Source: Paenibacillus aurantius (GTDB taxonomy: Bacteria > Bacillota > Bacilli > Paenibacillales > NBRC-103111). From it: 64,000 nt of DNA. Below the pieces are notes generated by a model that made no database searches, was not told the DNA's origin, and saw only the letters and a program-made list of their open reading frames with translations. This document shows positions 1 through 64,000 of the stretch, piece after piece. Each line of letters opens with the position of its first letter. Position 1 is the stretch's first letter. The stretch spans positions 5,059,501 through 5,123,500 of the forward strand of contig NZ_CP130318.1 of assembly GCF_032268605.1 (NCBI RefSeq), read 5' to 3'. Made by a program: the position numbers and the translations under genes.

Positions 1-329
<329 letters not shown>

Positions 330-365
330 TTAAAGCTGGGCTCGCGAGGAACCCGAATATGATCA

Positions 366-647
366 TTAGCCCAGAACGGCCAGAATGTCGCTTTCACGCA
401 TGATGAGCAGTTCGCGTCCTTCGAACTTCACTTCGGTGCCGGCATATTTGGAGAAGATGATGCGGTCGCCTTCTTTCACTTCCAAAGGAACACGTTCTCC
501 GTCCTTGAAGGTTCCGGCGCCAACAGCTACAACACGGCCTTCCTGCGGCTTCTCCTTTGCCGTATCCGGCAATACGATTCCGCTTGCTGTGGTTTCCTCC
601 TTAGCAACGGCTTCGATAACTACGCGATCACCCAAAGGTTTGATCAT
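366..647 (-). CDS. groES: Co-chaperonin GroES
   Basis: This is a full-length 93-residue Cpn10 with the expected start ([13 protein letters not shown]), the mobile loop around residues 17-33 ([20 protein letters not shown]), and the [11 protein letters not shown] and [12 protein letters not shown] segments. It forms the heptameric lid of GroEL in the cytosol. AAAGGAGG precedes the ATG. It is the first gene of the groES-groEL operon, behind a sigma-A promoter and a CIRCE element, so HrcA repression of class I heat-shock genes is expected. Confidence 0.98.
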
Positions 648-682
648 GGAAAAACTGCCTCCTTTAATTTATGTAGCTTGGG

Positions 683-709
683 TTAGCACTCAAGACTGGT
701 TAGTGCTAA
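683..709 (-). promoter_or_regulatory. CIRCE operator (HrcA site) of groESL
   Basis: TTAGCACTC-N9-TAGTGCTAA matches the CIRCE consensus TTAGCACTC-N9-GAGTGCTAA with one substitution, the first base of the right arm in the plus-strand reading. It lies between the -10 box and the groES ribosome binding site, as expected for HrcA repression. Confidence 0.96.
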
Positions 710-720
710 CAACACTATTT

Positions 721-749
721 ATGATAATAATTTTGGGATGATTTTGCAA
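721..749 (-). promoter_or_regulatory. Sigma-A promoter of groES-groEL
   Basis: On the minus strand, TTGCAA (744-749) and TATCAT (721-726) are separated by exactly 17 bp, and the -10 box lies 11 bp upstream of the CIRCE dyad. The -10 matches TATAAT at 5 of 6 positions and the -35 matches TTGACA at 4 of 6. This is read from sequence only. Confidence 0.75.
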
Positions 750-1102
750 GTCTTTTTGGACATTTTTTCAAAGGTTTATCCGATTCGCCAAAAGAACCCG
801 CCAATCGACAACCTGACCGGCCATATGGCGGAAAAGGCTAACGCTTGCGGGTTTTCTAGAGGCATCGCACGATTAGGTTAGACACGACGGAAGGCGGGTA
901 AGTGGCTGCGGAACAAGCCTCTCACCTACGGCTGAAAGGGCTGAACCCTCAGAACCCGACTTCCGCTTCGGCGCATAAATGGCTTTCGACACTATGGCTG
1001 TCACCCTCCCCATTAGAAGGGCGCAAACGAAAACGCGGTGCTGGCTGCCCGAAGGTTCACCTTACTAACGCCCGACAAGCGAAGCTTGGTCCCCTCATTC
1101 CC
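750..1102. other. Intergenic stretch with no recognised gene
   Basis: This gap lies between the groESL promoter and the 3' end of tatC. The reading frames through it have no convincing ribosome binding site and their translations resemble no protein family I know. No tRNA, riboswitch or strong terminator is evident. The tatC-derived repeats begin at 1103. Confidence 0.5.
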
Positions 1103-1186
1103 CATCACTTCGAGCCATATCCCTCTTCCTCATCACTTCGGGCCGTATCCCTCTTCCCCATCACTTCGGACCGTACTCCTCCTCCC
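1103..1186. repeat. Three tandem 28-bp repeats including the 3' end of tatC
   Basis: Units start at 1103, 1131 and 1159, each beginning CATCACTTCG, with a period of exactly 28 bp. The third unit covers the last codons and stop of tatC (EEEYGPK-stop). The other two are near-copies lying beyond the stop, each still reading EEGYGPK-stop or EEGYGSK-stop on the minus strand. Because 28 is not a multiple of 3, the copies are in different frames and cannot extend the protein by readthrough. They look like replication-slippage duplications of the gene end. Confidence 0.85.
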
Positions 1187-1916
1187 ATTCCCGGTCCTGC
1201 TCCAGCTGCCGGCGGTAGATGCGTCCGGACAGCACCACGCTGATCTCGTACAGAATGATAAGCGGCAGGACGATGAGCAGGTTGGACAAGAGATCGGGCG
1301 GCGCAATCAAGGTGGACAGAATGACCAGAATAAGGTACGAATACCGGCGAAGCTTCCGCAGCCGTATCGGGTTCAAGACCCGGAGCTTGGTCAGGAACAT
1401 CACCACAACCGGCAGCTCAAACACGAGGGAGACGGGCAGCAAGATGTTGAACATAAAGGTAAAATATTGCGTAATTCCGTACGTCTCGATAAGGCTCATT
1501 CGTTCGTTAAGGCTCGTGGTGAAAGCCAGGGCGAGCCGGAAGACCACAAAGTAGGCAAACGAGAAGCCGGCCAGAAAAAGCAGCACGGAAAACGGAATGT
1601 ACTTGATCGTGGCCTTCTGTTCCTCTTCGCGAAGCCCCGGCTTGACGAACGCCCAGAGGTGATAAAGCGTAAACGGCAGCGTCACCGCCACCGCAAAAAG
1701 AAAGGCGAATTGAAAATAAACGCGGATCCCGTCTCCCGGCGCGAGGGCGTGCCAGGAAATGCCGGTGGCGGGGGGAATGCTTTTCAAGTAATCGAGAGCC
1801 GGAACGGCGATAAAAAAGCCGGCGACCATCGTGACGACAAGCACGGCCGCCACCCACATAATGCGGCGGCGCAGCTCGCCCAGATGGTCCACCAGCGACA
1901 TTTGATCTTCTTCCAT
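1161..1916 (-). CDS. tatC: Sec-independent translocase TatC (first Tat system)
   Basis: This is a 251-residue polytopic membrane protein with the TatC hallmarks: N-terminal MSLVDHLGELRRR, FVKPGLREEEQK in the first cytoplasmic loop, and six hydrophobic segments. TatC binds twin-arginine signal peptides and with TatA forms the pore for folded proteins. It lies directly downstream of tatA and at the end of the molybdenum-cofactor gene run, like tatAY-tatCY of B. subtilis between moaC and groES. Its C-terminus ends inside a tandem repeat. A second tatC is present at 56336-57064. Confidence 0.96.
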   Translation of the reverse strand: MEEDQMSLVDHLGELRRRIMWVAAVLVVTMVAGFFIAVPALDYLKSIPPATGISWHALAPGDGIRVYFQFAFLFAVAVTLPFTLYHLWAFVKPGLREEEQKATIKYIPFSVLLFLAGFSFAYFVVFRLALAFTTSLNERMSLIETYGITQYFTFMFNILLPVSLVFELPVVVMFLTKLRVLNPIRLRKLRRYSYLILVILSTLIAPPDLLSNLLIVLPLIILYEISVVLSGRIYRRQLEQDREWEEEYGPK

Positions 1917-1966
1917 AGTTCACCAACCCCATGCTTGTATGTGCCCTTTCGAGCCCGCGGGCGGGC

Positions 1967-2233
1967 TTAATCGGGCAGTCGGCGGTTGTCCGGCTTCTTC
2001 GCTTCGGGCTGAGCCTCGGACCGGGTTTCATGAACGCGGACTTCTTCGGCCGGAATCTCCTTGCGGACCGGTTTCGAGTCGTCGTCATCGTTCATAATGT
2101 CCTTGGCCCCGTTCTTGAATTCCTTCAGCGTTTTGCCGAATGCCCTTCCGAGCTCCGGAAGCTTGTTCGGTCCGAACAGCAGCAGGGCCACCAGGACGAT
2201 CAACAGGATTCCTATCGCACTCGGTGTGTGCAT
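1967..2233 (-). CDS. tatA: Twin-arginine translocase subunit TatA (first Tat system)
   Basis: This 88-residue protein has one short N-terminal membrane helix (about residues 6-20), the LLFGPNKLPELGRAFGKTLKEFK hinge and amphipathic helix typical of TatA, and an acidic then basic hydrophilic tail that starts with four consecutive Asp. It supplies the oligomeric pore component. TatC follows 50 bp downstream and the MoeA-like gene ends 37 bp upstream. A minimal TatA-TatC pair without TatB is the usual Gram-positive arrangement. Confidence 0.95.
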   Translation of the reverse strand: MHTPSAIGILLIVLVALLLFGPNKLPELGRAFGKTLKEFKNGAKDIMNDDDDSKPVRKEIPAEEVRVHETRSEAQPEAKKPDNRRLPD

Positions 2234-2270
2234 AGAATCATCTCCTAATCTAAATGTTATGCCTTAAGCA

Positions 2271-3302
2271 TCAGCAGCCGTGAAGCCCGCCGTAGCCCAT
2301 CTCCACAATGTCTTCCTTGCGGATGATTTCGCCGGCGCAAATTCTCGGGAGCAGCACGTCAAACGAAGTGTAAGGGTCATGCATGACGCAGCCGGGAAGC
2401 CCCATAACCGGGATCCCGTCCAGGTAAGCCATCAGCAGCATGGAGCCCGGCAGCATCGGGGTCCCGTAGCTGACGATGTCCGCTCCGGCCTGCCGGATGG
2501 CCCCCGGCGTCCGGTCGTCCGGATCGACGGACATGCCGCCCGTCAGGAGCAGCAGGTCGACCCCTTGCTCCCGGAAGTACCGGATGTCTTCGACAATCCG
2601 GGAGCTCTCGTCGGGCGCAAGCCGCTGCTCCACGACCTCCGAGCCGAGGGCGGCCAGCTTCTCCCGGACGATCGGACCGAACTTGTCCTGGATCCGTCCC
2701 TTGTATACTTCGCTGCCGGTGGTAATAAGTCCTGCCCGCAGCGAACGAAAAGGTTTCACCGAGACGAGCCCCGCTTCACCCGGTCCAGATCCTCCCCCGG
2801 CCCGGTGAGCTTCAGCCAGCCGCTCGACTTCCCGAATGCGCTCCTCCTCGATGACGAGGGGAATGACCCGCGTGCCGACGAGAGCTTGTCCGGGCTTCAC
2901 GACGGTGTTGGTCTTAACCGTCGAGAAGACGACGGATTCTAGCGCGTTGGCGGCGTTGACAAAATCCCGGGGGATTTTGGCCAGGCCGTGAATCGAGGAT
3001 TTCAGGCTTACCTTTCCCTCATGCGGGTCGGTCAGCACAATATGCTCTCCCGCCGCCGCGTGCGCCATCCGCAGGGCGGCTTCATCCTCGTGAAGATAGC
3101 CGTCGGCCAAATCCAGCGTGTAGATGTGCTCCTTGCCGATGGAAAGGAGCGCGGGAATGTCGTCTTCCCGGACAACGTGGCCTTTCTTGAACAGCCTTCC
3201 CTTGAATTCCCCGGGAAGGATCTGGGTTAAATCGTGGGCGAGCACCAGCCCGACCGCTTCCTCCACCTTCACTTCGCGCAGCATTCCGGCGGGGGCGGTC
3301 AT
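2271..3302 (-). CDS. MoeA-like molybdopterin-binding protein
   Basis: This 343-residue protein has a C-terminal molybdopterin-binding fold: RAGLITTGSEVYKGRIQDKFG near residue 187, LLLTGGMSVDPDDRTPGAIR near residue 250, and GLPGCVMHDPYTSFDVLLPRI near residue 302. It is shorter than a standard MoeA (about 400-430 residues) and its N-terminal part differs, so it belongs to the MoeA-like family seen with molybdenum hydroxylases rather than being a certain MoeA. A role in inserting molybdenum or handling MPT-AMP is an inference. It overlaps mogA by 4 bp (ATGA), implying translational coupling. The C-terminus ends YGGLHGC. Confidence 0.8.
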   Translation of the reverse strand: MTAPAGMLREVKVEEAVGLVLAHDLTQILPGEFKGRLFKKGHVVREDDIPALLSIGKEHIYTLDLADGYLHEDEAALRMAHAAAGEHIVLTDPHEGKVSLKSSIHGLAKIPRDFVNAANALESVVFSTVKTNTVVKPGQALVGTRVIPLVIEEERIREVERLAEAHRAGGGSGPGEAGLVSVKPFRSLRAGLITTGSEVYKGRIQDKFGPIVREKLAALGSEVVEQRLAPDESSRIVEDIRYFREQGVDLLLLTGGMSVDPDDRTPGAIRQAGADIVSYGTPMLPGSMLLMAYLDGIPVMGLPGCVMHDPYTSFDVLLPRICAGEIIRKEDIVEMGYGGLHGC

Positions 3303-3790
3303 GAATGATCCGCTCCGCTTCCCGTCAGAATGCTGAGCGCGTGAGGCAGCTCGTCGATGATCGCCGCCAGATTCTCGGCGACTCCCTTCGGGCTGCCCGG
3401 CAAGTTCACGATGAGCGTCTTGCCGCGGATCCCCGCCACCCCGCGGGACAGCATCGCGCGCGGGGAGCGCTGCATGGACGCCATCCTCATCGCTTCGGGC
3501 AGACCGGGAACGAGCCGTTCCACGACCTGCAGTGTGGCCTCGGGGGTCACATCCCGCGGCGCCAGGCCGGTGCCTCCCGTCGTCAGAATCAGGTCGGCTT
3601 GATAGTATTCCGTCATCTCGATCAGAGAGGCCATGATTTCGTTCATTTCGTCGGGGACGATGCGGTACTCGACGATTTCCCCCATGAGCTCCTCTTCGAC
3701 AAGCTCGCGGATGACTTGGGCGCTGGTATCCTCTCTCTGCCCTCTCGAGCCTTTATCACTGGCTGTTAGAATCGCTACCTTCCAGCGCAT
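3299..3790 (-). CDS. mogA: Molybdopterin adenylyltransferase MogA/MoaB type
   Basis: This 163-residue single-domain protein has the MPT-binding signatures AILTASDKGSRGQREDTS (about 7-24), DLILTTGGTGLAPRDVTPEA (about 67-86) and LIVNLPGSPKGVAENL (about 127-142). The family adenylates molybdopterin before molybdenum insertion. It sits between moaC (33 bp upstream) and the MoeA-like gene (4-bp overlap). MogA and MoaB cannot be told apart by eye, so the symbol is provisional. Confidence 0.88.
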   Translation of the reverse strand: MRWKVAILTASDKGSRGQREDTSAQVIRELVEEELMGEIVEYRIVPDEMNEIMASLIEMTEYYQADLILTTGGTGLAPRDVTPEATLQVVERLVPGLPEAMRMASMQRSPRAMLSRGVAGIRGKTLIVNLPGSPKGVAENLAAIIDELPHALSILTGSGADHS

Positions 3791-3823
3791 GGCCGTTCAC
3801 CTCTCTCCTAGTGTATCAAATAA

Positions 3824-4321
3824 TCAGGAAGAAATCGTATCGTTTCTGTGAAAATCTCCGCTCTTGCCGCCGGTTTTGTGGGTAAGATGCGTCGGGCCGA
3901 TCTCCATTTCCTTCTCCAGCGCCTTGCACATGTCATAGACGGTCAGCGCCGCGGCGGAAACCGCCGTCAACGCCTCCATCTCCACGCCGGTAGGACCCGT
4001 TATGCGGACCGTTGCTTCTATATATAATTCATCTGTCCCGTTGTCGTCGAAGCGGATGTCGATTCCCCGCAAGGCAAGCGGATGGCACATCGGAATCCAC
4101 TCGGACGTCTTCTTGGCCGCCATGACCCCGGCCACCTGAGCGACGGCCAGCACATCGCCCTTTCCGATGCGGCCCTGCCGGATTGCGTCCAGCGTGCCGG
4201 GCTTCATGCGGACCGTGGTCCGGGCAGTCGCTTCACGGCGGGTCTCCTGCTTTTCCGTCACATCAACCATCCGGGCCCGGCCCTGCTCATTAAAATGGGT
4301 CAACCCCTCATTCTCCGGCAT
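3824..4321 (-). CDS. moaC: Cyclic pyranopterin monophosphate synthase MoaC
   Basis: This 165-residue protein has the MoaC signature: [16 protein letters not shown] at the start, [20 protein letters not shown] in the middle, and [25 protein letters not shown] with a following K-G-D (KSGDFHR). MoaC forms cyclic pyranopterin monophosphate with MoaA, the first step of molybdenum-cofactor synthesis. No moaA, moaD, moaE, moeB or mobA is present here, so those must lie elsewhere. moaC occupies the equivalent position in the B. subtilis block. Confidence 0.95.
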
Positions 4322-4398
4322 GGCATCCGCCTCCTTTATAAGTATCGTGTAATCGTATCGTTATGGAGGTGTCGCAAAACATAAAAAAATTAACGCCG

Positions 4399-5034
4399 TT
4401 AACCTTCATCCCGCCCCGGCAAAAAGGGCTCCTCTCCGGCGGCTACCCAGCGGGACTCCGTCACCACCGCATGCACGGGTATATCGTGAGGCTCCGTAGG
4501 AACCTCCGGCACAAGCTGAAGCTCGAAAGCAAGGGCCAGCAGGAACGGCAGCGTGCCGTGACGGCGGGCATACTCGGATAAAAAGCGGTCGTAATAGCCC
4601 CCGCCGTAGCCAAGCCTGCCGCCCTTCGGGTCGAAAGCAAGGCCCGGCATCAGAACCCAGCCGATAAGAGCGGTGTCCGGCAGCTCCGGGCACTCCGGCT
4701 TGGGCTCCGGGATTCCCCATATCCCCTGCTGCACATCCTCGCGGGAGGAAAGGAGATGAAGCTTCATTTCCTTCGTCTTCGACAGGGTCCGCGGGGCGGC
4801 CGTCGGAATTCCGGCACGCCAGCAAAACTCCAGCAGGGGAAAGGTGTCGACCTCCGCGCCAAAGGAAAGATACGAGAAGACAACCGGCGGATAGGAAGAG
4901 GCTGACTCCCTCAGCCGTTCCGCCACCCGTTCGCAAATGATGCGCGAGATCCGGCTTCTCTCTTCCGGCGGAAGCGCGGACCGCTTCTCCTCGATCTCCC
5001 GGCGGAGCCGTTTTTTCGATTGGGGCGCTTGCAT
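4399..5034 (-). CDS. 5-formyltetrahydrofolate cyclo-ligase
   Basis: This is a cytosolic enzyme that converts 5-formyl-THF to 5,10-methenyl-THF using ATP. Family motifs are the basic N-terminus (KKRLRREIEEKRSALPPEERSR), YLSFGAEVDTFPLL, and the glycine-rich GRLGYGGGYYDRFLSEY near the C-terminus. I chose the ATG at 5034 (211 residues) because GAGGAG precedes it at normal spacing; an upstream in-frame GTG at 5064 lacks a good site. It is the first gene of the minus-strand run with moaC, mogA, the MoeA-like gene and tatAC, divergent from the DUF2500 gene. Confidence 0.93.
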   Translation of the reverse strand: MQAPQSKKRLRREIEEKRSALPPEERSRISRIICERVAERLRESASSYPPVVFSYLSFGAEVDTFPLLEFCWRAGIPTAAPRTLSKTKEMKLHLLSSREDVQQGIWGIPEPKPECPELPDTALIGWVLMPGLAFDPKGGRLGYGGGYYDRFLSEYARRHGTLPFLLALAFELQLVPEVPTEPHDIPVHAVVTESRWVAAGEEPFLPGRDEG

Positions 5035-5219
5035 GGGAATTCCCGTCTCCTCTTGTTTGATCACGTACTGGCAGTTGATCTCATTTTAGCACAAGGTTGT
5101 CCGTAAGAAAAAGCAGTCTACTAAAGAAGAAACATTCCGGGGGTTCCTTGCGTACTAAAAGATAAGCAAGAAGCAAAAAGAGTAAGCTTGCTATCACATC
5201 CTCGAGGAGGTGGGGCCCC

Positions 5220-5600
5220 ATGATGACCAATCCGGGTTTTGGCGGGGGCGGAATAAGCCATGCGTTGTTTTCCCTCTTCCCGATTATTTTCGGGACGGTC
5301 TTTGTACTGGTGATCGGTACGATTCTGGTGAAGTCCGTTAAGGGAGTCTCCCAGTGGTCCTCCAACAACCAGGCGGAACGGCGGAAGGAGTGGGCCCGCG
5401 TGGTCACCAAACGCACCCAGGTGTACGGAGGGTCGGGGGACACCAGCGCGTCAACCGACTATTATGTAACCTTCGAGCTGCCCGACCGCAGCCGCCTGGA
5501 AATGAAGCTGCGCGGAGCCGAGTACGGGCTGCTGGCCGAAGGGGATACCGGCACCCTGGACTACCAGGGGACCCGTTTTCATGCTTTTCAGCGGGAATAA
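5220..5600 (+). CDS. DUF2500 membrane protein
   Basis: This 126-residue protein has one hydrophobic segment at about residues 13-37 (ALFSLFPIIFGTVFVLVIG) and a C-terminal soluble domain with TDYYVTFELPDRSRLEM and YGLLAEGDTGTLDYQGTRFHAF, the pattern of the DUF2500 family of small SH3-like envelope proteins of unknown function. CGAGGAGG precedes the start, which could be either of two adjacent ATGs. It is transcribed toward the ABC-F gene, 150 bp away. No function can be assigned. Confidence 0.85.
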   Translation: MMTNPGFGGGGISHALFSLFPIIFGTVFVLVIGTILVKSVKGVSQWSSNNQAERRKEWARVVTKRTQVYGGSGDTSASTDYYVTFELPDRSRLEMKLRGAEYGLLAEGDTGTLDYQGTRFHAFQRE

Positions 5601-5750
5601 AGGCCTTCGTCTTCTGCTTTGCCGGCGTTTCATGTAAACTGAGGATAAGAACCGCCCGAAAAAGGCATCAACATGCCGCCCGCCTCCCCTTCTTACCTGG
5701 AGATGGCCCGGGCATTGCAGAAGGCGAAAAATGATGGAGGTTTGTGTACC

Positions 5751-7691
5751 ATGCTGCTGCAGGCTGTCAACATTACCAAAAGCTACGGGGTCCGCCCCGT
5801 GCTGTCCCATATATCCATTCAAGTCAACGAACGGGAAAAAATCGGGTTAGTCGGCGTAAACGGTGCCGGAAAATCTACGTTTCTACAAATTATTGCCGGG
5901 GAAATGTCGTACGATAGCGGCGAGATTTACAAAGCGAAAGAAACGCGTGTCGGTTATTTGGCCCAGAACAGCGGACTGGATTCCGACAAGACGATTTATG
6001 AGGAAATGCGCGAGGTCTTCTCCCATCTGCTGACGGCGGAGAAGGAGCTGCGCGGCCTGGAGCAGGCGATGTCGGATCCTGACCTGCTCGCCGACGAAAA
6101 GAAGTACAACGAAACGATGAACCGCTATGCGGCCCGCTCGGAGTGGTTCCGGGAACAGGGCGGCTATGAGATCGAATCCAAAATCCGCAGCATCCTGCAC
6201 GGGATGGGCTTCGGAAGCTTCCCCGCGGACACGGTGGTCTCAACGCTGAGCGGAGGCCAGAAAACGCGGCTGGCCTTGGCCAAAATGCTCCTCCAGGAGC
6301 CGGATCTGCTCATGCTCGACGAGCCGACCAACCATCTCGACATCCAGACGCTGACGTGGCTGGAGGATTACCTGCGAGGCTATCCCGGCGCCATCCTGGT
6401 CGTCTCCCACGACCGTTACTTTCTGGATGCGCTTGTCGGCACCATCTACGAGATCGAGCGCCATACGTCCAAGCGGTACACCGGCAACTACTCGCGTTAT
6501 GTCGAAACGAAAGCCGCCGAGTACGAGATTCAAATGAAGCAGTACGAGAAGCAGCAGGACGAGATCGCGAAGATGGAGGATTTTATCCAGAAGAACATCG
6601 TCCGTGCCTCCACCACGAAAAGAGCCCAGAGCCGGCGCAAGGCGCTGGACCGGATGGACCGCATCGACAAGCCTCTCGGCGAGCTGAAACGGGCCTCCTT
6701 CTCGTTCGAAATCGAGCAGACGACGGGCAAGGACGTCCTGAACGCCGAGAACCTGTCCGTTTCCTTCGACGGCACTACCCCGCTTTTCCGTCATGTGTCG
6801 TTTCAGCTGTCCCGCGGCGACACGGCGGCACTCATCGGCCCGAACGGAATCGGGAAGTCCACCCTGCTGAAGACGCTCATCGGGGACCGCCGCCCGGACG
6901 CCGGGACCTTCAAGTGGGGAGCCAACGTCAAGCTCGGCTACTACGACCAGGAGCAGACCGGGTTGAATCCGGAGCATACCGTGCTGGATGAGGTGTGGAG
7001 CGCTTTCCCTCATCTGGAAGAAGCGCGCATCCGGTCGGTGCTCGGGAGCTTCCTGTTCAGCGGAGAGGACGTCTTCAAGAAAATTGCCGGCCTAAGCGGA
7101 GGAGAGAAGGCCCGGGTGTCCCTGGCCAAGCTGATGCTTCAGAACGCCAACGTGCTCATTCTGGATGAGCCGACCAACCATTTGGACCTGTACAGCAAGG
7201 AAGTGCTGGAGGCCTCGCTCATGGACTACGAGGGCACCCTGCTCTTCATCTCCCATGACCGGTACTTCCTGAACAAAATGGCGGACCGCATCCTTGAGCT
7301 GAAGCCGGACGGAGTGGAAGCCTATCTGGGCAACTACGACGATTACCTGGAGAAGAAGGCCGAACTCGCCGCGATCGAAGCCGACCGGCTGGCCGCAGCC
7401 GCAGCCGCCGCCGTCGACAAGAAAGGCTCCGCCCCTCCTGTCGAGAAGCCGACCGACTACGAGGCCGACAAAAAGGCGAAGCGGGAAGAACGCAGCCGCC
7501 AGCGGAGGCTGGAGCAGCTCGAGCAGGACATTGCCCGGCTGGAAGGCGAAATCGCCGCTCTCGAGGAAGAGCTGGCTTTACCGGAAGTGTACCAGGATTA
7601 TATGCTCGTACAAGAGAGGAACCAGGCCATCGACGCCAAGAAGGCGGAGCTTCAGACCGGGTATGAAGAATGGGAACAGCTTTTGGCCTAA
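5751..7691 (+). CDS. ABC-F family ATPase (YdiF/Uup type)
   Basis: This 646-residue soluble protein has two ABC domains and no membrane segments. The first has GVNGAGKST, LSGGQKTRLALAK and LLMLDEPTNHLD; the second has GPNGIGKST, LSGGEKARVSLAK and VLILDEPTNHLD. A linker around residues 240-320 is rich in E, K and Q (YEKQQDEIAKMEDFIQKN), as in ABC-F proteins that act at the ribosomal E site. The C-terminal 100 residues form a charged coiled coil, as in Uup and YdiF. The ATG at 5751 follows GGAGG. It occupies the ydiF position relative to tsaD and moaC. A ribosome-related housekeeping role is more likely than drug resistance. Confidence 0.92.
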   Translation: MLLQAVNITKSYGVRPVLSHISIQVNEREKIGLVGVNGAGKSTFLQIIAGEMSYDSGEIYKAKETRVGYLAQNSGLDSDKTIYEEMREVFSHLLTAEKELRGLEQAMSDPDLLADEKKYNETMNRYAARSEWFREQGGYEIESKIRSILHGMGFGSFPADTVVSTLSGGQKTRLALAKMLLQEPDLLMLDEPTNHLDIQTLTWLEDYLRGYPGAILVVSHDRYFLDALVGTIYEIERHTSKRYTGNYSRYVETKAAEYEIQMKQYEKQQDEIAKMEDFIQKNIVRASTTKRAQSRRKALDRMDRIDKPLGELKRASFSFEIEQTTGKDVLNAENLSVSFDGTTPLFRHVSFQLSRGDTAALIGPNGIGKSTLLKTLIGDRRPDAGTFKWGANVKLGYYDQEQTGLNPEHTVLDEVWSAFPHLEEARIRSVLGSFLFSGEDVFKKIAGLSGGEKARVSLAKLMLQNANVLILDEPTNHLDLYSKEVLEASLMDYEGTLLFISHDRYFLNKMADRILELKPDGVEAYLGNYDDYLEKKAELAAIEADRLAAAAAAAVDKKGSAPPVEKPTDYEADKKAKREERSRQRRLEQLEQDIARLEGEIAALEEELALPEVYQDYMLVQERNQAIDAKKAELQTGYEEWEQLLA

Positions 7692-7727
7692 ATAAGCAAT
7701 GCCGTTAATCTTTCCCCGCTTAAAATT

Positions 7728-7764
7728 ACCGTTATACACACAGGAACCCCTTGCATATAACGGT
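7728..7764. repeat. Perfect inverted repeat ACCGTTATA-N19-TATAACGGT
   Basis: The 9-bp arms lie at 7728-7736 and 7756-7764, between the ABC-F stop and its terminator. The left arm overlaps a DnaA-box-like 9-mer (7732-7740). There is no T-run after it, so it is not itself a terminator. It may be a protein-binding dyad or an RNA hairpin in the ABC-F 3' UTR. Confidence 0.6.
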
Positions 7765-8090
7765 TACGGGATAAAGTACCAAAGGGAGCTCCGATTGGGG
7801 GCTCCCTTCCTTGTTTATACCATAATATTGGTTGCGCAAACGTTTACCTGGATAATCCCTTCCAGGAAGCAAACCATCGCCTTATCCACAGGGTTATCCC
7901 CATAATCACAGGGTCTTTAGGCCTGTTTGGACAAGGTTTTCCCGCTTCTCCACAGAGTTATCCCCATTATTAACATTTTTCTTGGGAAAACTTATCCCGA
8001 ACTAGCGGCAACGTTTAGGACCTACTCCCAAAAGGGTTTTCCCCATTTTGTCCACATTATACACAGGGGGTGTGGATAACTATATCCACA
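7732..8090. other. DnaA-box cluster between ydiF-like gene and leuA
   Basis: Nine 9-mers match TTATCCACA with at most one mismatch: 7732-7740, 7882-7890 (perfect), 7894-7902, 7946-7954, 7958-7966, 8048-8056, 8057-8065, 8071-8079 (perfect, opposite strand) and 8082-8090. Boxes 7882/7894 and 7946/7958 form two copies of a 12-bp-spaced pair repeated 64 bp apart. The stretch is AT-richer than its surroundings and has no gene. There is no dnaA, dnaN or rpmH nearby, so it is not the ordinary oriC. B. subtilis carries DnaA-box clusters outside oriC that restrain initiation, one of them, as I recall, next to gcp (tsaD); this gap is the positional equivalent. Confidence 0.85.
7782..7815 (+). terminator. 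Rho-independent terminator after the ABC-F gene
   Basis: AAGGGAGC (7782-7789) pairs with GCTCCCTT (7801-7808), helped by adjacent C-G pairs, followed by the T-rich CCTTGTTTA. It lies 90 bp after the stop codon. Confidence 0.7.
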
Positions 8091-8093
8091 CCC
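8068..8093. repeat. Perfect 11-bp palindrome formed by two facing DnaA boxes
   Basis: GGGTGTGGATA (8068-8078) and TATCCACACCC (8083-8093) flank a 4-base loop. The arms contain a perfect DnaA box (8071-8079, minus strand) facing a one-mismatch box (8082-8090, plus strand). On the plus strand TTTT follows, so it could also terminate transcripts arriving from the left. Both roles are possible. Confidence 0.7.
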
Positions 8094-8144
8094 TTTTGAA
8101 ACAGATTTTGAAGAAAAAGTTGAGAATTTTTATCCGGCGACAAG

Positions 8145-9725
8145 TTATGGCCAGAAATGAACCGGTGCCGCAAAAGATTCCCCCGCTTTCTCCGCCTTGG
8201 CGTGAGGAACGAGGCCTTGGTTCCGGGCCGCCTGGTTGCAGGCTGCCAGGTAAGCATGGGCCACGGCGAGCAGAATGTCCTGGTGCACCGCCGTTCCCCG
8301 GTAAGCCTGCCCCCCGGCCGCTATCGTGACCTCCGCTTCTCCTCCGGCGGATTCTCCCGCCGAAAGGGAGTGAAGCTCCATGTCGACGAATTCGACCGGG
8401 AACGGTACCGCCTGCTTGATGCAGCCGATGATGGCCTCGATCGGGCCTTTGCCGATGGCCGAGGAGCTCACCTGCTGCCCGGTCCCGTTGTACCGGACCA
8501 CGGCGGAGGCCATCCGGCTCCGTTCGCTTCCGGAGACGACCTGAACCTCGGTGAGGGTGAAGCTCTCCAGGGCTTCCTTCGTCACCGCTCCGGCCAGCCG
8601 CATCAGCTCTTCGTCGGTGACAACCTTCTGGGCGTCGGCTTTCTCCTTGAACCGGCGGTAAATCTCTTCCATCTGTTCGTCGTTCACCTGCGCGCCGAGC
8701 TCTCCGATCCGGTGCCGGATGGCATGACGGCCGGAATGCTTGCCCAGGATGATCATTTGACGGGGAATGCCGAGCCGCTCCGGATCCATGATTTCGTAAG
8801 TGCTCCGGTTCTTCAGCAGGCCGTCCTGGTGAATGCCCGCCTCGTGCTGAAAGGCGTTGCGTCCGACAATCGGCTTGTTGAACGCAATCGGGAAATGCAT
8901 CGCCTGGCTGACCATCCGCGACGTGCGGTAAATCTCCTCTGCCGCGATGCCGGTTTCCGCCTGAAGCGCCGCCCCCTTCGTTTCGATCGCCATCACCAGC
9001 TCCTCGAGGGAGCAGTTGCCGGCCCGCTCCCCGATTCCGTTCACGGTCACCTCCACCTGCGTCGCTCCGTTACGGATCGCCGCGAGACTGTTCGCGACCG
9101 CGAGCCCCAGGTCATTGTGGCAGTGGGCGCTGTACTCGACGGTCTCTCCGCCCCTTACCTTCTCCCGCACGGTGCGGAACACTTGGCCGTATTCCTCCGG
9201 CAGCGCATAGCCGACGGTGTCCGGGATGTTGATGATGGTGGCCCCTTCGGCGATGACAGCTTCGACCATCTCCAGCAGAAATTCCTCTCCCGTCCGCGTG
9301 GCGTCCATCGGAGAGAATTCGATTTGTTCCACAAACTGCTTGGCATAGGCGACCATCTCCCGCGCCGTCCGGATCACCTGCTCCCGGGATTTGCGCAGCT
9401 GAAAGTCCAGGTGGATGTCCGACGAGGAAAGAAACATATGCAGGCGCCGGCTCGCGGCGTCCTCGGTGGCCCGGACAGCGGCGTCGATGTCTCCCTTTAC
9501 GGCACGGGCGAAGCCGCATATTTCAACGGCGGGAAGCAGCCGGGAAATTTGCCGGACGGCTTCGAATTCCCCAAGGCTTGAGACCGGGAACCCGGGCTCG
9601 ATGACGTCCACGCCAAGCCGGGCGAGCTGAAGCGCGATCCTCACTTTCTCTTCGGGGGCCAGGGAGGCGCCCGGAGCTTGCTCCCCGTCTCGTAATGTCG
9701 TGTCAAAAATGCGGATGCGGTTCAT
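8145..9725 (-). CDS. leuA: 2-isopropylmalate synthase
   Basis: This 526-residue enzyme condenses acetyl-CoA with 2-ketoisovalerate, the first committed step of leucine synthesis. The N-terminal TIM barrel shows [32 protein letters not shown] (metal-binding HxH) and [19 protein letters not shown]. The C-terminal regulatory domain follows the [13 protein letters not shown] segment. The upstream AAGGAAGAG suits the second of two close ATGs (9725) better than the first (9731). The gene stands alone, without leuBCD, and is governed by two leucine T-boxes and its own promoter. Its position between tsaD and the DnaA-box cluster differs from B. subtilis. A citramalate-synthase activity cannot be fully excluded by eye. 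Confidence 0.93.
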
Positions 9726-9771
9726 GCTCATCTCTTCCTTTCGAATGGGGATTTTTGGTTAGCTTGGTATA

Positions 9772-10105
9772 CAAAAAAGCCTGCCGTCTCGTAAGAGACG
9801 ACAGGCTGTAAACCCGACGCGGTACCACTCTCGTTGATTCAGGGCAACCTGAATCCGCTCGTTCGCCGCCGGTCCTCTTTTGGCGTTCGCCCCAATTCGT
9901 AATAGACGGAAAGGGGGACGGACAGCCTTAAAGGTTGCTTCGGCGGCAATACCGGCTAACGGCGGCAAACCGGGATCACTTAACACCTTACGGCTTTCGG
10001 TGATCCAGCTCCCGGGCGAGATTCGGTATAACCTTGCGCTGCGTCGCACCATCCCGCAGCTCTCTTAAGCAAAGGCCATTCCTACTGCTCCCGTTCTACG
10101 CTTGC
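9772..10105 (-). promoter_or_regulatory. T-box leader 1 (leuA-proximal), tRNA-Leu specific
   Basis: On the minus strand this has the stem I elements (GGGAGCAGTAGG, the GGTGCGAC loop), a specifier region CCGAATCTCGCCCGGGAG, the conserved T-box AACGAGAGTGGTACCGCG (complement of 9818-9835), and a terminator (arms 9778-9790 and 9795-9807) followed by six Ts. Aligned with leader 2, the specifier is CUC (Leu); a UCU reading is the alternative. Uncharged tRNA-Leu would favour antitermination and leuA expression. Confidence 0.93.
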
Positions 10106-10136
10106 ATATTTGAAGATATCTTGGCCAATCCCAATT

Positions 10137-10520
10137 AAAAAAAGCCTGTCGTCTCTTCAAGAGACGACAGGCTTAGCCATCGCGGTACCACTCTCGTTGA
10201 CCCGCCGAGGGCGGATCCCCTTATCGGCTCGGCCGGCGGTCATCTTACCCGTCAAGCTTCGCCCGCCCGATTACGGAGGCTGCCCGTCAGAACGTGAGAC
10301 CCGGCTGACCGAGCTGCCGGACTGGCCGTTATGCCGAAATCCGTAAGGATTCCGGACGGCTGCCCGCTCGTCGTTCGGCCGGCAAGCCGAAGTGGCTTGC
10401 GGACCTGCCGCGTGTTCCGTTCTGCCGCTCCCGGGTGAGTTCAGGGTTCCTTCGTCTGCGTCGCACCTTCCCGCAGCTCTCTGATCAAAGGGCTGTCACC
10501 TTACTGCTCCCGTTCCCAGC
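10137..10520 (-). promoter_or_regulatory. T-box leader 2 (promoter-proximal), tRNA-Leu specific
   Basis: A second complete T-box lies upstream of the first. It has the stem I start GGGAGCAGTAAGG, the GGTGCGAC loop, the specifier CTGAACTCACCCGGGAG with CUC (Leu), the T-box AACGAGAGTGGTACCGCG (complement of 10181-10198), and a 14-bp perfect terminator stem (10142-10155 with 10161-10174) followed by Ts. Its terminator is nearly identical to that of leader 1, pointing to duplication. A transcript from the 10545-10573 promoter must pass both leaders to reach leuA. Confidence 0.95.
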
Positions 10521-10544
10521 GTTTGGCTATTTGAATTGTTGTTG

Positions 10545-10573
10545 ATTATAATATGCCGCTTGCGGCCTGTCAA
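10545..10573 (-). promoter_or_regulatory. Perfect-consensus sigma-A promoter for the T-box/leuA transcript
   Basis: TTGACA (complement of 10568-10573), a 17-bp spacer, and TATAAT (complement of 10545-10550) match consensus at all 12 positions. The spacer holds a 12-bp palindrome, GCCGCTTGCGGC (10555-10566). The first T-box leader begins about 25 bp downstream. The tsaD stop lies only about 20 bp upstream. Confidence 0.92.
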
Positions 10574-10593
10574 TACATGCAAAAAAGAATGGG

Positions 10594-11643
10594 CTACTGC
10601 ACCGACCAGTCCTCCAGGGAGAGGGACGGCTCGGCTTTCAGGTAAGGGGGCGCGAATTGGCCGCGCTCCCACTTCAGGAAAGCCGCGGCGCCGATCATGG
10701 CGGCGTTGTCGGTGCAGAGGCTGAGCGGCGGGACCAGGAGCGGGATCCCGGCCTCCGCGCAGCGCTCCTCCAGCCGGGTGCGAAGGCCGCGGTTCGCCGC
10801 GACGCCTCCGGCCAGCAGCAGCTGCCGGGAGCCGGTCTCCCGGACGGCGCGGATCGCTTTCTCCGTGAGGACGTCGAGGACGGACTCCTGAAAGCCCCGC
10901 GCCACCTGGTCCGCCGGCAGCTCCACGCCCTTCATGCGCGCCGTGTTGAGAGCCGCCAGTACCGCCGATTTCAGCCCGCTGAAGCTGAAATCGTACGATT
11001 CCGGCTCCAGCCAGGCGCGCGGCAGCGGCAGCGCGCTGTCCGCCTCTGCGGCGAGCCGGTCGACATGCGGCCCGCCGGGATACGGCAGGCCGAGCGCCCG
11101 TGCGACCTTGTCGTAGGCCTCGCCGGCGGCATCGTCGCGTGTGCGGCCTATGATGCGGAAGCGGCCCGGCGCTTCGACGTGCACGAGCTCGGTGTGGCCG
11201 CCGGAGACGACCAGCGCGAGAAGCGGATACTCCAGCTCGTGAACGAGCGCGTTCGCGTAGATGTGGCCCGCGATGTGATGCACGCCGATCAGCGGCAGCC
11301 CGAGCGTCGAGGCGAGCGACTTGGCGGCCACGAGCCCGATCAGCAGGGCTCCGACCAGACCGGGGCCCTGCGTCACGGCGATCGCCGACAGGTCGCCGAG
11401 CCCGAGCCCGGCCTCGCGGACCGCCTGCTCGATAATGAGCGTGATCGACTCCACGTGCTTGCGCGAAGCGACCTCGGGCACGACGCCTCCGAACGCTTTA
11501 TGGGTTTCGATTTGGCTGGAGACCACATTGGAGCGGATGACCTTGCCGTCCTCTATGACGGCTACCGAGGTTTCATCGCAGCTTGTCTCCAGCGCCAGTA
11601 TATAACAGGGCCGGCCGGACCGGTCCCGGGTGTTCATCCTCAT
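10594..11643 (-). CDS. tsaD: tRNA N6-adenosine threonylcarbamoyltransferase TsaD
   Basis: This 349-residue member of the Kae1/Gcp family transfers the threonylcarbamoyl group to A37 of ANN-decoding tRNAs, in complex with TsaB and TsaE. Visible motifs are ILALETSCDETSVAVI near the start, the metal-binding HHIAGH (about residue 121), VSGGHTELVHV, the SFSGLKSAVL segment and LAGGVAANRGLRTRL. It follows rimI, tsaB and tsaE on the same strand, the same order as ydiE in B. subtilis. The start could be either of two close ATGs (11643 or 11637). Confidence 0.96.
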   Translation of the reverse strand: MRMNTRDRSGRPCYILALETSCDETSVAVIEDGKVIRSNVVSSQIETHKAFGGVVPEVASRKHVESITLIIEQAVREAGLGLGDLSAIAVTQGPGLVGALLIGLVAAKSLASTLGLPLIGVHHIAGHIYANALVHELEYPLLALVVSGGHTELVHVEAPGRFRIIGRTRDDAAGEAYDKVARALGLPYPGGPHVDRLAAEADSALPLPRAWLEPESYDFSFSGLKSAVLAALNTARMKGVELPADQVARGFQESVLDVLTEKAIRAVRETGSRQLLLAGGVAANRGLRTRLEERCAEAGIPLLVPPLSLCTDNAAMIGAAAFLKWERGQFAPPYLKAEPSLSLEDWSVQ

Positions 11644-11707
11644 GGCTATCGCTCACTCTCTGTAAGAAACCGGGGGAAGGCCGTCTTGTTCGCTCCGGCC
11701 CTCCCCG

Positions 11708-12199
11708 TTAGGATTGTGGATGGTACTTCTCCAGCTCCGCCCACATGATCAAAGCATCCTCGTTATTATCCGTATAATAGCCTTTGCGCACTCCTACGGA
11801 ACGGAAACCCATTTTGACATAGAGGTTCTGGGCGACCACGTTCGTCACGCGGACCTCCAGAGTCATTTTGGCCGCTCCCATGAAGCTGGCCGTTTTCTGA
11901 AGCTCCCCCACGAGGCGTTCCCCCAGCTTGCGGCCGCGGAAGGGGGCCCGGACGGCGATATTCGTAATGTGGGCTTCATCCATGATGAGCCACATGCCGG
12001 CATACCCGGCGATGACACCGTCCACCTCCATGACCATGTAATGGGCAAAATGGTTGTTGACCAGCTCATTGTAGAAGGCTCCCGCCGACCAGGGAGTCGG
12101 AAAGGCCTCCTGCTCAATCTCGCATATGGTGTCGATGTCGTTCAGCTTCATGGCGCGGAACGTCAGTTGAAAGCCCTCGTCAGGCACGATCTGCTCCAC
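11708..12199 (-). CDS. rimI: Ribosomal protein S18-alanine N-acetyltransferase-like RimI
   Basis: This 163-residue GNAT acetyltransferase has the acetyl-CoA binding motif AVRAPFRGRKLGERLVGEL (about 83-101) and the C-terminal NLYVKMGFRSVGVRKGYYTDNNEDALIM typical of RimI. It starts at GTG 12199 behind GAGGTG and overlaps the end of tsaB by 20 bp, so it is translationally coupled. It matches ydiD of the B. subtilis tsaE-tsaB-rimI-tsaD block. The substrate (the N-terminus of S18 in Escherichia coli) is inferred from family and context. Confidence 0.92.
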   Translation of the reverse strand: MEQIVPDEGFQLTFRAMKLNDIDTICEIEQEAFPTPWSAGAFYNELVNNHFAHYMVMEVDGVIAGYAGMWLIMDEAHITNIAVRAPFRGRKLGERLVGELQKTASFMGAAKMTLEVRVTNVVAQNLYVKMGFRSVGVRKGYYTDNNEDALIMWAELEKYHPQS

Positions 12200-13172
12200 C
12201 CGGCACCTCCCCGCCGCCGCTCTTGGCCAGAAGGTTAACCTCGGCCTCCGCGAGCTGAGTGTAATTCGGCACGATCCCGTGTGGATCGCGGCTGTAATCC
12301 CCTAGCTGCTCCTTAATCCGGGCGAGCCTCCCAATGGAATAAGCACGGATGTCCTGGCCGAATGCCTGCACCTCGGCGGACAGTCCGGCCGCAAGCCGCT
12401 CGGCGAAAGTGCCGAAGCCGGCCGTTTCGCCGACCAGCAGGATCCGGTCCGGACGGTGTTCGTCGGCGAGCCGGAGCAGCCGCTCCGTCCAGTCCTCCAT
12501 GCGCCGGATGCCGTCCTCGGCAAGCCGCGTCCATCGGCCGCCGGCCGCCGACCGGTCACCTGCATCCGAAACGCGGACGGCTCCCGGTTCCGGCGCGGCC
12601 GGTATGGCCGCAGCCGAAGCCGCAGCGGAAGATGCAGGTACAACCGAAGCCCCTTCGGAAGAGACGGACAAGAGCTTCCCGGGACCATATGCCAGCTCGA
12701 AAAGCCCCGTATACGCCTGGGCCCGGCGGGCATCCATTAGGGGAACGATCCACAGCTTTCCGCCGGCTTCGTCCGTTCGCCCCGCCTCCGGCCCCGCTTC
12801 CGAGCCGGCCGTCTGCCCTTCCACCGGGGTCCCGTAGGCCAACGCCTCCAGGCTCGATACGCCGATCACCGGCCTCCCCAAAGCCCAGGCCATCGTCTTC
12901 GCCACGGTAACCCCAATGCGCACCCCGGTATAGGAGCCCGGGCCGAGCCCCGCGGCAAAGCCCGCCAAATCCCCCGGTCTCATGCCGTGGGTTTCGAGCA
13001 GGGCGTCGATCATCGGATTCAAATAAAGCGAGTGGTTGCGTTCCGCCCGCTCGGTACGCTCTTCGATCAGCCGGCCGCCCTCCATCAGCGCTATCGTCAT
13101 GCAGGCCGTCGAGGTATCCATGCCCAGCCAGCGGCCGGCCGGTGCTTGTGTTGTCGTCACGGTGTCGTTCAT
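12180..13172 (-). CDS. tsaB: TsaB, t6A-complex scaffold with low-complexity insertions
   Basis: This protease-dead TsaD paralogue holds the t6A-synthesis complex together. It shows WLGMDTSTACMTIAL at the start, AAGLGPGSYTGVRIGV (about residues 73-88) and the C-terminal VPNYTQLAEAEVNLLAKSG. The start at 13172 overlaps the tsaE stop (ATGA). At 330 residues it is about 100 longer than usual. The excess lies in a Gly/Glu/Ala-rich stretch near 117-137 and an Ala/Ser/Pro-rich stretch near 172-214. Both keep the frame and the fold motifs continue after them, so they look like tolerated surface-loop expansions. Confidence 0.92.
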   Translation of the reverse strand: MNDTVTTTQAPAGRWLGMDTSTACMTIALMEGGRLIEERTERAERNHSLYLNPMIDALLETHGMRPGDLAGFAAGLGPGSYTGVRIGVTVAKTMAWALGRPVIGVSSLEALAYGTPVEGQTAGSEAGPEAGRTDEAGGKLWIVPLMDARRAQAYTGLFELAYGPGKLLSVSSEGASVVPASSAAASAAAIPAAPEPGAVRVSDAGDRSAAGGRWTRLAEDGIRRMEDWTERLLRLADEHRPDRILLVGETAGFGTFAERLAAGLSAEVQAFGQDIRAYSIGRLARIKEQLGDYSRDPHGIVPNYTQLAEAEVNLLAKSGGGEVPGGADRA

Positions 13173-13654
13173 ATCAGCAATCCGTTCTCCTTCAGGCGGC
13201 GGCACCAGTCCGTGTAGGGAAGTCCCCGCGGGGTCAGGCGGAAAAGCCTGTCGTCCGGCCCCTTGTTCTCGATGTAGACGGCCAAGTGATCCTCCGGCAT
13301 CCACTCACCGATCAAGCTGGCCCATTCCACCACGGTCAGCCCGCCTCCATAGAAATATTCGTCCAGCCCGAGTTCTCCGGCTTCTTCGGAGGAGAGGCGG
13401 TAGACGTCCATATGATAAAAGGGAAACTCGGTTCCCTCGTATTCCTTAATGATGGTAAACGTCGGGCTGTTTACCGTATCCGTTACACCGAGCGCCCGGG
13501 CGGCGGCCTGCGAGAACGCGGTTTTGCCCGCGCCGAGGTCTCCGTCGAGCGCCCATACCGTGCCGGGGACGGCCAGCTCCGCCAAAGCGCGGGCGAGGCG
13601 TGCCGTGTCCTCCAGCCCGTGCGATTCATAGAGGAAGACCTGCGGTTCGTCCAT
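13169..13654 (-). CDS. tsaE: TsaE, ATPase of the t6A tRNA modification complex
   Basis: This 161-residue P-loop protein has GDLGAGKTAFSQAAARAL (Walker A, about residues 35-50), NSPTFTIIKEY and YHMDVYRLSSEEAGELGLDEYF, all TsaE hallmarks. It drives cycles of the TsaD-TsaB complex by ATP hydrolysis. I chose the ATG at 13654, preceded by AAGGAG at good spacing; a longer frame upstream runs into structured intergenic DNA. It overlaps tsaB by 4 bp. A 235-bp gap separates it from thiL upstream, unusual for an otherwise tight operon. Confidence 0.95.
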   Translation of the reverse strand: MDEPQVFLYESHGLEDTARLARALAELAVPGTVWALDGDLGAGKTAFSQAAARALGVTDTVNSPTFTIIKEYEGTEFPFYHMDVYRLSSEEAGELGLDEYFYGGGLTVVEWASLIGEWMPEDHLAVYIENKGPDDRLFRLTPRGLPYTDWCRRLKENGLLI

Positions 13655-13745
13655 GGTCTGCAGCTCCTTATGCGTTATGGGGTTCTTAATCGGAAAATAG
13701 GCCGTTCTTCTGAAGATAGGCCGTACAGATCGGAATAGTGCCGCA

Positions 13746-13895
13746 GGCGGATTAGGCCCGCACAATCGGGCGCCCCCGGCTTGAGCCGGAGACCGAAGAA
13801 AGCCGCCTGCGGCTTTGGAAGCCTATCCGCCCCGCGTTCGTTCGGGTGCCCGGAAGCTTCCTTCGGGCCTCCCGTAAGGTCTCTTCGGGCTAGCC
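13746..13895 (-). other. Multi-hairpin intergenic element between thiL and tsaE
   Basis: An outer stem (GGCGGATTAGGC, 13746-13757, with GCCTATCCGCC, 13821-13831) encloses three hairpins: GCCCG/CGGGC (13756-13771), CCGGC-TTGA-GCCGG (13776-13789) and AAAGCCGC-CT-GCGGCTTT (13799-13816). Two further CCCG/CGGG hairpins follow up to about 13890, close to the thiL stop. On the minus strand the AAAGCCGC hairpin is followed by TTTCTTC, so partial termination is possible. I match it to no known RNA family. Confidence 0.6.
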
Positions 13896-14930
13896 GAAAT
13901 GGTTGTAGCCCGACTTGGCGACCGGCCTCTCCTCCCCGTCGATTCCGACGAGCCGGACCCCGGCAAAGGCCGAGGTCGCCGTGCCGATGCGGAAGAATGG
14001 CAGCCCTTCCGCGGCGAAGGCTTCGGCCGTGACGGCCATCGCTTCTTCCGGGAGGGTGCCGAGCAGGACGTAGTCCTCGCCGCCGGTCAGGATCCACTCC
14101 AGCGCGCTCGCGCCGACGGCATCGGCATAGGCCTTAAGCTCCGGGGCGACCGGGATATCGGCCTCCCGCAGCAGCAGGCCGCAGCCGGACGCTTCGGCGA
14201 TTTCCCATGCCTCGCTCGACAGGCCGTCGCTGATGTCGTTCAGCGCGGGAGCGGCTCCGCCCGCGAGCAGCCGGCGCCCGGCCGCTACGCTCGGCTCCGG
14301 CCGGCGGTGCGCCGCCACGAGCCCCCTCACCGGAGGAGGGAACGCCTCCTCCGGGATGGGCTCGTCTGCGGCTGCCTCCGGCCGGGCGCCTGCGGCGAGC
14401 AGCGCGTGCAGCCCCGCCGCCGAGCGGCCCGGCCAGCCGGTGACGAACACCGCGTCACCGGGCCGGGCGGCGGAGCGGAGCAGCGCGCGGCCGGGCTCGA
14501 CCTCACCGGTCACGGTCACGGTGACCGTGAGCCCTCCGGGCGTCGAGGTCGTGTCCCCGCCGGCCAGGGCGACGCCGTAGCGGTCCGCGCAGGCGTAGAG
14601 GCCCGCGTAGAGCTCGCGCAGCCGGTCCGCCGGCACGGAAGCCGGCACGGTGAGCGCGACCAGCGCGTTGCGCGGGACGGCACCCATGGCGGCCATGTCG
14701 CTGACGTTCGAGGCCATGGCCTTCCAGCCGATGTCATACATAGACATCGTCTTGGAGTTGAAGTGCACGTCCTGCACCATCGTGTCGCACGAGAGCACCA
14801 GCTGCATGCCGGGGGTGAGCTCCGTCACCGCGGCGTCGTCGCCGATCCCGACGACGAGATGGGTCTCCGCAGCCGTCCTTCGGCCGGGCGGACGATCCGT
14901 CAAATGCCGGATCAGGGCAAACTCTTCCAC
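13890..14930 (-). CDS. thiL: Thiamine-monophosphate kinase ThiL
   Basis: This 346-residue enzyme phosphorylates thiamine monophosphate to the active cofactor thiamine diphosphate. Motifs of the PurM/ThiL fold are visible: VVGIGDDAAVTEL near residue 27, MASNVSDMAAMGAVPRNALVAL, ALAGGDTTSTPGGLTVTVTVTGEV, ALNDISDGLSSEAWEIAEAS, and WILTGGEDYVLLGTLP. The start is GTG 14930 with a weak ribosome binding site. As in B. subtilis it heads the thiL-tsaE-tsaB-rimI-tsaD series. The coding sequence is very GC-rich. Confidence 0.95.
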   Translation of the reverse strand: MEEFALIRHLTDRPPGRRTAAETHLVVGIGDDAAVTELTPGMQLVLSCDTMVQDVHFNSKTMSMYDIGWKAMASNVSDMAAMGAVPRNALVALTVPASVPADRLRELYAGLYACADRYGVALAGGDTTSTPGGLTVTVTVTGEVEPGRALLRSAARPGDAVFVTGWPGRSAAGLHALLAAGARPEAAADEPIPEEAFPPPVRGLVAAHRRPEPSVAAGRRLLAGGAAPALNDISDGLSSEAWEIAEASGCGLLLREADIPVAPELKAYADAVGASALEWILTGGEDYVLLGTLPEEAMAVTAEAFAAEGLPFFRIGTATSAFAGVRLVGIDGEERPVAKSGYNHFG

Positions 14931-15104
14931 TGGGCATAACCCGCTTTCCCGTCTATGGTTGACCTTTATTATAGCCCTACCGAATTACGCAAGCAAGGCA
15001 TAGACCCGGCACCTTTCGGTTGGGAATGTCCCTTGCGGGAAGGCTCCCGTTAAGGTTGCCTCCATGCAAGGGCAGCGGGTGAGGGCAGGGCCGGCGAAAG
15101 AAAA
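14931..15104. other. Intergenic region, thiL upstream side
   Basis: This lies upstream of thiL and downstream of the P450 terminator. It should hold the thiL promoter on the minus strand, but I see no box pair good enough to name. There is no open frame with a ribosome binding site and no RNA motif. Confidence 0.4.
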
Positions 15105-15169
15105 AAAGCCCGCCCATTCTCTAAACTGTCCTTTACGTAGAGTACAGTTTACTCATGGGGAGGGGCTTT
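15105..15169 (-). terminator. Long-stem terminator of the P450 gene
   Basis: On the minus strand, AAAGCCCC-TCCCCAT pairs with ATGGGCGGGCTTT around an inner perfect stem AAACTGT/ACAGTTT (15123-15129 with 15144-15150). Seven Ts follow, then CTTT. The stop codon of the P450 gene lies about 100 bp upstream. Confidence 0.8.
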
Positions 15170-15272
15170 AAATAGTCAGAACCTGGCTCGGGAAAAATCC
15201 GCTCTTTCTGCCTTGGGCATCGTCGAAACGCACATGGCCTTCGCCTGCCGTTCGATAAAATAGGTCGCTTAG

Positions 15273-16616
15273 CTACCTGCGCTTCTCGGCCACCATCCGC
15301 AGCCCATGCTTCGGTCTCAGCGTCACGAGCGGCTCGCCTTCCACCTTATGGTGATCCTCCGCCAGATCCAGCCGGAACCGGCGGGCGATCGTGGCCAGCA
15401 CCAGGCTCGCCTCCATAAACGCAAAGTGGTTGCCGATGCAGATGCGCGGGCCTCCTCCGAACGGGAAGTAGGCGAAACCCGGGATGCGCTTCAGCAGATC
15501 GCCCTCGAACCGTTCGGGCCGGAAGACCTCCGGGTCTTCGAAGTAGCGGTCGGACCGGTGAATGACATATTGGCTCATCATCACGGTGTCGCCCGGCTTC
15601 AGCAGGTGGCCACCGATCTCCACCTCCTCCGACACTTCGCGGTTGACCGCCCATACCGGAGGGTAGATGCGCAGCGCTTCCCATATCACATTGCCGGTGT
15701 AAGGAAGCTTCTCCAGATCGGCCACCGTCGGCAGACGGTCCGTTAGCACCCGGTCCAGCTCCTCCTCGAGCTTGGCGCGCGCGTCCGGATTTTGCGACAG
15801 AAGGTAGAACGTCCAGGCGAGCGTGTTGGCCGTCGTTTCATGCCCCGCCAGGAAGATTGTCATGACCTCGTCGCGTACCTGCTTGTCGGTCATGCCGGTC
15901 CCATCCTCGTCATCGCGTGCCGCCAGAAGCATGGCTAGGAGGTCCTCCCGGTCCTCTTCTCCTTTGGCCCGGCGCTCCTGGATGATGCCATAAATAATCT
16001 TGTCAAGCATTTCCGCCGATTCCTTGAATTCCTTGTTGTTCTTGGTCGGCAGCTCGAACGGAAGGTCGATAAAGGAGCTCGCCCGCCTCGAGACATATTT
16101 CATCCCGACCTCCAGCGCATGGCTCACATCCCCGTACCCTTCCGACAGATTCATGCCGAACATGGTTTGGGTGATAATGTTCAGGGTAAGGCGCATCATG
16201 TCGTTCGTGATCACCCGCTCTTCGCCGCTGCGCCATTCCGAAATCAGCTCCTCGGAATACCGCACCATCGTGTCCCCGTAGCGGCTGATGGTCGTCTTCT
16301 TGAAGGCCGGCTGCAGCATGCGGCGCTGCCTCATGTGCTGTTCGCCTTCGCTCGTAAGCACGCCTTCCCCGATGACGGCCTTAGCCGTCTGAAGACCTTT
16401 TGCCTTGCGGAAGCTCGCCTGCTTCGTCAATAGAACCTCCTTGATCGAATCGGGGTCGCTGATCAGGTAGACATGGCGGGTCGGCCCGAACCGGATCGGC
16501 ACGAAATCCCCGTATTCCTTATAAGCCTTCTGCAAAAAAGCGAGCGGGTCCTTGCGGAATTCCAGCAAATTGCCGGTAATCGGCCGGCCCTTGGGTCCTG
16601 CTCCGTTTACAGCCAT
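15273..16616 (-). CDS. Cytochrome P450
   Basis: This 447-residue soluble haem monooxygenase has the I-helix oxygen-binding AGHETTANTL, the K-helix ExxR (EALR), and the haem loop FPFGGGPRICIGN with the iron-ligating cysteine near residue 393. The start at 16616 follows GAGGAGGAGG; the longer upstream frame lacks such a site. Its general look is of bacterial P450s related to fatty-acid-hydroxylating CYP102-like haem domains, but without a fused reductase. No ferredoxin or reductase gene is adjacent, so the redox partner and substrate are unknown. It is monocistronic with its own terminator. Confidence 0.93.
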   Translation of the reverse strand: MAVNGAGPKGRPITGNLLEFRKDPLAFLQKAYKEYGDFVPIRFGPTRHVYLISDPDSIKEVLLTKQASFRKAKGLQTAKAVIGEGVLTSEGEQHMRQRRMLQPAFKKTTISRYGDTMVRYSEELISEWRSGEERVITNDMMRLTLNIITQTMFGMNLSEGYGDVSHALEVGMKYVSRRASSFIDLPFELPTKNNKEFKESAEMLDKIIYGIIQERRAKGEEDREDLLAMLLAARDDEDGTGMTDKQVRDEVMTIFLAGHETTANTLAWTFYLLSQNPDARAKLEEELDRVLTDRLPTVADLEKLPYTGNVIWEALRIYPPVWAVNREVSEEVEIGGHLLKPGDTVMMSQYVIHRSDRYFEDPEVFRPERFEGDLLKRIPGFAYFPFGGGPRICIGNHFAFMEASLVLATIARRFRLDLAEDHHKVEGEPLVTLRPKHGLRMVAEKRR

Positions 16617-16730
16617 TCGGCTTCCTCCTCCTCTTCCTGCACCTTTATAAAAATCGCCTCGCCCGAAAAGGGGAGGCGTCTCCATTTTATTACCACCGAA
16701 ACGAGGCATATTAATAAACCGTTGGTCAAA

Positions 16731-16913
16731 TCAATGAACCTCGTCCAGCTCCTCTACGGAAACGGTTCTCGTATCCGCCGGGTTGCTCTCGGCGTGCACC
16801 TTCACCTTGTTTCCCTGCCGGTCGACGCTGTCGATCCAGACAGGTACGCCGTTCATCTCCACCGTAATGCGTTCGCTTGCCTGTAAGATCTCTTGGGCGC
16901 GGGTAATGTCCAT
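16731..16913 (-). CDS. sspH: Small acid-soluble spore protein H family
   Basis: This 60-residue protein begins MDITRAQEILQASERITVEMNGVPVWI and ends with an acidic EELDEVH, matching the SspH family (an N-terminal RAxEIL-x-S helix followed by NGxPVWI and an acidic tail). These minor SASPs are made in the forespore under sigma-F/sigma-G and stored in the spore core. AAAAGGAG precedes the ATG. It lies 36 bp downstream of a 68-codon gene on the same strand, probably in one transcript. Confidence 0.85.
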   Translation of the reverse strand: MDITRAQEILQASERITVEMNGVPVWIDSVDRQGNKVKVHAESNPADTRTVSVEELDEVH

Positions 16914-16949
16914 GCTCCGTTCTCCTTTTCCTGTTGATCTTGTGGGGAT

Positions 16950-17156
16950 CTATTCCCCGTCACGCTCGGGGTCTTCTTCGGCCGCTACGGATTCCGGGAA
17001 GGTCATCGTGTCCGTGGTGGAACTGTTGATCCAGCCGTTCTCATAGGAAACGACTCCTCCGCCCAAGCCTTCGTTGATCATCCGGTCAATGTCCATAAAA
17101 TGCTCGTCCCGGCCTTCGAGCGTGGTGTCCCCGTGCTCATCGGTACGTTCTGCCAT
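16950..17156 (-). CDS. Small acidic protein of unknown function, upstream of sspH
   Basis: This 68-residue hydrophilic acidic protein has no membrane segment. A perfect AAAGGAGG lies 6 bases before the ATG at 17156. It contains HFMDIDRMINEGLGGGVVS and YENGWINSSTTDTM, and I recognise no family. Its position directly before sspH and divergent from the ku operon suggests sporulation-stage expression, which is inference from context. The strong start signal makes a real gene likely. Confidence 0.7.
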   Translation of the reverse strand: MAERTDEHGDTTLEGRDEHFMDIDRMINEGLGGGVVSYENGWINSSTTDTMTFPESVAAEEDPERDGE

Positions 17157-17229
17157 GGAAATCCTCCTTTCAGCGGCTTGTGTCATCAGCCTAAGCGGGA
17201 ATAGCTTATCCGGATTGGGCCGGCTTCAT

Positions 17230-17259
17230 TCATAAAATTGGTGAAATCGGGATAGACTA
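17230..17259 (+). promoter_or_regulatory. Forespore-type (sigma-F/sigma-G) promoter candidate of ku-ligD
   Basis: GGATAGACTA (17250-17259) fits the sigma-F -10 consensus GGNNANAHTR at every position. TCATA (17230-17234), 15 bp upstream, fits the GYATA -35 at 4 of 5. The start codon of ku is about 85 bp downstream. In B. subtilis the homologous ku and ligD genes are, from what I recall, forespore-expressed, which agrees. Confidence 0.5.
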
Positions 17260-17344
17260 GGAGATAACAATCTGCCCGACTGCCGGGCCAACAGCCTTAT
17301 TCGACCGAAGGATGGACCGGATAAGGCGCCAGGAGGAATCGTTC

Positions 17345-18169
17345 ATGCATACCATTTGGAAAGGCGCCATCTCGTTCGGGCTTGTCCATGTGCCCGTCAA
17401 AATGTTCGCCGCCACGGAAGACAAGGACATCTCCATGCGGTATGTCCACAAGGAGTGCAGCACCCCCCTCTCGTATGTCCGCAAATGCCAAAGCTGCGAC
17501 CGCGAGGTCGGCTGGGACGAGATCTCGAAGGGCTATGAATATGAGAAGGGCCGCTTCGTGCTGTTCGAGAAGGACGAGCTGGAGAAGCTGAACCAGGAAG
17601 TGAACCGCGAGATCAAAATCCTCGATTTTGTAGACCTGGAAGAGATCGACCCGATTTATTTTCAGAAAACCTACTACCTCTCCCCGGGCGACACGGGCTC
17701 GAACGCTTACAGCCTGCTGCTCGAGTCCATCAAGCAGACGAACAAGATCGGAATCGCTTCCGTCTCCCTCCGGTCCAAGAGCTCACTTGCCGCCATCCGC
17801 GTTATCGACCGCTGCATCGCGATGAACACGATTTTCTACCCGGATGAAATCCGGCCTGTGGGCCAGGTTCCTAATCTTCCCGAGGCGAGTCAGGTCAACG
17901 ACAAGGAGCTGACCATGGCCAAAATGCTCATCGAGCAGCTCTCCACACCGTTCGAGCCTGAGAAATACAAGGACGAGTACCGGTCCGCCCTTATGGACGC
18001 GATCCAGCAGAAGATTTCGGGCGAAGAAATCCGCGTGGCTCCGGAGCAGCAGCGGGCGAACGTCATCGACCTCATGTCCGCCCTGCAGGCGAGCCTCGAC
18101 GCCGTGAAGCCGGAGAAGCCGGCCGCAGGCAAACGGAAGGGCAAAAAAGCAAAGGACTCCGTTTCCTGA
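17345..18169 (+). CDS. ku: Non-homologous end-joining protein Ku
   Basis: This 274-residue bacterial Ku homodimer subunit encircles DNA ends and recruits LigD. It starts MHTIWKGAISFGLVHVPVKMF, the canonical Ku beginning, behind AGGAGG (start at 17345), and contains YVHKECSTPLSYVRKCQSCDREVGWDEISKGYEYEKG. The C-terminus is a short Lys-rich tail (KRKGKKAKDSVS) of the DNA-contacting type. The stop overlaps the start of the ligase gene by one base (TGATG), so the three genes form a coupled operon. Placement beside sspH fits a role in repairing breaks in germinating spores. Confidence 0.96.
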   Translation: MHTIWKGAISFGLVHVPVKMFAATEDKDISMRYVHKECSTPLSYVRKCQSCDREVGWDEISKGYEYEKGRFVLFEKDELEKLNQEVNREIKILDFVDLEEIDPIYFQKTYYLSPGDTGSNAYSLLLESIKQTNKIGIASVSLRSKSSLAAIRVIDRCIAMNTIFYPDEIRPVGQVPNLPEASQVNDKELTMAKMLIEQLSTPFEPEKYKDEYRSALMDAIQQKISGEEIRVAPEQQRANVIDLMSALQASLDAVKPEKPAAGKRKGKKAKDSVS

Positions 18170-19077
18170 TGCTGCCGCTTGAGCCCATGTCCCCGATTCT
18201 GGACGAACGTCTTCCCGCCGGTCCCGAATGGGGCTACCAGCTTAAATGGGACGGCGTCCGCCTCCTCACCGGCCTCGATAACGGGAGCGTTCAGCTCTAC
18301 TCCAAGCGGCAGCTGCCGAAGAATGCCGTATTCCCCGAGCTGGTGGAGACCCTGTCCCGGGTGAAAGGCCGGCTGGTTCTCGATGGAGAGGCGGTGGTGT
18401 TTGATCCGGTCAAGGGCCGGCCGGTATTCCAGAAGGTGCTCCAGCGGGAGCGGCTGAAGCAGCCGGCGGGCATCCGCGAGGCGATCGCCCGGGAACCGGT
18501 CGCTTACGTGCTCTTCGATGTGCTGGAGCAGAACGGAAAGGATCTCCGGGATCAGCCCTTCCGGGAGCGGCATGAACGCTTACTGGAGCTCTTTCCCGAG
18601 AAGAAGCCGGGGCTGTTCGTGACGGACCTGTTTCCGGACGGACAGGCGCTGTGGACCTGGGTGGAAACGAACGGCTGGGAAGGCGTCGTAAGCAAGCGTC
18701 TCGCGAGCAAATACCGCTCCGGCAAGAAGCATGGGGACTGGTTCAAGAAGAAGACCGCCCTGGTGCTCGACGTCTCCATCGTCGCCTATACGATGAAGGC
18801 GGGGGTGCTTTCGAGCCTGGTCATGCTCCGGGACGGGGTCTACTTCGGCCGCGTCTCGCTCGGGCTCGATACCGCGAAGAAGCGGGAGCTGCTCGACTAC
18901 GCCGCCCGGCTCACCCCCGGTCTGGCCCTCTGGTCCCCGCTGCCCGCCGATCTCCGGAAGGAGACGCTTCTGTGGCTATCCGTCCCCTTCCCCGTGACCG
19001 TCACAGGCCTCGAAATAACGGAAGCCGGCCAGCTCCGGCACCCGAAACTGGTTAACCCGGGAGGCATCCATCCATGA
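18169..19077 (+). CDS. ligD: ATP-dependent DNA ligase LigD, stand-alone ligase domain
   Basis: This 302-residue protein contains the covalent nucleotidyltransferase motif LKWDGVRLL (lysine nucleophile about residue 24), LVLDGEAVVFD (motif III), EGVVSKRLASKYRSGKKHGDWFKKK (motifs IV and V region) and a C-terminal OB fold. It seals double-strand breaks held by Ku. It lacks the polymerase and nuclease domains found fused in Mycobacterium or Pseudomonas LigD; the polymerase is the separate next gene, overlapping by 4 bp. B. subtilis LigD fuses ligase and polymerase, so here the domains are split. Confidence 0.94.
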   Translation: MLPLEPMSPILDERLPAGPEWGYQLKWDGVRLLTGLDNGSVQLYSKRQLPKNAVFPELVETLSRVKGRLVLDGEAVVFDPVKGRPVFQKVLQRERLKQPAGIREAIAREPVAYVLFDVLEQNGKDLRDQPFRERHERLLELFPEKKPGLFVTDLFPDGQALWTWVETNGWEGVVSKRLASKYRSGKKHGDWFKKKTALVLDVSIVAYTMKAGVLSSLVMLRDGVYFGRVSLGLDTAKKRELLDYAARLTPGLALWSPLPADLRKETLLWLSVPFPVTVTGLEITEAGQLRHPKLVNPGGIHP

Positions 19078-19958
19078 AGACCGTCAAAGGCACTGTCACG
19101 ATCGAAGGCCACGAGCTGACGATTACGAATCCGGACAAGCCCCTGTGGCCGGAGATGAAGATCACGAAGCTGATGTACCTGCAGAAGCTTATCCGGCTTG
19201 CTCCCTACCTGCTGAAGTACACCACGAACCGCTACCTGACGACGATCCGCTTCCCCCACGGGGCGGGCGACGAGAAGTCCTTTTACCAGAAAAACGCCCC
19301 GGAGCCGGTGCCCTCCTTCGTCCGGACGGCTGAGCTTCAGGGCATTAATTACGTTGTGCTGGATTCGGTTCCTACCCTGATCTGGCTCGGCAATCTGGCC
19401 TGCCTGGAGTTTCATCCGTCCTTCCACTATGTAGACGATGAGCTGCCGGCCGAGTGGGTCATCGACATTGATCCGACCCTTGAAGTCGAGCCGAGAATCA
19501 TGGACGCGGTCGATAAAATCGGGGACGCCCTGGACCGGATGAAGATCCAGGCCGTTCCCAAGACGTCCGGCGCGACCGGCGTTCAGCTCTTCATCCCGAT
19601 CGAGCGCGGATATACGTTCGACCAGCTGCGCGGCATCGGGCTTTTTCTCGGGAACTTTCTCGTGGAGAAATACCCCAAGCTGTTTACGATCGAGCGGCTG
19701 AAGAAGAACCGCGGCGACCTCATCTACGTCGATTACCTTCAGCATTATTACGGCAAAACGTTATCCGCCCCCTACACCCCCCGCGCCCGTGCACATGCCA
19801 CCGTGTCCACCCCTCTGTTCTGGGACGAGGTGCACCGCCGGGTCGATCCCCGCGAGTATAACCTGCTCACCATCGAGGAGCGCCTGAACAAGTTCGGCGA
19901 TCTCATCGACCGCGTCAAGCCCCAATCCCTCGATCACGTGCTCTCCTTCCTCCGCTGA
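19074..19958 (+). CDS. LigD-type primase-polymerase (stand-alone polymerase domain)
   Basis: This 294-residue archaeo-eukaryotic primase-like polymerase fills or extends ends during end joining. It shows the family start (NPDKPLWPEMKITKLMYL), IRFPHGAGDEKSFYQKNAP, the metal-binding VIDIDPT (about residue 141), the SGATGVQLFIPI segment and DLIYVDYLQHYYGKTLSAPY. It starts within the last codons of the ligase gene (ATGA overlap). It converges on cls with only 2 bp between stop codons, and no terminator is visible between them. Confidence 0.94.
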   Translation: MKTVKGTVTIEGHELTITNPDKPLWPEMKITKLMYLQKLIRLAPYLLKYTTNRYLTTIRFPHGAGDEKSFYQKNAPEPVPSFVRTAELQGINYVVLDSVPTLIWLGNLACLEFHPSFHYVDDELPAEWVIDIDPTLEVEPRIMDAVDKIGDALDRMKIQAVPKTSGATGVQLFIPIERGYTFDQLRGIGLFLGNFLVEKYPKLFTIERLKKNRGDLIYVDYLQHYYGKTLSAPYTPRARAHATVSTPLFWDEVHRRVDPREYNLLTIEERLNKFGDLIDRVKPQSLDHVLSFLR

Positions 19959-19960
19959 CT

Positions 19961-21523
19961 CTACAAGAGGGGCGAGAGGATGCGGAGCACGATTTCCCCT
20001 GCCTTCTGGGCGGCCGGACGACGGGCGAACGAATCCAGCTGCAGCTCCTCGCTTGCCGCCAGGTCCCTGTCAAAATCCGCCGCCAGCCTGTCCAGCGTTT
20101 CTCTTCCATAAAGCACCGCGTTCAGCTCAAAGTTGCAGAAGAAGCTCCTCATGTCCAAGTTCATCGTCCCGACGGTGGCGACGGCATCGTCAACCAGCAT
20201 GATTTTGCTGTGGAGGAAGCCCTTCTGGTACCGGTAGAAACGGATCCCCGCTTGCAGGAGCTCCTCCAGATAGGAGAACGAGGCCAGCTGGACGAGCCGG
20301 GAATCCGGAACGGACGGGACGAGAATCCTCACGTCCACTCCGCTGAGCGCCGCCGTCTTAAGCGCCATGATCAGACTGTCGTCGGGAATGAAATACGGGG
20401 AAGCCAGGTAAACTTTCTTCCTTGCGGTGGAGATGGCGGAGAAACATACCTCCAGCAGACGATCCGAGTGGCCGTCCGGCCCGCTGCAGACGACCTGCAG
20501 CTTCTCCCCTTCCGCCGGCGGCTGTACGGGATAATAGGCGGAGGCGTCGATTGTCGTCCGGGCGGCAAAACGCCAATCCGATAAAAAAAGACGCTGGAGG
20601 CCGTATACGGCCGGACCGCGGATTCTCAGGTGCGTATCCCGCCAGTGGCCGAGCCGGGGATTTCCTCCAAGGTACTCGTTCCCGATGTTGATGCCCCCGA
20701 GGAAGCCGGTCGTCCCGTCCACCACCACGATCTTCCGGTGATTGCGGAAGTTGATCCGTCTGTCGAGAAAGGCAATCATCGGCGGGAGGAAGCAGGCGGT
20801 CTCCACCCCTGCTTCTATTAATTCCCGCAGATAAGCTTTGGTGAGCTTATAGCTTCCAATGCCGTCGTAGAGAACCCGGACGCGCACCCCTTCCCTCGCT
20901 TTGCGGATGAGCAGCTTCTGAAAGTCCCTTCCCGCTTCGTCATCCCGGATGGTATAGAACTGAAAATGAATATGATGCTTCGCCCTCTCCATCGCTTCCT
21001 GGATCGCGGGGTACGCCGTTTCGGCGCCGGTGTAGACCTCCACCTCGTTGCCATCGGTAACCGGACTTTCCGGCAGGCCCCGCAGAAACGAGGCCAGCCG
21101 GCTGTCTACTCCGGTAAGCCCCTCGTCCCCGGGCCGTGAAAGAGTGGTTGCCTCGAAGGGCGTCAGCTCGGCGGAAACCTCCACGCCCGGTGGTACCCCG
21201 AGCTCCGGAAATGTCCACCGGTCATAAGGACGGGAAGGTGCCGGATAGCCATAGCTTCTTTTTTCGTGAATCCCGTTCCCCTTCCAAGGAATCCCCGTTT
21301 CCTCCCCGTGCCCCCCTTCCGCCTGACCCCGCTCCCTCCCGCCGATCATCCGCTTATGCCGGAATTCCTGGGCCATGAAATAATACATAACGAATCCAAG
21401 TATGGGGAAAATAAACAGAACGAGGAGCCAAGCCACGCTTTTTGACGGGTGGCGGAATTCCACTACGAGCACTGTGAGCAGCAGAAGGATCCAGATCGCT
21501 AACGCGCCGATTGCCCAGTACAA
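19961..21523 (-). CDS. cls: Cardiolipin synthase
   Basis: This 520-residue membrane enzyme has two N-terminal membrane helices (about 4-22 and 33-50) and two phospholipase D HKD motifs: NHRKIVVVDGTTGFLGGINIG and LHSKIMLVDDAVATVGTMNLD. It condenses phosphatidylglycerol into cardiolipin at the membrane. A hydrophilic linker (about residues 60-150, rich in Gly, Glu, Arg and Pro) between the helices and the first catalytic domain is longer than usual. It is divergent from the gerA operon and convergent with the ligD polymerase gene. Confidence 0.93.
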   Translation of the reverse strand: MYWAIGALAIWILLLLTVLVVEFRHPSKSVAWLLVLFIFPILGFVMYYFMAQEFRHKRMIGGRERGQAEGGHGEETGIPWKGNGIHEKRSYGYPAPSRPYDRWTFPELGVPPGVEVSAELTPFEATTLSRPGDEGLTGVDSRLASFLRGLPESPVTDGNEVEVYTGAETAYPAIQEAMERAKHHIHFQFYTIRDDEAGRDFQKLLIRKAREGVRVRVLYDGIGSYKLTKAYLRELIEAGVETACFLPPMIAFLDRRINFRNHRKIVVVDGTTGFLGGINIGNEYLGGNPRLGHWRDTHLRIRGPAVYGLQRLFLSDWRFAARTTIDASAYYPVQPPAEGEKLQVVCSGPDGHSDRLLEVCFSAISTARKKVYLASPYFIPDDSLIMALKTAALSGVDVRILVPSVPDSRLVQLASFSYLEELLQAGIRFYRYQKGFLHSKIMLVDDAVATVGTMNLDMRSFFCNFELNAVLYGRETLDRLAADFDRDLAASEELQLDSFARRPAAQKAGEIVLRILSPLL

Positions 21524-21539
21524 GGTGTCTTCCTCCTTT

Positions 21540-21570
21540 TGAGGCAGCTGCCGGCCCCTACGTCATAATT
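21540..21570 (+). promoter_or_regulatory. Weak sigma-G-like promoter candidate for the ger operon
   Basis: CATAATT (21564-21570) resembles the sigma-G -10 CATAMTA, and TGAGGC (21540-21545), 18 bp upstream, is a poor TGAATA. The downstream start lies about 20 bp away. Germinant-receptor operons are sigma-G dependent, which is the main support. Confidence 0.3.
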
Positions 21571-21589
21571 GGAACCAGGTGATTATTCA

Positions 21590-23227
21590 GTGTACCCAAA
21601 AAAGAACAAACCTAATAAGGTTCAGGAGTATCTGGAATTCGAGTATATCGACGATCTGAAATCCGTCCCGATCCCGGCCGATTTGAAAGTTAACCAGCAA
21701 TACTTCAAGCAGATGTTCACGGACTGCTCCGACGTCGTCATCCGCCCCTTTCAGCTGGAAACGGGGATTCCGGCTGTGGCTGTCTTCGTGGACGGGCTGG
21801 TCAACACGGAGCTCTTGGAGAATGCCCTGGAGAACATTATGGTTTTCGAAGGGGGCGAGGTCGATATCGAGCGGATCCAGCTCCGCAATCTGTCCGTCTC
21901 ACAAATCAAAGCGGTGGATAACTACGGGGACCTCCTGAACAGCATGCTGAGCGGCGATACGGCGTTGTTGGTCGAGGGCAACACCAAGGCCCTCCTGCTT
22001 GGGCTGCGGGGAGCCCAAACCCGAAGCGTGGGAGAGCCGGAGACCGAGACGGTTATCCGCGGTCCGCGGGAAGGCTTCATCGAGAATCTGCGAACGAACA
22101 CGTCCCTCGTCCGGCGCAAGATCAAAACCCCGCGGCTCAAGATGAAGCCGCTTGTAATCGGCAAGCACAGCAACACGAACGTGGTTGTCGCTTACCTCGA
22201 GGGAATCTCCGATCCCGAGCTGGTCAAAGAGACGGTTGCCCGGCTGAAGAAAATCAATATCGATACGGTTCTCGAGTCCGGCTACCTGGAGGAATACATT
22301 CAGGACAGCGCCTTCTCCCCTTTTCCCCAGGTGCAGTATACGGAAAGGCCGGATGCGGTGGCGGCGGCCCTGGCCCAGGGAAGGATCGCTATTTTTACGG
22401 ATGGAACGCCGATGGTCCTGCTGGTTCCGACCACCTTTTCCCACCTGCTGCAAGCGACCGAGGATTACTACGAGCGGTTCCAGATGGGGACGCTCATCCG
22501 CTGGCTGCGCTACCTCTTCCTGCTGCTGTCGATTCTGACGCCGGGGCTTTACGTGGCCATCTCGACCTTTCACCAGGAGCTGCTCCCGACCACGCTGCTG
22601 CTAAGCATTGCCGCGGCCCGGGAGGCGATTCCCTTCCCCGCCGTCGTGGAGGCGCTCATCATGGAGATCATCTTCGAGGCGCTGCGGGAAGCCGGAATCC
22701 GCCTTCCGAAGGCGGTCGGCTCCGCCGTGAGCATTCTCGGCGCGCTTGTCGTCGGCCAGGCCGCCGTCCAGGCGGGGATCGTGTCCGCTCCGATGGTTAT
22801 TGTCGTTTCGATAACCGGAATCGCGTCCTTCACCATCCCGCATTATAACGGCGCCATCGCCCTGCGCATGCTGCGCTTTCCGATCATCATCGCCGCCTCC
22901 CTTTTCGGCGTGTATGGGATTCTGATCGGCGGCATGATCATCGTCGGCCATATGGCCAATCTCCGCTCCTTTGGGGTGCCTTATCTTGCTCCCGTCGGCC
23001 CTATGTCGCTCGGAGACTTGAAGGACGTGCTGTGGAGAGCCCCTATCTGGGCGATGAACAAGCGGCCCTCCTTCCTGGACGTGCCGGACATTACCCGGCA
23101 GGGAACCGAGCTTAAGTCTATTATCAAGGCCCAAGGCGGCTTCCGGGATGCCCAGTCCTTGGACCGCGGGGACGAAAACGGTAAGGAGGCCGAGCATGAT
23201 CATCCTGTCGGGAAAGAACCTTCCTAG
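21590..23227 (+). CDS. Spore germination receptor A subunit (GerA/GerKA family)
   Basis: This 545-residue inner-membrane protein of spores has an N-terminal soluble domain of about 290 residues (TDCSDVVIRPFQL, VAVFVDGLVN, MLSGDTALLVEG) and a C-terminal set of membrane helices beginning near IRWLRYLFLLLSILTPGLYVAI and including the conserved SAAREAIPFPAVVEALIMEI-like stretch. With the B, C and D subunits it senses nutrient germinants. I chose GTG 21590, which follows AGGTGA; a TTG at 21569 lacks a site. First gene of the gerA-gerC-D-gerB operon. The ligand cannot be predicted. Confidence 0.93.
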   Translation: MYPKKNKPNKVQEYLEFEYIDDLKSVPIPADLKVNQQYFKQMFTDCSDVVIRPFQLETGIPAVAVFVDGLVNTELLENALENIMVFEGGEVDIERIQLRNLSVSQIKAVDNYGDLLNSMLSGDTALLVEGNTKALLLGLRGAQTRSVGEPETETVIRGPREGFIENLRTNTSLVRRKIKTPRLKMKPLVIGKHSNTNVVVAYLEGISDPELVKETVARLKKINIDTVLESGYLEEYIQDSAFSPFPQVQYTERPDAVAAALAQGRIAIFTDGTPMVLLVPTTFSHLLQATEDYYERFQMGTLIRWLRYLFLLLSILTPGLYVAISTFHQELLPTTLLLSIAAAREAIPFPAVVEALIMEIIFEALREAGIRLPKAVGSAVSILGALVVGQAAVQAGIVSAPMVIVVSITGIASFTIPHYNGAIALRMLRFPIIIAASLFGVYGILIGGMIIVGHMANLRSFGVPYLAPVGPMSLGDLKDVLWRAPIWAMNKRPSFLDVPDITRQGTELKSIIKAQGGFRDAQSLDRGDENGKEAEHDHPVGKEPS

Positions 23228-24377
23228 AATGCTGCTTCTCCTGCTTGTCCCGTTTGTTCTAAGCGGCTGCTGGGACCGCCGGGAAATTAACGACTCCGCC
23301 TTCGTCATCGCCTCCGCCATCGATCTCGACGAAAACGGCCAGTATCGGGTCTCCGTCCAGGTACCGCTGGCCGGACAGCTCGGCGGAGCGAGCGGAGGCG
23401 GAGGCGGCACGGGAGGAAGCAAAACCTACTATGTTGATTCCGAGTCCGGCACCACGATAACCGAGGCGGCCAATAAGCTGCAGCTGCGGATGGCCCGCAC
23501 CCTTGTTTTTGCCCACCGCCGCGTTCTCATCATCGGAGAAGACTTAGCCCGCAAAGGAATACGGCCTTTGTTCGACGTGGTGGCCCGCACCCCGGAGAAC
23601 CGCCTTTCCGGCTATATGATTGTGGCCAAGGGAAAGGGCTATGACCTGCTTAACGCCCAGCCCAAGCTGGAGCGGTTCTCGGGCGAGGCGATCCGGGAGC
23701 TTGTCAAATCCGAAGGGCGGATAATCATCAATATCAAATCGGCGGCAAGCGCCCTCAGCTCCTACGGGATCGACCCCGTTCTCGCTTACGTGGGCACGAA
23801 GAAAACCGAGAAAAGCGAAGCCCGCTCAAGCGAGGTCGATATTCTCGGCTATGCCATGTTCAAGGACGACAAGATGGTCGATTCCATTCAGCAGGAGGCG
23901 GCCCAGGGACTTTTCTGGCTTCAGAAGAAGGTGAAACCTTACAATTTTCAGGTGGAGCTGGAAGGCCGGAAGGTGGCCCTAATCATGTCGGAAGGAACGG
24001 CCGACTTTGTTTCCGCGGAGAAGAAGAACGGCAAAGGAAAATTCACCATAAAGGTGAAAGCCCTGCTCACGGTCCAGGAGAACCTGTCGGACTTCAACAT
24101 GTCCTCTAAGGAAATCTCCCAGGAGCTGGAGGACAAAGCGAATAATGCCATCCGCCGGGAAATCACTCAAACCATCGCGCTGATCCAAAGACATAAAGCC
24201 GATCCGGCTGGACTGGGAAGGTTCATATGGCATAAGTTTCCCCGAGAATGGAAAGAGCAGTATGAGAAAGACTGGCCGGATATTTTGAGCAAGGCGGAGT
24301 TTGATCTTCAGATCAAGACCTCCATTACGCAAATCGGCCTCATTACCCAAAACATTGCGGAGAAGGTGCCTCGATGA
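23196..24377 (+). CDS. Spore germination receptor C subunit, lipoprotein (GerC family)
   Basis: This 393-residue secreted lipoprotein has a signal peptide ending in the lipobox LSGC (about residue 21) followed by WDRREIND, the invariant GerC beginning. A Gly-rich loop follows near residue 65. Later family segments include LFDVVARTPENRLSGYMIVAKG and FTIKVKALLTVQENLSDF. The ATG at 23196 follows AAGGAGG and lies 32 bp inside the 3' end of gerA, in another frame, so the genes are translationally coupled. It is lipidated and faces the outer side of the spore inner membrane. Confidence 0.93.
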   Translation: MIILSGKNLPRMLLLLLVPFVLSGCWDRREINDSAFVIASAIDLDENGQYRVSVQVPLAGQLGGASGGGGGTGGSKTYYVDSESGTTITEAANKLQLRMARTLVFAHRRVLIIGEDLARKGIRPLFDVVARTPENRLSGYMIVAKGKGYDLLNAQPKLERFSGEAIRELVKSEGRIIINIKSAASALSSYGIDPVLAYVGTKKTEKSEARSSEVDILGYAMFKDDKMVDSIQQEAAQGLFWLQKKVKPYNFQVELEGRKVALIMSEGTADFVSAEKKNGKGKFTIKVKALLTVQENLSDFNMSSKEISQELEDKANNAIRREITQTIALIQRHKADPAGLGRFIWHKFPREWKEQYEKDWPDILSKAEFDLQIKTSITQIGLITQNIAEKVPR

Positions 24378-24634
24378 GTCCGATCTTCCTGTTCGCGTTC
24401 GTGGTGATTTTCGTGTACTACCTGCTGCGGGATTTGATGATTCTGCGCGGGGGGAACAAGAGGAAGATCAACCTTCCTCTTTACCTAACGATCAACGGGA
24501 TCACTATTGTTCTTCTGGTCAGCCTGTTCCTGCATGTGAGGCCCCCTATGCCCACCCGTTGGCTTAACCAGCTGCTGGGGCCCACCGGAGAATCCATCGT
24601 AGGAGGGTACCAGCGTGAGAAATCAAACCATTAG
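24374..24634 (+). CDS. Small two-helix subunit of the germinant receptor (D-type)
   Basis: This 86-residue protein has two hydrophobic segments (about 3-19 and 34-53) separated by the basic GGNKRKINLPL. It overlaps gerC by 4 bp (ATGA) and gerB starts within its last codons. Small two-membrane-segment proteins in ger operons are known as D subunits and modulate receptor activity. Assignment rests on size, topology and position; sequence similarity was not tested. Confidence 0.75.
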   Translation: MSPIFLFAFVVIFVYYLLRDLMILRGGNKRKINLPLYLTINGITIVLLVSLFLHVRPPMPTRWLNQLLGPTGESIVGGYQREKSNH

Positions 24635-26339
24635 CCATCGCCAGCTGGCCTGGCTGATCGCCGCCGGGTTCATGACCTCCACCACCATTCTGCTGCCCCA
24701 GCAGCTCGCCCTGTATTCCGGCAACGACGCGTGGTTCGCGCCCCTTTTCTGCGCCATTTATGCGCTTCTAGCCTGCTACGTCTTCTACCGCCTGGCCAAG
24801 CGCTATCCGGGACAGACAATTTTTCAGATCACCAAGCTGCTTGCGGGCAAATGGATCGGGAGTCTCCTGAATATCATCATTCTCTTTAACATCTGGCTGA
24901 TATTCGTAAGAAACTCCCGGCTGTTCATCAACTTCGTCAAGCTGAACCTGCTCCCTTCCACGCCAGAGGAAATCCTGCTGCTGCTTCTGGTGGTGGTTCT
25001 GATCTACTACGGGTCAACGAGCATCGAGGTCACCGCCAGGGTAAACGAGCTGTTCTTCCCTTTCCTGTTTCTGAGTACCTTGATGCTTCCCATTCTGCTC
25101 AGCAATGAGCTATCGATCTACCAGCTGGAGCCGGTTCTCGTCAAGCCGGCTTCCGATCTGACGCTCAGCGGGCTGATCGCCTCCTCCTGGTATGGGGATG
25201 TTATCGTGGTAGGAGCCTTCCTGCATACGATCTATAATTCCAAGCAGCTGTACAGCGCGATGAGGCACGGAATTCTGCTGTCCGTCTTCGGCCTTACGAT
25301 TCTGTGCATCGTCGGCATCGCCGTGCTCGGAGCGAATACGTTAGGCAAAGAGAATTACCCGTCCTATGTGCTCGCCGAGCAGATTCACATTTCCGATTTT
25401 CTGGACCGGGTGGAGCTCATCCTGTTCAGCATTTATTTCCCGACCTTCCTGGTCAGCATCATGACCGCCTTCCTCGCCCTTCTGATCGGAGTGGCGAGCT
25501 TTACCAAGACGCGGGACTATACCTTCTACAGCCGCTCCATGGGATGGCTCATGCTCCTCGCCGTCTACTTGGCCTTCCCGGGGGGGCCCGAGACCCGTAC
25601 CTTTGCCACCTACAGCTTCCCTCCCTTCGTCCTGACCGTTCAGCCCGTGCTGTTTCTTGTCCTGCTGATGCTGGCCCTTTGGAAAAAGACAACCCGATCC
25701 GGGCACGAGAAGGGTCAGCAGGAGGAAGAAGAGGGAGCAAACGGCAAGGAAGAAGAACGGGACGGTTCCCGGGAAGAAAGGGAAGCCCGGAAGATGCAGA
25801 AGGAAGGGCAGGAGGAGCAGGCCCAAGGGGGGGAGGAATCCAGGGTCTCTCATCATGCCCACGGAGGAGGGGAATCCCAACCCCCTCAGCAAGCTGACGA
25901 TGGAAAAGAATCCCGGATCGCTCATTCCGCCCAAGGAGACGAGGACTCCCAGGCCCCTAACCGGGCGCGCGAAAATAAGGAAGGTGGAGCCGGGGACCGG
26001 GAGCGGGTCCTTCGGGAAGAATCGGAAACCGGCAAAGGGCGGTCCGGCCGGGAAGATGCGGTTTCCGCCTCCGGGAACCACGGTGGAGCTGACCAACCGA
26101 CCTACCGCCATACGCCCGGCTCTGCCGCCAAGAAGCTGAAGAAGCGATGGTCCCTCCCGGTGTGGCGGCGGGTTACCCATCTGCTGCTCGGCCTTGGCAT
26201 CGTCCTGATCGCCGCCGGCCATGGCTTCGGTCTCAATCATCAATGGGTGGGTCTTCTCTGTGCCATCGGCTACGCAGTCTGCCTGACGCTGGCCGTCCTG
26301 ACCACCTATATGGAATCCAAAAAAGCAGGGAGCCAGTAG
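24615..26339 (+). CDS. Spore germination receptor B subunit (GerB) with a 155-residue charged insertion and extra membrane helices
   Basis: Residues 1-357 are a normal GerB of the APC transporter superfamily with about ten membrane helices, starting RQLAWLIAAGFMTSTTILLP. GerB usually ends there (about 365 residues). Here the frame continues through a hydrophilic stretch (358-512) dominated by Glu, Gly, Arg, Lys and Gln, containing two 24-residue repeats (405-428 and 429-452). Two more hydrophobic helices follow (about 520-536 and 543-563). The start is GTG 24615, behind AGGAGG. The stop lies in the loop of the operon terminator. The function of the added part is unknown. Confidence 0.9.
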   Translation: MRNQTISHRQLAWLIAAGFMTSTTILLPQQLALYSGNDAWFAPLFCAIYALLACYVFYRLAKRYPGQTIFQITKLLAGKWIGSLLNIIILFNIWLIFVRNSRLFINFVKLNLLPSTPEEILLLLLVVVLIYYGSTSIEVTARVNELFFPFLFLSTLMLPILLSNELSIYQLEPVLVKPASDLTLSGLIASSWYGDVIVVGAFLHTIYNSKQLYSAMRHGILLSVFGLTILCIVGIAVLGANTLGKENYPSYVLAEQIHISDFLDRVELILFSIYFPTFLVSIMTAFLALLIGVASFTKTRDYTFYSRSMGWLMLLAVYLAFPGGPETRTFATYSFPPFVLTVQPVLFLVLLMLALWKKTTRSGHEKGQQEEEEGANGKEEERDGSREEREARKMQKEGQEEQAQGGEESRVSHHAHGGGESQPPQQADDGKESRIAHSAQGDEDSQAPNRARENKEGGAGDRERVLREESETGKGRSGREDAVSASGNHGGADQPTYRHTPGSAAKKLKKRWSLPVWRRVTHLLLGLGIVLIAAGHGFGLNHQWVGLLCAIGYAVCLTLAVLTTYMESKKAGSQ

Positions 26340-26357
26340 GCTCCCTGCTTTGCTTTC
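26323..26357 (+). terminator. Terminator of the ger operon, overlapping the gerB stop
   Basis: AAGCAGGGAGCC (26323-26334) and GGCTCCCTGCTT (26339-26350) form a 12-bp perfect stem with loop AGTA, then TGCTTTC. The gerB stop codon TAG (26337-26339) falls in the loop and the 5' arm encodes the last residues of GerB. Confidence 0.88.
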
Positions 26358-26405
26358 AGCTTGTCGATAACCCCCGTTTTGCTAATCCAATCCGCGGAAC
26401 AGCCG

Positions 26406-27461
26406 TTAACGGCCGGCCCGCTGCCTGCGATATTCCGTCGGGGTCATGCTTACGTACTTCTTGAACGCTTTCGTAAAATGAATGTAATCCGCGTAGCCGA
26501 CCTTATGGCCGACCTCGTAGATTTTGCTGGCGGGATCGGCCAATAAGAGCTTGGCCTGCTCCATCCGCCGGCCGCTCAGGAACTGCATGAAGGTCATGCT
26601 CTCGGCCTTCTTGAATATATAGCTGAAGTAGGCGGGAGACAAATTCAACCGCTCCGCAGCCTCGGCCATCGAGAACCCAGGGTCGCTGATCCGGCTCTCG
26701 ATGTACGGCATGACCGACGCCACCAGCTGCTTGTAGCCCCAGTGACGCGACAGCCGTACCTGCCGGGCCGCATCGTCAAGCCGGTCCAGGAGCCACTCCG
26801 GCAGCGTCAGGGTTTCTTCTGCGCCGTATTCGGCCGGATCGGACGCACAGCACGCTCCCCCGCTTTTCTCGCGAAGCTCCTGATACAGTCCGGCAAGAAA
26901 AGCATGCGCCCCCCGCCTTTTCTCCTCCGCGCCGGCCTTCTCGGACGCCAGCTCGCCTGTGAGCAGACGGCGCATCCGCGCAATCCCCTCTTCGTTCCAG
27001 TTCCACAGCTCCTCGGCGGTCTGCTTCGCGAGCCAATCGTCAAGGAGCATCAGACGGTCGGGATCGCCTTCGGGAAGCGGACTCCGCTCGTTGAATTTAT
27101 CCCGGAAGCGGCCGAGCACCTCCAGCAGATAATCGGAGTCGACGGGCTTCAGCAAATAATCGGCTGCTCCACACCGGATCGCCTGCTGGGCGTACTCGAA
27201 CTCGCCGTACCCGGACACGACGATGATTTCGGCCCGATGTGACTTGCGCTGCAGCTCCTTCATGAACGTGAGGCCGTCCATCACGGGCATGCGCACGTCC
27301 GTAATGATGAGGTCGGGAGTCAGTTCTTCAGCAAGGATAAGCGCCTGCATGCCGTCTTCCGCTTCCCCGATAACGGTGAAGCCGTCCGCATCGGCATCGA
27401 TCAGCGTCCGCAGCCCCGTTGTGACCATATGCTCGTCATCCGCCAGCAGAACCTTATACAA
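26406..27461 (-). CDS. AraC-family response regulator of the LplABC-type operon
   Basis: This 351-residue protein has an N-terminal receiver domain (VLLADDEHMVTTGL, the phospho-acceptor Asp in LIITDVRMPVMDGL, and LLKPVD) and a C-terminal AraC DNA-binding domain (FSMAEAAERLNLSPAYFSYIFKK and VGYADYIHFTKAFKKYVSMTPTEYRRQ). It overlaps the kinase gene by 8 bp and is the last gene of the five-gene sugar-uptake operon. It should activate the operon in response to the partner kinase, as YesN-type regulators do. It converges with gerB. Confidence 0.93.
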   Translation of the reverse strand: MYKVLLADDEHMVTTGLRTLIDADADGFTVIGEAEDGMQALILAEELTPDLIITDVRMPVMDGLTFMKELQRKSHRAEIIVVSGYGEFEYAQQAIRCGAADYLLKPVDSDYLLEVLGRFRDKFNERSPLPEGDPDRLMLLDDWLAKQTAEELWNWNEEGIARMRRLLTGELASEKAGAEEKRRGAHAFLAGLYQELREKSGGACCASDPAEYGAEETLTLPEWLLDRLDDAARQVRLSRHWGYKQLVASVMPYIESRISDPGFSMAEAAERLNLSPAYFSYIFKKAESMTFMQFLSGRRMEQAKLLLADPASKIYEVGHKVGYADYIHFTKAFKKYVSMTPTEYRRQRAGR

Positions 27462-29232
27462 GACGGAGTCCCCTCCTTTCGTCCGCAGGCGCGTAAGGAA
27501 GCTTCAGCTCGATGATGGTACCGGCCGTATCCGACGCGGCGATGGAGACGCCGTAGGGCGGCCCGAAAGCGAGCCGCAGCCGGCAGTGCACGTTCCACAA
27601 TCCGATGCGTTCGAAGGGCTGGCGTCCCGTATCCAGCATATCCTGCTCAGAGAAGGAGGCGAGGGCGTCCCGATACCGCCCGAGCAGATCCGGCTCCATC
27701 CCGCTTCCCTTATCGGCGATGCGCAGCGTAAACCAGCGGCTGTCCGCTTCCCCCCAGATGCCGATATAGCCGGGCTTGCGCCCGTGCTTCTCGTAGCCGT
27801 GCGCGAACGCATTCTCCACGACGGGCTGGATGATTAGCCTCAGGCTCTCGACCCGAACGCCCCAGTCGGGATTCAAGCCGACATCCACCTCCAGATCCTT
27901 AAACCGGGCTTTCTGAATCTTGATATAGGTCAGCACATGGTTCAATTCCTCTTCCAGCGGGACGGGCTTCTCGGAGACGTCTAGGCTGTAGCGCAGAATC
28001 TGGGACAGCCACACCGTCATTTGGCTGATCGGCTTCACCTTGGACACGATAGCGTGGGAATTGATCACCGACAGCGTATTGTACAGAAAATGCGGATTGA
28101 TCCGGGACTGCATCGACTGAAGAAGCGCTTCCCGCTGCTTGATCGCCATCTCCATCTCCCGCATTTGCGAACGGTGGGCCACATCAATGAGCCGTCCGAT
28201 TTCGTCCAGCATGTGGTTGAAGCCCTGATTCAGCCGTCCGATTTCGTCCTGACGCACCGGGGCGCGCACATGCAGATCGCCCATCTCGGCCTTCTTCATC
28301 AGCTTCAGCAGATGGGACAGCGGACGGGTTATGGACAGTGATAACATGGCCGCCGTCACCAGGGCGAAGAGGAACAGCAGCCCCCCGACGAAAACCGTCA
28401 TATCGCGCGTCGCGTTGAGCTTGCCCATGAGCATGTCCCGCGGAATTTCCGCGACCAGGGTAAGCCCGGTCAGAGAGGAGCGGTCGGAGATGACCATCTT
28501 CCGGTCATGCCCCTTCCCGGTTATCATCGAGCCTCCCTCCGGACGGACGGAGGCGGGTCTGCCCCACAGCTCATGGTCCGGATGGTACAGATAACGGCCG
28601 TTTTCGTCGACAATGTAGACGAAGCCGGTGCCCCCGATCCGCACCTCATCGATAATCTCCAGAATCCGGTCCAGGAACAAGTCGATCACGATGGCTCCGG
28701 CCGGACGGTACGTCAGATTGTCGATGATGCGGCGGTGCACCGTAAGCACGGGTGTATCGTTGACCTTGCTGATGCCGAGAATCCGGTAATTGGGTCCGTC
28801 CGCGCTGACGTTCCGGTATTGCTCGATCCTGTCTGCGAGGGACGTGCTGCTGTAGTAGACGCCGCGGTTGGACAGCACCGTGAAGCCGTAAATATCTCCT
28901 CTGCCGTACACATACCGGGGATAGACCTCGGCCAGCAGCTGATTGCTCGTATAGAAATACTGGTACTGGTCCTGGGGATCGATTTTCACGAATTCCTGAA
29001 CGAGCTTGTTGGTCAAGAGCGGCAGGGTCGCCTTTTCGATATCGTCAAAGTAGAAATCGAGATTGTGATTGATTTGCTTGACGAGCAGACCGGTCGAATC
29101 GACCGCGTTGTCCTCCAGCGACTTGCTCGACTTGCCGTACCAAATCGCGGCGGACACGGAGAACGGTACGAGAAAAAACACGAAAAACAGCAGCAGCAGC
29201 CTCGTCTTGATTGTCGGCTTCCCTCTCCGCAT
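27454..29232 (-). CDS. YesM-type sensor histidine kinase
   Basis: This 592-residue membrane kinase has a membrane helix at about 9-30, an extracellular Cache-like sensor (about 35-290), a second membrane helix (about 293-315), a HAMP region, then the His_kinase domain with NPHFLYNTLSVINSHAIVSK and a HATPase_c domain (VENAFAHGYEKHGRKPG, RIADKGSGM, GIGLWNVHCRLRLAFG-like). It signals extracellular carbohydrate status to the downstream AraC-type regulator. It lies 35 bp after the permease gene, so it is part of the transporter operon. Confidence 0.92.
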   Translation of the reverse strand: MRRGKPTIKTRLLLLFFVFFLVPFSVSAAIWYGKSSKSLEDNAVDSTGLLVKQINHNLDFYFDDIEKATLPLLTNKLVQEFVKIDPQDQYQYFYTSNQLLAEVYPRYVYGRGDIYGFTVLSNRGVYYSSTSLADRIEQYRNVSADGPNYRILGISKVNDTPVLTVHRRIIDNLTYRPAGAIVIDLFLDRILEIIDEVRIGGTGFVYIVDENGRYLYHPDHELWGRPASVRPEGGSMITGKGHDRKMVISDRSSLTGLTLVAEIPRDMLMGKLNATRDMTVFVGGLLFLFALVTAAMLSLSITRPLSHLLKLMKKAEMGDLHVRAPVRQDEIGRLNQGFNHMLDEIGRLIDVAHRSQMREMEMAIKQREALLQSMQSRINPHFLYNTLSVINSHAIVSKVKPISQMTVWLSQILRYSLDVSEKPVPLEEELNHVLTYIKIQKARFKDLEVDVGLNPDWGVRVESLRLIIQPVVENAFAHGYEKHGRKPGYIGIWGEADSRWFTLRIADKGSGMEPDLLGRYRDALASFSEQDMLDTGRQPFERIGLWNVHCRLRLAFGPPYGVSIAASDTAGTIIELKLPYAPADERRGLRLV

Positions 29233-29267
29233 ACCTTCACCACTTTGCTTCTAATGTTGGGCCGGTG

Positions 29268-30140
29268 TTATTCCTTCAGCGAACCGAGCAGCGCGCCTTG
29301 GACAAAATATTTTTGCAGAAACGGATAAACGATCAGGATGGGAGCGGTCGCAAACAGAACGACTCCCGCCTTCATCATCTCGGGCGTGAACTGCATGCTC
29401 AGCTGAAAATTGTTGTCGACGCCGGAATTTGCACCGTCCTGCACGATTAGATTCTGCAGCATCACTTGAAGCGGATACAAGCTCTTGGTCCGCAAAAAGA
29501 TGAGCGCCGAGAAATACGAATTCCATTGCCCAACGGCATGGAACAGGGCGATCGTCGCCATGACCGGCATCGACAAGGGGAGGACGATCCGGGCGAAGAG
29601 GCGTATTTCCCCGCTGCCGTCGATCTTCGCGGCGTCGAACAATTCGCCGGGAATGCCCTGGAAGAAGGTCTTCATGATGAAGACGTAAAAGGCGCCCATC
29701 GCTCCCGGAATCATCAAGGACCACAGCGAGTTGACCATGCCGAGCTCCTTGATGAGCAAATAAGTCGGGATGAGCGGGGCCGGGAAGATGAACGTCACCA
29801 GAATCAGCTGGAGCGCGAGCTTCCTCCCCGGCATGACGCTTCTCGACAGCGCGTAGGCAAGCGAGCCGTTCAGCAGAAGCGCCAGGAACGTGCCCAGCAC
29901 GGTAATGTAGACGCTGATGGACATCGCCCGCCAGAGCGAGTCGGAGTCCAAAATGCTCTTGTAGACGTCGAACTGGATGCCCCGCGGCCAAAGCCCGACC
30001 AGTTTGGCGTTGGCGAACTGCGGAGCGCTCAAGGACACCGCCAGCAGATGAATCATGGGGGCGACCATCAGGAAGCTGATTCCGAGCAATAGGCATCCGT
30101 TGATACAGGCAAACATCCGGTCCTGTCTCGTGCGGATCAT
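29268..30140 (-). CDS. Carbohydrate ABC transporter permease (LplC/YtcP type)
   Basis: This 290-residue, six-helix permease has the EAA loop LFDAAKIDGSGEIRLFARIVLPLSMP (about 190-215), which contacts the ATPase. The family forms the inner-membrane channel with an LplB-type partner for uptake of polysaccharide-derived oligosaccharides or related solutes. No ATPase gene is in the operon; such importers usually share a multitask ATPase (MsmX type) encoded elsewhere. It lies 16 bp downstream of the other permease. Confidence 0.92.
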   Translation of the reverse strand: MIRTRQDRMFACINGCLLLGISFLMVAPMIHLLAVSLSAPQFANAKLVGLWPRGIQFDVYKSILDSDSLWRAMSISVYITVLGTFLALLLNGSLAYALSRSVMPGRKLALQLILVTFIFPAPLIPTYLLIKELGMVNSLWSLMIPGAMGAFYVFIMKTFFQGIPGELFDAAKIDGSGEIRLFARIVLPLSMPVMATIALFHAVGQWNSYFSALIFLRTKSLYPLQVMLQNLIVQDGANSGVDNNFQLSMQFTPEMMKAGVVLFATAPILIVYPFLQKYFVQGALLGSLKE

Positions 30141-30156
30141 GGCAACCTCTCCTTTC

Positions 30157-31056
30157 TCAATAAATGCTCTCGCCGGTCGTCCGCTTGCTGAGCGAGTTGA
30201 CGAACACGATCAGCAGCAGCCCGATGACGGACTTGAAGATCCCGATGGCGGTCGTGTAGCTGAACTGGCTGCCGAGTAGGCCGACGCGGTAAATATAGGT
30301 GTCGAACACTTCGCCGACGTCGCGGACGAGCGGGTTCAGGAAGATGAGCATCTGCTCTATGTTGGCGTCCATGAGATTCCCGATTCGCAGCAGCAGGAGC
30401 ACGACGATGGCCGGCATGAGCGACGGCAGCGAGATGTGCCACATCCGCTTCCAGCGCCCGGCCCCGTCGACCATGGCAGCCTCGTACAGATTGGGATTGA
30501 TCCCCGCCAGAGCGGCCAGGTAGATGATCATTCCCCAGCCGACCTCCTTCCATATGCCGATGGAGATCAAGGTGCCGATGAAGTAGGCCGAATCCCCGAT
30601 AAAGTCAATCGGACCGATGCCGATCCGCAGGAGCAGGCCGTTGATCAGCCCCTTTACGTCCAGAAAATTAAGGAAGATACCGCCCACGATGACCCAGGAC
30701 AGAAAATGCGGCAAGTAGAGCAGCGTCTGGACGGGCTTCTTCATCCACAGGGCGCGGACTTCATGCAGCAGGAGCGCAAGCACCAGCGGGGCGGGAAACC
30801 CGAACACAATCGAGTAGATGCCCAGACGGAGCGTGTTGAGGAAAATGCGGGAGAAGTCCTCAAACCGGAACATCCGGATAAAATGATCGAAGCCGACCCA
30901 CTCGCTGTTCAGAAAACCCTGGAAGAGATTGTAATTTTGAAACGCGATGACGTTGCCGGCAAGGGGGACGTACTTGAAGATCAGAAAATGCAGCAGACCG
31001 GGCAGCGCGATCAGGAACAGAACCTGCGCATCCTTCTTTTTGAGCGATTTGTTCAC
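30157..31056 (-). CDS. Carbohydrate ABC transporter permease (LplB/YteP type)
   Basis: This 299-residue permease has six membrane helices and the EAA motif LYEAAMVDGAGRWKRMWHISLPSLMP. It starts with a short basic tail (VNKSLKKKDAQ) and ends SKRTTGESIY. I chose GTG 31056, preceded by GGGAGAG; a TTG eight codons upstream is possible. It is the heterodimeric partner of the LplC-type permease and follows the binding-protein gene with an intervening hairpin. Confidence 0.92.
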   Translation of the reverse strand: MNKSLKKKDAQVLFLIALPGLLHFLIFKYVPLAGNVIAFQNYNLFQGFLNSEWVGFDHFIRMFRFEDFSRIFLNTLRLGIYSIVFGFPAPLVLALLLHEVRALWMKKPVQTLLYLPHFLSWVIVGGIFLNFLDVKGLINGLLLRIGIGPIDFIGDSAYFIGTLISIGIWKEVGWGMIIYLAALAGINPNLYEAAMVDGAGRWKRMWHISLPSLMPAIVVLLLLRIGNLMDANIEQMLIFLNPLVRDVGEVFDTYIYRVGLLGSQFSYTTAIGIFKSVIGLLLIVFVNSLSKRTTGESIY

Positions 31057-31078
31057 TGGGCTCTCTCCCTTCCCTTCC

Positions 31079-31130
31079 AACCGTTAGCGTCGGGGGGGCC
31101 CTTGCCGGGCCGCCGCCCGCGCGAACGGTT
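31079..31130 (-). repeat. Intercistronic hairpin between binding protein and permease genes
   Basis: AACCGTT (31079-31085) pairs with AACGGTT (31124-31130, overlapping the binding-protein stop) around a GC-rich inner stem. There is no T-run. Such hairpins often protect the binding-protein part of the mRNA so that it is made in excess over the permeases; that role is inferred. Confidence 0.6.
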
Positions 31131-32721
31131 ATTTCTTATGGAAGCTGTTGTACCATTCCGTCGCCTCTTGAATGACTTCGTCGCCGCCCCGCTTCTTCCA
31201 GTCGGCCACGAAATTGTCGAAGGCGGAGTCGAGCGGGGCTTTTCCGGTCACCACCTTGGCGAACATGTCGGTGAAGAGATTGGAGCTGCCCAAGCCGAGC
31301 GCCAGCTCTGGTTTATTGGAGAGTGATTTCAAGCGCGGCATATACAGGCCGTCATGCTTGATCATATTCCGGGAGGCGGTCTCATAACCCTTGATAAGCT
31401 TGTCGGCTTCCGGCGCCACCTTGAGCACGAGCGGCGAAGCGAAGCCGATTTCCTTCATGTTCAGCGACAGCTGATACATCTGGAAGGCGTTCTTGTCGGC
31501 ATTGGCCGGAGCGGAGGAATCGTAGTTGATCTTGCCGTTCTCTTCCGTGTAGTTCACGCCTTTGATGCCGTAGGCGTAAAACTTTTCGGCTTCCGGGCTG
31601 GTCCATGCCCATTCCAGAAACTTCAGCGATTCCTCTACGTTCTTCGACTTGGACGGGATGACCCAGACAAAATAAATGCCGTCGCCTTGAACGCCGATTC
31701 CGCCCTTGCCGTCCGGGCCCTTGGGCGCTTCGGCCATGCTGATCGAGGCTCCCGGCTGGTTTATGAACGTCTTCGGCGCGTTATCCTTACCATAGCCCGC
31801 CGAATACTGGTAGACGGCGGCTCCCCAGGACCCGACCTCCCCTTTGGCGATCGAGGCGTTGTGTTCGTCCTCCTTCTTGGTGAACAGATTCGGGTTCACA
31901 TAGCCGTTGTCGTACAGCTTCTTCCAGAACGCTATCGCATCCTTCATTTTCGGATCGAGGAAATCGGGCGTCAGCTTGCCGTCGCGCAGATTGAACAAGC
32001 CGGGATGAACGCCGAAGGCGGGGATAAAGTAATCGCCCCAGAAGCTGTTGAAGATGCCTATTCCGTACTCGTCGTTCGGATCGCCGTTTCCGTTCATGTC
32101 CTCTTTCTTGACGCCTTCGAAAAATTTCAGATAGTCGTCAAGCGTCTTCGGCATGCTCATATGGAGCTTGTCGAGCCAATCCTGCCGGATAAAGACGACT
32201 CCGTCGGCGGGCATTCCGGTCCCTACGGGGATGCCGTAGATTTTGCCGTCCTTGGTGACGCGCGGACTCTTCCAGGCCGTCTCCGGGATTTTTTTCTTCA
32301 GGCTCGGCGCGTATTTGTCTATCAGCGGCCCCAGCTCCTGGAAGACGCCTTGGTCGACCGCTCCGGAATGGTTCGTCGAGTTGATGGAGTCCGTACGAAC
32401 GAGATCGGCCAGCTCGCCGGAAGCGAACCGGAGAGACAACTGCTGGCCGTAATCGGCATGCCCCAGGAACTCGAATTTCAGGTCATAGCCGGATAGTTTG
32501 CTGAGTTCTTTGACATAAGGATCGTCATCCTTCGCCTGCTTCGCGTAGGCGGCTTCCGAATGGGACAGCAGGACGTGAAGCTTCTTTGGAGCATTTGCCG
32601 CCGTTCCGGCGGGCGAGGTCGACTGCGGCGACGCAGCGGGCTCCGACTTGCTGCAGGCGGAAAGCGCGGTGCCCAGACAGAGCGATGAGGTCACGAGAAG
32701 AACGGTCCATTTTTTTTTCAA
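31129..32721 (-). CDS. Extracellular solute-binding lipoprotein (LplA/YtcQ type)
   Basis: This 530-residue lipoprotein has a signal peptide with lipobox LSAC (about residue 23) and a large family-1 solute-binding domain (for example YGIPVGTGMPADGVVFIRQDWLDKL and LEWAWTSPEAEKFYAYGIKG). It captures an oligosaccharide for the two downstream permeases. The start is TTG 32721 with AAGGGG upstream. It is the first gene of the operon. The 5' region has an inverted repeat and a cre-like site. Confidence 0.92.
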   Translation of the reverse strand: MKKKWTVLLVTSSLCLGTALSACSKSEPAASPQSTSPAGTAANAPKKLHVLLSHSEAAYAKQAKDDDPYVKELSKLSGYDLKFEFLGHADYGQQLSLRFASGELADLVRTDSINSTNHSGAVDQGVFQELGPLIDKYAPSLKKKIPETAWKSPRVTKDGKIYGIPVGTGMPADGVVFIRQDWLDKLHMSMPKTLDDYLKFFEGVKKEDMNGNGDPNDEYGIGIFNSFWGDYFIPAFGVHPGLFNLRDGKLTPDFLDPKMKDAIAFWKKLYDNGYVNPNLFTKKEDEHNASIAKGEVGSWGAAVYQYSAGYGKDNAPKTFINQPGASISMAEAPKGPDGKGGIGVQGDGIYFVWVIPSKSKNVEESLKFLEWAWTSPEAEKFYAYGIKGVNYTEENGKINYDSSAPANADKNAFQMYQLSLNMKEIGFASPLVLKVAPEADKLIKGYETASRNMIKHDGLYMPRLKSLSNKPELALGLGSSNLFTDMFAKVVTGKAPLDSAFDNFVADWKKRGGDEVIQEATEWYNSFHKK

Positions 32722-32752
32722 ACCTTGTATCCCCTTTCATGACATAGGTTAC

Positions 32753-32773
32753 CGAATCGAATTCCTCGATTCG
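32753..32773. promoter_or_regulatory. Inverted repeat CGAATCGA-N5-TCGATTCG upstream of the binding-protein gene
   Basis: Two perfect 8-bp arms at 32753-32760 and 32766-32773 lie 32 bp upstream of the start codon. It could be an mRNA leader hairpin or an operator. No known motif is recognised. Confidence 0.5.
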
Positions 32774-32791
32774 CTTTCATCGTACAGGGAA

Positions 32792-32805
32792 TTAAAGCGC
32801 TTTCC
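32792..32805. promoter_or_regulatory. CcpA catabolite-responsive element candidate
   Basis: TTAAAGCGCTTTCC matches the ideal cre TGAAAGCGCTTTCA at 12 of 14 positions, with the invariant central CG. It lies about 75 bp upstream of the sugar-importer operon. Carbon catabolite repression would fit an oligosaccharide uptake system. Confidence 0.6.
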
Positions 32806-32891
32806 TATGTCATTTTTAAGAGCAGCTATGTGATTTTTCAAAAAAATGAATCCGTCTCTGTCCCGGCTGAGGAAGCGTCGGCGCCTGCAGG

Positions 32892-32939
32892 ACAAAGAGG
32901 CTTCATGCCGACGGACTGCTAGACATGAAGCCTCTTTGT
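32892..32939. terminator. 16-bp inverted repeat, probable terminator of the ABC-2 permease gene
   Basis: ACAAAGAGGCTTCATG (32892-32907) and CATGAAGCCTCTTTGT (32924-32939) are perfectly complementary with a 16-base loop. It follows the minus-strand exporter operon (stop at 33006). The T-run is weak in both directions, so efficiency is uncertain. Confidence 0.55.
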
Positions 32940-33005
32940 TACCTCTGCGTTCCCGGAGGTATCCGGCGGGTCAGCCGTGTCCGGCCGGTCCCGGATGACA
33001 ACCGG

Positions 33006-33959
33006 TCAGGCCGCCACGTCCCTTTTCATGAAGATGGACCAGGACAGGATGTTGAAGATCAGGAAATAGACTGCGAGAACCGCAAGCGAGAACCCCATGG
33101 ACATGCCTTCCTTCGGAGGCATTCCCGTCAGATAGACCGTCAGGTCCGTATTCGCGAACAGGTAATACTTGATCCAATTGTATTTGCTGAAGAAGCCGAG
33201 AATGAGCTGGCCGAGGAACATGACCCCGAGCGAGAGGCCGATGGCCATGGACGAGCTCCGGAAGATGGTCGAAACCATAAACGCCAGGGTCACGATCATC
33301 ACCAGTCCGGCGCAGTTAAGCCCGTACGTCTGAAGCGCGTGAACCAGCATGCCCGTCTGGTGAACGGCGCCGTCCTTCGACGCGTACAGATAGGGCAGGT
33401 CCGCCCCGCCGAAGCCGTAAAGGATGCCGTTGATGACGAACGACGTCGCAAACAGGATGACCAGCAGCAGGATCGAAAAGGCCAGGGTCGCCGCATATTT
33501 GGAAAGCAGGATTTTGGCCCGGCTGGCCGGACGGATGAGCAGCATCTTGATCGTCCCCGTTGCGAACTCAGCCGCTACGATATCCGCGGCAATGATCACC
33601 GTGAAAATCGTAACGAGCGAAATCAGGTTCGCGGAATCCAGCACCCCTTTCCAGAGGGTATTCTTATCCGCCGGCGGGAGGTCGTTCTGAAGCCGGTACT
33701 CCATTACCTTGGTGTCGCGCTCCAGCATCTGCTTATACGAATCCGGAACGCCCGGCTGAGCCGTATTCCGTTTGTTCTCCTCGATGTGCCGGGAAGTCTC
33801 CGCACGCCAGTCGGCGTTATCCGCCCTCGGGCTGTTGCGCTCGATGAGAATCGCGGCGGCCACGGTAATGGCCATCAGAATACCGACGAGAATCCAGGTG
33901 CGGAGACGGCGGTAGATTTTCATATTTTCGTTGCGGACCAGGTTAAGCAATCTGATCAC
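33006..33959 (-). CDS. ABC-2 type transporter permease
   Basis: This 317-residue membrane protein has an N-terminal helix (about 22-40), an extracellular segment, and about five further helices, including ISLVTIFTVIIAADIVAAEF and the following basic TIKMLLIRPASRAKILLSKY, a pattern of ABC-2 exporters of the BcrB/NatB kind. The GTG at 33959 lies within the last codons of the ATPase gene (17-bp overlap), behind GGAGATTACGGGG. The exported substrate is unknown. Confidence 0.88.
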   Translation of the reverse strand: MIRLLNLVRNENMKIYRRLRTWILVGILMAITVAAAILIERNSPRADNADWRAETSRHIEENKRNTAQPGVPDSYKQMLERDTKVMEYRLQNDLPPADKNTLWKGVLDSANLISLVTIFTVIIAADIVAAEFATGTIKMLLIRPASRAKILLSKYAATLAFSILLLVILFATSFVINGILYGFGGADLPYLYASKDGAVHQTGMLVHALQTYGLNCAGLVMIVTLAFMVSTIFRSSSMAIGLSLGVMFLGQLILGFFSKYNWIKYYLFANTDLTVYLTGMPPKEGMSMGFSLAVLAVYFLIFNILSWSIFMKRDVAA

Positions 33960-34866
33960 CCCCCGTAATCTCCAGGAATTTATCCTCCAGCGTCTTGGTG
34001 AGCGCCCGGATGCCATAAACCTTGACCCCGGCTCCCACCAGCATGGAGTTGATCTCGGCAGTCTCCTCCCGGTCCAGGGAAACCTCGATGCCGCCCTGGC
34101 CGGTATTGGCCTTAAGGTCATCGCGCGCTTCCGTTAGCGCCGCCAGCGCACGCTCCGCATCATCCACCTCGAAAAGCACGGAACGCTTGCCCACTTCGTC
34201 GGTATATTCGTTCACCAGCCGGACGTCAATCAGCCGGCCCTGCTGGATGATCGCGACCCGGTCGCACATCAGCTGCATCTCCGAAAGAAGATGGCTCGAG
34301 ACGACGACCGAGATGCCCTCTTCCTTCGTCAACTGGCGCAGGTAGTCCCTCAGCTCGCGGATTCCCGCCGGATCGAGCCCGTTCGTCGGCTCATCGAGAA
34401 TAAGCAGCGACGGCTTATGAAGAAGAGCCTGGGCCACGCCCAGCCTCTGCCTCATCCCAAGCGAATACGTCTTCACCTTGTCGTGAATGCGGTTGTTCAA
34501 GCCGACCAGCGAGACCACCTCCTGGATGCGGTGCTTGGTCACCCCCGGCACCATCCGGGCAAAGTGGACGAGGTTCTGGTACCCGGTCAAATATTTGTAC
34601 ATTTCGGGGTTCTCGACAATGGCCCCTACGTGCCGGATGGCCTTCTCGAAGTCTTTGGCGATGCTGTGGCCCTCGATCAGCACTTCCCCTTCCGTAATGT
34701 TCATCAGCCCGACCATCATCCGGATGGTGGTGGTTTTCCCCGCTCCATTCGGTCCCAGAAAGCCGAATACCTCCCCTTTCGGGACATCGAAGCTTAAGCC
34801 GTCGACAATGGTTTTGGACCCAATGCGCTTGGTCACGCCGCGCAGCTGTACAATCGGTTCGTTCAT
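33943..34866 (-). CDS. ABC transporter ATP-binding protein (exporter type)
   Basis: This 307-residue ATPase has Walker A GPNGAGKTTT, the signature YSLGMRQRLGVAQALL, Walker B LLILDEPTNGLD and an H-loop SSHLLSE, followed by a C-terminal domain of about 90 residues as in BcrA/NatA-like exporters. The start at 34866 follows AGGGAGG. It heads a two-gene operon with the ABC-2 permease and is divergent from a NarL-type two-component system. B. subtilis yvfRS-yvfTU shows a similar pairing. Confidence 0.93.
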   Translation of the reverse strand: MNEPIVQLRGVTKRIGSKTIVDGLSFDVPKGEVFGFLGPNGAGKTTTIRMMVGLMNITEGEVLIEGHSIAKDFEKAIRHVGAIVENPEMYKYLTGYQNLVHFARMVPGVTKHRIQEVVSLVGLNNRIHDKVKTYSLGMRQRLGVAQALLHKPSLLILDEPTNGLDPAGIRELRDYLRQLTKEEGISVVVSSHLLSEMQLMCDRVAIIQQGRLIDVRLVNEYTDEVGKRSVLFEVDDAERALAALTEARDDLKANTGQGGIEVSLDREETAEINSMLVGAGVKVYGIRALTKTLEDKFLEITGGDQIA

Positions 34867-34972
34867 GGTTTCCTCCCTATCTGTCGGCCCCCAAAGCGGC
34901 CGGGTTATCCATAAGATCAGCTCTGTCCGCTTCATCATAAGCTTTCGCCTATCCAAAAAGCTAGTGCCCTCC

Positions 34973-34993
34973 GTCATGACTAAGTCATATGAC
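34973..34993. promoter_or_regulatory. Cluster of GTCAT/ATGAC half-sites between exporter and two-component system
   Basis: Within 21 bp there is GTCATGAC (34973-34980), GTCATATGAC (34984-34993) and the centred dyad ATGACT-A-AGTCAT (34976-34988). It lies in the 207-bp divergent region and could be the binding site of the NarL-type regulator acting on both operons. The regulator assignment is inferred. Confidence 0.5.
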
Positions 34994-35073
34994 CGATTTC
35001 ACTGGAGTCTTCCCCCGGGGTCAAGTAAACTGTAGGGTAACAAGTGCCTTTAACGACGGGAGCGGTTGGTCCC

Positions 35074-36291
35074 ATGACGGAGAAAACCAAATGGCAGTGG
35101 CTGGACTGGGCCCTCTACGGGGTATTGGCCTCCTGGTACGGACTTGCCTTTATCAAAACGATTCTGGATCCCGAGCTTGCCGAGCGGGCTTCCTGGCCGG
35201 TCACGGGAAGCTTGATGCTTCTCTGCTACCTTCCCTTCGTGTTCTGGCGCCCGGGCTATATCCGCCGCCGGTGGTTCCTGCTCGCTCTGCTCCTGACAAG
35301 CGGGCCGGCGGAGCTGTACCTGAGCTTACAGACCGGGAAAGCCGCGGGCATCCTTACGCTTCCCTGCCTCGTCATCGGGTTCTTCTCCCGCGGGCGTTCG
35401 CCCTGGTGGACCGCACCCGTGTTCGTGCTGGGGATTCCCTTGGCGGACTGGCTCCTGGTCGGCGACTATCCCTATGTCGGAGACATGATCGGGCAAACGC
35501 TCAACCATGGACTCCTGTATGGAATCGGCTATGCCATTCAGCGGATCTGGCGGACCCACCTGAGAACCAAACGGCTCTACGAGGAGAACCTCCGCCAGTA
35601 TGAGCTGATCCGGGAGCAGAATGCCGCTCTTGCCCAATATGCCGGGCAGGTGGAGAAGCTGACGCTTCTGGAGGAGCGGAACCGGCTGGCCCGGGAGCTT
35701 CATGATACGGTGGGCCATACGTTCACCTCCGTTATCATGGGGATGGATGCCGTCTCGTATTTGTTGGCTTCCGCTCCCGACAAGGCGGCCGCCAAGCTGG
35801 AGGTGCTTCGGAACGTCACCCGCCGCGGTTTAGAGGAAGTCCGGAAAAGCATCCATCAGATTGCCCCGCCCGAGGAAGGAACCCTTTACGAGCAGCTGGA
35901 AAAGCTGGCCCGGGAGTTCAGCGCTCATACGGGGACGCGGATCCGGATAGAGACCGTGGGCGTAGAAACCGATCTCCCTCAAACCGCCGTTCTGACGATG
36001 GTCCGCTGCCTGCAGGAGTCCCTCACCAACGCCAAGAGGCACGGGGAGGCGAGCTCGGTCGAGATCGTGCTGGCCTACCAGCCTGCCCAGCTGCAGCTGT
36101 ATGTCGTGGACAACGGCACAGGCACAGGCGAGCTCGTGGCGGGCTTCGGCCTTGGCGCGATGAAGGAACGGCTGGCTTCTCTGAACGGCTCGCTCGACAT
36201 CCGCTCCCAGCCGGACGGAGGAACCACGGTCGTCTGCACGGTGCCTGTCCGGCCGGCTGCGGCAGGTGCTGGGAACAAGGGTGAACAATAG
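35074..36291 (+). CDS. NarX/DesK-type sensor histidine kinase
   Basis: This 405-residue protein has an N-terminal membrane domain of about five or six helices (residues 8-165), a linker helix, the HisKA_3 phospho-acceptor motif LLEERNRLARELHDTVGHTF (about residue 220) and a HATPase_c domain (TMVRCLQESLTNAKRHGEAS, VVDNGTGTGELVAGFGLGAM). It lacks an extracellular sensor domain, suggesting that it senses something within the membrane, as in DesK or LiaS relatives. The start is ATG 35074; a GTG ten codons upstream is possible. The response regulator follows. Confidence 0.9.
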   Translation: MTEKTKWQWLDWALYGVLASWYGLAFIKTILDPELAERASWPVTGSLMLLCYLPFVFWRPGYIRRRWFLLALLLTSGPAELYLSLQTGKAAGILTLPCLVIGFFSRGRSPWWTAPVFVLGIPLADWLLVGDYPYVGDMIGQTLNHGLLYGIGYAIQRIWRTHLRTKRLYEENLRQYELIREQNAALAQYAGQVEKLTLLEERNRLARELHDTVGHTFTSVIMGMDAVSYLLASAPDKAAAKLEVLRNVTRRGLEEVRKSIHQIAPPEEGTLYEQLEKLAREFSAHTGTRIRIETVGVETDLPQTAVLTMVRCLQESLTNAKRHGEASSVEIVLAYQPAQLQLYVVDNGTGTGELVAGFGLGAMKERLASLNGSLDIRSQPDGGTTVVCTVPVRPAAAGAGNKGEQ

Positions 36292-36345
36292 AAGGCGGAA
36301 GACGGGACTGTTCTTGTTAACCGTTTTACGATAAGGAGGATGGGA

Positions 36346-37050
36346 ATGAAAGACATCAAACTGCTGCTCGTGGACGACCAGGATTTGATCCGGGAAAGCC
36401 TTCACATCGTGCTGGATATGGATCCGGAGATAGAAGTGGTCGGGATGGCCGAGAACGGCCGTGTGGCGCTGGAGCTTTGCGAAAGCGCCGCTCCCGGCAT
36501 CGTGCTGATGGATATCCATATGCCCGAGATGGACGGGGTGGAGGCGACGCGCCGGATCAAGGCCCGCTGGCCCCAGATCCGCGTCATTATTCTGACCACC
36601 TTCCAGGAAGTGGACTATGTGGTCGATGCCCTGGCAGCCGGCGCGGAGGGCTACCTGCTGAAAGCCATTCACCCGCGTGAGCTGGCCGACGGAATCAAAT
36701 GGGTCAGCCGGGGAGGCACCCTGATTCCCCAGGACATCGCGAGGATGCTGGTGGCGAAGGCGCAGGGGGCCGGAGCCGCCGCGGCCGAGCCCGGGACCGG
36801 ACAAGCCGGCTCGTCACGCGAATCGGGTGGAGCACCCACGGGTGCCCCGCCCGAAACCTACGGCCTGAGCGAGCGGGAGCTGCAGGTGCTTCATTGCATC
36901 GCCGACGGCCTGAACAACCGGGAAATCGCCGAGAAGCTTTATCTGTCGGAGGGAACCGTTAAGAATTACATTTCCAGCATCTACTCCAAAATGGACGTGC
37001 GGGACCGCATCCAGGCCGCGAAAAAAGCCCGGCAGGAGGGCATGCTGTAG
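36346..37050 (+). CDS. NarL/LuxR-family response regulator
   Basis: This 234-residue protein has a receiver domain with the acidic pocket VDDQD, phospho-acceptor Asp in IVLMDIHMPEMDGVEA and LLKAIHP, a Gly/Ala/Pro-rich linker (about residues 142-172) longer than usual, and a LuxR-type helix-turn-helix (LSERELQVLHCIADGLNNREIAEKLYLSEGTVKNYISSIYSKM). The second of two close ATGs (36346) has the better spacing from AAGGAGG. It is the partner of the upstream kinase and the likely regulator of the divergent ABC-2 exporter. Confidence 0.93.
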   Translation: MKDIKLLLVDDQDLIRESLHIVLDMDPEIEVVGMAENGRVALELCESAAPGIVLMDIHMPEMDGVEATRRIKARWPQIRVIILTTFQEVDYVVDALAAGAEGYLLKAIHPRELADGIKWVSRGGTLIPQDIARMLVAKAQGAGAAAAEPGTGQAGSSRESGGAPTGAPPETYGLSERELQVLHCIADGLNNREIAEKLYLSEGTVKNYISSIYSKMDVRDRIQAAKKARQEGML

Positions 37051-37186
37051 CCTCAGCTCGCCTTCCCCGCGATGGACTTAAAGAAAGCCGGATAATCCAA
37101 ACGAACGGGAAACGGCTTTCGCCTCCTTCCGGTAAGGGTGTTGACCGAGTTGGAGAGCCGCTTCGAGGATAATTCGAAGGATACAT

Positions 37187-37234
37187 GAAAGAAAGCCCGC
37201 CCTGGTCGCCGACCGGGGCGGGCTTTCTTTCTGA
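37187..37234. terminator. Bidirectional terminator after the NarL-type regulator
   Basis: GAAAGAAAGCCCGCCC (37187-37202) and GGGCGGGCTTTCTTTC (37216-37231) form a 16-bp perfect stem with T-rich flanks on both strands. It separates the convergent regulator and methyltransferase genes. Confidence 0.88.
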
Positions 37235-37275
37235 GAGGGAAGAGTGGCAGGGACCGCTGCAGCTACCTCCGGGCC

Positions 37276-38493
37276 TTAGGGCCGATCAGCGTCTTGGTCC
37301 TGACGGCCGGCAAGAACGTCCCCCAGCCGGTCGGCCAGCGCCCGCTCCAGATAAGGATCAATGGCGAGAAAGGACCGGAAGGTCTTGTATTCCGCTGCCA
37401 GACGGGCCAGCGTCTCCTTATCGGGCGGGCTCTGCTTAACCGCCCGGATGAGCAGGTTTTTGGGCGTGTGCTCCAGGTCGATGAATTCGAGCAGCTGGGT
37501 CCGGTAGCCGACCAGCTCCAGCAGCCGGGCCCGCACGGAATCGGTGGCGAGCGCGGAGAACCGCTCCTTGATGATGCCGTGCGTCAGCATCGGGGCCAGC
37601 GTCTCGCTCTTGACCTGGCCGAAGAGCTCATGCTGGCAGCACGGCACGGAGAGGATCACATCCGCCTCCCAGCGCACGGCCTTCTCGAGCGCCGCGTCGG
37701 TCGCGGTGTCGCACGCATGAAGCGTCACGACCATGTCGACCCGGCCCGCGTCCGAATAATCAGCGATGTCGCCCATCTCGAACCGCAGCCCGCTGTACTC
37801 GAGCCGGGCGGCCAGAGCGCTGCAGTGACGGATGACATCCTCCTTGAGATCAAGGCCGGTGACCGTCACCTTTTTCCCCTGCAGCTGCACAAGATAGTGA
37901 TACAGGGCGAAGGTCAGGTAAGATTTGCCGCAGCCAAAATCGATGATACGGATCTGCTCCTTGTCCGCCAGGGCAGGCATGACATCGTCGATCATTTCGA
38001 GGAAGCGGTTGATCTGCCGAAACTTGTCGTATTTGGCGGCCGCCACCTTCCCCTCGCGCGTCATTACGCCGAGCTCGACCAGGAAGGGAACCGGGACGCC
38101 TTCCTCCAGCAGGTAGTTTTTGCGCCGGTTGTGGGAGAGACCCGCCTCTTCCGGCTTCCTCGTAGCGGGCTTCCGGAGAAGGGCCGCCTTCCCTTTCTTG
38201 TTAACGAGGACCTGGTAATCCGCCTCCGCCGACTGAAGAAGCCCCTGCTTGAACGCCTCCCGAAGAAGCTCCGCAAGCTTCAAGGCCGCAGGAGCCGGCT
38301 CCAGGTTGTCATGCAGCTCCTTCTGTCCCACAGTGCTCGAGAACTGGTAGTGAAGCTTTCCCTTCAGCAGGACGGGTTTCACCTTTATTTTGGATGCCTG
38401 GTCCGGGGCTTTGCGCCGGGGCCCGCTTAGCACGGCCTGCAGCAGCTGCCCTTCGCCGATCAGCCGGTTAACAAGCACTTCGATTTCTTCCAT
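37276..38493 (-). CDS. SAM-dependent methyltransferase, METTL25/GSTCD-like family
   Basis: This 405-residue protein has a variable N-terminal half (residues 1-165) and a C-terminal Rossmann methyltransferase domain: IIDFGCGKSYLTFALYHYL (motif I), VTGLDLKEDVI (motif II), VVTLHACDTATDAAL and the family-defining SVPCCQHELF. The H-A-C-D and P-C-C-Q motifs are shared with METTL25, GSTCD and Trm13-like enzymes, so an RNA or ribosomal protein substrate is conceivable but not shown. The start at 38493 is preceded by GGAGC. It is monocistronic. Confidence 0.85.
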   Translation of the reverse strand: MEEIEVLVNRLIGEGQLLQAVLSGPRRKAPDQASKIKVKPVLLKGKLHYQFSSTVGQKELHDNLEPAPAALKLAELLREAFKQGLLQSAEADYQVLVNKKGKAALLRKPATRKPEEAGLSHNRRKNYLLEEGVPVPFLVELGVMTREGKVAAAKYDKFRQINRFLEMIDDVMPALADKEQIRIIDFGCGKSYLTFALYHYLVQLQGKKVTVTGLDLKEDVIRHCSALAARLEYSGLRFEMGDIADYSDAGRVDMVVTLHACDTATDAALEKAVRWEADVILSVPCCQHELFGQVKSETLAPMLTHGIIKERFSALATDSVRARLLELVGYRTQLLEFIDLEHTPKNLLIRAVKQSPPDKETLARLAAEYKTFRSFLAIDPYLERALADRLGDVLAGRQDQDADRP

Positions 38494-38737
38494 TAGAATA
38501 AGCTCCATTTTCTATAGTCGTTGATGGTTTCATTATAATCGTCCGGCTCAGGCAACTCAACCAACGACCCCATCTTTGCACCGGAAGGCCGGTTCGGGGA
38601 CCGTAGACGCCGAAGCTCGTTCCGGCTGAGCAAACCCTCGGCGTACCTCGGGTGAATAAGGCCCATTCGCTCGTTACCCGCAAGTCTTCCGTTCGACAAA
38701 ACCCTCCATAGATCGGGACAACCATCCAGAAAAAGAC
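38494..38737. other. Intergenic region upstream of the SsuA-type operon
   Basis: This lies between the divergent methyltransferase and importer genes. I see no gene, riboswitch or repeat in it apart from the promoter listed next. Confidence 0.4.
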
Positions 38738-38766
38738 TTGACGGTCTCTCTCTTTCTACTTATAAT
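38738..38766 (+). promoter_or_regulatory. Sigma-A promoter of the SsuABC-type operon
   Basis: TTGACG (38738-38743), a 17-bp spacer and TATAAT (38761-38766) give 11 of 12 consensus matches. The start codon of the binding-protein gene is 52 bp downstream of the -10. Confidence 0.88.
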
Positions 38767-38789
38767 ATTCCTATTAAACTAGTAGGAAT
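38767..38789. promoter_or_regulatory. Operator-like dyad ATTCCTA-N9-TAGGAAT at the transcription start
   Basis: Perfect 7-bp arms (38767-38773 and 38783-38789) lie directly after the -10 box, the position of a repressor site. The ATTCCTA/TAGGAAT core resembles Bacillales sulphur-control (CymR-type) sites as I recall them, which would match the sulfonate-like transporter below. The regulator is inferred, not proven. Confidence 0.55.
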
Positions 38790-38818
38790 TATGGAATTTA
38801 GTCTAGGGGGACTCATAC

Positions 38819-39901
38819 GTGAATACCAACAAATCCGGACGCCGCCGTCTCGGAACGATTGCTCTTGCCGTTACGCTTTCCGCCGCTCTCGCCGCCTGCG
38901 GCAATAACGAGAGCAGCGGCTCCTCCGGTTCGCCGGCTCCGGCCGGTTCGGCCGCTCCCGGCGCCTCCGCACCGGCCAAGAAAGAAACGAAGACGATCAA
39001 GATCGGCTACCTCGCCGTTATGGATGACGCCCAAGCCATTCTGGCCTATGAGGCGGGACTGTACGAGAAGCAGGGGCTGAAGGCCGAAATGACGAAGTTC
39101 AACAGCGGTACGGACCTTATCAAGGCCATCGCCGGCGGCCAGCTGGATGCGGGCGTCCTCGGCTTCACCAATGCCCTGACCTGGTCGGCGCAGGGAGCCG
39201 ACCTGAAGGTAGTGGGCGGCGCCCAGATGGGCTTCCACAGCATTCTCGTCGGCAAGGACAGCTCCATTAAGAGCGTAGCCGACCTGAAGGGCAAGAAACT
39301 TGCTTCGCAGAAGCCGGGCAGCACCGCGGACGTGGTTCTGAACGGGGTCGCCCTCGCGAAGGCCAACCTGACGAACAAGGACCTCGACATGAAATATGTC
39401 GAGCCGGCCGCTGCTATTCAGGCGCTTCAAGCCGGCCAGGTGGACGCCGCCTTCGTCTTCGAGCCGTTCGACAAGATCGCCCAGAAGCAATTTGGGGCGA
39501 AGCCGATCTATGAAGTAGGCAAGGAATGGCCGTTCCCTTGCATGGTGATGATCACGTCTAACAGCGTGCTGAAGAAAGACCGCGATTTGATCAACCGTGC
39601 CCTCGACGCCCAGAAAGAGGCGATCGAGATGCTGCAGAAGGATCCTCAAGCCGCGGCCGATAAGATCACGAAGCATTTTATTGAAGGCGATTCGCTGGAC
39701 ACGCCTAACGGCAAGGTTTCCGCGAAGGAAGTCATCAAGGAATCCATCGCTTCCCAGACGTTTAACTGGGAAATCAACCCGGATCAGGTCAAGCGCATGC
39801 AGGAAATGGCCGATATCATGCAGAAGCAGGGAGCCCTTGACAAGCCTATGAAGGTGGAGGACATCCTGGATCTGAGCTGGCAGCAGTCCGTTAAGAAGTA
39901 A
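38819..39901 (+). CDS. SsuA/TauA/NMT1-type substrate-binding lipoprotein
   Basis: This 360-residue lipoprotein has a signal peptide with lipobox LAAC (about residue 22) and a Ser/Gly/Ala/Pro-rich linker (about 24-52). The NMT1/SsuA-like domain follows: KIGYLAVMDDAQAILAYEAGLYEKQGLKAEM, GTDLIKAIAGGQLDAGVLGF and KGKKLASQKPGSTADVVL. It probably delivers a sulfonate, taurine or a similar small anion, or a thiamine-precursor-like compound; the family does not settle it. It starts at GTG behind AGGGGG. Confidence 0.88.
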   Translation: MNTNKSGRRRLGTIALAVTLSAALAACGNNESSGSSGSPAPAGSAAPGASAPAKKETKTIKIGYLAVMDDAQAILAYEAGLYEKQGLKAEMTKFNSGTDLIKAIAGGQLDAGVLGFTNALTWSAQGADLKVVGGAQMGFHSILVGKDSSIKSVADLKGKKLASQKPGSTADVVLNGVALAKANLTNKDLDMKYVEPAAAIQALQAGQVDAAFVFEPFDKIAQKQFGAKPIYEVGKEWPFPCMVMITSNSVLKKDRDLINRALDAQKEAIEMLQKDPQAAADKITKHFIEGDSLDTPNGKVSAKEVIKESIASQTFNWEINPDQVKRMQEMADIMQKQGALDKPMKVEDILDLSWQQSVKK

Positions 39902-39994
39902 CCGGTTTGCCGCGCTAATCCATTTAACCTAATCAGGGCCTGCTGATTCCCAATCCGGGTCAGCGGGCCCTATCTCTAAAAGGGAGCTAACGCC

Positions 39995-40837
39995 GTGAGT
40001 AAAGATACTGGACAACCCAATTCGATACCTGCCCCGAAGAAGCCTCAAGGAAACGCGTTCACCCGGGGCTTCGGCAAAACCTGGCCCTATCTGGCCGCCG
40101 TCTGCACCCTGCTCGCCATTTGGGAGCTAACCTCCCTGGCGCTGAATAAACCTTTTCTGCTGCCGGGCATTCCCGCCGTTCTTCCCCGGCTCTTGAAGGT
40201 ATTCTCTAACCCGGAATTCACCAAGGGCTTGTGGAGCTCACTGTACAGCCTGGCCATCGGCTATCCCACCGCTTGTTTGTTCGGAGCGCTGCTCGGGCTG
40301 CTCGGGGGAATCTCGAGAACCTTCGCCGTCTACCTGCGGAGCCTCATCTCCATCCTGCAGTCGATTCCGCCCATCACCTGGGTTCCGTTCTTCATGATTC
40401 TACTCGGCTTCGGCAGCCAGACGATCATCACGATCATCACCATCGCGAGCTTCTTCCCGATGGCCCTGTCCGTGCTTAACGGAACCGAGGGCGTGAACAA
40501 GACGCACCTGGAGCTCGCCCGGGTACTGGGCGCGAGCCGCAAGCAGCTGATCACGCGGGTATTCGCACCCGAATCGCTGCCCGCCCTCGTCACCGGCGCC
40601 CAGCTTTCCTTCGGGAACGCCTGGCGGTCCCTAATCGCAGCCGAGATGTTCGGCGGGGCTTCGGTCGGCCTCGGCCGCTACCTGAGCTACCGCTCCGAAA
40701 TCGCCGACATGCAGGGCGTTCTCATCAGCATCATCGTGATCGGCACGATCGCCGCCCTGATTGATCTGGTGCTGCTTGAGCGGCTGAAACGGCGACTGCT
40801 GCACTGGCGCTATGTATCGGGAGGGAGTGGTAAATAA
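39995..40837 (+). CDS. ABC transporter permease, SsuC/TauC type
   Basis: This 280-residue permease has a hydrophilic N-terminus, six membrane helices and the EAA motif ELARVLGASRKQLITRVFAPESLPALVTG. It starts at GTG behind AAAGGGAG and stops in TAATG overlapping the ATPase start. It is the membrane component of the SsuABC-type importer with the flanking binding protein and ATPase. Confidence 0.9.
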   Translation: MSKDTGQPNSIPAPKKPQGNAFTRGFGKTWPYLAAVCTLLAIWELTSLALNKPFLLPGIPAVLPRLLKVFSNPEFTKGLWSSLYSLAIGYPTACLFGALLGLLGGISRTFAVYLRSLISILQSIPPITWVPFFMILLGFGSQTIITIITIASFFPMALSVLNGTEGVNKTHLELARVLGASRKQLITRVFAPESLPALVTGAQLSFGNAWRSLIAAEMFGGASVGLGRYLSYRSEIADMQGVLISIIVIGTIAALIDLVLLERLKRRLLHWRYVSGGSGK

Positions 40838-41583
40838 TGCAGACCCTGGAACTGAAAAACGTTACGAAATCGTTCGGACCGCTGGAGGTCCTGTCCAACA
40901 TTAACCTGACGATCAAGCAGGGGGAATTCGCCGCCATTGTCGGCCCTTCCGGCTGCGGCAAAAGCACCGCCCTGCGCATGTTCGCCGGCCTGGAGACGCC
41001 GAGCTCCGGCCAGGTCACGGCAAACGGGGAGACCATCACCAAACCCGACCCCCGGCGCATCCTGATCTTTCAGGAGCACGCCCTGTACCCTTGGCGGACG
41101 GTAGAGAGAAACGTCGGCTTCGGCCTGGAGCTGGCGGATGTTCCGGAGAAGGAGCGCAAGGACCGGATCAAGGACATACTGGAGAAGGTCGGCCTGTCCG
41201 GCTTCGAGAAGTACTATCCGCACCAGCTGTCCGGCGGGATGAAGCAGCGGGCCTCTATCGCCCGGGCGCTCGTCATGGACCCGGACGTGCTTCTATTGGA
41301 CGAGCCATACGGCGCGCTGGACGCGATTACGCGGCTGACGATGCAGAATGAGCTTATCAAGCTGTGGCGGGGCACCGGCAAGACGATGCTCCTCATCACC
41401 CACGACATCGACGAGGCCGTCTACCTGGCCGATACGATCTACGTGATGAGCCCGCGTCCCGGCCGCATCGTCCAAACGCTGCAGGCGGACATGCCGCGTC
41501 CCCGCAACCGCAACGGCTCCCGTTTCGTGGAGCTGCGGCAGCAGATCATGGACGGATTGGACATCGGCACGTATTCGATCTAA
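40837..41583 (+). CDS. ABC transporter ATP-binding protein, SsuB/TauB type
   Basis: This 248-residue ATPase has Walker A GPSGCGKST, the Q-loop IFQEHALYPWRTV, the signature LSGGMKQRASIARALV, Walker B VLLLDEPYGALDA and the H-loop LITHDIDEAVYLAD. All fit the nitrate/sulfonate/taurine ATPase family. It is the last gene of the three-gene importer operon, followed by a strong terminator. Confidence 0.93.
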   Translation: MQTLELKNVTKSFGPLEVLSNINLTIKQGEFAAIVGPSGCGKSTALRMFAGLETPSSGQVTANGETITKPDPRRILIFQEHALYPWRTVERNVGFGLELADVPEKERKDRIKDILEKVGLSGFEKYYPHQLSGGMKQRASIARALVMDPDVLLLDEPYGALDAITRLTMQNELIKLWRGTGKTMLLITHDIDEAVYLADTIYVMSPRPGRIVQTLQADMPRPRNRNGSRFVELRQQIMDGLDIGTYSI

Positions 41584-41591
41584 TATAACAA

Positions 41592-41630
41592 AACCGGCCT
41601 GGAAGTTCGCTTCCAGGCCGGTTCTTTTCG
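41592..41630 (+). terminator. UUCG-tetraloop terminator of the SsuABC-type operon
   Basis: AACCGGCCTGGAAG (41592-41605), loop TTCG and CTTCCAGGCCGGTT (41610-41623) form a 14-bp perfect stem closed by the extra-stable UUCG loop, then CTTTT. Upstream As give partial function toward the minus-strand gene at 41711. Confidence 0.92.
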
Positions 41631-41710
41631 GTTAGGGGCATTAGCTTTCACGTGGGGAGGTCCAAGCCAGACAGAGGCAGAACGGACGTGGACCGGGGAG
41701 GGAATCCGGC

Positions 41711-42034
41711 TTACCGGCCCTTGTTTCGTTCCCGCCGATAACGTTCTACCCGGGATAGGACAACGGGAGCCGGCTCTTCCGCGACAGCGGATTCCACTTC
41801 CACCGGCGAGGCAGCCGGCTCCGCAGCAGGGGCGCTTTCCCCTCGGGCTTCCAGCCACTCGACCCGGGCCGTCAGCTGCTCCACCTTGTTCTCCAACCGG
41901 CGGAGTCGCAGCAGCAGCTCCCCCACCCACGAATCGTCAGCTCCGGAGGAACGCCGGCTTCTGTAGTAGGCCCGTTCCTCCGGAGACAGAAGTGCTTCCA
42001 GTTCTTCGGTCGTCAAAATGTCTTTGGGGTCCAT
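41711..42034 (-). CDS. Hypothetical coiled-coil protein
   Basis: This 107-residue soluble protein begins MDPKDILTTEELEALLSPEERAYY, then has a heptad-like coiled coil (about residues 38-66, LLLRLRRLENKVEQLTARVEWLEA), an Ala/Pro/Glu-rich linker and a basic tail (VERYRRERNKGR). AGAAGGAG lies 5 bases before the ATG. I recognise no family. It is convergent with the importer operon and divergent from the bceAB genes. Confidence 0.75.
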   Translation of the reverse strand: MDPKDILTTEELEALLSPEERAYYRSRRSSGADDSWVGELLLRLRRLENKVEQLTARVEWLEARGESAPAAEPAASPVEVESAVAEEPAPVVLSRVERYRRERNKGR

Positions 42035-42129
42035 AAGCTCTCCTTCTAACGTACGGGGATGGATGCTTCTATTCTAGCGCAATCGTGCCGGAATGTCAGC
42101 GCAGAGCCCTACTTCCGAAAAAAGCCAAA

Positions 42130-42145
42130 GTGACAAAACCGTCAC
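42130..42145. promoter_or_regulatory. BceR-type operator candidate upstream of bceA
   Basis: The dyad GTGAC-N6-GTCAC lies 75 bp upstream of the bceA start and about 44 bp upstream of a TATAGT -10 box (42189-42194) that has no good -35, the usual layout for an activated promoter. The BceR-like regulator at 46082 is the obvious candidate. Confidence 0.5.
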
Positions 42146-42219
42146 CTGCCTGTCTTCCCGATCGATGGAACCATCCGCCCCTGTCCTCTATAGTAGAGGA
42201 AGAAGGAGGAAGAAGCGCT

Positions 42220-42978
42220 ATGACCACAACCCGAACCCCCGTTATCCAAGCACGCCATCTGACCAAAAGCTACGGCAAAACCCTGGTTCTGAAAAATATC
42301 GACCTTACGGTCGTTTCCGGCGAATTCACGGCCATCATGGGCCCGTCCGGATCCGGCAAATCCACCTTGATGAACGTCCTTTCCACCATCGACCGGCTGT
42401 CGGGAGGAGAAGTCCGGCTGGAGGACAAGTCCCTGCTTTCCTTAAGCCGGAAGGAGCTCCGCCGGTTCCGCCAGGAGCGGATGGGCTTTATCTTCCAGGA
42501 CTATAACCTGCTCGACATTCTGACCGTCAAGGAAAACATCCTGCTTCCCCTCTCCCTTCAGAAAGTCGCGGAAACCGAGATGGAAGCCCGGCTCGGCCCC
42601 ATCGCGAAAGCGCTTGGCCTAGACGGCCTCCTCGGCCAATACCCGGCTGAGCTGTCAGGTGGCCAGAAGCAGCGTACCGCCTGTGCGCGGGCCATCATCA
42701 CCAAGCCGTCCGTCGTCTTTGCGGATGAGCCGACCGGGGCGCTCGACTCCCGTGCCGCCACTCAGCTGCTCGAAGAGCTCGCCGCCCTGAACGAAAGCTT
42801 CCGGACGACCATCCTCATGGTGACCCATGACGTCTATGCCGCGAGCTTCTGCAAACGGGTCATTTTTCTGCGGGACGGGGTTATCGTGAATGAGCTGTAT
42901 GCCGGCGAAATCGGCCAGAAAGTTTTCTACGACCGCATCCTCGAAACCCAAAGCCTGCTTGGAGGGGGGATCCGATGA
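42220..42978 (+). CDS. bceA: BceA-type ABC transporter ATP-binding protein
   Basis: This 252-residue ATPase has Walker A GPSGSGKST, the Q-loop FIFQDYNLLDILTVKEN, the signature LSGGQKQRTACARAII, Walker B VVFADEPTGALDS and the H-loop MVTHDVYAASFCKRV. It belongs to the MacB/BceA group that pairs with ten-helix BceB permeases to detach or inactivate bacitracin- or lantibiotic-like peptides. The start at 42220 follows AGGAGG and it overlaps bceB by 4 bp. The exact peptide is not predictable. Confidence 0.9.
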   Translation: MTTTRTPVIQARHLTKSYGKTLVLKNIDLTVVSGEFTAIMGPSGSGKSTLMNVLSTIDRLSGGEVRLEDKSLLSLSRKELRRFRQERMGFIFQDYNLLDILTVKENILLPLSLQKVAETEMEARLGPIAKALGLDGLLGQYPAELSGGQKQRTACARAIITKPSVVFADEPTGALDSRAATQLLEELAALNESFRTTILMVTHDVYAASFCKRVIFLRDGVIVNELYAGEIGQKVFYDRILETQSLLGGGIR

Positions 42979-44942
42979 GCCTCTTGGACCTCACGCTGAG
43001 AAACGTCCGGCGCAATTTCCGCCTCTATTCCGTCTACCTGTTCTCCATGATTACGGGCGTCCTTATTTATTTCACGTTCTCGTCACTGATGTACAACGAA
43101 GATATTCTCAACGCTCTGAAGGCCCGCCAGAACTTTCAAACGGGCGTCACCATCGCATCGGTGGTGATCTTCCTGTTCATCGTCTTCTTCATCCTGTATG
43201 CCAACTCGTTCTTCATGAGGCAGCGCAAAAAGGAATTCGGCATGTACCTGCTGTACGGCATGAGCGAGAAACAGGTTACCCTGATGATCTTCTATGAAAC
43301 GCTCACGATCGGAGCGGTTTCGCTTGCCGCCGGCATTCTGCTAGGGGGCCTTCTGTCCAAGCTGTTCGGGATGCTGCTGATGAACCTGATGGACTACGAG
43401 CAGGCCGTCTCCCTGTCCTTTCCATTAGAGGCGGTCGGGTCCACCGCCGGCGTCTTCCTGCTGCTCGCCGTGATCATAAGCATCCAGAGCTTCTTCATGG
43501 TCCGCCGGGTTCAGCTCATTGATCTGTTTCACGCCAAAGCCCGGAGCGAGAAGCCGGTAGCCGTGTCGGCCCCTTGGGCGATCCTATCTGCGGCCATGCT
43601 GGCGGCCTCCTATCTCCTCCTGGCAAGCGGCAAAGGCTCGGTCATGTGGCAGGACTATACGTCCGCAAGTCTGATTGCCTGCACGATTGGAATCATCGCC
43701 GGAACTTACTTGTTCTTCCGTCAGTTTGCCGGCTGGCTTCTCCGGCTGGTCAGCCGCAGAAAAGGCTACCATGAGGGCAATACCGTCCTGTGGACGGCCG
43801 CCCTCCGGTTCCAGATCCGGGGGAACACGTTGAACCTCAGCTTCATTTCCCTGTTCAGCACGGTCCTGATCATGCTCATGTGCTTCGTCTCGATCAATTA
43901 CACGGTGCAATTCCAGGCGGTTGGGCAAAACCTGCCCAATGATGTCGCCTTCGAGGCGCAGGACCCTGCCCTTCCCGACAGGCTTGCCCTTCTCATGGAG
44001 GAAGAGGGCCATCCCGTGAAGAAGCACCGCACCCTGGAAGCATTGGAGACCGAACCGGTCACGAGTCTGGATACGGCCTTCGAGAATCCGGAGTATTACC
44101 TCCCCAAGGTTCTGCTCGTGAGCCAGTCGGCTTACAACGAGATCGCCGCGATGCGGGGAGACGGCCAGTCGGTTCAGCTTCAAGGGAAGCAGGCGGCCGC
44201 TTTGGCCCAAGGCTCCGATTTTCCGCAGCGTTATCCTTCAGGCGGGGAGCCGCCTTTCCGGGTGAATGCCCAGACGGAGACCTCCTTCACCTTAGTCGAG
44301 AAAAAGGACTATGCCCTTCTCGGCTGGGCTACGGATCCGGCTTCGTCCATGCTCAAGAAGCCCGCCGTGCTCGTCGTATCCGACGAAGCTTATCGGGAGC
44401 TGGCGGGCAAGGCTCCCCACCGGACCTTTCACCTGTACCAGATCGGGAACGCCAAAGGAGCGGAGAAGCTGTCAGAGAAGCTGCACGCGGCCGTAACGGA
44501 AACCCCGGGAGCCTACTACTCTTCCTTTGCGGATGTTTATTCCAGGCAGATCGAGGGTTCCTCGCTCATGCTGTTCTCCGGGGCTTTCCTCGCGCTTATC
44601 GCCCTGTTCGCCCTGGCGAGCGTCATCTACTTCAAGCAGCTGCGGGAAGCCACGGAAGCCCGGCCGTCTTTCACCATCCTGCGCAAAATGGGTGTGGAGC
44701 AGCGCCAGATGAAAAGCGTCATCCGCAAGCAGCTGCTTTTCGTCTTCCTGCCGCCGCTCGCCCTCGGTTTGATGAACAGCGGACTGATCATCAAAACCTA
44801 CATCGTCGATTCGGTCAAGGATTATCCCAACATAAGCGCTCTCGTCTGGGGGACCCTCGGGGCTTATTTCCTCCTCTATGCCCTGCTCTACCTCTCCTCC
44901 AGCAGCCTGTACTACAAAATCGCAAGCGGGCGGACCGCTTGA
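42975..44942 (+). CDS. bceB: BceB-type ABC transporter permease
   Basis: This 655-residue protein starts LLDLTLRNVRRNFRLYSVYLFSMITGVLIYFTFSSL, the usual BceB beginning. It has about ten membrane helices with a large extracellular domain of about 210 residues between helices VII and VIII (about residues 320-530), which binds peptide antibiotics and signals to the BceS kinase. It forms the sensing and detoxifying complex with bceA upstream and bceRS, which are convergent just downstream. Confidence 0.9.
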   Translation: MSLLDLTLRNVRRNFRLYSVYLFSMITGVLIYFTFSSLMYNEDILNALKARQNFQTGVTIASVVIFLFIVFFILYANSFFMRQRKKEFGMYLLYGMSEKQVTLMIFYETLTIGAVSLAAGILLGGLLSKLFGMLLMNLMDYEQAVSLSFPLEAVGSTAGVFLLLAVIISIQSFFMVRRVQLIDLFHAKARSEKPVAVSAPWAILSAAMLAASYLLLASGKGSVMWQDYTSASLIACTIGIIAGTYLFFRQFAGWLLRLVSRRKGYHEGNTVLWTAALRFQIRGNTLNLSFISLFSTVLIMLMCFVSINYTVQFQAVGQNLPNDVAFEAQDPALPDRLALLMEEEGHPVKKHRTLEALETEPVTSLDTAFENPEYYLPKVLLVSQSAYNEIAAMRGDGQSVQLQGKQAAALAQGSDFPQRYPSGGEPPFRVNAQTETSFTLVEKKDYALLGWATDPASSMLKKPAVLVVSDEAYRELAGKAPHRTFHLYQIGNAKGAEKLSEKLHAAVTETPGAYYSSFADVYSRQIEGSSLMLFSGAFLALIALFALASVIYFKQLREATEARPSFTILRKMGVEQRQMKSVIRKQLLFVFLPPLALGLMNSGLIIKTYIVDSVKDYPNISALVWGTLGAYFLLYALLYLSSSSLYYKIASGRTA

Positions 44943-44974
44943 CACAGGCAGCCGCCCCCTTCTTTATACGCCAA

Positions 44975-45012
44975 AAACAACCCTGCAGTGACCGTGCACC
45001 GCAGGGTTGTTT
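44975..45012. terminator. Bidirectional terminator between bceB and bceS
   Basis: AAACAACCCTGC (44975-44986) and GCAGGGTTGTTT (45001-45012) form a 12-bp perfect stem with flanking Ts on one strand and As on the other. It separates the convergent bceAB and bceRS operons. Confidence 0.88.
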
Positions 45013-45020
45013 ACTTTCGT

Positions 45021-46085
45021 TTATCTCCGTCCGACAAGAGAAGCGGAGCTTCCTTTGCTGGATAAGGCCTTATCGGTCCCTCCCCTTCCTCCGTCCTTCC
45101 CGCTTCGCAGCGTGTCCAAGTACCGGTCGCTGTTCTTAGGAAAATGAATCCTCATTTCGGTATGCTCACCCGGCACCGAGGAACAGGTCAAGTAATGCCC
45201 CAGCTTAACCGACAGCTCCTGGGCCAGGTAGAGGCCCATCCCCGTGGATTGGCTGAAGCTGCGCCCGTTGGCCCCCGTAAAGCCCCGGTTGAAGATTCGG
45301 GGCAGGTCCTCCGGATCGATTCCGATTCCGCTGTCGCGAAGGATAAGCTGCTTCTCGTCGGATGCCGAATGACCGGTTATGCGGACGGTTCCCCCTGCAC
45401 TTGTATACTTAAGGCTGTTCGACACGAGCTGATCCACAATGAACCGGAGCCACTTGGGGTCGCTTTGGACCGTTAGTCCACCTACGTCCAGCTGAAGCCG
45501 GATCCGGCGGGAAATAAAGGCGGTCGCGCGGGCTTTCACGATCTCTTTCACAAGCGGCTCCAGCTCGCAGGGAACAATCCGGTAGTCCTGGCTGAAGCTG
45601 TCGAGCTTAGCATAATAGAGCGCCTGGTCCACATAATGCTCGATGCGCGACAGCTCCTGCTCCAAGCCTGCCTTGTCCACCTCGGTTTGCTGCATAAGGC
45701 GGAGAACGGAGATGGGGGTCTTGATCTCATGAAACCAGGAGACGATGAAATCGTGGTATTCCCTTTGCTTCTCCTGCATCTCGTTTAGCTCCAGAATGTG
45801 TTCCCGTTCCCTCGCCTCCAGAACCTCCCCGTATGCCTCCGCTTCCATGGACATCGGTTCGTGGTCTTCCTCCCCCAGCAGGCGGATCGCTTTGAGCGCT
45901 TGCCCATACCTGAATGCCACGAAAGCAGCTAGCAGCAAGCCATGGAGCATCAGAAGATAAAGGAAGCCTGTCCAGCTTATGGCGGCCGGGGACTCCGCGT
46001 AAACCACGGCAACGGTCAGGAACAGGCCGCCTCCATACAGGAAGAGATAAGGCCATTCATAACGCAGAAACCGGAGGATGCTCAT
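45021..46085 (-). CDS. bceS: BceS-type intramembrane-sensing histidine kinase
   Basis: This 354-residue kinase has two closely spaced N-terminal membrane helices (about 13-30 and 36-58) with almost no extracellular loop, the hallmark of intramembrane-sensing kinases that depend on BceAB for signal input. It shows the H-box YHDFIVSWFHEIKTPISVLRLM (about residue 112), FIVDQLVSNSLKYTSAGG, RDSGIGIDPEDLPRIFNRGFTG and GMGLYLAQELSVKLGH. It overlaps bceR by 4 bp. Confidence 0.92.
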   Translation of the reverse strand: MSILRFLRYEWPYLFLYGGGLFLTVAVVYAESPAAISWTGFLYLLMLHGLLLAAFVAFRYGQALKAIRLLGEEDHEPMSMEAEAYGEVLEAREREHILELNEMQEKQREYHDFIVSWFHEIKTPISVLRLMQQTEVDKAGLEQELSRIEHYVDQALYYAKLDSFSQDYRIVPCELEPLVKEIVKARATAFISRRIRLQLDVGGLTVQSDPKWLRFIVDQLVSNSLKYTSAGGTVRITGHSASDEKQLILRDSGIGIDPEDLPRIFNRGFTGANGRSFSQSTGMGLYLAQELSVKLGHYLTCSSVPGEHTEMRIHFPKNSDRYLDTLRSGKDGGRGGTDKALSSKGSSASLVGRR

Positions 46086-46759
46086 TCGATGATATACCCC
46101 ATTCCCTTGCGTGTGGCAATGAAGGACTCGAGGCCGAGGTCCGAGAGCTTGCGCCGGAGGCGGTTGACATTAACGGTCAGGGTGTTGTCGTCCACAAACT
46201 GGTCGTCGTTCCAAAGCGCCTGCATCAGGTCCTCGCGGGAAACGATCCGGCCGATGCGGCGCATCATCGCCTGCATAAGGATGAATTCATTGCGCGACAG
46301 CTCGGCCGTCCGCCCCCCATACTCGACGGTGGAGTTGGACAGATGGAAGCTCAAGTCCCGGTGGCTCCATTTCTGGCTCTCTTCCTGATACATATAGTTG
46401 CGGCGAAGCAGGGCGCTTACCTTCGCCACCAGCACCCCGAGGTCGAACGGCTTCTGGATAAAATCGTCTCCGCCCATGTTGATGGCCATAATGATGTCGA
46501 GGTTCTCGCTGCGGGAAGACAGGAACAGAATCGGCACCTTCGACACCGAGCGGATCTGCTGGCACCAATGAAACCCGTCGTACACCGGCAGGTTGATATC
46601 CAGAATAACCAGATGGGGCTGATGCCGTTCGTAATCGTCCTTGACCTGGCCGAAGGCGGTTAGCTCGATCACCTCGTACTGCCATTTGCGAAGGGTTTCC
46701 GCCGCGATGGAGCGGATTCTCTCGTCGTCTTCCACCAGCATAATCCGAAACAAAAGCAC
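46082..46759 (-). CDS. bceR: BceR-type OmpR-family response regulator
   Basis: This 225-residue regulator has a receiver domain (IMLVEDDERI, LVILDINLPVYDGFHWCQQIR, INMGGDDFIQKPFD) and a winged-helix DNA-binding domain (LSRNEFILMQAMM, DDNTLTVNVNRLRRKLSDLG, GMGYIIE). It should activate bceAB when BceAB-BceS detect a peptide antibiotic. It is followed directly by bceS. The candidate target is the dyad at 42130-42145. Confidence 0.93.
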   Translation of the reverse strand: MLLFRIMLVEDDERIRSIAAETLRKWQYEVIELTAFGQVKDDYERHQPHLVILDINLPVYDGFHWCQQIRSVSKVPILFLSSRSENLDIIMAINMGGDDFIQKPFDLGVLVAKVSALLRRNYMYQEESQKWSHRDLSFHLSNSTVEYGGRTAELSRNEFILMQAMMRRIGRIVSREDLMQALWNDDQFVDDNTLTVNVNRLRRKLSDLGLESFIATRKGMGYIIE

Positions 46760-46918
46760 TGACTCCCTTCCACTAATCGGTAGTAAGACCAGTATAGCAC
46801 GCTAACGTAAGAAGAAGAGAGAGGCGATGCGGATGTGACAACGGCACCTCATGGGGAAAAATGGATGGGGCGAAAGGAATCCGGGGAACCTAACCCCATC
46901 CAAAAGGAGGAAACGGTT

Positions 46919-47512
46919 ATGTGGACGATTATCGGAAGCTCCCTGGTGCTTGCTGTGGCGGGCGTCATTCTCCTTAGACTGGCGGGACGGAAATCCATTG
47001 CCCAAATGGCTCCCCCGCAAATCACCATCCTGCTCATGATCGGTACGGTTCTGGGCTCCGAAGTGGGCGGCAAAGGGGTGAGGTATTCCTTAGCCGCCGT
47101 CGCGGTTTTCGTCGTTTTCCTGACAGGACTCGAATGGCTGACCGTCCACTGGAACCGGGCCGAGACCCTTCTCAAAGGCAAAGCGGTAACGGTTATTCAA
47201 GAAGGCCGCCTTCTGACCCGCAACCTTGAAATCCTACGAATCTCTGTGGATGACCTCGAAAAAAGGCTTCGGATGGCCGGGCTCTCCCGAATCGAGGACA
47301 TCAAGAACGGAACGATCGAGGATAACGGAGAGCTCGGGTACGAGCTCTTTCCTCACGCCCGGCCGCTGACCTTGGCGGATATGGAGAAGCTTCTGGAGCA
47401 ACGCTTTCCGATGAGTAGGCGTCAAGGAGAAGAACCCGCGCAGAAGAACCTGTTCACGGAGATCACGACGGGCTACCCGCCCGGGGAAAAGGCCCCCGAG
47501 CCGCTGCAGTAA
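46919..47512 (+). CDS. DUF421 (YetF-like) membrane protein
   Basis: This 197-residue protein has three membrane helices in the first 75 residues (SSLVLAVAGVILLRLAGRKSIAQM is the diagnostic start) and a C-terminal soluble domain with WLTVHWNRAETLLKGKAVTVIQEGRLLTRNLE and LRMAGLSRIEDIKNGTIEDNGELG. This is the DUF421/YetF architecture, common in sporulating bacilli and of unknown function. The start at 46919 follows AAAAGGAGG. It is monocistronic as far as visible. Confidence 0.9.
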   Translation: MWTIIGSSLVLAVAGVILLRLAGRKSIAQMAPPQITILLMIGTVLGSEVGGKGVRYSLAAVAVFVVFLTGLEWLTVHWNRAETLLKGKAVTVIQEGRLLTRNLEILRISVDDLEKRLRMAGLSRIEDIKNGTIEDNGELGYELFPHARPLTLADMEKLLEQRFPMSRRQGEEPAQKNLFTEITTGYPPGEKAPEPLQ

Positions 47513-47621
47513 AGAAGGGCTGGAGGCCTGTGGAGTTGGGAACCGGTTATGTCTATACTAGGAAGTGCAAGGTCCTGCCTGCCCGGGGAGAGGACCAATC
47601 TTTCTTATAGGAGAGACACTC

Positions 47622-48821
47622 ATGAAGTTTGATAACCCGATTAACCGCAAGCTGACCGCCTCCGAGAAGTGGGACCAGGCGGCTTCCCTGTTCGGAGCGT
47701 CCGATATTCTTCCGATGTGGGTGGCGGACATGGATTTTGCCGCACCCGAGCCGGTCCTTAAAGCCCTCCATTCCCGTGTGGACCACGGGGTGCTCGGGTA
47801 TACGTATCCGACGGATTCCTACAAGGCGTCGCTTGCCGGCTGGATGCGCACCCGTCATGGCTATCCGGTCGAGCCGGAGTGGATCCAGCACTGTCCCGGT
47901 GTCGTTCCGGCCATGGGCCTTATCGTTCAGGCCTTCACGGAGCCCGGGGATGCCGTTGTCGTGCAGTCGCCGGTCTATCCTCCCTTCTTCAAGGTGGTGG
48001 ATGGACACGGCCGGAGGGTGGCCCTGAATCCCTTGAAGCTCGGGGAAGACGGCGGCTATACGATGGATTTCGAGGATCTGGAGAAGCAGCTCTCCGGCGG
48101 GGACATCCGGATGTTTCTCCTCTGCAGCCCGCACAACCCCGTCGGACGCGTCTGGTCCCGGGAGGAGCTGACGAGGCTGGAGGAGCTGCTCAGCCGCTAC
48201 AACGTGCTTGTCGTGTCGGACGAAATTCACGCCGACCTCGTCCACGAGCCCGGCTCGCACATTCCGTACCCTTCTCTTTCGGCGGATGCCGCCTCCCGGA
48301 CGTTCCTCTGTACCGCACCCAGCAAAACGTTCAACATCGCTGGGCTTAATACCGCGAATATCATCATACCGAATGCTGGGCTGCGCAACAGGTTCCGCAA
48401 GGAAATCCAGCGCTTCTTCCTCGGCTCCATCACCCCGCTCGGCATGGCCGCTGCGGAAGCGGCGTACCGGGAGGGAAGCGAATGGCTCGACGCCCTCCTC
48501 CCCTATGTAAAAGGAAACCTGGATTACATCCGCGGCTATGTGGGCGAACACCTTCCGGAGATAAGCGTGAACATCCCCCAGGGCACCTACCTGCTGTGGA
48601 TGGACTTCCGCCGGCTCGGCATGAACGACCGCGAGCTCGCGCGTTTCCTGGCCGATAAAGCGGGACTCGGGTTGAATGCGGGCACAGCCTTCGGTCCGGG
48701 AGGAGAAGGTTTCATGCGCCTGAACGCCGGCTGCCCACGCTCCATGGTCGAGGAGGCCATGAGGCGGCTTCACAAGGCGATGGAGCAATGGCGGGAGACC
48801 GAGGGGCAGCCGAGTCCTTAA
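47622..48821 (+). CDS. patB: PatB/MalY-type aminotransferase, cystathionine beta-lyase
   Basis: This 399-residue PLP enzyme has the fold-type I signatures DILPMWVADMDFAAPEPVLKAL (PatB/MalY start), GVLGYTYPTDSY, LLCSPHNPVGRVWSREEL, VVSDEIHADLVHEPG and the PLP-lysine motif APSKTFNIAGLNTANIII. The family cleaves C-S bonds of cystathionine or cysteine and sometimes acts as an aminotransferase. The start at 47622 follows ATAGGAGAG. No sulphur operon is adjacent. Confidence 0.9.
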   Translation: MKFDNPINRKLTASEKWDQAASLFGASDILPMWVADMDFAAPEPVLKALHSRVDHGVLGYTYPTDSYKASLAGWMRTRHGYPVEPEWIQHCPGVVPAMGLIVQAFTEPGDAVVVQSPVYPPFFKVVDGHGRRVALNPLKLGEDGGYTMDFEDLEKQLSGGDIRMFLLCSPHNPVGRVWSREELTRLEELLSRYNVLVVSDEIHADLVHEPGSHIPYPSLSADAASRTFLCTAPSKTFNIAGLNTANIIIPNAGLRNRFRKEIQRFFLGSITPLGMAAAEAAYREGSEWLDALLPYVKGNLDYIRGYVGEHLPEISVNIPQGTYLLWMDFRRLGMNDRELARFLADKAGLGLNAGTAFGPGGEGFMRLNAGCPRSMVEEAMRRLHKAMEQWRETEGQPSP

Positions 48822-48849
48822 GCCAGCTGGTCCCTACGCCGGTCCGGAG

Positions 48850-49018
48850 GGGATTTCCGGTTAAGGCTGCCCCTCCATCCGGTTGACCGGTTTGGCGCGC
48901 GCATGGCTTCTGCCTCTCCATCCGGCCGGGATTTCCGGTCAGACGCGGCTGCTGTTCCCCCAGACGCCATGGTTCTCAGCCGGACGAGGCCTCTGCTTCA
49001 AATTCGACCGGTTTGGCG
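48850..49018. repeat. Short dispersed direct repeats in the patB-hupE intergenic region
   Basis: GGGATTTCCGGT occurs at 48850-48861 and 48928-48939, CTCCATCCGG at 48873-48882 and 48916-48925, and GACCGGTTTGGCG at 48885-48897 and 49006-49018. The spacing is irregular (78, 43 and 121 bp), so this is not a simple tandem array. There is no gene in the region. Confidence 0.6.
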
Positions 49019-49065
49019 GCCAGGCGGGAAGCGATGCCTGCAGCCGGTTTGGTTCCCACCACGCC

Positions 49066-49115
49066 AAAAAGGTACCCTCGGCTTACAGCGTAAGCCGGCG
49101 GGTACCTTTTTCTTT
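49066..49115. terminator. Bidirectional terminator between patB and the hupE-like gene
   Basis: AAAAAGGTACC (49066-49076) pairs with GGTACCTTTTT (49101-49111), and inside it CGGCTTA with TAAGCCG. The plus strand continues CTTTTT. It separates convergent genes. Confidence 0.88.
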
Positions 49116-49123
49116 TTACGAGC

Positions 49124-50293
49124 TTAGATGGCTATTCGTCCGATGAACCAATAGGTGCCCATCAAGGCAATGAGGCCGGAGGCCGCATAGAGGACCCGCG
49201 GGTACCACGTTACCCGTCTCAGGTAGAGAAGAAGCGGCAGCAGGGCTCCCAGCACGACCAGCTGGCCCGCCTCCACACCCAGATTGAACGAGAGCAAGGC
49301 CGACAAGTAATGCTCCCCGAGGGCTCCATGCAGAATGTCCGCGAATCCGAACCCGTGGATGAAGCCGAACCCAAGGGCGATCAGCCAGCGGTGCCCGTGC
49401 CGCTTGAACCAGAGGTTCTCCACGGCGATGAAGACGATGCTCAAGGCAATCAGCGGCTCGATGACCGAAAGCGGCGCGCGGACGATATCCAGAGCGGCAA
49501 GGGCGAGTGTGACGCTGTGCCCTACTGTAAAAGCGGATACGATCCGGATGTACGCTTTTGTGCTCTGCTTCAGAATGAGCAGCCCGAGAAGGAACAGCAG
49601 ATGATCATAGCCCGTCCAGATATGCCTGACTCCCGTCACGAAGAAGTCGCGGAAAGTGATGGTCCAGGACCCGCCGGCTTTTGCATGGGAGGAAAGCTCC
49701 TTCTCGGGCTTAGACGCAGCCGCTGTCGTCTGTTCGGCTCCGGATGGTGTAAGCTTAATCTCCCTCAGGTCCTTGTTGAATACCCTCTGCACCTGCTTTC
49801 CGTTTTCCCACAGAGTGACGAAATTTTGATGCTGCGGGTCATCGAGATCATAGAAGAAGTGATAGTTGACCTTATATTCCCCAACCGGCTTGGGGAACGG
49901 ATATTCCAGCTGAAGCGTCAGCATGTCGATCCCGTTCTTCTTGTCGACCGAGGAAGCCTTCAGGTCCACCCGGCCCTTCTGTCCGTCCGCCGTTACCTCC
50001 AGCGTCTCTCCGATCATCCTCAGCAGGTCCGAATCCGTCCACGAGGGGCCGTCCGGCTTAGCCGTCGAATCCGGGTCGATGACAACGGTCTTCCGGCTGC
50101 GGATCGTTACCCACTGCTCTACCTCCCTCGCCTCCAGGTGGAGGGTATAGGACAGGGTATGGTCCGCCGCACGGATCTCCGAGTATCCGATCGTCCCGAT
50201 ATGGGCCTGGACCCGAGCGGGATTCCCCACCGTCCCCGCCATTAGGAGGACGGCGAAGAGAATCGATGCCGCATACCGGATCGCCCGGATCAT
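49124..50293 (-). CDS. HupE/UreJ-family membrane protein with extracellular N-terminal domain
   Basis: This 389-residue protein has a signal peptide (about 1-30), an extracellular domain of about 160 residues, and a C-terminal membrane domain of about six helices with the HupE/UreJ_2 features HIWTGYDHLLFLLGLL, FTVGHSVTLALAAL and GFGFIHGFGFADIL. Conserved His residues in these helices suggest metal handling (nickel or cobalt in named relatives), but no transport role is shown. Its start overlaps the stop of the surface protein gene (ATGA), so the two are cotranslated. Confidence 0.82.
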   Translation of the reverse strand: MIRAIRYAASILFAVLLMAGTVGNPARVQAHIGTIGYSEIRAADHTLSYTLHLEAREVEQWVTIRSRKTVVIDPDSTAKPDGPSWTDSDLLRMIGETLEVTADGQKGRVDLKASSVDKKNGIDMLTLQLEYPFPKPVGEYKVNYHFFYDLDDPQHQNFVTLWENGKQVQRVFNKDLREIKLTPSGAEQTTAAASKPEKELSSHAKAGGSWTITFRDFFVTGVRHIWTGYDHLLFLLGLLILKQSTKAYIRIVSAFTVGHSVTLALAALDIVRAPLSVIEPLIALSIVFIAVENLWFKRHGHRWLIALGFGFIHGFGFADILHGALGEHYLSALLSFNLGVEAGQLVVLGALLPLLLYLRRVTWYPRVLYAASGLIALMGTYWFIGRIAI

Positions 50294-53200
50294 GGCCGTT
50301 CCACCAGGCTGAGAATCAGCTTGGCGCTTTCCGCGCGGGTGGCGCTGCCTTTGGGCGCATACCTGCCTTCGGCCCGGCCGTCAAGAATGCCGGCGACCGA
50401 GGCTTTGGCAATAGCGGCCTGTGCCCAGCCGCTGATCTCCGCTTTGTCCCCGAAAGGCAGAACCCCTTCCGCAAGCGCGCGTCCCTGCTTCTTCTCCAGC
50501 GCCCTTACCGTCATAACTGCCAACTCCTCCCGGGAGATGGACCGGTTCGGATCGAATGCCAAAGCGCTGACTCCTTCGATCAGGCCCGCTCCGTAGGCGG
50601 CCAGCACGGGTTCCGCAAACCAGTCTTCTCTTCTCACATCCGAGAAAGGAAGCTTGGAAGCCGGGTCCGCCTTAAGGCCTAGGGCCCGGACGAGCAGGGC
50701 GGCAAATTCCGCCCGGGTGACCTGCTGCTCCGGTGCAAACCGGTCGTCCGTCACACCCTGAACAATTTCTTGGAAGGATAGCTGCTGAATCATCGGGAAG
50801 GCCCAATGAGCCGCAGGAACATCCTTGTAGGTTTTGGTGTATTCGTAGACTCCGTACGTGCTGAAATGACTCAGTTCAGCCGTATAGGCCCCGTCCTTGT
50901 AGGTGCCCCCAATCCGCTCGAAGCGTCCGTCGGCATCGATGTAATAGATGCCCGCAAGCTTCGGACTGTCCGTTAAATCAGCCGGGAGGGTGATCGTAAC
51001 CGGCGTGGAGAATTGGGACAGCCGGTAGGCTTTCCCGTCCTTCGACACGGCTTCGATCGTCAGCTCATAGGTGCTTCCGGACGGCTTAAGTCCGGGCTTG
51101 GAAGCGGACTCCACCGGTTTAACCTGCACTTCCAGGCTGGCGGAATCCAGCTCCCCTGCCGGAAGCAGAGAGGCCGCCGAGGCGAGGACAGACGCCGGAA
51201 GGGTGAGCTTCAGCTCTCCTTTGGCCAAGGTAAGCGAGCCGTGCTCTCCGATCGATTCGACAGCACGGGCCGGAAGGGAAACCCCAACCTTACCCTCTGG
51301 CAAGGCGATCATCGGTTTACCTTCCGCTTGCTTGAGCTCCTCCGGCTTCACCGTATGAAGATTCGGCTTGCCGCTGCCCTCGCCGGTCCCTCCGCCGTTT
51401 CCATTGCCGTTGCTGCTGCCATTCCCACTACCGTTGCCGTTGCTGCCGTTATTACCGTTATTGCCGTTGTTGCCGTTGTCATTCCCGCCGCCGTTTCCGC
51501 TGCCGGGTTCAAAGGCCTCCGTCGTGAACTCGTAAAGATCCGACCGGGTATACCCGCCAAAATCATCGGCGAGCGTCGTATACCAATGGTACATCTTTGA
51601 CGGCTTGTCCAGATTCCACGGCACTTCGGCGCGTTCGCCGCTCTTGACGTTCTTACGCTCCCCGATAAGCTCGTCCGTGTACACATTCACCCCGATATAA
51701 TCCGTTGCCACCTGCTTCGCAATCGGCTTCAGGTTGATCGGGAGGCTGAACTCCTCCGATTCCGGCTTGTCGTCGAAGTAAATGTAGTCATCCAGCTTCG
51801 GCGAGTAGGTGTTGACGAGCATCTGCTTGTTGTCCATGTCGAATTGCAGAAGGCGCATATAGCCAAGTCCGCCCTCCGGTCCGGACTGGTAGTCCATCAG
51901 CATCTCGATGACGGCGTGTCCGTCCTCCGCATGCTTGACGTTATAGGCGACGCCGTGAATATGGCCGCAGAGCACCAGGAAGACGTTCTGGTTCTTCGCC
52001 ACGAGCTTCTTCCACAGGTCCTCCCCTTGTCCGGCATAGAAGCCGCCCGGGGCGATGTATTCGTGGGTGGCGATAATCGCATTGCGGTCCGGGTACCGCT
52101 TCAGAACATCGTTCGCCCACTGGATCGTCTCATCCGTAATGGACCAGCCCAGATACAGGATAATGAAGTCGTTGCCTTTGGACGAGATCAGGTCGTAGTG
52201 GTCACGGTTGTTGTTCAAGTCTCCGCCGTACCAAGGGTTGTTCTCGAAGCGCTGGCGGCCGAAATGGTCCCAATATTCGTTGTAGCGGGCCTCGACATGG
52301 TTCACGTCATGGTTCCCGGCTACGACCCCGTAAGGAACACGGGCATCGTCCAGCACCTTCATCGCCGCATCGGCGGCATCCCACTGCTCCGGCACATCAT
52401 AGTTGTCCACGATGTCTCCCGTGTGAACCACATAGTCGATCTTCTTCTCGACATGGTTGTCGGCGATCCATTGGGTCATCGTTTTGTACGTCTGCGGCCA
52501 GCTCTCGGAGTAATACTGGGTATCACTCATCCACGCAAAAGCAAAATCATAATCGTCCGGAGACGGCACCAGATCCTGCACCAGCACGTCGATTTTGCCG
52601 TCCTTGACCATGTCCGCAACGCTTACATTGGCCTTCAGGGTGAAATCCTGCTCCCCTACCCCGGAAGCGGCGGCCTGCCATTTCCCCGTTGTATGATTCC
52701 ACGTGTAGAGCGTGACCTGCCGGTCCGGCTTCGAATGGCCGCGCCACAGCACTTCTACCTGCTCGATCCCCGTCAAATCATCGGCTACCGTGAATTCGAA
52801 GCGCTGGTAAGGGAACTTCTCGTTGTAGTCGGTCGTAAAATACTGCCCGTCCACCGCCTTAACCGAATTCATCGCTTCCTGGCTGAAAGGAACCTCTCCC
52901 GCCGGGGCAAGCTCCAGAGGAGGCTCCCGGTCCGAGCCGTTCGAGAAGGCCTGCTTTGCGGTGTTATCCGTAAAATCATACTGATACGCCTTGTAGAAGC
53001 TTACGTTCAGAGGATCTCCGGTCGGGTCGCTGACCGTTACCCCAAGCTTCGCGTTGCGGTCCACCCCGGTCTCGCCCTGTGCGGGTGCTGGATTCTCGGG
53101 CTGGTAAGGATGCTCCTGCAGCACCGTAAACGGCACCGTCCGGCTGAATTCATTGCCCGCCTTATCCGTTACGATGAATTCAACCTGGTGGGCACCCGGC

Positions 53201-55938
53201 GTGAGCGACAGGTTGGGGGCCGTCATCGGCACCGCGATCTCCTGCCCATCCAGCTTGCCCTTGATCCCGGCCACGCCGGAACGGTCGTCCGAGGCTTCCG
53301 CCGAGAAGGTGATTTCGCCGCGGTAAGCCTTGTTATCCTCAATGGACAGGGAGGTAAACGCCGGCTTGGTGTTGTCCACGATGACGTTCGCTGTGATCTG
53401 CTTCAGTGGAGTCGTCCCGTCCACCTGCAGAGCCACCAGGTGCCCGCCCTCTGCCACCCGGCTCGTATCCCAATCGTAGGACCGGCCGGTCAGCTTGGAT
53501 TCCGGGATGGTAAACGTCATGTCCGCGCGCTCCTTGGCCGTCTGGTCGTTGAAAGACCCGTCGCCAAGCGAGATTTTGGTAATCGGTCCGTCGGCATAAG
53601 TGCCGTTCCCGATTTTGATCTTGGTGGACTCCACCGGGATGACCGTCCCGTCAGGAAGCACCAGGCGGACGTTCTGAATGCTGAAATCATCGTTGTTGTC
53701 CGTCGTATCGAGAGGATCCACCCGGTTGCCCGAGGAAACGGAGAAGACATTGGCGCCCGCCTTTAGCTCCTCTGCCGGAATATCGACCGTCACCAGCCGG
53801 TTGCCGGTGATGCTCTCATCGAATACCTTCAGCACCTTGTTCCCGGCGAGAACACCGTTCTTGTAGCCTTTGTTGAAGCCGTCCACTTCCATGACGAAGG
53901 TAGCGGAACGGACCATCTTGTCCACCGCGGGCACTTGGACCCCATCGATCCAGAGGCTGGTCGCTTCATTCTCATCGCTGCTCGCCCCGAGCAGGTTACG
54001 GGTTCCCGACAGGAAGTCCCCGTCCTTAACATTCAAGGTTAGCGGATCCACTTCTTCGTGCTGAATGGTGATCGAATAAGGCTTGCCGCCATTTTGAGCC
54101 TGGCTGGATATCATATTCCGCCCGTCGGTGGCTTCGAAATAATACTCCAGAGCCTTCGTTTTCAGCAGGTCGTAGAAGGAAATGGTTTTGGCCGTATAAT
54201 TCCCTTCCGCGTCCCTCTCCAGGTTCTCCCCTTGGTAGGTGTCCTCTTCCTTCGCTTTATGGTAGAACGTGACCCGCTTGATGCTGCTGTCATCCGTTAC
54301 CCCTGCCTTCAAGATAATATCCACGGGAGGAGTCATGGCAAAAGGCGGGGTGTGTGAAATCACCGGAGCGGTGGCATCCGCGGACAGAGTTTTCGGCTGG
54401 CCGGGCACTTGGCTCGCGGTTACACTCCCCGGGCTGGCCGTCAGGCCGTAGCCCTGCTTGATCATGACGTTGGTTCCGTCCTTCGGATACTCGTAGCCGA
54501 TCCCTTTCTTGCTGACGGCTTCGTTCATCACTTCTCCGTCATTGTAGGAGGCGCGGCTGATCTCGAGCCCGGTGTCGGTGACGATGGCCAAGGTCCGTTT
54601 GTCCGAATTGATCATCCCATCGTTAGGAGTGGTGCGCATGATCTGGTCTTCCGTGACGGCGGACCCGAAGTTGGCGTTGAAATCAGCCAAGGTTTTGCCC
54701 TGGCTTGCCAGGTTGTTAATCCACAGCACCATGCTGCGCTGCGGAGCCAGCAGCCTGTCCTCATCCAGATCCCAGTCCTTGAAGGTATTATTCGGATAGA
54801 TATATTTCAGTTTATAGTCCTTCAAGTTAACGGGCTGATCCGTCGAGTTATAAACCTCTATGTACTCATAGGTTTGAGCGCTGTCCGGGTTCGGCACGAT
54901 CTCGGTAATAAGCAGGTCGGGCAGCTTGGTGTAATCCAAGGCTTCGAAAATGGAAATGTCAAACGTTTGATCCGCCTGTTCCGGCAGACGGGTGACGTGG
55001 GTGCCGTCCGACGCCTCCAGGTAATACTTCAGAGAAGAAGCTCCCTGGAGAACGGCCTGGGGAATGACGGCGGAATAAGCGGCACCTGTCACACTCATCG
55101 GCACTGACGTATAAGTGTCTTGTTTATCCGTCTCATAATAAAGCGTGACGGAGTCGAGCCGGGTTTCCTCGTAGACGGAGGCGGAAATGGTCAAATCCTG
55201 GACCTCCATGTTAGCAAAGGGCCGGCTGTGCTGGATGACCGGCTCGAAATAATCCTCCGGAAGCTCGATCGGCTGTCCAGGCGTTTGACCGGCCACAAGC
55301 GTTCCCGGTGTCGGCACCTGCTTGGAGGCGAGCTTAGTCATCCGGCTCGTCCCCTCTGCAGGAGGTCCGTAGGTGACGCTCTTGCCGTCCGCATCATCCG
55401 TGCTGTCGTCGGAGGTAGGTCCGTTGTAGCTTGCCGTCGAGATCCGGTTCAGGCCGTGATCCGGGGCGATGGACAAGCTGCGGCCGCCTTTGTTGGCCAT
55501 CCCTCCGGAATGAAAGACCGCCACCTGGGCATCGGTCAGATTCGTTCCATACATAGCGTTAAACTTTTCCAAGTCGTAAGTTATTCCGCCGTTGGTCGCC
55601 GGATCGGTGAGGTTCCACAGAACCATCGTCTTTCCGGGGGCGAGCGGGCGGTCGTCCGCCATATCCCACTCCAGCGGAGTCCGGTTGTCGTAATAATCGT
55701 AAACGACCTTGTAATCCTTCATGTTAACCGTGCGGCTGCTATTGTTGTACACCTCGATAAACTCATAAGCCTCACTCGTCCCGCCTGGAGCCGATTTGGA
55801 GTTGGCAACCAGCTCCGTTATCAACAGATACGGCTGAGCGGCCGAGGCGCTAACCGAGGGGACCGTTCCGGCCAGCGGAAATCCGGTAACCAGAACACTT
55901 AGCGACAGAAACATGCTCAAAATCTTACGCTTGACCAT
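50290..55938 (-). CDS. Giant cell-wall protein: lamin-tail, metallophosphatase and SLH domains
   Basis: This 1882-residue protein has a Sec signal peptide (1-33) and two lamin-tail domains (about 36-175, LLITELVANS; and 335-500, LLITEIVPNPDS), each followed by beta-sandwich segments. A calcineurin-like phosphoesterase follows (about 1130-1340), with SDTQ, HTGDIVDN, GNHDVNH, ATHEY and GHIHG. Next come a Gly/Asn-rich linker (about 1480-1522), a further beta domain, and three SLH repeats (about 1704-1880) for wall anchoring. It probably hydrolyses extracellular phosphodiesters; the substrate is unknown. It starts the two-gene operon with the HupE-like gene. No Tat motif is present, so export is by Sec. 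Confidence 0.93.
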   Translation of the reverse strand: MVKRKILSMFLSLSVLVTGFPLAGTVPSVSASAAQPYLLITELVANSKSAPGGTSEAYEFIEVYNNSSRTVNMKDYKVVYDYYDNRTPLEWDMADDRPLAPGKTMVLWNLTDPATNGGITYDLEKFNAMYGTNLTDAQVAVFHSGGMANKGGRSLSIAPDHGLNRISTASYNGPTSDDSTDDADGKSVTYGPPAEGTSRMTKLASKQVPTPGTLVAGQTPGQPIELPEDYFEPVIQHSRPFANMEVQDLTISASVYEETRLDSVTLYYETDKQDTYTSVPMSVTGAAYSAVIPQAVLQGASSLKYYLEASDGTHVTRLPEQADQTFDISIFEALDYTKLPDLLITEIVPNPDSAQTYEYIEVYNSTDQPVNLKDYKLKYIYPNNTFKDWDLDEDRLLAPQRSMVLWINNLASQGKTLADFNANFGSAVTEDQIMRTTPNDGMINSDKRTLAIVTDTGLEISRASYNDGEVMNEAVSKKGIGYEYPKDGTNVMIKQGYGLTASPGSVTASQVPGQPKTLSADATAPVISHTPPFAMTPPVDIILKAGVTDDSSIKRVTFYHKAKEEDTYQGENLERDAEGNYTAKTISFYDLLKTKALEYYFEATDGRNMISSQAQNGGKPYSITIQHEEVDPLTLNVKDGDFLSGTRNLLGASSDENEATSLWIDGVQVPAVDKMVRSATFVMEVDGFNKGYKNGVLAGNKVLKVFDESITGNRLVTVDIPAEELKAGANVFSVSSGNRVDPLDTTDNNDDFSIQNVRLVLPDGTVIPVESTKIKIGNGTYADGPITKISLGDGSFNDQTAKERADMTFTIPESKLTGRSYDWDTSRVAEGGHLVALQVDGTTPLKQITANVIVDNTKPAFTSLSIEDNKAYRGEITFSAEASDDRSGVAGIKGKLDGQEIAVPMTAPNLSLTPGAHQVEFIVTDKAGNEFSRTVPFTVLQEHPYQPENPAPAQGETGVDRNAKLGVTVSDPTGDPLNVSFYKAYQYDFTDNTAKQAFSNGSDREPPLELAPAGEVPFSQEAMNSVKAVDGQYFTTDYNEKFPYQRFEFTVADDLTGIEQVEVLWRGHSKPDRQVTLYTWNHTTGKWQAAASGVGEQDFTLKANVSVADMVKDGKIDVLVQDLVPSPDDYDFAFAWMSDTQYYSESWPQTYKTMTQWIADNHVEKKIDYVVHTGDIVDNYDVPEQWDAADAAMKVLDDARVPYGVVAGNHDVNHVEARYNEYWDHFGRQRFENNPWYGGDLNNNRDHYDLISSKGNDFIILYLGWSITDETIQWANDVLKRYPDRNAIIATHEYIAPGGFYAGQGEDLWKKLVAKNQNVFLVLCGHIHGVAYNVKHAEDGHAVIEMLMDYQSGPEGGLGYMRLLQFDMDNKQMLVNTYSPKLDDYIYFDDKPESEEFSLPINLKPIAKQVATDYIGVNVYTDELIGERKNVKSGERAEVPWNLDKPSKMYHWYTTLADDFGGYTRSDLYEFTTEAFEPGSGNGGGNDNGNNGNNGNNGSNGNGSGNGSSNGNGNGGGTGEGSGKPNLHTVKPEELKQAEGKPMIALPEGKVGVSLPARAVESIGEHGSLTLAKGELKLTLPASVLASAASLLPAGELDSASLEVQVKPVESASKPGLKPSGSTYELTIEAVSKDGKAYRLSQFSTPVTITLPADLTDSPKLAGIYYIDADGRFERIGGTYKDGAYTAELSHFSTYGVYEYTKTYKDVPAAHWAFPMIQQLSFQEIVQGVTDDRFAPEQQVTRAEFAALLVRALGLKADPASKLPFSDVRREDWFAEPVLAAYGAGLIEGVSALAFDPNRSISREELAVMTVRALEKKQGRALAEGVLPFGDKAEISGWAQAAIAKASVAGILDGRAEGRYAPKGSATRAESAKLILSLVERP

Positions 55939-56065
55939 TATTCACCCTTCCCTTTCTTCCTACTAACCGGTCTCCTTTTCCAGAATTAGAAGACAAGCCT
56001 ATTTGTTAAATTGTAGAAAAGGATTGTATGCGCCGCATTACGGCAGCTTGAAGAATTTGTTAAAA

Positions 56066-56096
56066 TGCGAAAAAACCGGCCTCCGAGGAGACCGGT
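56066..56096 (-). terminator. Terminator of the subunit 3-GMC-tatC-tatA operon
   Basis: On the minus strand, ACCGGTCTCC and GGAGGCCGGT (56075-56096) form a hairpin with one G-U pair, followed by TTTTTTCG. It lies 30 bp after the tatA stop. Confidence 0.8.
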
Positions 56097-56127
56097 CTTC
56101 ACAGGAAGCCTAAGCTTCCCTATTCCC

Positions 56128-56322
56128 CTATTCCCAAGTCTTCTTCTCCGTCTTGCCTTCCTCCAGCGTCGCTTCCTCCACCATTCCTTTGGTGGAATTG
56201 CGGAACTCCCGCAAGGTGTCGCCTACCGCTCTTCCGAGGAGCGGCAGCTTGGACGGCCCGAATACGACGAGGGTGATGAGCAGAATGATCACCAGGCCGG
56301 AAATGCCTATGTTGTTAAACAT
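56128..56322 (-). CDS. tatA: Twin-arginine translocase subunit TatA (second system)
   Basis: This compact 64-residue TatA has one membrane helix (about 7-22), the hinge VVFGPSKLPLLGRAVGDTLREFRNS and a short charged tail. TatC precedes it by 13 bp. The order tatC-tatA here is the reverse of the first system (tatA-tatC), so the two are not simple duplicates. As the last gene of the dehydrogenase operon it is probably dedicated to exporting that enzyme. Confidence 0.95.
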   Translation of the reverse strand: MFNNIGISGLVIILLITLVVFGPSKLPLLGRAVGDTLREFRNSTKGMVEEATLEEGKTEKKTWE

Positions 56323-56335
56323 GGTTTACCTCCTT

Positions 56336-57064
56336 TCATGGAGTGGGGACAGCCGACAAACGGCGGCGGTAGTACCTTCCCGCCACGGCCGTACTAACCT
56401 CAAACAGCAGAATAAGCGGAATGGTCACGGACAGATGGGAAACGAAATCCGGCGGCGAAATGCAGGTGCCGAGCACGGCCAGTCCCACGTAAGCATATTT
56501 GCGTGTAGCCTTCAGCCGCTCGGGCGTCAGCAGCCCGAGCCGGGTCAGGAAGAGCACCACAAGCGGCATCTCGAAGGCAAAGCCGAGCGGGACCACCGTG
56601 TGGAACAGGAACGTGAAGTATTTGTCGATCCCGTACGTTTCCACCGCTCCGATGCTGCCGTTCAGCTTCTTCATGAAGCCGACCATCATGGGAAACGCCA
56701 CGAGGTAGCTGAACGTAAGTCCAATCCCGAACAGCACGAACGAGGCGGGCACGTACAGGAGCGTTCCCCTGGCTTCTTCTTCCGTGAGACCCGGCCGGAC
56801 AAAATGCCAGACCTGGTACATAAGCACCGGGAGGGTAAACAAAGCCGCAAAGACAAACGCGCATTTCATATAGATGGCCAGTCCGTCGGTAAAGCCGAAC
56901 ACGTTCCACTCGATGGGAACCGCGGCAGGCTGCGATTGGATGTACCGCAGCAGATGGGGCGAGACATACAGTCCCGCCACCAGCATCAGCAGGAACCACG
57001 CCGCGGCAATGAGCAGCCTCCGCCGGAGCTCGGTTAGATGCCCCACCATCTCCTTCGCTTCCAT
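56336..57064 (-). CDS. tatC: Sec-independent translocase TatC (second system)
   Basis: This 242-residue, six-helix protein begins MVGHLTELRRRLLIAAAWF and has FVRPGLTEEEARGTL and FAFEMPLVVLFLTRLGLLTPERLKATRKYAYV, all TatC signatures. It follows the GMC gene by 17 bp. It is clearly diverged from the 251-residue TatC at 1161-1916. Two TatA-TatC pairs with separate cargoes are known in B. subtilis (TatAdCd with PhoD, TatAyCy with EfeB/YwbN), which supports a cargo-specific role. Confidence 0.96.
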   Translation of the reverse strand: MEAKEMVGHLTELRRRLLIAAAWFLLMLVAGLYVSPHLLRYIQSQPAAVPIEWNVFGFTDGLAIYMKCAFVFAALFTLPVLMYQVWHFVRPGLTEEEARGTLLYVPASFVLFGIGLTFSYLVAFPMMVGFMKKLNGSIGAVETYGIDKYFTFLFHTVVPLGFAFEMPLVVLFLTRLGLLTPERLKATRKYAYVGLAVLGTCISPPDFVSHLSVTIPLILLFEVSTAVAGRYYRRRLSAVPTP

Positions 57065-57081
57065 GCTGCATCCCTCCGTTT

Positions 57082-58806
57082 CTAGACGAGCGAGCCTCCG
57101 CCTTTTTTCAAATACTGGAGAAGACCATCGGCCGCCCGGTACGCGAGCGCTCCCACCGTCCCCGTCGGGTTGTATCCGCTGTTGTGCGGGAAAGCCGAAG
57201 CTCCGACCACGAAGACATTATCCGCATCCCACATCTGCAGGTAGCTGTTTACCGCCGAAGTGCCCGGATCGGCTCCCATGATGACCCCGCCCGTATTGTG
57301 AGTGGACTGGTACGGGACGATGTTGTAGGTCGTGATGACATTGGCCGTTTCCTGCTTGGTCGGCTTCATTTCCTTCATGATCGCACTGGTTTTGGTAGCC
57401 ATGAACTTAACCAATTCCTTGTCCTGGTCCTCAAAGTCGTATGTCAGGCGAAGCAGCGGCAGACCGTATACATCCTTGTAAGTAGGATCCAGGTCCAGAT
57501 AATGATGCCTCCACGCCATGTTCGACCCTTGGGTCGCTACAACGAGATTGCGGTTCGCGTACTTGATGGACGCCTGCTTGAAAGCTTTGCCCCATTTGGG
57601 CGTTCCATTCGGAGTCGGGTTATTGGCGATGGGTCTCATGCCCGTCTGGGTGATCCGAATGTTCGCCCCATGGAGGAAATTCAAGCTCCCATGGTCAAAG
57701 TTATCCCCGTTGAAATCGTCAATGGCGCTGCCCAGGGCACCCGCTCCCATGTACAGGTTAAATTCTTTGTCGTCATAGTAGCCGACCGTCTGGCCGCCGA
57801 CAATCTGGTAGGCGTAGTTCTTGCCGATGACCCCGGTACCGGCCTGCGGGTCGTAGGGTTTGCCGAGCTTGGAGGTCAGCAGCAGTCTCACGTTATTAAA
57901 GACATAGCTCGTCAGAACGACCACGTCCGCAGGCTGCTCGAATTCCTCCCCGGTCATCGTGTTGACATACACGACGCCGGTCGCCTTGCTCCCGGTGTGC
58001 AGCACCCGGATTACGTTCGAGAACGTACGAACCTCCAGATTCCCGGTCTTCTGGGCGACGGGCAGCACGGTAACGACCGGGTCCGCCTTCGCTCCGTATT
58101 CACAGCCGAAGCGTTCGCAGAACCCGCAGTACTGGCAGGCCGCCCGGGAGATGCCGTCCGAGTTCGTGTAGGCGTCCGCCAGATTGGCGGAAGGGATCAC
58201 ATAAGGGTGAAACCCGAGCTTTTTCGAGGCGTCCTCGAACATTTTCATCATCGGCGACTTCTTCATCGGACCAACCGGGAAAGGGGCGGAGCGCTTACCC
58301 ACCATCGGATTCTGTTCCTTCTCACCGGAAATGCCCGCCATTTTCTCAAACTTATCGAAATAAGGCTCCAGCTGGTCATAGGTTATGCCCCAGTCCTGCA
58401 GCTGCATCCCGTCCGGGATCTTCTTCTTGCCGTAGCGCTCCACCGTCTTCGAGTAGATCTCGAAATCATACGGGAGGAAGCGGAAATTTTGCCCGTTCCA
58501 GTGAATTCCTGCGCCTCCAAGCCCGTCTCCCATCAGGAAAGAACCGTAAGACCTCATCGGCAGCGATTTCACTTTCTCAGTGTTACGGAACGTGATGGTT
58601 TCCCGGGAAAGGTCCTGCATCATTTCATACCGCTGAGCATAGCGAAGCTCATCGTGAACCATGAAATAGTCCTGGGTGCTGCGGTTTTTGCCGCGCTCCA
58701 GGCCGACGACCTTCGTTCCCGCCTTCGTCAGCTCCGACGCGATAATCGTTCCCGCCCAGCCCATCCCGACGATGACGACCGGAACCTTGGGCAATTTGGT
58801 AGCCAT
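57082..58806 (-). CDS. GMC-family flavoprotein oxidoreductase (gluconate 2-dehydrogenase large-subunit type)
   Basis: This 574-residue protein has the FAD-binding VVIVGMGWAGTIIASEL (about 10-25) and LMGDGLGGAGIHWNG, and the GMC C-terminal domain with HNTGGVIMG, VVGASAFPHNSGYNPTGTVGALAYRAADGL. A Cys cluster at residues 224, 227, 230 and 235 (CQYCGFCERFGC) occurs where FAD-dependent glucose and fructose dehydrogenases bind a 3Fe-4S cluster; that ligation is inferred. It has no signal peptide, so it probably leaves the cell bound to the Tat-signalled subunit 3 encoded just upstream. The substrate (sugar, sugar acid or alcohol) is unknown. Confidence 0.9.
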   Translation of the reverse strand: MATKLPKVPVVIVGMGWAGTIIASELTKAGTKVVGLERGKNRSTQDYFMVHDELRYAQRYEMMQDLSRETITFRNTEKVKSLPMRSYGSFLMGDGLGGAGIHWNGQNFRFLPYDFEIYSKTVERYGKKKIPDGMQLQDWGITYDQLEPYFDKFEKMAGISGEKEQNPMVGKRSAPFPVGPMKKSPMMKMFEDASKKLGFHPYVIPSANLADAYTNSDGISRAACQYCGFCERFGCEYGAKADPVVTVLPVAQKTGNLEVRTFSNVIRVLHTGSKATGVVYVNTMTGEEFEQPADVVVLTSYVFNNVRLLLTSKLGKPYDPQAGTGVIGKNYAYQIVGGQTVGYYDDKEFNLYMGAGALGSAIDDFNGDNFDHGSLNFLHGANIRITQTGMRPIANNPTPNGTPKWGKAFKQASIKYANRNLVVATQGSNMAWRHHYLDLDPTYKDVYGLPLLRLTYDFEDQDKELVKFMATKTSAIMKEMKPTKQETANVITTYNIVPYQSTHNTGGVIMGADPGTSAVNSYLQMWDADNVFVVGASAFPHNSGYNPTGTVGALAYRAADGLLQYLKKGGGSLV

Positions 58807-58837
58807 GGGTTATCCCTCCTTAAATTCTCCTTAACGG

Positions 58838-59641
58838 TTAATGTCCCATATGATCATGCAGACTGGCGGGATCCATCTTGATGAAGCCATCCTTCTCGAT
58901 CTTGTCGATGTAAGCCATCTGGTCTCCCGGATAGCCCTTCATCTTCCAGCCCCCCATGCCCTTATTTCCGCCGTACAGCGGATCCGCATAAGCTCCCTCA
59001 ATCGTAAGCGACCGGAACAGGTTGAAGAACAGGCTGCCCGGCACATCCTTCAGCAGCACCCCTTGTCCCTTCTCAAAGGCTGTCAGCACCTCATCCTGCT
59101 GATCTTCCTTCAGCTCCGGAAAGTTCACGGAATATTTCTTCTGGCTGTACTCGTTCAGAGCCTCGAGCCCCATGGTGATCAGCTCATGCCGCTTAAAGCT
59201 CGCCTGATAGCCCTGGGTGGCTTCCGCCTTGGAGAAGGGACCCATCATGTAGTCCTTCCCGTTCATGCCGTACTGCCCGGCCATCTGGTGGTCGATGAAA
59301 TAGGCGACGCCGAGTTCCTTGGCGCCCGGTCCCAGATCATCCTTCGGGAATATGCGCTCCGCGGCCGCTTCCGCAATCCGGAACTGATCCTGGGTGAAGA
59401 ACATTAACGCCTGGTTGAAGTCTTTGGCCGGAGCGGGTGCCGCTCCGCCGCCTCCCCCTTGCTGGGGCTTGTTCTTTCGGCCGATAGCGTTCCCGATAAG
59501 CCCCCCGATGACCCCGCCTGCCACCACTCCACCTACCGCAGCCCCTGAAACTTTCAGGAAGCTTCGACGGGATTCATCGGGCGGCCGCCGGGGGGAGTCT
59601 CCCGGTGTCCCTCCGGTAGGTTCTTTTGTTTCGTCAGCCAT
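58838..59641 (-). CDS. Gluconate 2-dehydrogenase subunit 3-family protein with Tat signal
   Basis: This 267-residue protein has a complete twin-arginine motif SRRSFLK at residues 24-30, followed by a hydrophobic Gly/Ala/Val-rich helix (about 31-52). The following domain, with FNQALMFFTQDQFRIAEAAAERIFPKDDLGPGAKELGVAYFID, matches the gluconate 2-dehydrogenase subunit 3 family, the small chaperone-like partner of GMC dehydrogenases. It is the first gene of the operon subunit 3-GMC-tatC-tatA and divergent from the cytochrome c gene. It probably carries the GMC subunit through Tat. Confidence 0.92.
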   Translation of the reverse strand: MADETKEPTGGTPGDSPRRPPDESRRSFLKVSGAAVGGVVAGGVIGGLIGNAIGRKNKPQQGGGGGAAPAPAKDFNQALMFFTQDQFRIAEAAAERIFPKDDLGPGAKELGVAYFIDHQMAGQYGMNGKDYMMGPFSKAEATQGYQASFKRHELITMGLEALNEYSQKKYSVNFPELKEDQQDEVLTAFEKGQGVLLKDVPGSLFFNLFRSLTIEGAYADPLYGGNKGMGGWKMKGYPGDQMAYIDKIEKDGFIKMDPASLHDHMGH

Positions 59642-59834
59642 GCCTGGACCTCCTCGCTGGATGGTAATGCCTTTGGAGGAATTATGCCCGGGAATGTTTT
59701 CTTTATCCGTTATTTTTTATATGGTTGAAAGGCCTCTCCGGAGGGTAAGGGATGAATGATACGACAAAAAGAGGATAAGCTAACCGAAGCTCTAAGAACT
59801 TAGCCATCTTAACTGGCAAGGAGGTTAATCATTC

Positions 59835-60209
59835 ATGATGTCAAAAAGCAGATGGGCCGGCCTATCCGTATCCGTTCTTCTCGCTCTGTCCCTCTCCGCT
59901 TGCGGAGGGAATAAGCAGGGAGCAAGTCCGAGCCCCGGAGGCGGCGCCGCTACGCCAGGGGGTACGACCGGCGGCGCTACGGTGGATGCCCAAGCCGTTT
60001 ACAAAGCGAACTGCGTAACCTGCCACGGGGACAACCTGGAGGGCCGCATGGGCGGCAACACTAACCTGACGAAGGTAGGGGGACGGAAATCCAAGGACCA
60101 GATTACCGCCCAGATCACGAACGGGGGCAACGGCATGCCGGCCTTCGGCAGCAAGCTGAAGCCGGACGAGATCTCCGCCTTGGCGGACTGGCTCGCGGCC
60201 AAGAAATAA
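59835..60209 (+). CDS. Class I cytochrome c lipoprotein (c-551/CccB type)
   Basis: This 124-residue lipoprotein has a signal peptide with lipobox LSAC (about residue 23), a Gly/Thr/Pro-rich linker and a single haem-c domain with CVTCHGDNLEGRMGGNTNL and a distal Met in GNGMPAFGSKLKPDEISALADWL. It is anchored on the outer face of the membrane, where it can accept electrons from dehydrogenases and pass them to a terminal oxidase. The ATG follows AAGGAGG. Divergence from the GMC operon makes it the likely acceptor for that enzyme. Confidence 0.93.
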   Translation: MMSKSRWAGLSVSVLLALSLSACGGNKQGASPSPGGGAATPGGTTGGATVDAQAVYKANCVTCHGDNLEGRMGGNTNLTKVGGRKSKDQITAQITNGGNGMPAFGSKLKPDEISALADWLAAKK

Positions 60210-60262
60210 GCCATTTACCAGGGATAACGGGGGCTTACCCCCGCTTCCCTCCCCAACACCAA

Positions 60263-60307
60263 AAAGACCCGAAGCTTCTCCGTTAGGAGCCGCTTCGGGT
60301 CTTTGGG
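60263..60307. terminator. Bidirectional terminator between the cytochrome c gene and gltD
   Basis: AAAGACCCGAAGC (60263-60275) pairs with GCTTCGGGTCTTT (60292-60304); the As and Ts on either side serve both strands. It separates convergent genes. Confidence 0.88.
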
Positions 60308-60395
60308 TTATGGGTTTCGCCTGGCGCAGGTGGGGCTAACGCTAGGAGCGGATCACGCCCACCCGCCGTGTTTCGGGCGCCGGAACGGGCCGGGC

Positions 60396-61880
60396 TTACG
60401 GCAAATTCGTCGCGCCCATCAAAAACCGGTCGCACTCGCGCGCCGCCTCGCGGCCTTCGTTGATCGCCCAGACGACGAGGCTCTGGCCGCGACGCATGTC
60501 GCCGGCGGCAAAGACGCCCTCTACGTTCGTGGCGTACTTGCCCTTCTCGGCCTTCGCGTTGGAGCGCTCGTCTTTCTCGACGCCGAGCTGGTCGAGCAGC
60601 TGGTTCTCCGGTCCGAGGAAGCCCATAGCCAGAAGCACGAGCTGTGCCGGGTAGACCTTCTCGCTGCCCGGAACTTCCGCCGGGAAGAAGCGGCCGTTGT
60701 CGTCCTTCTTCCACTCGACGAGCACGGTGTGCAGCTCCTTCAGGTTCCCGTTCTCATCGCCAACGAATTTCTTCGTGTTGATGAGGTACTGGCGCGGGTC
60801 GCCGCCAAATTTGGCTGCGGCTTCCTCCTGGCCGTAATCCATCTTGTACACCTTCGGCCATTCCGGCCAAGGGTTGTTCGCCGCCCGCTTCTCCGGGGCC
60901 TTCGGCATGATCTCGAACTGGGTCACGGACTTGCAGCCGTGGCGGATGGAGGTGCCCACGCAGTCGGTCCCCGTGTCCCCGCCGCCGATGACGATCACGT
61001 CCTTATCCTTTGCCGAGATGTACGCTTGGTCCTCGTGATTCGAATCCAGCAGGCTCTTCGTATTCTTGTGCAGAAACTCCATCGCCAGATGGATGCCCTT
61101 CAGTTCGCGGCCCTCGATCGGAAGGTCGCGGCCCTTCGTGGCTCCGCCGCAAAGCACGATGGCGTCGAATTCTTCCTTCAGCCGCTCCACCGGGTAGTTC
61201 ACCCCGACCTCGGTGTTCGTGATGAAGGTCACGCCCTCCGCGGCCATCAGGCCGATCCGGCGCTGCACGATCTTCTTGTCGAGCTTCATGTTCGGGATGC
61301 CGTACATGAGCAGACCGCCGATGCGGTCGTTGCGCTCGAACACCGTCACGCTGTGGCCGGCCTTGTTCAGCTGGGCCGCGGCGGCGAGTCCGGACGGGCC
61401 GGAGCCGATGACAGCCACCTTCTTGCCGGTGCGTTTCTCCGGCGGCTCGGGAACGATCCAGCCTTCGTCGAAGCCTCTGTCCACGATGCTCCGCTCGATC
61501 GTCTTAATCGTAACGGCCGAATCGTTCAGGCCCACCGTACACGAGCCTTCGCAAGGAGCGGGGCAGACGCGTCCGGTGAATTCCGGGAAATTGTTCGTCT
61601 TGTGCAGCCGGTCGAGCGCTTCCCTCCACTGGCCGCGGTACACCAGGTCATTCCACTCGGGAATGAGGTTGTTCACCGGGCAGCCGGAAGCCATTCCGCT
61701 GATCAGCTTGCCCGTGTGGCAAAACGGGATGCCGCAGTCCATGCAGCGTGCTCCCTGCACGCGAAGCTTCTCCTCCGGCATACGCTCGTGGAATTCCCGG
61801 TAATGGCTTACCCGAAGAAGCGGATCGTCTTCCTTGGGAACTTCGCGCTTGTATTCTAGAAATCCTGTCGGTTTACCCAT
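60396..61880 (-). CDS. gltD: Glutamate synthase small subunit
   Basis: This 494-residue NADPH-dependent flavoprotein supplies electrons to GltB for making two glutamates from 2-oxoglutarate and glutamine. The N-terminal Cys-rich region ([31 protein letters not shown]) ligates two 4Fe-4S clusters; the FAD site is [20 protein letters not shown] and the NADPH site [25 protein letters not shown] precedes the start. It lies 19 bp downstream of gltB, giving the normal gltB-gltD operon. Confidence 0.96.
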
Positions 61881-61899
61881 TGTTCTCCTCCGCTCCTCT

Positions 61900-64000
<2,101 letters not shown>

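Follow-up and report, generated by a model that had tools for sequence, protein, structure and literature searches.

An intergenic array of ten DnaA boxes, likely binding sites for the replication initiator DnaA, in the chromosome of Paenibacillus aurantius is very probably an old and well-kept brake on replication. The array is found at the same place in most of the Bacilli families sampled, and we give a probability of about 0.7 to its being a DnaA-binding cluster outside oriC that acts as a titration site. It lies within a window of 64 kb, the whole stretch of DNA analysed (positions 5059501-5123500 of a genome of 6,303,770 bp), and by its position is a true orthologue of the gcp/ydiF cluster of Bacillus subtilis.

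DnaA boxes were defined as sites with at most one mismatch to TTATNCACA. The box scan located ten of them at 7732-8090 (about 360 bp), four perfect (starting at 7732, 7882, 8057 and 8071) and six with one mismatch; the earlier note on this DNA had recognized the cluster correctly and had counted nine boxes with two perfect ones, figures that the recount replaces. Nine boxes lie on the + strand, with starts at 7732, 7882, 7894, 7946, 7958, 7967, 8048, 8057 and 8082, and the sole box on the - strand starts at 8071. The array begins with an outlying perfect box TTATACACA (7732-7740, + strand), followed on the same strand by a tandem pair TTATCCACA-GGG-TTATCCCCA with 12-bp spacing (7882-7902) and a triple TTCTCCACA-GAG-TTATCCCCA-TTATTAACA (7946-7975) with a 12-bp and then an abutting 9-bp spacing, both of them conserved in other clusters. 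The pairs 7882/7894 and 7946/7958, singled out earlier as a twice-repeated pair, do share the 12-bp start-to-start spacing and form part of a 26-bp repeat (88% identity). The array ends in a terminal module recognized by cluster comparison (8048-8090, + strand), in which TTGTCCACA and TTATACACA abut and are followed after 5 bp by an inverted TTATCCACA and after a further 2 bp by ATATCCACA. The last two boxes give rise to an inverted repeat at 8068-8093, not assigned to either strand, whose 11-bp arms (8068-8078 and 8083-8093) are 100% complementary, the perfect palindrome of a facing pair that had been described. The fold of the array region (z = -3.9) has been ascribed largely to this palindrome and is not taken as evidence of a structured RNA; the Rfam search of 7600-8300 gave no match.

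The array is non-coding and occupies the gap between the stop codons of two convergent genes, so that it lies between two 3′ ends: on the left a ydiF-like gene for an ABC-F ATPase (5673-7691, + strand; gene calls and profile search) and on the right leuA, encoding 2-isopropylmalate synthase (8145-9731, - strand; NCBIfam NF002086 and TIGR00973 above cut-off). A terminator-like hairpin identified by consensus match (7782-7808, + strand) probably ends ydiF. Beyond leuA lies tsaD (gcp) (10594-11643, - strand; TIGR03723 above cut-off) followed by its usual partner genes. The G+C content of the array is 43% and that of its surroundings 59%.

Such a density of boxes is far above the background of the genome. 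The rest of the window holds at most two boxes per 400 bp, and the 32 boxes of the whole window were reached in none of 100 dinucleotide shuffles (mean 16.4, largest 26). Perfect boxes number 88 genome-wide, for which a Poisson model predicts about 4e-7 groups of at least four within 348 bp per whole genome; a comparable number of close perfect boxes was met only at oriC, which lies at the contig ends, these being counts from pattern searches, which clusters of imperfect boxes alone could escape. The array is the densest group of the genome outside oriC. Smaller groups were seen at 33.7 kb, 119.2 kb and 5.666 Mb: the first comprises four boxes directly upstream of tadA (own genome 33699-33778; L003:1700-1779), and the last four boxes within 100 bp (own genome 5665836-5665935; L004:2337-2436).

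A YdiF match was obtained in 148 of 151 genomes of the order and in 146 of 161 of the class, and about 8-11 kb around ydiF (less at contig ends) was read in 80 genomes, with one to three per family outside Paenibacillales. Taking six or more boxes per 400 bp as a cluster, 38 of 40 loci from Paenibacillales show one downstream of ydiF and 26 of 40 loci from other Bacilli show one near ydiF; three more of the latter hold three to five boxes, mostly perfect. In three loci lacking the cluster near ydiF, the genes ydiF and tsaD are no longer neighbours and the boxes are found 3′ of tsaD (12 boxes in L135, six each in L138 and L139), and a genome without a YdiF match (L133) carries five boxes in that position. 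Altogether about 32 of the 40 loci from other Bacilli families have the cluster beside ydiF or tsaD. A handful of Bacilli was also sampled as named genomes by a profile search with a YdiF alignment, which, given the generic ATPase motifs, returned mostly paralogues and no B. subtilis; clusters were found in Staphylococcus intermedius (nine boxes), Paucisalibacillus globulus (ten) and Paenibacillus daejeonensis (eight), while Shouchella miscanthi and Marinococcus luteus, in which only a very short distance separates ydiF from tsaD, had none. Several other Bacilli families among the loci read are also without the cluster, which has therefore been dispensable in evolution. Soehngenia longivitae, which we take to lie outside Bacilli, has a convergent ydiF-tsaD pair with no boxes. 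In Schaedlerella arabinosiphila (Clostridia) six boxes, four of them perfect, occupy about 400 bp some 3.5 kb beyond an ABC-F gene (L170:10515-10907) and are possibly an unrelated DnaA cluster.

The clusters share a direction and a spacing. Among 65 clusters, 465 boxes run along the ydiF strand and 151 opposite to it, and neighbouring boxes on the same strand are set 9 bp (abutting, 91 cases) or 12 bp (67 cases) apart, far more often than at any other spacing. Counted by families, which is fairer than counting related genomes, the abutting pair occurs in 25 and the 12-bp pair in 22 of the 30 families with a cluster. The terminal module, defined with loose spacing and mismatch limits as two abutting boxes, about 5 bp, an inverted box, about 2 bp and a box, was found in 28 of the 65 clusters, 19 of them from P. 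aurantius's own family, and was absent from 770 kb of flanking DNA and from 22 oriC sequences. The P. aurantius array shows 12-bp pairs, abutting pairs and the terminal module alike. A search for the abutting pair TTATNCACATTATNCACA, allowing up to one mismatch, gave 63 matches spread over 27 genomes; counted from the listed positions, 28 matches (20 genomes) are no more than about 5 kb away from ydiF. An earlier description of the one-way grammar of 9 and 12 bp, or of conservation this wide, was not found, and the grammar appears to be new here; priority for both is uncertain, the two most relevant papers lying outside the comparison.

The best two matches to TTATNCACATTATNCACA in the P. aurantius genome are the 7732-8090 cluster and the site at 119.2 kb. 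The latter is a second conserved triad of DnaA boxes with the same 12-bp and 9-bp spacing, placed between fliT-like flagellar genes and cspA (own genome 119213-119242, L249:5214-5243; L250:3985-4035; L251:3582-3611; L252:4023-4052; L253:3693-3722; L254:3753-3782). It lies about 110-140 kb from dnaA in all six genomes of the family examined and at the start of an Rfam cspA thermoregulator match (found in L249 and L251), and it may put cspA under DnaA control.

The cluster of B. subtilis to which the array corresponds belongs to a set of six outside oriC (PMC4447404; Okumura et al. 2012 as cited in PMC5295017) and ranks with the strongest regions of DnaA binding in that genome (PMC4447404). It comprises 10 sites bound with a Kd of 0.15 μM for ATP-DnaA and 0.33 μM for ADP-DnaA, with a 16-fold preference for the ATP form at 55 nM, and binding is in general cooperative (PMC4447404). 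Deletion of all six clusters leads to early initiation, an effect that is strong only when all are gone and is partly relieved by one re-inserted cluster (PMC5295017; PMC13220808). Both clusters have about ten boxes, occupy, as the earlier note had proposed, the same junction at the 3′ end of ydiF on the tsaD side, and lie in the origin-proximal third of the chromosome; in P. aurantius leuA is inserted between cluster and tsaD, the G+C content is 59% and few other clusters exist. The cluster has been kept between Bacillus and Paenibacillaceae in spite of the insertion, as had been supposed. This comparison was made on position and published description, and the binding values are those of B. 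subtilis.

The array lies 1.24 Mb along a replichore of 3.15 Mb, a fraction of about 0.39, and the B. subtilis site is at about 0.30, as estimated from its published summit (PMC4447404). A further 43 complete genomes, some with rounded sizes, have ydiF-dnaA distances of 0.13-0.56 of a replichore (median 0.34). In all 44 genomes the fork meets ydiF head-on, and the prevailing direction of the boxes follows that of the gene; as a clue this direction is confounded with the co-directional tsaD operon, which alone may account for it.

We propose that several molecules of DnaA, preferably ATP-DnaA, would assemble cooperatively on an array that is polar and whose boxes abut or stand 3 bp apart. On its way from oriC, a fork would copy the array about 0.39 of the way along the replichore and so double the sites, which would lower free DnaA and delay the next initiation. 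That P. aurantius DnaA binds the array is probable; its preference for the ATP form and its effect on initiation timing are predicted by analogy with B. subtilis. Titration is supported by the box density and its rarity in the genome, by the junction kept across Bacilli, where the cluster stays while its neighbours change and its polarity and spacing are conserved, and by the ATP-preferring binding of the B. subtilis counterpart, the phenotype of the six-cluster deletion and the origin-proximal position. It is weakened by the lack of the cluster in some Bacilli families, by the verdict of a review that the B. subtilis clusters are not significant for initiation (PMC5295017), by the origin-proximal position being common to the whole tsaD-ydiF neighbourhood, and by the consideration that a site serving only as a sink has no obvious need of a fixed polarity and spacing.

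There is a more ambitious reading, in which the mostly one-way array and its terminal module would specify a defined ATP-DnaA filament that actively changes the nucleotide state or activity of DnaA, as a datA/DARS-like element of Bacilli; we hold it as a tentative proposal, improbable at present. The version in which a filament built on the head-to-tail array goes beyond storage, stimulating ATP hydrolysis as at datA or ADP release as at DARS, is slightly less probable still. Many families have the polarity, 9/12-bp grammar and terminal module in common, oriC lacks them, and the B. subtilis counterpart strongly prefers ATP-DnaA, all of which would suit such an element; the conserved spacing may nevertheless serve cooperative binding alone. 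Bacilli are without known datA, DARS or Hda, and the question whether B. subtilis has regulators that balance DnaA-ATP and DnaA-ADP is posed as open in PMC13220808. However, datA and DARS depend on IHF or Fis, and IHF, like datA and DARS themselves, is missing from B. subtilis (PMC13220808), and the literature examined reports no nucleotide-switching activity for the clusters. The cluster resembles E. coli datA as a non-coding group of DnaA boxes outside oriC that would lower initiation, and differs from it in having no known IHF-dependent hydrolysis and no relation in sequence or gene context. With DARS1 and DARS2 it shares non-coding DnaA boxes in a fixed arrangement, but DARS reactivates DnaA and nothing comparable is seen here.

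A DnaA-controlled regulatory site for a neighbour, be it leuA, ydiF, tsaD or, elsewhere, a membrane protein of about 750 amino acids, is a considerably less likely explanation. DnaA does act as a transcription factor at some sites (PMC4447404), and in many genomes the 5′ end of the left neighbour faces the cluster. In P. aurantius and B. subtilis, on the other hand, the cluster lies between 3′ ends, and a simple sigma-70 scan of the array region detected no promoter-like site. The neighbours change on both sides: the array is parted from tsaD by leuA here and in many Paenibacillales and abutted by tsaD in many other genomes, leuA was not detected beside the cluster in loci outside Paenibacillales, and on the other side the neighbour is ydiF, the membrane protein or, in some genomes, a PAS-type kinase or a PPK2-like protein (the last two judged by eye from their sequences; the tally of orientations is approximate in G+C-rich genomes, where the simple ORF caller errs). 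A conserved role in regulating one neighbour is disfavoured because the array stays while these genes change, and its boxes are not attached to the promoter of a conserved neighbour as in sda-type regulation; an effect on leuA transcription, suggested earlier, is accordingly unlikely as the conserved function.

Two observations on the neighbouring genes are recorded here. The membrane protein (about 700-900 amino acids), encoded between ydiF and the cluster with its 5′ end facing the latter, is conserved in many Bacilli families (L089, L098, L102, L105, L074, L076, L073, L059, L054, L049, L053, L079), and the two copies scanned gave no Pfam family above cut-off and one weak sulfatase-like match; where this gene is present, local regulation by the cluster is possible. 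Two nearly complete single-contig genomes of P. aurantius's family stand out for tsaD, one (G050) giving no match in the search and the other (G031) a match limited to residues 6-195 inside an open frame of 3543 amino acids; loss of tsaD, a sequencing fault or a limit of the search are all possible.

It is very unlikely that the array is a secondary or relic replication origin. It equals oriC in box number, shares its box consensus in the same genomes and is A+T-richer than its surroundings, but the unwinding element of an origin, DnaA-trios next to a box, is absent: 17 of the 20 sequences covering dnaA-dnaN reached a trio score of at least 10 of 12, and all 65 clusters stayed below it. The spacing is also unlike that of oriC, where 374 boxes in 22 control sequences formed a single abutting same-strand pair and the common spacings were 11 and 12 bp on the same strand and 9 and 12 bp for facing boxes.

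That an A+T-rich motif piled up by chance, or that the boxes are a family of unrelated repeats, has a negligible probability. Convergent gaps are A+T-rich, but nothing of weight speaks for this reading, and it is refuted by conservation over dozens of families and by the reversed motif, which gave 0.86 matches per cluster against 9.5 for the real one; shuffled loci reached maxima of 2-6 boxes, and in 818 kb of loci outside the clusters no 400-bp segment held six.

Most work on DnaA clusters outside oriC has been done in B. subtilis, in which they are seemingly redundant. One of them is seen here as an old element whose position, direction and spacing have been kept in most sampled Bacilli families amid gene turnover. 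The regions known in B. subtilis were considered too few to define what makes a site prefer ATP-DnaA (PMC4447404); dozens of orthologous arrays now supply such regions, with the one-way 9/12-bp grammar as a testable candidate. Control of the nucleotide state of DnaA by a DNA element likewise becomes testable in Bacilli.
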